Shown: positions 1 through 27,147 of the stretch, one piece after another
How the letters are laid out: each line of letters begins with the position of its first letter
Position numbering within the stretch: the first letter of the stretch is position 1
IMG/VR virus record: IMGVR_UViG_3300028827_000101
Location: 1-27,147 of that record
Direction: 5' to 3' (one strand)
DNA length: 27,147 bases
Origin: a virus
Notes under the pieces: generated by a model
Databases searched by the model: none
What the model saw: the letters and a program-made list of their open reading frames with translations, nothing else
Told to the model about the DNA's origin: nothing
Program-made: the position numbers and the translations under genes

Positions 1-47
1 ATAACCAAAGGAGCAACACCGTAACCTCTTGTGATCAAGGATATCAT
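1..47 (-). CDS. Start of a downstream tail-region gene (partial)
   Basis: An ATG at 47-45 overlaps the TGA stop of the preceding gene as ATGA, the arrangement used elsewhere in this operon. The 15 complete codons to the window edge read MISLITRGYGVAPLV. Short phage proteins beginning with a similar 'LITRGYG' pattern occur downstream of fibre genes, but that is a recollection and not evidence of function. The gene continues outside the window. Confidence 0.6.
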   Translation of the reverse strand, partial: MISLITRGYGVAPLV

Positions 48-1447
48 ACTCGTTTCCTTTCAAATACTTCATCGCTCTCTTCAGCCAGAGTACCATCTGC
101 TTTGTACAAATCAAATCTTGCAACTTCTGTAACATTATCGTCTTTATAGAAAATCATTTGATGACCGTCTCTCACCCAACGACCACCTTCAATATCCTTT
201 ATAAAACTTACATCTACCTCGATAGTTGGAATCTTATCTGTCTGAACTTTAATATTTTGAGCAGTAGACTCAAGCGCCAAATTAGAAACATCTGCCTTAT
301 ACTGATCTGGGTCGTCAAGGTCCGATTGGACTGCGTCGAGTTGATCAGATAATGTTTTAAGAGTGTCTCCATCAGATCCTCTAATATTAGATTCTGCTTG
401 ATCAAGTTCGGCCTTAGTCGGGGGATCATAAGAATTCAATGCGTTTGTTACGTGAGTCTCGACGTTAGCTTCTAAGGCGAGACTAGAAACGTCTGCTTTA
501 TATTGATCCGGATCATCCAAATCAGCCTGCACGATATCCAATTGGTCAGACAAAGTTTTTAGATCATCATTGTCTGAACCTCTTATATTGGATTCAGAAG
601 ATTGAACTTGTGTTATTATTTCATTCTTGTCAGAAGTAGCTTCAGCCCTCGTCGGTGGATCATAAGCATTAAGAGCGTTCGTAACGTGTGTTTCCACATT
701 TGCTTCAATAGCAAGGGCGGATATGTCTGCTTTGTACTGGTCAGGATTATCCAAGTCAGCTTGCACTGTGTCCAACTGATCTGAAAGAGTTTTGAGTGTA
801 TCATTATCAACACCTCTTATATTAGATTCACTACTACTTATTGCTGATTCAACTTGCGACTGTGAAGCTGGGTCGGAAGGTAGGTTATCTGTTTTGTTCT
901 TTATAGCTTGGGCGGTGGTCTCAAGAGCAAGATCGGAAATATCAGCAGACTCCCAAGATCCAGATCCATGAGAAGAAGTGAGTTGATTGTCTATATCCGT
1001 AACAGAAGGATCATTGAGCACGCCTTTGTTATTTACTCTCGCCTGTACATTATTAGACCCATCAAATTGGAGCTTATCAGTTTGAGCTTTGATAGCCTGA
1101 ACGTCACTATTTTTGCCCCACAATTCACTTACCACTTGAGCCTTTCCATAATAATTCAGAGACTTAACTCCGGACACATTTTCATAAAGAACTACAAATT
1201 TAAATTCACCTAAAGTGTCCAATTCAGTAGCAGAAAAAACAATGTCATAAACTCCCTCACCTAGTTCTATCCAGTCAGAAGAACCCAGAGTCTTCGTACT
1301 CAAAGCCGAATCGCCATATTTGGCATACTTCACCACTAGATTAGCATCATTATAGAGAACTCCGGTCATTGGGGTCTCATAATCGTCTGAACTGATAAGA
1401 ACACAAGAGAGTCTCGTTTGAGTATTTTGCTCAACTAAAACAGGCAT
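44..1447 (-). CDS. Repeat-containing fibre/baseplate-like structural protein
   Basis: The product is a probable virion appendage protein of 467 residues from the ATG at 1447; a TTG one codon earlier at 1450 is also possible. An SD (AGGAG) lies 11 bases before the ATG and 8 before the TTG. In 468-residue numbering, residues 1-110 form a beta-rich N-terminal domain. Residues 110-400 are polar, predicted helical, and hold three copies of a 42-residue repeat (208-249, 286-327, 353-394) with the core LKTLSDQLD...DPDQYKAD. The C-terminal 60 residues (GGRWVRDGHQMIFYKDD and following) resemble short beta-domains at the ends of phage fibre proteins. The start overlaps the end of the previous gene and the stop overlaps the next start, so it is translationally coupled. 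No enzymatic motif is seen. A trimeric coiled-coil fibre is an inference from the repeat pattern. Confidence 0.65.
   Translation of the reverse strand: MPVLVEQNTQTRLSCVLISSDDYETPMTGVLYNDANLVVKYAKYGDSALSTKTLGSSDWIELGEGVYDIVFSATELDTLGEFKFVVLYENVSGVKSLNYYGKAQVVSELWGKNSDVQAIKAQTDKLQFDGSNNVQARVNNKGVLNDPSVTDIDNQLTSSHGSGSWESADISDLALETTAQAIKNKTDNLPSDPASQSQVESAISSSESNIRGVDNDTLKTLSDQLDTVQADLDNPDQYKADISALAIEANVETHVTNALNAYDPPTRAEATSDKNEIITQVQSSESNIRGSDNDDLKTLSDQLDIVQADLDDPDQYKADVSSLALEANVETHVTNALNSYDPPTKAELDQAESNIRGSDGDTLKTLSDQLDAVQSDLDDPDQYKADVSNLALESTAQNIKVQTDKIPTIEVDVSFIKDIEGGRWVRDGHQMIFYKDDNVTEVARFDLYKADGTLAEESDEVFERKRV
269..829 (-). repeat. Three copies of a 126-base coding repeat in the fibre-like gene
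   Basis: The copies occupy 704-829, 470-595 and 269-394 and encode ESNIRG.D.D.LKTLSDQLD.VQ.DLD.PDQYKAD(V/I)S.LA(L/I)E. The first two copies are each followed by a second shared segment, ANVETHVTNALN.YDPPT, while the third is followed by the C-terminal domain. Third-position differences are common between copies, so the duplication is not recent. Confidence 0.9.
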
Positions 1448-1811
1448 CAATCACATTTCTCCTGTCAAAATTATTAATTAGTGGGACCACATACTCTACT
1501 TCAATCTTAAAATAATCAACTTGCGATGCAAAGTAATGAGCAGATGGGATCGGGCAAACAACTAGAATACCAGCTACAATTCGGTACAAAGCAACTATTT
1601 CATTGGTCGAAGGATCAATATATTTAGCTGGATCAGTAATTGTATACGTCGTCGTAACATCGCCATTTCCTCTAACTTGAATAACCTTATCATACTGATT
1701 TGTATCAAAATTCCAAAGCCACAATTGTTTATCATTGCTAAACAACAGTTTGTAGGAAGGATCTGGTGTTGGCAATTGATAAGTTCCACTATCTCCGTTT
1801 CCATTCGACAT
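1431..1811 (-). CDS. Hypothetical protein, 126 aa
   Basis: Not recognised. It starts at an ATG at 1811 immediately before the TAA of the preceding gene, and its last codons overlap the start of the fibre-like gene. The product is beta-rich with aromatic residues (KQLWLWNFDTNQYDKV), a Gly/Thr segment and no membrane helix. It has little Lys/Arg and no Cys pair that suggests metal binding. Its place among small tail-end genes suggests a structural or fibre-associated role, but this rests on position only. Confidence 0.6.
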   Translation of the reverse strand: MSNGNGDSGTYQLPTPDPSYKLLFSNDKQLWLWNFDTNQYDKVIQVRGNGDVTTTYTITDPAKYIDPSTNEIVALYRIVAGILVVCPIPSAHYFASQVDYFKIEVEYVVPLINNFDRRNVIDACFS

Positions 1812-2114
1812 TTAAATACACCCCTGTGTCCATTTCCATCGTATAGTTATAGTCAACGATTTCACACTTTCTCGTTTAATGTTAGAAGGAAGAGCTATTT
1901 TAAATCTATGAAAAGGATATTGCCCACCGCCATATGCACAATTCATCTCTGCAAAGTTTCCATCATTAGACGCTAGTTTAGAATAGTCTGAAGGAGAATA
2001 CTCCACAGAAATATAATTTGGATCTGTTGGTATTAAATTTGATCCTTGACATTCCTTATACGCTCTCTTATCAACACCAACTCCAGAAGAGTAATCAGTT
2101 GAGAATTTTTTCAT
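1812..2114 (-). CDS. Hypothetical protein, 100 aa
   Basis: Not recognised. The chosen ATG at 2114 overlaps the previous stop as ATGA and has a GAGG SD 8 bases upstream; a longer reading to 2150 adds 12 residues but has no such support. The product begins MKKFSTDYSSGVGVDK and ends with a beta-type segment (SVKSLTITIRWKWTQG), which looks like a small globular surface protein. Two cysteines lie in the middle and one near the C-terminus. It is part of a run of four small overlapping genes. Confidence 0.6.
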   Translation of the reverse strand: MKKFSTDYSSGVGVDKRAYKECQGSNLIPTDPNYISVEYSPSDYSKLASNDGNFAEMNCAYGGGQYPFHRFKIALPSNIKRESVKSLTITIRWKWTQGCI

Positions 2115-2323
2115 AGTAATTCCTCTACAAGCACATACAATCTTTCGCAATCTACTTCAAGATCAGAAAGAGTGTAAAAAACATCATCTATCAAAATTGG
2201 ACATACAGTAGAAACGATCGAATATATATCAGACGAACTTAGTGTCTGCCCTTCTTCTAAATCAATACCAAGGAACAAAACGGCTCCCGTAACTATTACT
2301 TCAATTTTAATATATTTTGTCAT
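2111..2323 (-). CDS. Hypothetical protein, 70 aa
   Basis: Not recognised. It overlaps both neighbours by ATGA (start at 2323, stop at 2111), which strongly supports that it is translated. The product is acidic, with a hydrophobic N-terminal stretch (IKIEVIVTGAVLFLGIDL) that is more like a beta-sheet core than a membrane helix, because charged residues follow closely. No domain is identified. Confidence 0.6.
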   Translation of the reverse strand: MTKYIKIEVIVTGAVLFLGIDLEEGQTLSSSDIYSIVSTVCPILIDDVFYTLSDLEVDCERLYVLVEELL

Positions 2324-2559
2324 ATTTCTATTTCTTTCCGATAAATCGAATTCAAGTATTTCTGGAAATTTTCCTCTTTTTCAATCTTATTTGCCACATC
2401 GTTACAAGCAACGAAAAATTCCTTTTGACTAAGATATTTGGACACTTTGAAGGTTTTTTCTCTTTTCAGAGATCCAACAACAAATACAACAGTAACCTCC
2501 ACACAATTTTCCAAATTCTTTATTTTTGTTATAGTCACAGTCCGTTTCGTTGCTTGCAT
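2320..2559 (-). CDS. Hypothetical protein, 79 aa
   Basis: Not recognised. The start is the ATG at 2559, because a full AGGAGG SD lies 9 bases upstream; the open frame extends to 2592 but that SD would then be inside the gene. The product MQATKRTVTITKIKN... is basic, with a beta-rich first half and a helical second half ending KEIEI. The stop overlaps the next start by ATGA. Confidence 0.6.
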   Translation of the reverse strand: MQATKRTVTITKIKNLENCVEVTVVFVVGSLKREKTFKVSKYLSQKEFFVACNDVANKIEKEENFQKYLNSIYRKEIEI

Positions 2560-2602
2560 TCCTAAAATCCTCCTGAATAATTTTTTACACATAAAGAATT
2601 AC

Positions 2603-2980
2603 TTACTTCCGATTTGACTCATTAACACTACCTTCAAGTTTTCTCATTCTCTCATTCTGCAAAGCCATTCTCTCCTGCATCACTTTGACTTCTATAGTCA
2701 AACAATTAATTTTTTCAACCAAAACGTCTACCTTCTGTGATACCCTATCTGTATTATGAAGAGATAGACCTCCAAACGCAAGTAAAGCAGCAACTATCAA
2801 TGAAAGAATGCTATAGAAGAACTTTTTTTCCATTTTCGCATCAATACACTTCTTAACGGTAGCAAATCGACCGCCATCTTCCTTTTGTTGCTCTTCAAGC
2901 ATCTTTATTCGTTCCTCATGAGCTGCGTGCATTGCACATCCTTTCCACACTTTGCTGTTATTGTTCGTCCCATTTCCCAT
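2603..2980 (-). CDS. Coiled-coil protein with one transmembrane helix (holin-accessory/XhlA-like candidate)
   Basis: A 125-residue protein from the ATG at 2980 (SD AGGAG 9 bases upstream, formed partly by the TAG stop of the previous gene). Residues 1-50 are charged and hold a short helix (HEERIKMLEEQQKEDG). Residues 54-74 (FFYSILSLIVAALLAFGGLSL) form one strong membrane helix. Residues 78-120 are a heptad-like coiled coil (VSQKVDVLVEKI...VMQERMALQNERMRKLEG). Small phage membrane proteins with a coiled coil, such as the XhlA family in Bacillus prophages, take part in lysis. The domain order here differs, since XhlA has its membrane helix near the C-terminus. A holin, a spanin-like protein and an unrelated membrane protein all remain possible. 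No endolysin gene other than the NlpC/P60 tail protein is seen in this window. Confidence 0.5.
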   Translation of the reverse strand: MGNGTNNNSKVWKGCAMHAAHEERIKMLEEQQKEDGGRFATVKKCIDAKMEKKFFYSILSLIVAALLAFGGLSLHNTDRVSQKVDVLVEKINCLTIEVKVMQERMALQNERMRKLEGSVNESNRK

Positions 2981-2992
2981 CTTCAATAACTC

Positions 2993-3271
2993 CTATGTCG
3001 TAGTAGTTGTGGTTGTAGTAGTTGTGGTTGTTGTCGTTAACTCCCGGTAGCCAGGTGGGATCGACTTCGGTTCCCACTTACCACTTGTTGAATTATACTT
3101 CAATATGTCTCCATCAGACAATCCAGTCGTATCAACATCCAATAAAGCAGACAGCTTCAGAAGAGTGTCATTCAGCCTAGTCCAGTTGAAATTATTGGAC
3201 TCGGCATTCCAATCTGGATCTCCTGTCTCATTGTATTTCAACCCACTCGGAGATAATGTTTGAACACTCAT
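2993..3271 (-). CDS. Short adhesin-type paralog with a C-terminal 14-Thr tail
   Basis: A 92-residue protein, one of three consecutive paralogs. Residues 1-70 share the pattern L.P..L......W....N....LN..LL....L.DV....L.DG..L.....GKW with the proteins at 3283-3492 and 3505-4380. Residues 71-78 (PPGYRELT region) are a short linker, and residues 79-92 are 14 consecutive threonines followed at once by TAG. The SD GAGGAAGG upstream of the ATG at 3271 includes the previous TAG stop. Motifs like 'LSDGDIL.Y....GKW' are common in phage tail-fibre-associated proteins, so a virion-surface role is likely. The exact function is unknown. The Thr tail could be a glycosylation target or a linker that has lost its distal domain. 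Confidence 0.65.
   Translation of the reverse strand: MSVQTLSPSGLKYNETGDPDWNAESNNFNWTRLNDTLLKLSALLDVDTTGLSDGDILKYNSTSGKWEPKSIPPGYRELTTTTTTTTTTTTTT
2996..3037 (-). repeat. Poly-Thr tract, 14 codons (subfamily A)
   Basis: Fourteen ACN codons run directly into TAG. A 26-base stretch is identical to part of the tract at 11067-11105, and 23 bases are identical to the tract at 3508-3531, including third codon positions. Confidence 0.9.
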
Positions 3272-3282
3272 ATTTCCTTCCT

Positions 3283-3492
3283 CTAATCATACTTAATAGG
3301 GACCCACTTACCTTTACTAGATTTCCACATTAACAGCGCTCCATCTTCTAACTTGTCAATATCAACGTCTTGAAGTGCTTGAATCTTTAAAAGAAGAGCG
3401 TTAAGTCTCTCAACATTTCGATTATAAATAGCAACCCACTCAGGCTGCCCGTAATCACAAGTTTCAAGGTCTGTTGGTGTAAGTTTGCTCAT
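3283..3492 (-). CDS. Short adhesin-type paralog without Thr tail
   Basis: A 69-residue protein made only of the N-terminal domain shared with its two neighbours (LTPTDLE...RLNALLLKIQALQDVDIDKLEDGALLMWKSSKGKW), ending KYD with no tract. The ATG at 3492 has SD GAGG 9 bases upstream. It may be a small virion subunit or an oligomerisation domain. It defines the bare domain from which the tailed versions can be compared. Confidence 0.65.
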   Translation of the reverse strand: MSKLTPTDLETCDYGQPEWVAIYNRNVERLNALLLKIQALQDVDIDKLEDGALLMWKSSKGKWVPIKYD

Positions 3493-3504
3493 CTCTTACT
3501 GCCT

Positions 3505-4380
3505 CTATGTAGTAGTTGTGGTTGTAGTAGTCAAGATACAACCATTTATGGCTTTAACGTTAAAAAGTCTTCCTGCAGGTTGAGCTGTGTAACCAGTCGT
3601 CGCATCCGTAATCGACGCCTCGTTAGTACCATAATAATGGTAACACTGCACTCCACTGACAGCCCCATCTAATGTTCTTGGGATATCATCATATGCGGCA
3701 TCGTTGAAATAAAAACTAATCACCAGATCCTTCGATGAATCAAGGCTAAAGTCTACCCAATCTGAAGTCTGACCATCAGAAGTAACAGTTGTTCCATTGT
3801 TGCCCCCATCAAACGTAACCCTTACTTGATTTCCATCAAAATCGTAAGCATCCCCGGATGAAGCTTTGTGGCCTATAAAACAGTCAGTAAACTTCCAGTT
3901 GGTGCCAACATGTCCAAGAGACAACTGTATAGTCTCAGCATCGTAATCGAGTAGGCTAGAAGAAATCACAATTCTCAGATTGAATCCAGACCAATCCGTA
4001 CCTGATGTGCTAAAACTATAGGTGCCAAAGACTACATGGTTAGGGCATACAGTAGTAGTCGTCGTAGATGTTGTTGTAGTGGATGTAGATGTTGTTGTAG
4101 TGGTAGAACTGCTAGTAACCGTGGTTGTAGTTGTAGTGGTCGTGGTTGTTGTGGTCGTAGTTGGAACAACCGATCCATATGGTACATTTTTAAATTTCCC
4201 TAATCCTGCATCCCATACAAGCACGTCATCGTCTGAAAGCCCAGATAGATTAACATCTAGCATCCCCGAAACATACAGGAGAGTATCATTAAGGAGACGT
4301 GCATTACGTTCCATTATCTTATTCCACCCTTGGACGGAATAAGTGAGTTTCTCTAGTTGTGTGGGCGAAAGTTTAGGCAC
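3505..4380 (-). CDS. Putative receptor-binding/adhesin protein with two Thr-rich tracts
   Basis: A 291-residue protein from a GTG at 4380 (SD GGAG 7 bases upstream), overlapping the end of the SpeD-like gene. Residues 1-70 are the paralog domain shared with the next two genes. Residues 74-110 are a Thr/Ser linker: 14 Thr, then V, T, S and short Thr runs. Residues 111-283 are a separate beta-rich domain (VFGTYSFSTSGTDWSGFNLRI..., GNQVRVTFDGGNNGTT..., LVISFYFND) with four cysteines, typical of an exposed adhesin or carbohydrate-binding fold. Residues 284-291 are eight more Thr before TAG. The position after the tail-tip protein fits a receptor-binding role. The fold is inferred by eye, and no known lectin family was recognised. 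Confidence 0.6.
   Translation of the reverse strand: MPKLSPTQLEKLTYSVQGWNKIMERNARLLNDTLLYVSGMLDVNLSGLSDDDVLVWDAGLGKFKNVPYGSVVPTTTTTTTTTTTTTTVTSSSTTTTTSTSTTTTSTTTTTVCPNHVVFGTYSFSTSGTDWSGFNLRIVISSSLLDYDAETIQLSLGHVGTNWKFTDCFIGHKASSGDAYDFDGNQVRVTFDGGNNGTTVTSDGQTSDWVDFSLDSSKDLVISFYFNDAAYDDIPRTLDGAVSGVQCYHYYGTNEASITDATTGYTAQPAGRLFNVKAINGCILTTTTTTTT
3508..3531 (-). repeat. Poly-Thr tract, 8 codons, at the C-terminus (subfamily A)
   Basis: Eight ACN codons before TAG. A 23-base stretch is identical to part of the tract at 2996-3037. Confidence 0.9.
4051..4161 (-). repeat. Internal Thr/Ser linker (subfamily B core at 4120-4161)
   Basis: The tract encodes 14 Thr (4120-4161), then a degenerate Thr/Ser/Val stretch to 4051. 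Bases 4124-4158 are identical over 35 bases to 15465-15499 at the end of the major tail protein gene. Confidence 0.9.
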
Positions 4381-4786
4381 TGTCCATCTCCGGTTCTGGT
4401 TGATAGTAATCTAGTCCAGAAATACGAAAAGAAACAGGTTTAACCAATCTCTTTATCACTCTCTCAACCAAATGATGATCATAATCCAGACAACTATTCA
4501 CAATAATGTTGGCATAAGCGGGATCATATTCGATCCAATTATCATAAATTACGTAAGATTCATGAAGGTGTTGAACAGCAACACAAGCAGTTGCAGTGAA
4601 TCCTAACTCCTCTACAGGATACTTGTGAAACTCAACATCACCATGAGGAGTCATCTCAATCTCTTGGATGATTGCTCTAAGTAAGGCTGCGATAAACAAC
4701 TCATTGCCAAGTCTTTCTCGATCTCCATGGAAATGAAAGTGAACAATTTTGCCTTGACTGAATTTACCATTTAGTTTGGTATTCAT
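4373..4786 (-). CDS. S-adenosylmethionine decarboxylase-like (SpeD-fold) protein
   Basis: A 137-residue protein, the usual size of a class 1B prokaryotic SpeD proenzyme. It follows the SpeD pattern along its length: an N-terminal strand (IVHFHFHG), a helix (LFIAALLRAIIQEIEM), then VEFHKYP, ACVAVQHLHES, W.EYDPAYANI and a Cys at 99. In SpeD, autocleavage at a Glu-Ser pair makes the pyruvoyl cofactor; here E76-S77 is kept. The residue after the Ser (usually His) is Tyr, and the catalytic His five residues after the Ser (His68 in Thermotoga) is Asp82. The Cys sits two residues further along than usual. It may therefore cleave but not decarboxylate, or be a structural relative. The ATG at 4786 has a good SD (AAGGTGA). 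It sits between the tail-tip and receptor genes, with no polyamine genes nearby. Confidence 0.6.
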   Translation of the reverse strand: MNTKLNGKFSQGKIVHFHFHGDRERLGNELFIAALLRAIIQEIEMTPHGDVEFHKYPVEELGFTATACVAVQHLHESYVIYDNWIEYDPAYANIIVNSCLDYDHHLVERVIKRLVKPVSFRISGLDYYQPEPEMDSA

Positions 4787-4803
4787 CTTCTCACCTTCTT
4801 TCC

Positions 4804-7053
4804 TTAAGCATCTGGTCCAATATAAGTTCCATCACCAGACGAAACATAAACAGATTTCCAGTCGCTTACTTGGCCGTTCAAACGTGCTCTCACATACACC
4901 GTACAAGCAGATGCTTGAGTCAACGTAGTAGACGTTCCGTTCACTATTACTGAAGACCCCAAACCACTTACACTCTCATACACCTCAAAATCTCCATCAT
5001 AGAGCATTGGGTCCTGATCAGTTTGAGCATCAGCATCAGTTGTTCCTGCTCCTTTGTTGTCCTGGTTGGTTGGCCACCACTCTACAGAAAGAGATGATCC
5101 AGACCTGACAACCTTTATTCTACACACTGGCCATGGAACCTTCGCCTTACCTATACTCGTCACATGAATAGCAGTAGCATCAGAAGGATCTACCGTAACT
5201 GCTCCAAAATAAGGAAGCATTTTGACATAAAAATCTGAACTAGGAACCCCAGTCAAGATGTTCTCTGAGAGATTAAACAACCATATATCAGATCCACTAC
5301 TGTGTGATTCTACTGGGGTATTTAAAACCCCCCTTACTATCCCTTCCAATCTATATTGATTTGATCCTACTGGAGTAACTCTCTCAAATCTCACTATCTC
5401 ATTCCCGAGCAATGCAAACCTGTTCTTCCCAAACAAATCTGTCCTACTAATAGTATTAAATGTCGGATCATCTCGATAAGGAGTAAAGAGTATCCCTGTT
5501 TCATCATCTATCGAGTAGGTATCATCTGGATAAGTTTCATCTAGTGTTCCATACTGAGCCCACCCAGTAAACTTTCCATATGATTCATAATCAGTTCCTG
5601 TAGAAGAAACCATTGCTACCCAACCAGTCTCAAAACTATGAACCCTAGCAGCCAACATCAGATAAGCAGTATCATGTCCGTAAGTGGGATTATATGGTAA
5701 CTCAAAAATAGCTTGATGGACTAGAGCTGCTGGTGTGTAGTCAGGATTCGTCCACTCACTTCCTCCTGCTGTTTCATAATTATCATCAAACAGAGTCTCT
5801 GTAACTTGTATTGCCCTCCAAGAGATTCTATTCTTATCAATCTCAGAAATATCCTTATTTATAACCCTAAATTCAGCGGAGGAAATCCCATATTCACTAT
5901 TGTTTATCTCTACTATCTCTCCTACTTTAACAGACCTAAACTTCATAGTTGTTACAAATTCTATCTGAGCTCCGGGGTAACTCTGTTCTTTCATTATCTC
6001 CCACAAACGCTTTGAGGCCGCATCTACGTCCCGAAAGGCTTTCAAATCAACATTGAGAACTCGTTGTCGTCCTTGAAGTTGTATGTTTGCTCTATTCCCA
6101 ATGATCAAAACTCTTTGTGTAAAATCCTTAGACTCATCAAGATATGTACCTCTGAAAATATTATATGTTTGATCCCAAGTCTTACGAGTAAAAGTGAAAT
6201 CCAGAAAATCTTCCGTGTTAACTGTAGCAACTGCACTATCATTAGGATCAAAAGCTTTCAAGAAAAATCTACCTTCATCATCTTCACCAAACGCTCCACC
6301 AACATAAGACAAAACATGAGCTATCTGTTTTTTGGCTTTCTGACTTGAAGAGAGAATGAGATTAAGCCCATATCCCTGGTTATACCAATAATCAGCAGCA
6401 TCATTAAAGGATGATAAGTCAATATCAGACACACTTGCACCATTATCTATCAGTATCTGATAGATAATCGCTGCAGGATTATGCCCATTTGACATCACAG
6501 CATGATTGATAGGAGAAGATCCTAAATCTCTTTCCACAACAAAATGAACTGTTGGGACATAAGTTTGATTTTCTCCAAGAAACCATTTCTTCCAAAAGAT
6601 ATGTGCCACTCTAGGAATTCTGTTTGCATACGTTCCGGGTTCTGTTGGGTAAATACTCTGTGTGCCATCATTGAAGTCAGTACTTGAAGCGCTTATCGTC
6701 TGCTCTTTATCCTGGACATAGGTCTTTATTAGACTTATTTTTCCATAGCATAGTGCTTCCCACACATCCAAATAATAATTGTAGCCAACAACAGTTTCAC
6801 CCCCGCCCCCACCTTTGCCTCCAGCTTCTTCAGTAACTTCCTCAGTAATTAGATTTCCATACCATATAATGTTCCCGGGGATTCTCACTTTTCCAAACAC
6901 AATAGGAACTACAGACCCTTCATTAGCTGTAGTAATACTAAAAGAATCTAATGTAGCAGGGGCCATATCCGGTGATTCCGGTTTTGGTCGGAAAAGAAAA
7001 GCGAAAATCGCCCCAACAACTGCAGCTCCTATTGCGAATAACCCAAAACTCAT
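4804..7053 (-). CDS. Tail-tip / baseplate hub protein (GTA gp15 / gpJ type)
   Basis: A 749-residue virion protein expected to close the tail tip and carry receptor-binding parts. The hydrophobic N-terminus (LFAIGAAVVGAIFAFLF) is typical of these proteins. It is followed by the pattern ANEGSVVPIVFGKVRIPGNIIWYG found in tail-tip attachment proteins. Residues near 78-85 are a Gly-rich stretch (GGKGGGGG), also common in this family at the same place. The middle contains hub-like beta domains (NRFALLGNEIVRFERV...YRLEGIVRGV), and the C-terminal 100 residues look like a fibronectin-like or Ig-like domain. The start overlaps the NlpC/P60 gene by ATGA. It is shorter than GTA gp15 and lacks an evident TIM-barrel domain. 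The order of the preceding genes strongly supports the assignment. Confidence 0.8.
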   Translation of the reverse strand: MSFGLFAIGAAVVGAIFAFLFRPKPESPDMAPATLDSFSITTANEGSVVPIVFGKVRIPGNIIWYGNLITEEVTEEAGGKGGGGGETVVGYNYYLDVWEALCYGKISLIKTYVQDKEQTISASSTDFNDGTQSIYPTEPGTYANRIPRVAHIFWKKWFLGENQTYVPTVHFVVERDLGSSPINHAVMSNGHNPAAIIYQILIDNGASVSDIDLSSFNDAADYWYNQGYGLNLILSSSQKAKKQIAHVLSYVGGAFGEDDEGRFFLKAFDPNDSAVATVNTEDFLDFTFTRKTWDQTYNIFRGTYLDESKDFTQRVLIIGNRANIQLQGRQRVLNVDLKAFRDVDAASKRLWEIMKEQSYPGAQIEFVTTMKFRSVKVGEIVEINNSEYGISSAEFRVINKDISEIDKNRISWRAIQVTETLFDDNYETAGGSEWTNPDYTPAALVHQAIFELPYNPTYGHDTAYLMLAARVHSFETGWVAMVSSTGTDYESYGKFTGWAQYGTLDETYPDDTYSIDDETGILFTPYRDDPTFNTISRTDLFGKNRFALLGNEIVRFERVTPVGSNQYRLEGIVRGVLNTPVESHSSGSDIWLFNLSENILTGVPSSDFYVKMLPYFGAVTVDPSDATAIHVTSIGKAKVPWPVCRIKVVRSGSSLSVEWWPTNQDNKGAGTTDADAQTDQDPMLYDGDFEVYESVSGLGSSVIVNGTSTTLTQASACTVYVRARLNGQVSDWKSVYVSSGDGTYIGPDA

Positions 7054-7553
7054 ACCATTACAATCCTAAACAAAGTAGTTAGACGTTTTTTCCACCACTC
7101 CCCAAAAAACATTTCACTAACCCCTCGTCCTTGAATAGAATGGATCATTCTCCTATCCCCTAAATACATGGACATGTGATTAGTTACGTTTGTCTTTGTA
7201 GTTGAAAACCCCAGAAAATCACCTCTCATAACTACTCCCGGATCAGGGTGATCTATTCTCACAGTCCCTAAGTTCTTTCTCAAATTATGTTCCAAAAAAG
7301 CTATCACATTCACTTTCACAAATTCCTCTTTCGTATGAATGTGCCAGTCCCGTGGGTAGTATTCATACTGTATTTCACCTTTGATAACTCCTAATTCTTT
7401 CAAACACGCTACTAGAAACAAAGTACAATCTGCACCTCGACCTTTCACCATACACAGATGTCGATAAGGAGTTCCTTTCCAACTCTCTACTATCTTCAAC
7501 ATTCGATTCCATAAGTTATCATCCTCAAAGAGATTCCTCACTTCAGTCCCCAC
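7050..7553 (-). CDS. NlpC/P60-family tail-associated cell-wall peptidase
   Basis: A 167-residue cysteine peptidase that probably opens peptidoglycan during DNA entry. The catalytic Cys is C43 in GRGADCTLF, the His is H126 in NVTNHMSMYLGD, and H138 (MIHS) can be the third polar residue. This spacing is usual for the family. It corresponds to GTA gp14 by both sequence type and position between the DUF2163 protein and the tail-tip protein. The start is a GTG at 7553 overlapping the previous gene by 16 bases; no strong SD is visible, which fits translational coupling. Confidence 0.85.
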   Translation of the reverse strand: MGTEVRNLFEDDNLWNRMLKIVESWKGTPYRHLCMVKGRGADCTLFLVACLKELGVIKGEIQYEYYPRDWHIHTKEEFVKVNVIAFLEHNLRKNLGTVRIDHPDPGVVMRGDFLGFSTTKTNVTNHMSMYLGDRRMIHSIQGRGVSEMFFGEWWKKRLTTLFRIVMV

Positions 7554-8335
7554 ATCACCGGATTGGTAGATGGTATAAGAGGAAAACCCAAAAAGTTATC
7601 ATAATTATTGAATTTATTTTTACATGTGTCAGGCGCACCATCACAACCCGGATACACATCTACTACTGTGTTAATAGCAACTCTACTGTCAAACGGAACA
7701 TGAAGAGTTATAATGTTCCCTACATGCTTTAGAATCATCCTCACATCACTTCCATACTCAACCGTTCCGGCTGTAAAATAACCATCTGAATAAGCATTCA
7801 ATCCACTCACTTCATAATCTGCTCCACTTATACTTACAACTGCTCCTTGCACCTTATAAACTGAATTATCTAATTTACATCCAGAATCAAATAACATATG
7901 ATTACAATAACTTTGGAAAGTCACACTTGGGTAGTAGTTCTCCAAAATATCACTTGTAGAAACACACTCAGCTTTTGCCACATAATCCTTAATCGACACA
8001 TGAGCTACCGATCCTTTAAAAATAAGAACATAGTCAGTAAGATCGGATTTCAATGCACTGTATATTCTTACCCTCGTAGATTCAATAGGTGTATTCGCTA
8101 CATGACGAGAAAAGGCATCTATTACCGGTGCAATTATAGAAACTTTGACTTTGCTAAACTCACTATCAATACTAATCCCAGATCTCTTTATTGGTGCTGG
8201 TTCATAATCATACCCGCCAAAATTCAAAGTCTCTGGCCATGATGTGTATCGCTCAACGACTCCCCCATAGGTAAACTCGTAAAGTTCAGGAGTTGCTTCT
8301 TGTTGCGTCACTTGTAAGTTAGTGTTATAAGTCAT
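7538..8335 (-). CDS. DUF2163 / BR0599-type tail hub protein (GTA gp13, gpL-like)
   Basis: A 265-residue tail-tip hub protein. The N-terminal half (YEFTYGGVVERYTSWPETL, YEPAPIKRSGI) and the C-terminal motif CDGAPDTCKNKFNNYDNF with GFP.IP are characteristic of the DUF2163/BR0599 family and of lambda gpL-like C-terminal domains. Four cysteines (C144, C153, C231, C238) are placed as in the iron-sulfur-binding form of that domain, so a [4Fe-4S] cluster is likely by homology. The ATG at 8335 has SD GGAG 7 bases upstream. It lies directly before the NlpC/P60 gene, as in gene transfer agents. Confidence 0.8.
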   Translation of the reverse strand: MTYNTNLQVTQQEATPELYEFTYGGVVERYTSWPETLNFGGYDYEPAPIKRSGISIDSEFSKVKVSIIAPVIDAFSRHVANTPIESTRVRIYSALKSDLTDYVLIFKGSVAHVSIKDYVAKAECVSTSDILENYYPSVTFQSYCNHMLFDSGCKLDNSVYKVQGAVVSISGADYEVSGLNAYSDGYFTAGTVEYGSDVRMILKHVGNIITLHVPFDSRVAINTVVDVYPGCDGAPDTCKNKFNNYDNFLGFPLIPSTNPVMWGLK

Positions 8336-8336
8336 C

Positions 8337-8963
8337 TTATATCTCCGAGTATTCCTTTACAAGCTCTACAACCTTTAAAACAACCTCTTCGGCTGAATCC
8401 GTGAAATAATCCATGGACAAATCATCGTGGTCAAAACGTACTAACAACAATCGTCCTATCAATACATGATTACTTGTGTTGATCTCCCTGTCTGTAGCAG
8501 ATTCGAGAGCTAATAAGTAACGATCATTCGCCTCATCATCTGTTATAGACAACACATGTCGAGTTAAAACATCACCATTACTCATCAGAATCCAGATACG
8601 CTCGTAACCCTGATATTGTTGTTCGGCCCCATTGCGATAAACTGATAAAGAAGTTGTTCCACTTAAAGCTGTTTCTTTCAGAGTAAATTCTGCTTGTGGA
8701 ACTTTAATCCAAAATCGTCCATGGCATCCTTTATGGGAATTGAAAAAGTCTATTAATGTGTACTCATCATTCTTATTAAACGTTGAAACTCCAATAGTCA
8801 ATCTCTCAGGGACATCATCAACATAGGAGATTACCTTCGACGCTGTCCCGGGAAACTGCATAAGAACTCGTGCAAGAGATAGATTATATTCTGGTCTCTT
8901 TGCCCAGTTAATTTCCAAAGGAAAAATGGATTCGGAACCTATATCAAGTAGACTATCAGCCAC
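8337..8963 (-). CDS. Distal tail-like protein (DUF2460/Dit position)
   Basis: A 208-residue protein. The start is taken as the GTG at 8963, because SD GGAG lies 7 bases upstream; a TTG at 8984 would give 215 residues. The segment YTLIDFFNSHKGCHGRFWI, with an ordered beta-rich context, resembles distal tail proteins that link the tail tube to the hub. The position immediately before the DUF2163 gene matches GTA gp12 (DUF2460). The sequence match is weak, so the assignment leans on gene order. Confidence 0.6.
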   Translation of the reverse strand: MADSLLDIGSESIFPLEINWAKRPEYNLSLARVLMQFPGTASKVISYVDDVPERLTIGVSTFNKNDEYTLIDFFNSHKGCHGRFWIKVPQAEFTLKETALSGTTSLSVYRNGAEQQYQGYERIWILMSNGDVLTRHVLSITDDEANDRYLLALESATDREINTSNHVLIGRLLLVRFDHDDLSMDYFTDSAEEVVLKVVELVKEYSEI

Positions 8964-10065
8964 TCTTATACTCCGTGAAATCAATAGTAAAATTCATAAG
9001 ATTATCAGTTTCCATGTCAAAGGATACATTTTCTATTGTCGACAAAACAATAGGATAAACAACAGTCTTCTGCCATTCAAATGTTTCAGATACTGCCCTG
9101 GCCAAAGTGATAGAATTAGTTCCAACAGAAGAAATCTCTTTGATCTCTGCTAACAGTATGTCATGTTGAATCAAAATCACGTAAACAGCTTGATTATTTA
9201 AAAACCAATGTTTTGAAAGATCATTCGAACATTGAATAATAGTTTGGTTATTCATATCTTGATCTGGATAACAATGCTCACTGTAAATTGGCACACCAAA
9301 AATCTTATCATGCCCATAAGCAATCTGTTGTTTCAATTTCTGAGTATCAAGTCCTTTAACCCAAGATTTTAAACCAACATTCCACAGAGCATCATCCCTT
9401 AATGGTCTTCTCTGTTCCTTGAAATACTTATTTCTCTCTATAACAGTCTCAAATTTCATTTGGATTCTTATTCCTTGACTGTAATCAGGCTCATAAGCAA
9501 ATGGGTTGACCCTTATTCCTGTTATTTCTGTTTCGTAATCGGTCCCATCAATAGTGAACGTGTAAGTCGTCGATTGGACTGGAGGCCCTTCTTGAAGGAC
9601 CGTTAACGTCATAGTAATGTCGTCAAACTTCGCTATTGTAATTGGCAAAGGATCATGAGTTAATGTTGTTCCTTCAGGAGAGTCCTCAGTAATCGCGGTC
9701 AGTTGTTTTGTAACATCGAAATATGCATTCCAAACTTTTATCGTATAATCAACATCTTCTACAATAAAACCAGCATCTATCTCAAAAGGCTCAAACCAAA
9801 TCCTAAAGAATAAATTATCATCACCAAAAGAATGAGGTCTCACACCACTGTGTAGTCCTTCGGATAAAGTAATGAGTCTGCTATATTCCAAAGCCCGGGC
9901 CGACTCATTAGTGTCCGTCTGTCTCCATACAGACTTTATATCGTCATCACTAAGTGCTGATCTGCTATAATGGACAATATCTGCCTCTGTAAGGAATACA
10001 TACTGTGCCTGTTCCCTACCAAGTGCTTGATCCCCGGATAATATACCGTCTCCTAGAAAAGCCAT
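8956..10065 (-). CDS. Tail structural protein, 369 aa
   Basis: A probable minor tail protein of unassigned family. The N-terminal 70 residues are helical (QALGREQAQYVFLTEADIVHYSRSAL is the region, with acidic DDD after it). Two beta-rich domains follow (FFRIWFEPFEIDAGFIVEDVD region and TTYTFTIDGTDYETEITGIRV region). The last 60 residues (VVYPIVLSTIENVSFDMET) are also beta-rich. The ATG at 10065 has SD AGGA 9 bases upstream. It lies between the tape-measure block and the Dit-like gene, so it is expected to be at the tail tip. No enzyme motif is visible. Confidence 0.6.
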   Translation of the reverse strand: MAFLGDGILSGDQALGREQAQYVFLTEADIVHYSRSALSDDDIKSVWRQTDTNESARALEYSRLITLSEGLHSGVRPHSFGDDNLFFRIWFEPFEIDAGFIVEDVDYTIKVWNAYFDVTKQLTAITEDSPEGTTLTHDPLPITIAKFDDITMTLTVLQEGPPVQSTTYTFTIDGTDYETEITGIRVNPFAYEPDYSQGIRIQMKFETVIERNKYFKEQRRPLRDDALWNVGLKSWVKGLDTQKLKQQIAYGHDKIFGVPIYSEHCYPDQDMNNQTIIQCSNDLSKHWFLNNQAVYVILIQHDILLAEIKEISSVGTNSITLARAVSETFEWQKTVVYPIVLSTIENVSFDMETDNLMNFTIDFTEYKSG

Positions 10066-10066
10066 T

Positions 10067-11050
10067 CTATGCTATCCTAAAAGCAAATCCATATTGTCTA
10101 TCTGGAAAAGCAGTCGGAAACACAATGTATCTCTCCGATCCATACGTCAGTTCTTGACCAATCTGCAAACCAGCAAATTCAATGCAATAAAACGGATAAG
10201 TCCCAATTGGATACCATACGTTGTCACTTCTTCGCTGCCCAAACAGCGTTGGTTTTATAAGAACTCTCTTCCCAGTCCAAGCATTCTGTCTTACACAATA
10301 TGACAACTTATTAAATTCTCCAAGATAACCATCGTCAGCTCCAAATCCACAATTAGAGTCAATTCTACCTGCAGTTTTGTCCCCCTCAAACCAAAACTTA
10401 TAGTAGTACGATGAATCTCCGTCAGGGGACCAAAAACAAGCAAAATTCATATTTGTAGATCCTATGAGATTATACCAAGCATTAGAGGATGCGGAGTAAT
10501 AACAAGTACTTACTTCCCATATCCCGTCGTTCGTTGATTGATCAAATAGTTCTATCACCCCGCAAAAGAAGGTCTGAATGAAGTTCGAGGCTACCTGCAC
10601 TACACCACATATGAATTTATCATTACCGAAAAACCAGACCGCTGGCATCGTCCCAGGAGACAGACTTAATGGCTGAAAATAAGTCCCAGTAAAGAAATTT
10701 TGAGAGATTGGGTCATCTGAGTTACTATGGTCAACATTTCGATAGGATGGATCTATCCCTCTTACCCATAATTGTTCCTCTTGTGGATCTCCACTATCAT
10801 CATCTGCTCTAAACCGGACTACAACATCCTGGTTCCCATATCCGTTAGTATAGATCTGTAGATTATCATGATCATAAGTTTGACCAGACAAAAAATCGTA
10901 CTGACTACTCCCACTATCGTAAGCCCATTGTTTCGAGGTTTCATAATAATCTACAGTCCATCCTCTATCTAGTGCAAACGTTCTAAGTTTTGAGAGGACG
11001 TCCTTATGACTAGTTGGGTTGGAATACTTTACATAATTAACAAGACTCAT
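10067..11050 (-). CDS. Tail structural protein, 327 aa, related to the next upstream gene
   Basis: A 327-residue, Tyr/Trp/Phe-rich protein whose layout parallels the 422-residue protein at 11064-12332. Both have an N-terminal 'LL/KLRTF' helix, a central '.WF..N' strand segment (PAVWFFGNDKFICGVVQV), and a C-terminal domain with a Tyr-rich ending (ERYIVFPTAF). Similar proteins are annotated as virion structural proteins next to tail genes in other phages. This copy has no Thr tail. The ATG at 11050 has SD GGAGG just after the TAG stop of the previous gene. Confidence 0.6.
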   Translation of the reverse strand: MSLVNYVKYSNPTSHKDVLSKLRTFALDRGWTVDYYETSKQWAYDSGSSQYDFLSGQTYDHDNLQIYTNGYGNQDVVVRFRADDDSGDPQEEQLWVRGIDPSYRNVDHSNSDDPISQNFFTGTYFQPLSLSPGTMPAVWFFGNDKFICGVVQVASNFIQTFFCGVIELFDQSTNDGIWEVSTCYYSASSNAWYNLIGSTNMNFACFWSPDGDSSYYYKFWFEGDKTAGRIDSNCGFGADDGYLGEFNKLSYCVRQNAWTGKRVLIKPTLFGQRRSDNVWYPIGTYPFYCIEFAGLQIGQELTYGSERYIVFPTAFPDRQYGFAFRIA

Positions 11051-11063
11051 TTGAATTCCTCCA

Positions 11064-12332
11064 CTAAGTAGTGGTTGTAGTAGTTGTGGTTGTTGTAGTC
11101 GTGGTCACAGCTACTCCCTCTTCGACCGAACAGAAATCGTGATAGTCCGTTCTGAAAATATTCTGAAAAATCCTGTAACTCTTTCCATCAAAGTTAATCA
11201 CGTCTTCAGATTGAACTTGGTTACAAAACACATGATAAAGCCCATCCAGATCCATCAACGTGTCGTGCGCCCCAGACCTGTATTCCATAAGATAAATTGG
11301 GCACATCAAAACGCGATTATCCTTAGTCTTATCTACTTCCACAGACATTTGTGTCAGGTCCATTCCCGGAACTACTCTAAGTTGTGGATTAGATGCCCGC
11401 ATATCAAGATAGCTATTCGAGGGATTAATAATCCACACATTATGATAACCACCAGAGTTTGGCATGTGCCAAAACATCTCATGCCCACTACCAGTGCTAG
11501 ATTGAAGAACAGTAGCTTGATATGCACTTCCCCCAATTATCAATGGATACGGATAATCTGACGGATTCCCAAATCGCCTTCCGAATCCAAGATAACACAT
11601 TTCATAATTCGATTGGGCTTTTACAAACACTATGATTCTCTGCTGGTTCGAGTAGAACCAGTAGTACATAGTCCCATCTATAAGAGGCATCGACGGATGA
11701 TAAGTATAAGCATTGTATGTACTATCATATGTTCCTAGTCCATGATCCGAAGAGTTAAAATCCCACTCAGTCTCACCAGACTGGTAGTAAGTGTATCCAT
11801 TAAGGTTCCATGAGTAATAACCATCTGCTGCGTACTTAGTTTCCCTGATTCCAATAATTACTTTCTCTTGCCCACTAAGGCCTGTATTAGAGAGGATCAC
11901 TTCTTTACAGTCACTACCAAACGGCTCACTCCCTCCGACTCCTGGCTCCTTCGTGTTCTGGTTCAACTCCTCTCGCCAATCTTGCCCAGGATTTCCATAG
12001 ATATAGTCAGCTGTAGGAGTGCTATCTGGAGATGTGTCGAAAGTTATACTATAAGCACCAGTTGAGTACGTTATACTTCCAGAACTGATGTGGTCTCCTG
12101 TGATATTCCCAGAACCATCATCAGTTGCCTCATAATCGGTACCACTAATCGTATAATTAATCACCAATCTACCAAGACCCACTGGGCTATTGGCCAACGT
12201 TCCTGACCAACTCGTACCAGATCCACTTAAACTTTCTCCGGTGACCTCAGTTCCAAGTACAAAATCAAGGAGTGCTTGTAATAACCCATTCGTTCCAGAA
12301 AAAGCTGTAACGGTTCCGCTCTGAAAAGCCAT
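11064..12332 (-). CDS. Tail structural protein with C-terminal 13-Thr tail
   Basis: A 422-residue protein. Residues 1-30 are a hydrophobic helix region (LLQALLDFVLG), and residues 35-120 are a Gly/Ser/Thr-rich beta segment (YTISGTDYEATDDGSGNI). The core contains MYYWFYSNQQRIIVFVKA and YPYPLIIGGSAY, patterns I associate with phage tail structural proteins downstream of tape-measure genes. Residues 410-422 are 13 Thr, then TAG. The partner gene at 10067-11050 appears paralogous but lacks the tract. The ATG at 12332 has SD GGAGGG inside the end of the tape-measure gene. Confidence 0.65.
   Translation of the reverse strand: MAFQSGTVTAFSGTNGLLQALLDFVLGTEVTGESLSGSGTSWSGTLANSPVGLGRLVINYTISGTDYEATDDGSGNITGDHISSGSITYSTGAYSITFDTSPDSTPTADYIYGNPGQDWREELNQNTKEPGVGGSEPFGSDCKEVILSNTGLSGQEKVIIGIRETKYAADGYYSWNLNGYTYYQSGETEWDFNSSDHGLGTYDSTYNAYTYHPSMPLIDGTMYYWFYSNQQRIIVFVKAQSNYEMCYLGFGRRFGNPSDYPYPLIIGGSAYQATVLQSSTGSGHEMFWHMPNSGGYHNVWIINPSNSYLDMRASNPQLRVVPGMDLTQMSVEVDKTKDNRVLMCPIYLMEYRSGAHDTLMDLDGLYHVFCNQVQSEDVINFDGKSYRIFQNIFRTDYHDFCSVEEGVAVTTTTTTTTTTTTT
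11067..11105 (-). repeat. Poly-Thr tract, 13 codons (subfamily A)
   Basis: Thirteen ACN codons before TAG. It shares 26 identical bases with the tract at 2996-3037. Confidence 0.9.
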
Positions 12333-12335
12333 CCT

Positions 12336-14894
12336 CTATCCCTCCGCAACCAGAGCCTGTTTTATCTGATAAGCATTCTGGCTGATGATATTCAATAATG
12401 TCCTTTGACCTTTTACAGAGGACATATATTCGTCCATCAAATTCGGATCAATCACATTCACTATGTTCAAATTAGTACCTGTCTCTCTCCCTTCTCTAAA
12501 CCCAGATTTATTTACTGCTCCACCTTCAGCAAATCCATAATTCGGAGTTCTAACACCAGTAACGGTGAACTGAGAAAGAATTTCCCTAGGAATAATCTTT
12601 CGCCGTATTGCTTCCATTGTATCTTTACCATAATATCTTACTACATGAACGGGATGAATAAATTCCCCCGCCGTAGCCCTTACCAATATATTGTCCGCCC
12701 GAGAGCTAGGCGATCTCCCAGGGATCTCACCTCCTTCAGCAAAGGCAGGAGTCTGAGCCCTTATCATCGCTACCCTTGCCAACCCAGCTGCAATGGCTGC
12801 CGCTGCAGCCGCTGTGGCTAAAGTAGGACCAACAACAGGAATACCCACAAGAGCTTTATATGCTTCTTGTGCTGCCTGATAAGTAGAAATAAGAGTTTGA
12901 GCAATAGAAGCAGCTTTCTGCAGATAAAAGAACTCTTTAATTTTCTTTCCACTCGCATCATAGGCTTCACTGAATGCCTGTGCCAAAGCCCCATAGGTCT
13001 GCTGGAAGCCTTGAATTGTCATCTGTTGAATTTGTTGCTCTTGTTGTGCCAACAAACGATCCTTCTCTAATTTTTGATTTCTATAAGCTTCTTCTAATTG
13101 AACTTTTGTCGCATTGAGTTGTTTAAGTTTTTCAATCTCTGCTTGGTGTTTTCTATCAAGTTCTTGTAATTCCATATCAAATTTGGTTCTCAAATCAGCT
13201 GTGCCTAATTCAGAAATTCTTTTCTTTTGATCTTGGAGTAACTGCTCTATCTGTAATCGAGCCTGAGCTTGTTTCTCTTCAGCATTTAATCTTTCCTGAT
13301 TCAACTTAAGTAAATTCCTTTGATGCGTTTGCTCTAAAGCAAAAATCTTGTCCAAAATAGCTTGTTTCTTATCTGGGTTGGTTTCAAGTTCCGCTTGCTT
13401 TTCAAGAATAGTTTTCTCCCTTTCAAATTGTTGATTAAGTAACTGAGTTCGTTTATCAAAATATTCTTTCAAACTAACTTGGCCTTTTTGATATAAATCA
13501 GTAATTATAGCCAATTCAGTTTTTGTCGTCTCTTGTAAACGAGTTAATTGACTCTTTAAACGAGCAACAAAACTTACTTCAGGTGTGGGAGCGGGACCTC
13601 GCACTCGACCTTGGGCTTCAGCAAAGGCTTGTGCAGCCGCCCTAGCCCTTGAATGTATCTCCTTCAACAGTCTTGTCGCTTTTTGATATGCAGTCTCTTG
13701 TGATTGAAGATTCTTAAGTGTCCTTCCAGACTCAAAGAAGATATTTTTCCACCATTCAGCCTGTTTCTGTAACGTTTTACTCCCTAATGAAAGATTCTTC
13801 ATATATGCCCCAGTGGCCTGAAGTTGGATGTCCTTTGTCAGACGTCCAAAGGTTTCTTTAACAATACCAAAACCATGTATTAAACGTTCAATTTGGCGTA
13901 GAATAAAAGCCAATCCCCGGGATACCCCCTCTGCAAATAAGGCAAACGCTCCTTTCAAGCCAGTAATAATCTGTTTCCAAGCGTTCCATCCATCAGTTAC
14001 CCTGGCACTTAGTAAAATTATCTTGTCCAATAGCTTGATAACATTGTTTGCTAGATTACGAGCAAAATCTTCAAAACGTCCTTCCTCTTTCATTCGTCGT
14101 ATACGGTCCAGAACCAGATCCAGTGCACCCTTGATATAATCAAAAATTCCAGCTTCCATCACTGCATTACGAAATTGAAACCAAGCATCAGACATCATAC
14201 TCAGCATCCCTTGCCAAGTATGGGATAATAATACACTAGCTCCTCTAAACTGGCTCGCTGGATCTTCCCAAGCAGCCAATAATCTTTTCCTGGTTTCCTC
14301 AGCAGATACAGATACTCCTGTTTGGAATCCCAGCATCGCCAATACGCCCCTTTCTCGGAACATATCAGCTGCTGCAGCTCCAGCAGAATACATACGAATA
14401 ACTTGTGAAGTAGTTTCTTGAATGGAAAGACCAGTGACCGCTGCGAGATCAGCAATGAGAGGCATATAACGCTTTACCTCTTCATTGCCTCCCTTCATAA
14501 CAGCACGAAGGTTGGTGGCGGATTCCATAATATCCTTATACTCAAAGGACACCTGAGAGGCAAACTCCGCCATCGATTGGAAAAGATCATTTGCTTCATT
14601 TATATCTCCAGTTAAAGCAACAAGACGAACACGAAACTGCTCTGCTTCTGCTGCTGCATTAACAAAACTCCTTACCAGAAGTCCCAGACCAAGCCCAGCG
14701 AAAGCCGTTTTCAAACTGAAAACATTACCTTTAAGGGCACGTAAACGTTCACCAACTCCTCTCAAAGCATTACTTGTTCGAGATGCTTGGTTTTGGACCC
14801 CTGATAGCTCTTTTTTAAGGTTAGAAAATCCTGTGCGGACCAGATCCTTCAACCGCACAACGATTTCCATTGTTTGACTACTTGTTTCAGGCAT
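12336..14894 (-). CDS. Tape measure protein
   Basis: An 852-residue tape measure protein, which sets tail length and is threaded inside the tail tube. The first 60 residues are coiled coil (TGFSNLKKELSGVQNQASRT). Residues about 60-85 are hydrophobic (AFAGLGLGLLVRSFV), leading into the conserved tape-measure N-terminal domain (AEQFRVRLVALTGDINEA, QSMAEFASQVSFEYKDI, LAAVTGLSIQETTSQVIRM). A second membrane-like stretch is Ala-rich near residue 690 (LATAAAAAAAIAAGLARV). Long Gln/Glu/Lys coiled coils fill residues 440-640. If about 1.5 angstrom per residue holds, the tail would be near 130 nm. The ATG at 14894 directly follows the stop of the frameshifted chaperone. Confidence 0.92.
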   Translation of the reverse strand: MPETSSQTMEIVVRLKDLVRTGFSNLKKELSGVQNQASRTSNALRGVGERLRALKGNVFSLKTAFAGLGLGLLVRSFVNAAAEAEQFRVRLVALTGDINEANDLFQSMAEFASQVSFEYKDIMESATNLRAVMKGGNEEVKRYMPLIADLAAVTGLSIQETTSQVIRMYSAGAAAADMFRERGVLAMLGFQTGVSVSAEETRKRLLAAWEDPASQFRGASVLLSHTWQGMLSMMSDAWFQFRNAVMEAGIFDYIKGALDLVLDRIRRMKEEGRFEDFARNLANNVIKLLDKIILLSARVTDGWNAWKQIITGLKGAFALFAEGVSRGLAFILRQIERLIHGFGIVKETFGRLTKDIQLQATGAYMKNLSLGSKTLQKQAEWWKNIFFESGRTLKNLQSQETAYQKATRLLKEIHSRARAAAQAFAEAQGRVRGPAPTPEVSFVARLKSQLTRLQETTKTELAIITDLYQKGQVSLKEYFDKRTQLLNQQFEREKTILEKQAELETNPDKKQAILDKIFALEQTHQRNLLKLNQERLNAEEKQAQARLQIEQLLQDQKKRISELGTADLRTKFDMELQELDRKHQAEIEKLKQLNATKVQLEEAYRNQKLEKDRLLAQQEQQIQQMTIQGFQQTYGALAQAFSEAYDASGKKIKEFFYLQKAASIAQTLISTYQAAQEAYKALVGIPVVGPTLATAAAAAAIAAGLARVAMIRAQTPAFAEGGEIPGRSPSSRADNILVRATAGEFIHPVHVVRYYGKDTMEAIRRKIIPREILSQFTVTGVRTPNYGFAEGGAVNKSGFREGRETGTNLNIVNVIDPNLMDEYMSSVKGQRTLLNIISQNAYQIKQALVAEG

Positions 14895-15421
14895 CTACCA
14901 TCCCTTTCTCCGCATAATTCTCTTCCATTGCTTCTCATCAGCTGACTGTCCTACTCGAACAGCCAACGCTCGCTCTTTGAATTGCTGATAGGTGATTCGG
15001 TAGTGCTCTGATAATGCTATGAGAAAGAATTCATATCCATACTCTAAGACTGCCTGCCCGTGCCCTGCTTCGATAAGCTCACAAACAGCTGAGACAAGTC
15101 TTTGATAATTGCTTTTTGGATCTGTTCCAACAGTTCTGTTAGGCCCATCTTGTGGGCCAGATCGAAAAAAGCCTTATTCACTTCCCTAAACTGGTTCCAG
15201 ATCTCTTCCACTTCACTAGGAGACATCTCCAACAAGTCTTCAAACTTAATATTAGTACAACGCTCTAGAATCTCATTTATAAAGACTTGCCGAAAACTAT
15301 TGAGATCAGCTAAGGCTGTATCAGCTTTCTGAAAGAGATCTAAAATCTCCTTCACTTTTAACTCACGAATTTCAAACGTTTGATCATAGCCTTCAATCTT
15401 AAACGTTTTCACTTTTCTCAT
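14895..15421 (-). CDS. Tail assembly chaperone G-T fusion made by -1 frameshift
   Basis: The long product is read from the ATG at 15421 to the slippery site at 15164-15170, then in the -1 frame from 15164 to the TAG at 14895-14897: 86 + 89 = 175 residues. The -1 frame is open through its whole length and encodes a helical, phage-like extension (LVSAVCELIEAGHGQAVLEY, YGYEFFLIALSEHYRI, ending RIMRRKGW). It has no start codon of its own with an SD, and it fills the space before the tape-measure gene. By analogy with lambda gpG/gpGT, the short form and the fusion chaperone tape-measure folding and tail-tube assembly. Confidence 0.9.
15044..15421 (-). CDS. Tail assembly chaperone (short, G-type form)
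   Basis: The short product is 125 residues from the ATG at 15421, which has SD AGGAG 7 bases upstream; the open frame back to 15460 (TTG) has no SD at the right place. It is acidic and helical (FKIEGYDQTFEIRELKVKEI, DLLEMSPSEVEEIWNQF). It lies between the major tail protein and tape-measure genes, the standard place for gpG-like chaperones. Frame 0 continues past the slippery site for 39 codons to TAG at 15044. Confidence 0.85.
   Translation of the reverse strand: MRKVKTFKIEGYDQTFEIRELKVKEILDLFQKADTALADLNSFRQVFINEILERCTNIKFEDLLEMSPSEVEEIWNQFREVNKAFFDLAHKMGLTELLEQIQKAIIKDLSQLFVSLSKQGTGRQS
15142..15170 (-). promoter_or_regulatory. -1 ribosomal frameshift signal (slippery heptamer plus hairpin)
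   Basis: The heptamer T TTT TTC is at 15170-15164, in frame as GCT TTT TTC. A 5-base spacer (GATCT) is followed by a perfect 6-bp hairpin GGCCCA-CAAGA-TGGGCC at 15158-15142. Slippage re-reads base 15164 and enters the T frame. Both standard elements are present with usual spacing. Confidence 0.93.
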
Positions 15422-15460
15422 AGCATCTCTCCTTTTTCCACTATCCAATCTAACTAACAA

Positions 15461-16021
15461 TTATGTTGTAGTTGTAGTGGTCGTGGTTGTTGTGGTCGTG
15501 GTTGCGTATGTTACTGTAAAGTAAGGACTATCCGCATGATTAGCTGTGTCAGCGAGTCCTTCAGCTGTGTAACTCATCTCCATCCAGTCATCACCAATAA
15601 GGGCCAATGGACCATTGGGGGCCAAAGTAACTCGGTGGAACTCCCAAGTCTGATTCGGACCCACAGGATTATCAGATACAAATTTAAGGGCATATTCTTT
15701 ATCTGTATTCTGAAGCCCCTTGACTACATTATCACTCTTCGTACCTATGACGAAACGAGCCAAGTTTGCAGCAGCTAATTCATCACAGGTGAAATCAACT
15801 GTGTATGTAGTTTCGACCACTGGACTCTTATCTTTGTTTCTCATACCAGAACGAGAGGAAAAATGGTCTTTCTTCTCCACAGAGGGATTAAGCTCAATAC
15901 TTGGGCAGTTCCCTATTTCAACAAAATCCCCCTGAGATGGAGGAGTAGTTCCATTCCACTCTGCAATGTAAAGAATACCTTTTCCTATTGCATAATTATC
16001 AGTACTGTGAGGAGTAGGCAT
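15461..16021 (-). CDS. Major tail (tube) protein with C-terminal 13-Thr tail
   Basis: A 186-residue major tail protein. The N-terminal segment (AIGKGILYIAEWNGTTPP then FVEIGNCPSIELNPSVEKK), the Ser-rich HFSSRSGMRNKDKS loop and the closing strand DDWMEMSYTAEGLAD are typical of tail-tube subunits, and the gene lies directly before the chaperone gene. Residues 174-186 are 13 Thr, then TAA. Because this subunit occurs in many copies, the tail tube could carry a repeated array of exposed Thr tails. The ATG at 16021 has a full AGGAGG SD 8 bases upstream, in line with high expression. Confidence 0.82.
   Translation of the reverse strand: MPTPHSTDNYAIGKGILYIAEWNGTTPPSQGDFVEIGNCPSIELNPSVEKKDHFSSRSGMRNKDKSPVVETTYTVDFTCDELAAANLARFVIGTKSDNVVKGLQNTDKEYALKFVSDNPVGPNQTWEFHRVTLAPNGPLALIGDDWMEMSYTAEGLADTANHADSPYFTVTYATTTTTTTTTTTTT
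15464..15502 (-). repeat. Poly-Thr tract, 13 codons (subfamily B)
   Basis: Thirteen ACN codons before TAA. Bases 15465-15499 are identical over 35 bases to 4124-4158, and 23 bases are identical to the tract at 17788-17826. Confidence 0.9.
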
Positions 16022-16022
16022 T

Positions 16023-16475
16023 TCATATACCTCCTACGTCATGAAAATAGTGAACCTTAATGGCAGCGTGAAAAGCCATGAAAGGTTCCCAATACTCTAC
16101 TCGCTCGTCCAGGGAGATACTCAAATCTTCAACCAGTCCCCCCATAGACAAATCCGAGTAAAAAGTGGCCCAGATATCATCTGCCAAACTACTGACGTCT
16201 GAATCTGGATTAACATTATTTTGTATGTAAACATAAAGATCAACTATCAACTTACTCAAAAACTTATCAATTGTGTATTTTTGCCTGCTGCTGTATTTTG
16301 GTTCCGGTTGGGGCAATCGTCCCACGACAGCGACCACTGGGAATTGAGTAACCGCAAATTGGGTGAGATCACTATACGCTGGTAACTTCCTCTCAACAGT
16401 GCTTATTGAAGATAAAGATTCCAACTGAGTGATCACATATTGAATTATTTGTTCCCGTGTACTATTTGCCGCCAC
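16023..16475 (-). CDS. Tail terminator / minor tail protein (gpU-like position)
   Basis: A 150-residue protein with the pattern REQIIQYVITQLESL..., VERKLPAYSDLTQFAVTQFP, PVVAVV, then a long strand-rich part ending FHAAIKVHYFHDVGGI. Tail terminators just upstream of the major tail gene commonly have this kind of N-terminal helix followed by a P.V.V strand. The start is a GTG at 16475 with SD GGAG 7 bases upstream, overlapping the end of the previous gene by 14 bases. The role rests mainly on gene order. Confidence 0.65.
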   Translation of the reverse strand: MAANSTREQIIQYVITQLESLSSISTVERKLPAYSDLTQFAVTQFPVVAVVGRLPQPEPKYSSRQKYTIDKFLSKLIVDLYVYIQNNVNPDSDVSSLADDIWATFYSDLSMGGLVEDLSISLDERVEYWEPFMAFHAAIKVHYFHDVGGI

Positions 16476-16926
16476 TCATTTGCTCCTTCACTTTCTCCTC
16501 AACCATTTTCATTACTTTATCTTGCTCTTCTTTACTAATCGCAAAAAATCGACGATCTTGATTGAGAAAGAAAGCTTTTTCTGGATTCGGCACCCCACTA
16601 GAATCCCGAGTGTTCAAAAAATACACTCGTGCTTCTCCAAAACTAGCATCAGGAACCATAGAGGACATCATTGCTCCAGTGTAAAACAAATTCACCCGAT
16701 CAATTGGATGCCCTGTTTTGTGCCGAAAGTACGCATATGAGGGAGAATAAGGCTTGAATGGTTTGCCATCAGCATCTATGCCTTGGGCTGTGCGGGTTTC
16801 TATAGAGGCCCTGATGAAAGTGGCCAAACGCAACATAAAACTTGAATCAAAAAGTGCTTTATAGAGTCGCGATATTTTACCAAGAAACTCCTCTACACCT
16901 TTAACTTCTACACTTCTTTCAGCCAC
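16462..16926 (-). CDS. Neck/virion morphogenesis protein (HK97 gp10 / Mu gpG-like)
   Basis: A 154-residue protein with a basic N-terminal helix and the signature IETRTAQGIDADGKPFKPYS, then YFRHKTGH and VNLFYTGAMMSSM. The combination 'G.D..G..F.PYS' plus 'L..TG.M..S' is typical of phage virion morphogenesis proteins at the head-tail joint. The GTG at 16926 follows the previous stop closely. An ATG-free start and a weak SD suggest coupling to the upstream gene. Confidence 0.75.
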   Translation of the reverse strand: MAERSVEVKGVEEFLGKISRLYKALFDSSFMLRLATFIRASIETRTAQGIDADGKPFKPYSPSYAYFRHKTGHPIDRVNLFYTGAMMSSMVPDASFGEARVYFLNTRDSSGVPNPEKAFFLNQDRRFFAISKEEQDKVMKMVEEKVKEQMSGGK

Positions 16927-16932
16927 CTTTCA

Positions 16933-17379
16933 CTAAACCCTTTCCAATCGCCGTTGGCGTGGGATATAACTCTCATCAGAATCAATAGTATCATCTGCAT
17001 CCCAATCATAATTAATCCCACTTGATAGAAGATTAGACAACTCTTCGTTAAACAGTTCCCTGAAAAGTTTGTGTTGACGCTCGAAACCATCCGGCTCCGG
17101 ACTATCTTTCATCAAATAAAGATAGATCAGTTCAAGAGTTTTGTAAACTGACAATCTTTTTATTTGATCTGTGTCAATCTTTTCAGGATCAAAAACCGTT
17201 TCACGCCAATCATACCCGTACTCAGCCGCTACTTCTCTATACCAGCGAGAAACAAGGATACGATTGATTATCTTAAAAGCTTCCTTGTGTTGGTCTTCCC
17301 AATCATTCACTCCAAGTTCTAGAATATTTGGTCGGACCAACACAAGGTCGTCGTCTGTTGTGTAGACCTCTATAGCCAT
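16933..17379 (-). CDS. Head-tail connector (gp6-like) protein
   Basis: A 148-residue, mostly helical acidic protein. The N-terminus (VYTTDDDLVLVRPNILELG) with the following DWEDQHKEAFKIINRIL and RWYREVAAEY resembles the small helical connectors that bind the portal in siphoviruses. The ATG at 17379 has an SD (GGGAG) that can pair in a hairpin (17386-17418). Placement between capsid and neck genes agrees. The family match is by pattern only. Confidence 0.65.
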   Translation of the reverse strand: MAIEVYTTDDDLVLVRPNILELGVNDWEDQHKEAFKIINRILVSRWYREVAAEYGYDWRETVFDPEKIDTDQIKRLSVYKTLELIYLYLMKDSPEPDGFERQHKLFRELFNEELSNLLSSGINYDWDADDTIDSDESYIPRQRRLERV

Positions 17380-17385
17380 TTCAAT

Positions 17386-17418
17386 CTTTTTCTCCCTTCA
17401 ATACATTAAGAGAAAAAG
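17386..17418 (-). promoter_or_regulatory. Hairpin overlapping the SD of the connector gene
   Basis: A perfect 9-bp inverted repeat, CTTTTTCTC (17418-17410) and GAGAAAAAG (17394-17386), with a 15-base loop. The GGGAG SD of the connector gene lies at the edge of the second arm. Ribosomes finishing the upstream gene (stop at 17422) could melt it. There is no following U-run, so it is not a simple terminator. Confidence 0.45.
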
Positions 17419-17421
17419 GTT

Positions 17422-17757
17422 TTACGTGTTTCTTGCCTTGCGTAGACGTTTTGTCTTTTTAGTCTGAGAGACAGCCTCTTCAATCCTCTTCTCAACAACC
17501 TTTGCTGAAGCTTCAGTCACACCCGGAGCAAGAACAGGGATATTAGGTGTTCCTGGAGGTTGAATAGGATCGGGGGGCAACTCAGGAGGCTCCGTCGCAT
17601 CCAAATCTACCTGGATATAACCTTTCCTTTTCAATATCGAAGCTACCTTAGTATCGTTGGTGAAAAACTGTCCATCAACGAATTCCGCCAAAGGACGCCC
17701 TTTCTCTGGATCCCAGACTACCGCAGGCAATTTACCTTTATAAAACCGGAACTTCAT
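17422..17757 (-). CDS. Head-region protein, 111 aa, unknown function
   Basis: A 111-residue protein. The N-terminal 50 residues form a small beta domain (FYKGKLPAVVWDPEKGRPLA, then DGQFFTNDTKVASILKRKGY), a pattern common to short phage proteins encoded just after the capsid gene. Residues 55-80 are Pro-rich (PPELPPDPIQPPGTPNIP). The C-terminus is a basic helix (VEKRIEEAVSQTKKTKRLRK). It may bind the capsid or act in head completion, but this is an inference. The ATG at 17757 has SD GGGAGG. Confidence 0.6.
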   Translation of the reverse strand: MKFRFYKGKLPAVVWDPEKGRPLAEFVDGQFFTNDTKVASILKRKGYIQVDLDATEPPELPPDPIQPPGTPNIPVLAPGVTEASAKVVEKRIEEAVSQTKKTKRLRKARNT

Positions 17758-17784
17758 CTCTTCCTCCCATTACATTACTACAAC

Positions 17785-17934
17785 TTAGGTCGTTGTAGTG
17801 GTCGTGGTTGTTGTAGTCGTGGTTGTAGGCCAGGTTATCTGTTCATTAACCTTCTCTGCCCATCGACGCAAATTTGGGTGAAGACCTGGATTGGTCTCCA
17901 TCCACTTGCGTAAGCTCTCATACTTTCTAGCCAT
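17785..17934 (-). CDS. 49-residue protein with C-terminal 13-Thr tail, next to the capsid gene
   Basis: A small gene in the gap between the capsid gene and the 111-residue gene. The ATG at 17934 has an SD-like AAGGGGG 9 bases upstream and the TAA is at 17785-17787. Residues 1-36 are a basic helical segment (MARKYESLRKWMETNPGL, HPNLRRWAEKVNEQITW, P), and residues 37-49 are 13 Thr. The shared tract with the major tail and adhesin-type proteins supports it as a real, probably virion-associated protein. Tight spacing from neighbours also supports translation. The function is unknown; a minor capsid-surface component is a guess from position. Confidence 0.7.
   Translation of the reverse strand: MARKYESLRKWMETNPGLHPNLRRWAEKVNEQITWPTTTTTTTTTTTTT
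17788..17826 (-). repeat. Poly-Thr tract, 13 codons (subfamily B)
   Basis: Thirteen ACN codons before TAA. It shares 23 identical bases with the tract at 15464-15502. Confidence 0.9.
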
Positions 17935-17964
17935 TTTCTTAATCCCCCTTTCACATAGAGTTTA

Positions 17965-17998
17965 TGGCCTCAATCCTCTAGGGATTAAGAAGTGGCCA
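17965..17998 (-). promoter_or_regulatory. Hairpin at the end of the capsid gene
   Basis: On the minus strand, TTAATCC-CTAGA-GGATTGA forms a 7-bp stem (one G-T pair) at 17988-17970. Outer TGGCC/GGCCA arms (17998-17994, 17969-17965) can extend it across a 5-base bulge. It includes the capsid stop codon. No U-run follows, so it is more likely an RNA-stability or partial attenuation element than a strong terminator. Confidence 0.4.
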
Positions 17999-18947
17999 AG
18001 TTGATGATTTTCCCGTGGTACTCTTCAGGACCGTAATCCAAACCAATCTGGCCGTAAATCTGCCCTTTCTCACTTGCTCCGGTTTTGGAAAGCTCTTCAT
18101 AGAAAAGCACACCTTTGTCCGGAACAGGCAAGAACACTGGGGAACACACACTCAGATCTGCAATCAGTAGAGTACTAGCCGGCACATGAGGCGCCCAGAC
18201 AACCCCAAGAACCGCAAAGTCAGTTTCAATCTGATTAATATTGAAACCACCGACATTACGATCTTGAGGAGCATACCCGTAGATCTCACTCAGTTTCTGT
18301 TTTTGAAAAGCATTAACAAAGATCACCGGATTCACGAACTGAGCACCATTAGTAGCCATGGTTCGGAGTAGTTGATTAACCAGATCCCTAGAAAGAGTTC
18401 CACCACTAGCATCGACAGAATTTGTGACACACGCAGTGATAATCCCTCGAGTTTTAGCCGCAACAGTCGCAGAAGTGGCTTTCTGATACACACCATTGAG
18501 AAATGTATAATCCACATTAACAGCCATCTGACGTAGATGGGCAGTAATCTGGAAATCTTTCTCATTGGTAACAGGCTGAGTCTGAGAAATATCTACCAGC
18601 CCGGTAGTAGCATCAGCCTTCACAGCGCCCATCACAGACTGTTTGGCGTAAGAGATGTTAACTTGGCTTTGGAAGATCTGAACCGTGTTAACATCCTGAT
18701 CACGCACATAAGTCCAAGGAGTAGGTGCAGTGAGAGAATCATTTTCAGAAATCTCAGGCTGACTGGCTGCCTCAAGGGACCAAGGTTGGGCCAGAGGAAA
18801 CTCAAACGCCTGAACAGTTTTTATGTTTCCGCCCTGAAGACCACCGATCATATTCAGGAACGGAGTTTGATTCGCCCCTATAAGGTAAAGTTCACCTGTA
18901 TAGTTGGGACAATTCCATATGGTTCCAGCTGCATTCACATTTGCCAT
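17985..18947 (-). CDS. Major capsid protein (HK97 fold, DUF5309-like)
   Basis: A 320-residue major capsid protein. The opening (CPNYTGELYLIGANQTPFL, MIGGLQGG) and the segment VNTVQIFQSQVNISYAKQSV resemble capsid proteins of the DUF5309/SU10-like group. The remaining features (VDYTFLNGVYQKATSATVAA, then LLRTMATNGAQFVNPVIFVN, and a closing EEYHGKIINLATS) agree. It lies directly after the scaffold gene and has a good GGAGG SD 10 bases before the ATG at 18947. There is no N-terminal protease-processed delta domain, since a separate scaffold gene is present. Confidence 0.85.
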   Translation of the reverse strand: MANVNAAGTIWNCPNYTGELYLIGANQTPFLNMIGGLQGGNIKTVQAFEFPLAQPWSLEAASQPEISENDSLTAPTPWTYVRDQDVNTVQIFQSQVNISYAKQSVMGAVKADATTGLVDISQTQPVTNEKDFQITAHLRQMAVNVDYTFLNGVYQKATSATVAAKTRGIITACVTNSVDASGGTLSRDLVNQLLRTMATNGAQFVNPVIFVNAFQKQKLSEIYGYAPQDRNVGGFNINQIETDFAVLGVVWAPHVPASTLLIADLSVCSPVFLPVPDKGVLFYEELSKTGASEKGQIYGQIGLDYGPEEYHGKIINLATS

Positions 18948-18981
18948 AGTTTATTAGCCTCCAAAATGAAAAGTCTTACTT

Positions 18982-19869
18982 TCAGGCAGCTCGACCCCTA
19001 GACATAGCTTCTTGGCGCAGCTTAAACATCTGATTCTTTATCGCGATAGCTGCGGCCATGTCATTGGACTCAACCGCCTTTTTGTAATCCTCTTCAAGTT
19101 TGGCAAGCTCCCCTTCACCTCCCGTTGCTCCTCTCTGGCCACCAGCAGCACCAGATCCGCCAGAGGTAGTGCGCAAGAGTTTCTCTTTACCGGGATACTG
19201 ATCCAACAAAGCCTGGACAGCCTCATCAAAATCCGCCAACTCACCGGGATTCGTTCGGCTGTAGATAGGATCCCCATTAGGATAGTAAGCCACGAGTTTG
19301 AGTTTTCCAGTTTTGTCGTCCTCCTCTACCTTGAAATACCGACCAAAATAAGTTTCAGCAATCTCAGGAGGTAGAATGGTTTTAGGATCTGGCCCGGAAA
19401 ACAGAGGAGATGTGGCAAAACGATTACTGACCATAAGTTCTCGAATCTGTTGATCCTTAACACCAATAGTGCCTTGGAGATTCTGGATCTCTTGGAGAAA
19501 CTGATTTTTCAATTTCTCCTCCTGCTCTTCAAAAGCCTTTTTCATGTCAGCTTTCATTTTCTCCACCTTCTCAGCCTTGAGCCAATCTTTTTCATTGAAG
19601 TTCTTGACTGTCTCAAGAGCCTTTTCCGCCTCAGTTTTCCACTCTTGTAGATCCTCAATACCATCGAACAACTTTAACTTATTCTCAAACTCCTTAGCTC
19701 GTTCTCGATGTTTCTTATTCTCTCGTCCGAGATCAATAATCTTCTGGTACATCCCAACAGGATCCAAAGCCAACTCTTTGCCTTCTGGATCAAGATAAAC
19801 GGGTTTGCCTTCTTGAAAAATTGGATTACCATTATCATCTGTTTTCAATTTCCATTCGCCATCCGGCAT
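18982..19869 (-). CDS. Scaffolding protein
   Basis: A 295-residue, highly charged protein. Residues 40-150 are a long Lys/Glu-rich coiled coil (IIDLGRENKKHRERAKEFEN, KMKADMKKAFEEQEEKLKNQ). A compact segment follows (FATSPLFSGPDPKTILPPEI, ETYFGRYFKVEEDDKTGKL), then a Gly-rich linker (GGSGAAGGQRGATGGEGE) and a short basic C-terminal helix (FKLRQEAMSRGRAA) of the kind that binds the capsid protein. Placement immediately before the capsid gene is standard. The ATG at 19869 has an AGGAGG SD 8 bases upstream. Confidence 0.82.
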   Translation of the reverse strand: MPDGEWKLKTDDNGNPIFQEGKPVYLDPEGKELALDPVGMYQKIIDLGRENKKHRERAKEFENKLKLFDGIEDLQEWKTEAEKALETVKNFNEKDWLKAEKVEKMKADMKKAFEEQEEKLKNQFLQEIQNLQGTIGVKDQQIRELMVSNRFATSPLFSGPDPKTILPPEIAETYFGRYFKVEEDDKTGKLKLVAYYPNGDPIYSRTNPGELADFDEAVQALLDQYPGKEKLLRTTSGGSGAAGGQRGATGGEGELAKLEEDYKKAVESNDMAAAIAIKNQMFKLRQEAMSRGRAA

Positions 19870-19937
19870 GACCTTATCCTCCTCTTAATGTTGTTCATCC
19901 GAACGAAAGACGCAACGCATTCTTTTCCCGTCCGGGA

Positions 19938-20156
19938 TTAGAGTTCATCAACCAAAAAATCCCATCCATAAGCCATCTTCAAAAATGATTGAAGAGCAAT
20001 GGAAGGATAACGTTTACCACTCTTCTCTTCAACTTGAACTATTGGCCCAAAATCATTACTATCACCGAGGTAAAAGAGTTTTTTACCTGTTTCCTTTTGC
20101 TCGGCAATGAGTTTTTCCTCTTTGACTTTACGATCTATTTTAAACTGTTGGGCCAT
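19938..20156 (-). CDS. Small protein, 72 aa, between the MuF and scaffold genes
   Basis: Not recognised. The start is the ATG at 20156, preceded by a very strong AAGGAGGTG SD; the frame is open to a TTG at 20198, but the SD lies downstream of that. The product MAQQFKIDRKVKEEKLIAEQ... is charged at the N-terminus, then GKKLFYLGDSNDFGPIVQVE and a helical C-terminus. A 68-base gap follows before the scaffold gene and holds only that gene's SD and a weak GC-rich palindrome. Confidence 0.6.
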   Translation of the reverse strand: MAQQFKIDRKVKEEKLIAEQKETGKKLFYLGDSNDFGPIVQVEEKSGKRYPSIALQSFLKMAYGWDFLVDEL

Positions 20157-20183
20157 TATTTTTTCACCACCTCCTTTCCTATA

Positions 20184-20212
20184 ATTATAAATATTCAATG
20201 AAAAGAAATAAA
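20184..20212 (-). promoter_or_regulatory. Possible promoter upstream of the 72-aa and scaffold genes
   Basis: An AT-rich gap contains a consensus TATAAT (20189-20184) with a weak TTTATT (20212-20207) 17 bases upstream. Transcription would start just before the strong SD of the 72-residue gene. The -35 match is poor and AT-rich DNA gives such hits by chance. Confidence 0.25.
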
Positions 20213-20217
20213 CTATT

Positions 20218-22656
20218 TTATTGTTCTACGTCGGTAATCTCTGTGATCTCATATTCAGTCACGTCATTCCTATATAACTTGACACTATTCTCTTTCGCCC
20301 ACTTAAGAATCCGTTTTCTAGCAGTTTTTGAGAGTTTTTGCCATTGATCTCCACCATAACTCTTCATAAAGTAGATAGAATCAATATCTTTAGCCGCTAC
20401 CCCATTCTGAATCTGAGTTTCTATGTAAACTCTATTAAACGTCTCCCCAAAATTATCAATAAGTGTCTCAATTCTACTCGTGTCAACAAGTTGTTTGAGA
20501 TCTCTAATTCTCTCGCTCATTTGAACATAAACTGGTAACTCTGTTCCTTGTGGCGAAACAGTGAAAAGAGATACAAATTTTGGTTCATTCACTCTTGATG
20601 CAACAACTGCAGCCTGCTCTCCTTCTGGAACACCATGAAGATAAATCAAACTATCTGTGCCAGTAAAAGTAGCACGATTTTTCACTGATTCTTTCAACTT
20701 AACTGCTATTTCTCCATATTGATTTATCGCTCCAGAGTAAGGAAGTTCTCCTCCTTCTGCTGATGTGATATACCCATAAATAGGCCGCATCTCATCAGGT
20801 AGCCCTTCAGGAATGCCTAGTAATTCTTTTTCAAACCCTCTTCGTTTCTCTGGATTGAATAGACCCTTACTTCTCCCTGTTTCAAACTGGCTTTTGAATC
20901 TTCCATCTTTTAATATCTTATCAAGTGTTTTACCATCAACCCTAATATAAATATTTTGATACTTCATTGATTCAGCGAGTTTGGTTTCAATGTAGTTTAA
21001 ATCTTCCTCAGTTATCATTTCTTCTTCCAGTAAATGTTTTGTCCTGCGTTCAATGGTTTTTGTTTGGAAGCTGATTTTTTCTCTATTCTCTTCAAGCTCT
21101 TTTAATAGTTTCTCTCTATACCTATCAACGGCCAATGAGTTATCATAGAAAGCATCAGCCACAATTCCTTGCCCAAGTGGAGGTTCCTTAAAACCAAGAT
21201 CAAAAAACAATTTCTTGCCTTTTTCAGACATGGCCTCTCCAAGGAACCGTCGAACACCCATCGAAGTAAGTTCCTCTCGGGCTTTCTTGAAGAGAAGCTG
21301 AAGATCAATCTCATCAATATAACCCATATACCCGGGTCTGAATGTTACCTGTCCATTAGCAATTCCTTGAGCTGAAAGAACTCCTCTCAACTTACCTTTT
21401 CTATCACGCAGAAAATAAACCCTATCTGTTCCACTAGAACGGTATACAGCTGACTCCATCCGATCTATTTGAGATAGAATAACTGTATCATCTTTGTATT
21501 TCTTCCTCAACTCTTTCAACTCATCAGCAAAAACATCTCTAGATGTAGAGAAGGCTTTAGAATTCACCGTCTCCCCACTATAACTAGCCACTTGACCCGG
21601 GCGGCCAAAAATATGTTTTAATTCCAACTCTTCAAGAGCCTCTTCCTCAACTGTCTTCGACACACTTTTAGTAGCCTTAGTAAGATCTTCCGCTTCTGCA
21701 GCGGCAGTCTTGGCCGCTGTCTTCATACTTTTAGCTTTAACTGCTTTTTCGGCTGCCTCTGCCTTCAAACCCTCTCTAACAGAAATAAGGTCTTTGTCGT
21801 CAAGGGTTTTGAAATCATACTTCTGAATATCGACTTTCCCATCAGGAATCCACTCAGGTTCCACAGGCACCCAATGATGTCTACAACGCCACCCTCCTCG
21901 ATAAATCATAGCTGGTCCTCGTTTGCCTTTCCATGGCATATCATTCCAGCTTTCAATTTCCTCTTTTGAGTAAACCTTCCCAGCTCGAGCTATACAAAAT
22001 GGACGACTCGTTTTTATGATATCACCCATATAAAGAAAATGATTCATCCCTAATTCTTCTGCTTTCATGAGGGTGACTTGGTTATGAAAATTCATCACTT
22101 CATCGAAAGCCCAAGTTCCTACATATTGAGTCATCGGGCGACCACGAATATCTTCGTGGCCCAGCAAAATTCCGGTTATCGTTTTCAAGAGATCACTATA
22201 AGGAGCTCCACTAACTACTGCTCCATACATCGCCTCACTTATACGGTCCCGGGCTTGATCCCCAAAAGCCATAAAGTCCTGATATGATCGTTTATTCAAA
22301 GCTTCTATTGTTTTGACGTCAAGTCCAGCAAACTCTACTGATCTTCCTAAATCTTCAAACTGTTTCTTAACCAACCCCAACAATTTATCTCTATCACCTA
22401 ACATGTCAAGCACTTCAGATCCATAAACCTGCTCAACCACCTTTGTCACATCCTTGTAAACTTTCTGTAATTGTTTCAGATTAACTGCTACACCCTCAAG
22501 TTTTCCATCCTTGGTCTTCAGTTGCTTTGAAACATCAATTATTCGTTTCTCTAAATCTTTAATAGATTTGAGGAGACGATTCTGTTGCCGCCGAACTTCT
22601 TGAGTGAGAATACGATTATTCCGCTTAGCAATATTTCCTACAGTTTTCTCATCCAA
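20218..22656 (-). CDS. MuF-type head morphogenesis protein with C-terminal effector-like domains
   Basis: An 812-residue protein, far longer than the 250-300 residues of a plain MuF/SPP1 gp7 protein. Residues 1-130 are coiled coil. Residues 130-265 form the MuF domain, ending with the Cys/His motif SRPFC(221)...GGWRC(258)RHHW. Residues 295-345 are an Ala/Lys/Glu helical linker. Residues 365-495 resemble a GNAT acetyltransferase C-terminal half (KLRGVLSAQG, GEAMSEKGKKLFFDLGF), but the acetyl-CoA loop R/Q-x-x-G-x-G is not evident. Residues 565-790 resemble DUF3626 or ADP-ribosyltransferase-like domains: YIRVDG (R572), RPIYGYITS, RATFTGTDS, and YIETQIQNGVAAKDIDSI with E746. MuF proteins often carry toxin domains injected with the DNA. 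The start is a TTG at 22656, with SD AAAGGA 10 bases upstream. Confidence 0.75.
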   Translation of the reverse strand: MDEKTVGNIAKRNNRILTQEVRRQQNRLLKSIKDLEKRIIDVSKQLKTKDGKLEGVAVNLKQLQKVYKDVTKVVEQVYGSEVLDMLGDRDKLLGLVKKQFEDLGRSVEFAGLDVKTIEALNKRSYQDFMAFGDQARDRISEAMYGAVVSGAPYSDLLKTITGILLGHEDIRGRPMTQYVGTWAFDEVMNFHNQVTLMKAEELGMNHFLYMGDIIKTSRPFCIARAGKVYSKEEIESWNDMPWKGKRGPAMIYRGGWRCRHHWVPVEPEWIPDGKVDIQKYDFKTLDDKDLISVREGLKAEAAEKAVKAKSMKTAAKTAAAEAEDLTKATKSVSKTVEEEALEELELKHIFGRPGQVASYSGETVNSKAFSTSRDVFADELKELRKKYKDDTVILSQIDRMESAVYRSSGTDRVYFLRDRKGKLRGVLSAQGIANGQVTFRPGYMGYIDEIDLQLLFKKAREELTSMGVRRFLGEAMSEKGKKLFFDLGFKEPPLGQGIVADAFYDNSLAVDRYREKLLKELEENREKISFQTKTIERRTKHLLEEEMITEEDLNYIETKLAESMKYQNIYIRVDGKTLDKILKDGRFKSQFETGRSKGLFNPEKRRGFEKELLGIPEGLPDEMRPIYGYITSAEGGELPYSGAINQYGEIAVKLKESVKNRATFTGTDSLIYLHGVPEGEQAAVVASRVNEPKFVSLFTVSPQGTELPVYVQMSERIRDLKQLVDTSRIETLIDNFGETFNRVYIETQIQNGVAAKDIDSIYFMKSYGGDQWQKLSKTARKRILKWAKENSVKLYRNDVTEYEITEITDVEQ

Positions 22657-22673
22657 CTTTCTTTATTCCTTTC

Positions 22674-24107
22674 TTATTCAGTTGGGGGTATTGTTGGTGG
22701 TTTGGGTAGAGTGGGCTGATTTTCAATCTCATCCATAACTTCCTTCATCTGCTCATCACTCAAAGCTGGTAACATAGCCCGGGCGATTGATTTCTTGATA
22801 TAGGCGCTAAACTTTGGTGTGCGGATCAGAGTTGTAGCTGTGAGGGCATTATCAAGGTCTTGGGCTAGATCCTCTACATCATATGTTCTAGATCGTTCAA
22901 TCTTGATATCTTTAAATAGATCCTCTTTCTTCTCCCACTTCAACCACAAACGAATTATCTCCTTCTCAGCTTTTTCCAACAATATTGCCTTCCTGACCAA
23001 AGTAGCATTTAACATCTGGAACTCGCTCTTGAGAGCTACACCAGATTTAGCTACTGTACTGATCTCTGTTGCCGCCATACCACCGATATTAGTAGAACGG
23101 TAGACTTCAGCTACTTTTCTTTCAATCCATTTGAGAATAGCCTCAATCGGTTCTGCCACCCGGGCCTCCAACCAATCAGGTTTACTCTCAGGGCGGTCAG
23201 GATCAAATTCTAATATCGCAGTCACACCCACTTCATCTTTCTGTGGCATATCTTTACCTGGTAAGGCTGCCTGTTTAGGTTTCCTCATCATAGGAAAGGC
23301 TGCATAATCAATAACTTCTTCCCCATCACTCAAATTTTTCATAATACTCACATCAATCCTGGCTACCTCATGGATGTCACTCACACCTATTGGCCAAAAT
23401 CGTCCTTTTTTGTTCATAAGCCACACAAAAGGGATCTCACCTAGAGTGTTAGTACCACTAGATTCAAGTTTAGGTTGACCAGATTGATCTCCTTTTTCCG
23501 GTAATTTCCAAACCTCCCATTTATCCAATGTCCATATCCTCACTCGATCATCATCATCCAACAATTTAAGATAAGTAAGATTTGGGACTCCATTTATATC
23601 ACGTTCAAATTTCCAATCGAGAATTGATGGAGGATGATAAGAACTAACATAAGGATAAACCCCAGCATTCAACTCTTCCTCTTTAGTTTTGAAAGTGATA
23701 TCAGCTTTATCCACCAATATCCCCACAAATCCATAAATAGAAGCATACTTTCCTTGTTCCATAAGAAATTCATCAAGAGAATCATTCATCAAATCCGCAT
23801 TTCTCTCAAAAGTCCGCCAAGTGTTATCTTTTTCCAATCCAGATAAATCTCTCTTCACAGGTTTCTTGAATAGATAGAAATTGAAAATATCAACAACAGA
23901 ACTTGAGTAATTGAAATTGTATGCTTGCTGTAATCGACGTTGATAGTTCGCCCAACTTTCCCTCTCATGACGGATGAGATAACCTTGACGCAGTAATTCC
24001 CTCACACCTTCATATGCGCTTATCAACAATCGCCATTCTGGGGAGTTCAAAACATAAAGTTCATTGGCGGATTTCAACACTTCTGTAGTAACAGTGGACT
24101 CTGCCAT
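22674..24107 (-). CDS. Portal protein (DUF4055-like)
   Basis: A 477-residue portal. The N-terminal YEGVRELLRQGYLIRHERES region followed by WANYQRRLQQAYNFNYSSS and VDIFNFYLFKKPVKRDLSG fits the DUF4055 family. Later segments PIGVSDIHEVARIDVSI and NIGGMAATEISTVAKSGVAL match the portal core and the MuF-interacting helices. The C-terminus is Pro-rich (QPTLPKPPTIPPTE). It lies between the terminase and MuF genes, as expected. The ATG at 24107 has SD AGAGG 10 bases upstream. Confidence 0.85.
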   Translation of the reverse strand: MAESTVTTEVLKSANELYVLNSPEWRLLISAYEGVRELLRQGYLIRHERESWANYQRRLQQAYNFNYSSSVVDIFNFYLFKKPVKRDLSGLEKDNTWRTFERNADLMNDSLDEFLMEQGKYASIYGFVGILVDKADITFKTKEEELNAGVYPYVSSYHPPSILDWKFERDINGVPNLTYLKLLDDDDRVRIWTLDKWEVWKLPEKGDQSGQPKLESSGTNTLGEIPFVWLMNKKGRFWPIGVSDIHEVARIDVSIMKNLSDGEEVIDYAAFPMMRKPKQAALPGKDMPQKDEVGVTAILEFDPDRPESKPDWLEARVAEPIEAILKWIERKVAEVYRSTNIGGMAATEISTVAKSGVALKSEFQMLNATLVRKAILLEKAEKEIIRLWLKWEKKEDLFKDIKIERSRTYDVEDLAQDLDNALTATTLIRTPKFSAYIKKSIARAMLPALSDEQMKEVMDEIENQPTLPKPPTIPPTE

Positions 24108-24135
24108 TGTTCAGATACCTCTCTTTCACATAAAA

Positions 24136-24309
24136 TTAGAGTAGAACCAATCGTCTTGGACTCTTTTTACCTTTTGCAAATAGCTTGATTTCTGCTGCAC
24201 ATGCCCTTTGTTGGATTTTCTTCCCTTTTCCAGCTTCACGAGCCTTACTATATCCAATGGCTCAAGCCTGCATTCTTGATTTTGCACGTCTAAGTGTTCT
24301 CTTAGCCAT
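24136..24309 (-). pseudogene. Small basic gene interrupted by an in-frame TGA
   Basis: An ATG at 24309 has SD GGGAGG 10 bases upstream and lies 4 bases after the previous stop. It reads MAKRTLRRAKSRMQA to TGA at 24264-24262. The same frame then stays open for another 41 codons to TAA (24136-24138), encoding a similarly basic segment (AIGYSKAREAGKGKKIQQRA then CAAEIKLFAKGKKSPRRLVL). Replacing the TGA by TGG or CGA would give one 57-residue basic protein. TGA is a normal stop in many neighbours, so recoding is unlikely in general. The options are a nonsense mutation, a sequencing error, readthrough at this one site, or a real 15-codon ORF. Confidence 0.5.
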
Positions 24310-24313
24310 CTCT

Positions 24314-24496
24314 TTAAGCCCTCCCTTGACTATGAAGTATTGCATAGTGCATGGCCCGGGCTTTACGCCAATTTTCCTTCATATTGGGCCCACAATAACA
24401 CTTTATGATAGTTCCTTTAGGTTTATCTCGCTTGGAACCTTTTTTCTTTTTGTGCCCATGTAGGACACAAACACAACGACCTCTTTGTCTAACCAT
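24314..24496 (-). CDS. Small Cys-rich basic protein, 60 aa
   Basis: Not recognised. The ATG at 24496 has an AGGAGG SD 5 bases upstream that includes the TAG stop of terL. It contains two C-x-C motifs, RCVCVLHGHKKKK (C8, C10) and KCYCG (C33, C35), with His between them, which may bind a metal such as zinc. The remainder is basic (KENWRKARAMHYAILHSQGR), suggesting nucleic-acid binding. The location between terL and portal is a common place for small HNH or zinc-finger genes, but no HNH motif is visible. Confidence 0.6.
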   Translation of the reverse strand: MVRQRGRCVCVLHGHKKKKGSKRDKPKGTIIKCYCGPNMKENWRKARAMHYAILHSQGRA

Positions 24497-24505
24497 ATGT
24501 TCCTC

Positions 24506-25894
24506 CTATTTCCAATATTTCTGTCCACTCGATACATATTGGATAACAGGAAATTCTTTATGTACATAGTATCCAATAGCATCAGTCAAATGACTAATCA
24601 TAGAATCATATGTTTTATCAATTTCCCCACTTCCTCCCGGTTTCGCCCTCACAGCCATAAAATCCTCTACTGTGTGGGGTGCTTTGGATGGATCTACCAT
24701 CAATCTTACTTTTCCATCCATACTCAACAAACGACTATTCACACTATTAACACGCTCCCGCTCTCGGGGGTTACTCGGGCTCACATTTATGTGTACTCTC
24801 TCACTCCCAAAATGATGACTCAACCGTCGACGAATCAAATGCCAATCACTACCCATAACTTTTGCTGTTCCGCCTGCTCCACCAGTAGCATCACCATAAC
24901 ATATAACAGGGCCTTGATGTTGGCCCCATTTCCTTATCAATTGATCGCACACCCTCAAAGTGTTACTATTGGTTTCAATCCAAACTTCACCTATCACTCC
25001 AGTCCCCCATTGACCTGATGGCAAATCTTGTTCCTGTATCACAGCAGCAACTCCGGGGCTAATGTTGAAATCGAAACAGAAAACCAAAATTCGAGTTGGA
25101 TCATAAGCGAGGCGGGCACAATGTTTCTTCTCATCAAACACATAATAGATCATTCCTGAAAAATTGACAAACTGTGCCTCGTACTCTTGTTGGAAAGTAA
25201 GTTCATCTAAATCTCTACGAGCACTCTCAATCTCTTTTGCCGGCAAGATATCAGCCGATTTCCACCAAAAATAATTCCATTCAGGAGCCAAAGAACCAGA
25301 TGAGGTACTACTGATAAGACGTTGCATTTTGGCAAATTCTGCTGTCCTATAAAAATGATTCCTTCCCTCAGGAACACCTATAAAATCACACCATCCTTCT
25401 CTGTCAGATAAAGCAGGCCTTACGTGTTCACCCCAGGTTTCAGGTTTCATATTTGCATACTCATCTAATACACCACCATCCCAAGGTGTTCCCTCTATTC
25501 TCTCTGGTTTATCCATGCCTAGAACATGTATCTCTGTCCCATTTATCAAACGAATAACAAGGGATGATTCACTCGGTGGCCCATCCATAGCCCATGTAGG
25601 AACCATAAGCTTGAGGTCTTTCCAATAAATCCTTTTCGCTTGGTCTCTAGTAGGAGCAGCACAGAAAAACTTAGGATCAGAATATGGAGTTCCAACCATT
25701 GCAGCCCTCACAATCTTCCTCTTAGCCAACTCAGTTTTCCCTGACCTTCTCCCAGCTACTACTACATTGAATCTAGATTTTGATGTCCAATATTGATGTT
25801 GTATTCTGTGGGGTCTCAATGGGTAGAGACGGTTGATAGGAATAACCTTATTTTCAAAAGATGGATTAATATTGCTTGTCTCTTCTGCAAACAT
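24506..25894 (-). CDS. terL: Terminase large subunit
   Basis: A 462-residue packaging motor. The Walker A motif is GRRSGKT (residues 48-54), and the Walker B motif is VLDEYA, with D144-E145 after a hydrophobic strand. The C-terminal RNase-H-like nuclease has D275 (VFCFDFNISPG), D335 (ICYGDATGG) and D438 (HLTDAIGYYV). The full ATPase plus nuclease length is present. The start is an ATG at 25894, 3 bases after the terS stop, with an AAGGA SD. The small subunit is encoded immediately upstream. Confidence 0.93.
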   Translation of the reverse strand: MFAEETSNINPSFENKVIPINRLYPLRPHRIQHQYWTSKSRFNVVVAGRRSGKTELAKRKIVRAAMVGTPYSDPKFFCAAPTRDQAKRIYWKDLKLMVPTWAMDGPPSESSLVIRLINGTEIHVLGMDKPERIEGTPWDGGVLDEYANMKPETWGEHVRPALSDREGWCDFIGVPEGRNHFYRTAEFAKMQRLISSTSSGSLAPEWNYFWWKSADILPAKEIESARRDLDELTFQQEYEAQFVNFSGMIYYVFDEKKHCARLAYDPTRILVFCFDFNISPGVAAVIQEQDLPSGQWGTGVIGEVWIETNSNTLRVCDQLIRKWGQHQGPVICYGDATGGAGGTAKVMGSDWHLIRRRLSHHFGSERVHINVSPSNPRERERVNSVNSRLLSMDGKVRLMVDPSKAPHTVEDFMAVRAKPGGSGEIDKTYDSMISHLTDAIGYYVHKEFPVIQYVSSGQKYWK

Positions 25895-25896
25895 CT

Positions 25897-26592
25897 CTAT
25901 CCTTTTTTTCCTTGTAAAGAAATTTTTTCTTCGAACTGTTGCGGAGGAGGAACTGATTTCAGAAGATCCGTAACAAAATTTTTGATACGCTCTGCTTTGC
26001 TTCGAATTTCATCTTCGCTCTCTGAACCTTTATCTGCCCATATTTTAAGATATTTTCCTAACAACTCTAACGCTTGAAGCTTAGACCACAACTTTATTTT
26101 AGTGTTAGCTCCGTATTGATTATAAGTAACCTGAATCTCCGCTATAGCTCCAATAAGCTCTTCATCTAAATCATTACTATCATAAAGTCTAAATATTCCA
26201 TTATGCCATTCTCCAAAGTCCTTTAAAGATGCAAAAGCTATAGTGCTCAGTTCCTTAATAACTCTATTCACCGTAGCAAAATTACGCTCTCTTTTTTGTT
26301 TTACCAACCAAGAAATATACTGTTTTATCTTTTCGTCCTCAAGAAGTTTGTTAGACCAATAAAAAATAAGATTTTTGTTTCTAGCTTTGTATCCAGCAAG
26401 AACATAAGCTTCAGTAGGACGTTTTCCTTTTACAATCTCTTCACAAAATCTTATCCTTTTAGGCGTTAAACCCTTCAAAAGATAATCTTCTTCTTTTTTA
26501 GGAAGATCGAGAACTTCATAAACATTTTCTTCTTTTAACACTTTTTCCATCACTTTTTTAGGACTACGCTTTTTCAATTTTTTTTTAGGCAC
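25897..26592 (-). CDS. terS: Terminase small subunit (Terminase_2 family)
   Basis: A 231-residue DNA-binding packaging subunit. Residues 42-68 (LTPKRIRFCEEIVKGKRPTE then AYVLAGY) are the typical terminase small subunit helix-turn-helix start. The N-terminal 20 residues are very basic (KKKLKKRSPKKV), and the middle is helical for oligomerisation. The C-terminus is Lys-rich. The start is a GTG at 26592 with GGAGG 8 bases upstream. It pairs with the large subunit gene downstream. Confidence 0.85.
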   Translation of the reverse strand: MPKKKLKKRSPKKVMEKVLKEENVYEVLDLPKKEEDYLLKGLTPKRIRFCEEIVKGKRPTEAYVLAGYKARNKNLIFYWSNKLLEDEKIKQYISWLVKQKRERNFATVNRVIKELSTIAFASLKDFGEWHNGIFRLYDSNDLDEELIGAIAEIQVTYNQYGANTKIKLWSKLQALELLGKYLKIWADKGSESEDEIRSKAERIKNFVTDLLKSVPPPQQFEEKISLQGKKG

Positions 26593-26811
26593 ACTTACTT
26601 CCTCCGTAAGCTCAATGATTGCACAAAAATATCAATCACGCAAGTATATTATATATTATGCGTTAACAAAAAAAAATATAAAATAATTAACAAGTTTTAG
26701 GATTAAGAAACAGAAAGACTTGGAAGGCAAATTAATAGAATAGAAACAAGCGCCTAATAGAGTGAGTAATTTTAAAATTATTTATAGGCAAATTAAGCGT
26801 TAATATGTATT
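26593..26811. promoter_or_regulatory. AT-rich intergenic region with repeats; probable control region for the packaging genes
   Basis: No gene is seen here. It contains two direct repeats: AGGCAAATTAA at 26725-26735 and 26786-26796, and GCGTTAA at 26660-26666 and 26797-26803. It also has a 14-base AT palindrome (TAATTTTAAAATTA, 26767-26780) and an inverted pair ACGCA (26638-26642) / TGCGT (26659-26663). The inverted pair flanks a TATAAT, which is a candidate operator. This is the largest gap in the window and lies just upstream of terS. Confidence 0.5.
26643..26669 (-). promoter_or_regulatory. Possible promoter for terS
   Basis: On the minus strand, TTGTTA (26669-26664) is followed by TATACT (26648-26643) with a 15-base spacer, shorter than ideal; an overlapping TATAAT lies at 26653-26648. 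The AT content makes chance matches likely. Confidence 0.3.
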
Positions 26812-27147
26812 TTAATCGTCACATAGTTTTTCTATAGTCTTAAATATATTTCCACAGTCAGCACAAACTCTTTCTCGGATTATGCAATCATCATCCTTTT
26901 TTCTAATCGCTATAATTCTGCTAGTGAATCCTCCACAATTTTTACATTTTGGGCCAATTCTTTGTTCTGATCTAGGACGGAGTTGAATTCCTTCTTTCAA
27001 CATAAAATTTCTCAATGTAGTATATGATACCAAAAGTTCATCACACATCTCATTTAATGATTTATTCTCTTTCCAATACAAATCCGAGACCAGTTTTTTT
27101 GGATCATTATAACCAAATTTTAAAGCTATCGCACCCCAATCTATCAT
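26812..27147 (-). CDS. HTH plus zinc-ribbon DNA-binding protein (may be N-terminally complete)
   Basis: A 111-residue protein whose first codon is an ATG at the window edge, so the start cannot be checked for an SD. Residues 17-55 (LVSDLYWKENKSLNEMCDEL then LVSYTTLRNFML) form a helix-turn-helix like those of phage regulators. Residues 68-98 form a C4 zinc ribbon (C68, C71, C95, C98: CKNCGG and CADCGN) with NrdR-like spacing and a TSRIIAIRKKDDDCIIRERV stretch between. It is probably a transcription or packaging regulator. An NrdR-type ribonucleotide reductase repressor is unlikely because the ATP-cone is absent. Confidence 0.65.
   Translation of the reverse strand: MIDWGAIALKFGYNDPKKLVSDLYWKENKSLNEMCDELLVSYTTLRNFMLKEGIQLRPRSEQRIGPKCKNCGGFTSRIIAIRKKDDDCIIRERVCADCGNIFKTIEKLCDD

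Follow-up and report, generated by a model that had tools for sequence, protein, structure and literature searches.

The window, by which we mean the whole stretch of 27,147 bases that was analysed, is an IMG/VR phage fragment; the contig is incomplete and its main genes all lie on the minus strand. The gene order runs terminase, portal, major head protein, tail tube, tape measure, tail genes and tail hub, followed by three small genes that we call A, B and C. Gene A (3505..4380, minus strand) has a GTG start, encodes 291 amino acids and is the variable, module-carrying member of the triple. Its N-terminal domain (aa 1-73; 4162..4380), a helix and a beta-hairpin, is common to A, B and C and is the putative anchor. 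It is followed by a first tract of 14 threonines (T14; 4120..4161), by a linker of one valine and then Ser/Thr to aa 110 that leads from the tract to the module (4051..4119), by a module of 173 aa (aa 111-283; 3532..4050) and by a second tract of eight threonines (T8; 3508..3531), with TAG immediately after it; all of these are likewise on the minus strand. On the same strand, gene B (3283..3492) encodes 69 aa, a bare N-terminal domain with no tract, and gene C (2993..3271) encodes 92 aa, in which 78 residues precede exactly 14 threonines and the stop, this T14 tract occupying 2996..3037 ahead of TAG. The open reading frames bear out the three states described in the original prediction, namely a bare domain (69 aa), a domain plus tract (92 aa) and a domain-tract-module-tract protein (291 aa). 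The homology of the N-terminal domains, which had also been proposed, holds as well: with the domain of A as query, B (E 8e-11) and C (E 3e-9) of the same genome are found.

The tail hub protein (4804..7053, minus strand) lies upstream of the triple, as it does in syntenic relatives. In the window, a 137-aa protein of unknown family (4373-4786) separates it from A; a related phage, L028, has a 191-aa protein in this gap, and most other relatives have no gene there.

Thr tracts end five virion-type proteins in the window, and three of these are far from the triple, each with a C-terminal T13 and each on the minus strand. They are a 422-aa structural protein (phrog_687; 11064..12332, tract 11067-11105), the major tail protein (phrog_807; 15461..16021, tract 15464-15502) and a 49-aa protein whose gene adjoins that of the major head protein (17785..17934, tract 17788-17826). 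In the window ORF translations, the major head protein itself (17985-18947) is without a Ser/Thr tail. When up to three mismatches are permitted, the tract core ACAACAACCACRACYACTACAAC has nine matches in the window, five of them exact, compared with 0.01 expected in shuffles. Two adjacent genes, 10067-11050 and 11064-12332, both match phrog_687, and the Thr tail is present only on the 422-aa product, as it is in the relatives seen. No reverse transcriptase gene, which might have indicated a diversity-generating retroelement, is present among the ORFs of this contig fragment that were matched to PHROGs.

The A-B-C triple in related phages

Two related phages, L028 (61%) and L029 (51%), were found by a search with the tail hub, and profiles of the N-terminal domains of A and C revealed further relatives. 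The triple is present in identical order in 11 contig lineages, including the window, and wherever a contig extends that far the same tail genes are found upstream. The 33 N-terminal domains of A, B and C from the 11 contigs form a coherent alignment, and the structure model of this family has a pLDDT of 88. Compared with the PDB by Foldseek, the family model had a best match no better than E 3, and a sequence search with the domain produced no match of note. A single-sequence structure model of the 291-aa A protein reached low confidence only (mean pLDDT 36).

The tandem trio had been read as a stepwise series, in which the three paralogues represent successive states of one cassette that is gained or lost. 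The states in the window do resemble such steps, and an unloaded A exists in other phages; in four contigs (L078, L080, L082 and L083) the A protein lacks a module and measures 88-94 aa. The relatives contradict the series nonetheless. In a maximum-likelihood tree of the 33 N-terminal domains, A, B and C each form one clade (support 98/91, 98/91 and 99/94, respectively), B is a bare protein of 66-72 aa in 11 of 11 lineages, and C consists of the domain with an unloaded tract in all 11. Given three separate clades and a constant B and C, each state in the window belongs to one of three old paralogues, and we regard the stepwise series as highly improbable. Within the triple, only the cargo of A changes. 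The associated proposal, that a cassette bounded by tracts is gained and lost, survives for gene A, which has no module, one (as in the window) or, in other lineages, two or more, and in which modules are exchanged; it fails for B and C, which are fixed. The A and C proteins of L084 and L085 have Ser-rich tails and linkers where those of other phages have Thr.

Modules of gene A and their exchange

The expectation that related phages would carry differing domains between the tracts was borne out, since A carries SPRY, discoidin, LamG or novel modules, or none; the Pfam names among these modules are SPRY, Laminin_G_3 and F5/8 type C (discoidin). To judge from these domain classes, the modules would bind hosts. 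The proteins were cut at their tracts and the pieces compared for recurring tract-bounded modules. A SPRY module, the first in A of L029, recurs from tract to tract deep in the second gene of L028, with 54% identity over 188 of 188 aa. The discoidin piece of L071 is present twice, in A and in the next gene, the copies being 61% identical, and the discoidin of A in L028 matches a different tail protein in L049 with 69% amino acid and 76% nucleotide identity. In L139 the major tail protein itself (5971-7026) continues into a Ser/Thr tract and then a discoidin domain (F5/8 type C; Pfam E 1e-10).

The module of the window is more isolated. Searched separately, aa 111-283 yielded a distant homologue in L144 (E 4e-9) that sits on a different anchor protein and is flanked by Ser tracts, and no relative besides this one was found. 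The module did not match a named family above the cut-off or a protein of isolated phages, and a search of IMG/VR with all 291 aa was likewise negative. One weak match in the PDB, to the putative cell adhesion protein 4k4k (E 0.03), is a lead only. As in mosaic adhesins, then, one fragment may be found in otherwise unrelated proteins, with the pairs L028 A and L049, and window A and L144, as examples.

Two LamG domains are arranged in an unusual way. In L028 (14250-14360) a LamG-like domain is broken in frame by T12-Ser, TAG and a new ATG, and the remainder follows directly. In L071 the break is at the same point, with three modules between the parts. The short piece in both phages was read by eye as the first strand of LamG, and the two split domains may be docked by strand exchange. 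Very long many-module proteins, of up to 1,950 aa and with Thr tracts between the modules, are encoded by the unrelated contigs L023 and L036.

Ser/Thr tails on virion-type proteins

The distribution of the tails was followed in two samples. The tract sample comprises 40 contigs that were selected for having tracts. Thr7 followed by a stop is present in 20 of 21 contigs, most of which were themselves found via the tract pattern, and the reversed pattern has no matches. The tail-tube sample was collected with a profile that uses no part of the tracts as a search pattern, the ten sequences used to build it being all tailed, and this profile detected 80 viral and three genome loci. In the tail-tube clade that includes the window (support 99/97) a Ser/Thr tail is present in 55 of 55 rows. 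Four short tail-tube relatives outside this clade (L140-L142 and L167) are without tails, and relatives with an internal insert of 80-171 aa have a tail in 0 of 21 cases. Over the whole family, 56 of 61 members without the insert are tailed compared with none of the 21 that have it, and tail and insert never co-occur; one or two evolutionary events underlie this contrast, so that a small P value overstates the independence of the counts. The label Ig-like for the insert form derives from the PHROG name (phrog_807) and from record annotations, and the insert regions have no match in Pfam. An Ig-like extension was considered for the window major tail protein and rejected, because the insert is absent there and the protein ends in T13. 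The small head-region protein, like the tail tube, is tailed in many relatives. A random insertion hotspot was also considered as the origin of the tails and was rejected, since the genes that carry them remain the same.

In at least four separate places of the tail-tube clade, Ser has taken the place of Thr. Together with the Ser-rich A and C proteins of L084 and L085, these replacements indicate that it is the hydroxyl residue that is kept. The retention of this residue while the codons change suggests that the protein is what matters. The possibility that the tract is an mRNA device for the next gene was rejected, because the Ser versions change the codons and because tracts also occur inside proteins.

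Tails within one genome tend to be alike, as judged by several comparisons that are uncorrected for shared ancestry. The last residue of the tail is equal in 12 of 19 phages, compared with 5.0 expected. The Ser fraction of the tail-tube tail is correlated with that of other tails (rho 0.47, n 48, relatedness not corrected), and in L097, L123, L124 and L136 both tails are all or mostly Ser. In L136, an identical Cys-Arg interruption is present inside the Ser tails of the tail tube and of the small head-region protein. The likeness extends to the order of the codons. Between window tracts of different genes the mean longest match is 4.29 codons, compared with 3.16 +- 0.17, and the longest is 11; window tracts share no codon order with the tracts of other phages. 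For 36 phages, codon-order sharing within genomes amounts to 127.3 compared with 102.8 +- 3.7, an excess of 24% that is reached by 0 of 300 shuffles, although many single phages have no such excess. Between phages the excess is small (2.65 compared with 2.43, or 9%). These data are consistent with the notion that tails may be copied at the DNA level among the genes of one genome, a process that may keep their styles alike and may also aid the exchange of modules.

Glycosyltransferase genes are common in phages generally, and their distribution was compared between tailed and insert-form contigs. At E <= 1e-3, 13 of the 21 tailed contigs have a match to a glycosyltransferase family. Among contigs larger than 40 kb, 11 of 12 tailed and 0 of 3 insert-form contigs have one, a difference with a Fisher value of 0.009 that is not corrected for ancestry; the insert-form contigs contributed one weak match in 10. 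Downstream of the triple, L078, L079, L081 and L028 have sugar genes. No glycosyltransferase was seen in the 27-kb fragment that constitutes the window.

Possible roles of the tracts

The conservation of the hydroxyl residue and the company of glycosyltransferases in tailed phages together make it likeliest that the tracts serve as surface tails with O-glycans and, in some proteins, A among them, additionally as linkers for adhesins. We consider it probable that these are exposed Ser/Thr tails, presumably O-glycosylated, that double as linkers where adhesin cassettes load. Gene A would then be the carrier of a tail-tip adhesin. Its N-terminal domain, common to B and C, probably anchors it beside the tail hub, and everything past its first Thr tract would be exchangeable cargo that binds sugar or protein. 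The unloaded form would read domain-tract-stop and the loaded form domain-tract-module-tract-stop, and a module could be added or removed without disturbing the anchor because the tail would be an unstructured end. B and C would be fixed companions, B tailless and C tailed but unloaded. The Thr tract itself would be one example of C-terminal Ser/Thr tails that are phage-wide, on the tail tube, the small head-region protein, the structural protein and the tail tip, and these tails most probably are exposed and flexible and receive O-glycans from glycosyltransferases that the phage encodes.

Three other explanations for the tracts deserve consideration. They might be unmodified flexible linkers and tails, retained for the solubility and disorder of Thr/Ser runs. 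The tracts do lie between folded modules and at the ends of chains, and no modification was seen. On the other hand, Gly, Pro, Ala or charged residues would be equally suitable, yet Ser and Thr dominate in many lineages, and a plain linker would not account for the glycosyltransferases that accompany tailed phages; on balance we find this explanation doubtful. Alternatively, the tracts might be mainly DNA devices, in which ACN repeats seed recombination for the swapping of modules and the peptide is incidental. Several observations are in keeping with this, including the sharing of up to 11 exact codons by window tracts of different genes, with the core exact in five tracts, the presence of tandem module copies with tract borders, and the LamG modules of L028 and L071, in which a tract, a stop and a new start divide the domain at one and the same loop. 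If this were the main function, it is difficult to see why tails should be kept on the tail tube, the small head-region protein and C, which are free of modules in nearly all relatives, or why several lineages should have Ser codons where others have Thr codons. Furthermore, the homologue of the window module in L144 sits between Ser tracts, so that tract DNA is not the common homology there. A role chiefly as DNA is therefore unlikely. An artefact of assembly or sequencing at low-complexity sequence can hardly be credited: repeats can mislead assemblers and all of the contigs are metagenomic, but dozens of contigs, which come from different samples, have tails on the same genes, and in these tails the third bases are mixed and Ser sometimes stands in for Thr.

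The reading of the tracts as probable glycosylated tails and linkers has a bolder form, which we advance tentatively as a possibility of lower probability. Each phage may possess its own C-terminal tag, a run of Thr or Ser with a characteristic end, that is borne by a constant group of virion proteins without homology to one another, is kept alike by copying from gene to gene, is matched to the glycosyltransferases of that phage and offers a universal dock for the loading and unloading of adhesin cassettes.

As far as we know, glycosylated virions have been demonstrated chiefly in mycobacteriophages, in which O-linked glycans are reportedly located at the C-termini of capsid and tail-tube subunits. 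If the tails described here are glycosylated, sugar-coated virions would be widespread among uncultivated tailed phages of a broad group, and they could be searched for by a simple mark, namely several virion genes that end in a Thr/Ser run together with a glycosyltransferase. A passage of PMC11256854 that cites Freeman et al. 2023 describes glycans on the major capsid proteins of the mycobacteriophages Che8 and Rita. The present phages resemble Che8 and Rita in that Ser/Thr-rich C-terminal extensions are found on the tail tube and on small head-region proteins; as to phage-encoded glycosyltransferases, 13 of 21 contigs of relatives have them and the window fragment shows none. They differ in that the tails are nearly homopolymeric for Thr or Ser, occur on up to five virion-type proteins per phage and are alike within a phage. 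Moreover, this is an unrelated, uncultivated group in which the tails also link adhesin modules, and glycans are suggested here by sequence.

Domain shuffling in phage adhesins is already known. The receptor-binding proteins of phages are mosaics of domains, with fragments common to otherwise unrelated tail proteins and with tail fibres as a hotspot (PMC10684548); the text of that paper makes no mention of linkers or threonine. Here, in contrast, the borders of the modules coincide with Ser/Thr tracts, and the style of the tract follows the recipient phage. Ig-like domains on major tail proteins (phrog_807) and Hoc (PMC10385173) are likewise optional surface decorations of the tail tube or head, but in the present tail-tube family no protein was seen to combine the internal insert (Ig-like) with a Ser/Thr tail. 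No relevant paper emerged when the literature was searched for poly-threonine tails in phages. New features of the present group are the bounding of modules by tracts, the constancy of the companions B and C, and the uniformity of the tails throughout a phage. Since the tracts mark where an adhesin module starts and ends, metagenome sequences could be read directly for candidate host-binding modules, and the agreement in tail style among unrelated genes within a genome represents an unusual concerted evolution of a short peptide tag.

With respect to hosts, the tail hub had no matches in the bacterial genomes searched. One of the three genome loci detected by the tail-tube profile (L166), in a metagenome bin labelled Deltaproteobacteria, contains a Thr-tailed tail tube and is a possible lead to a host.
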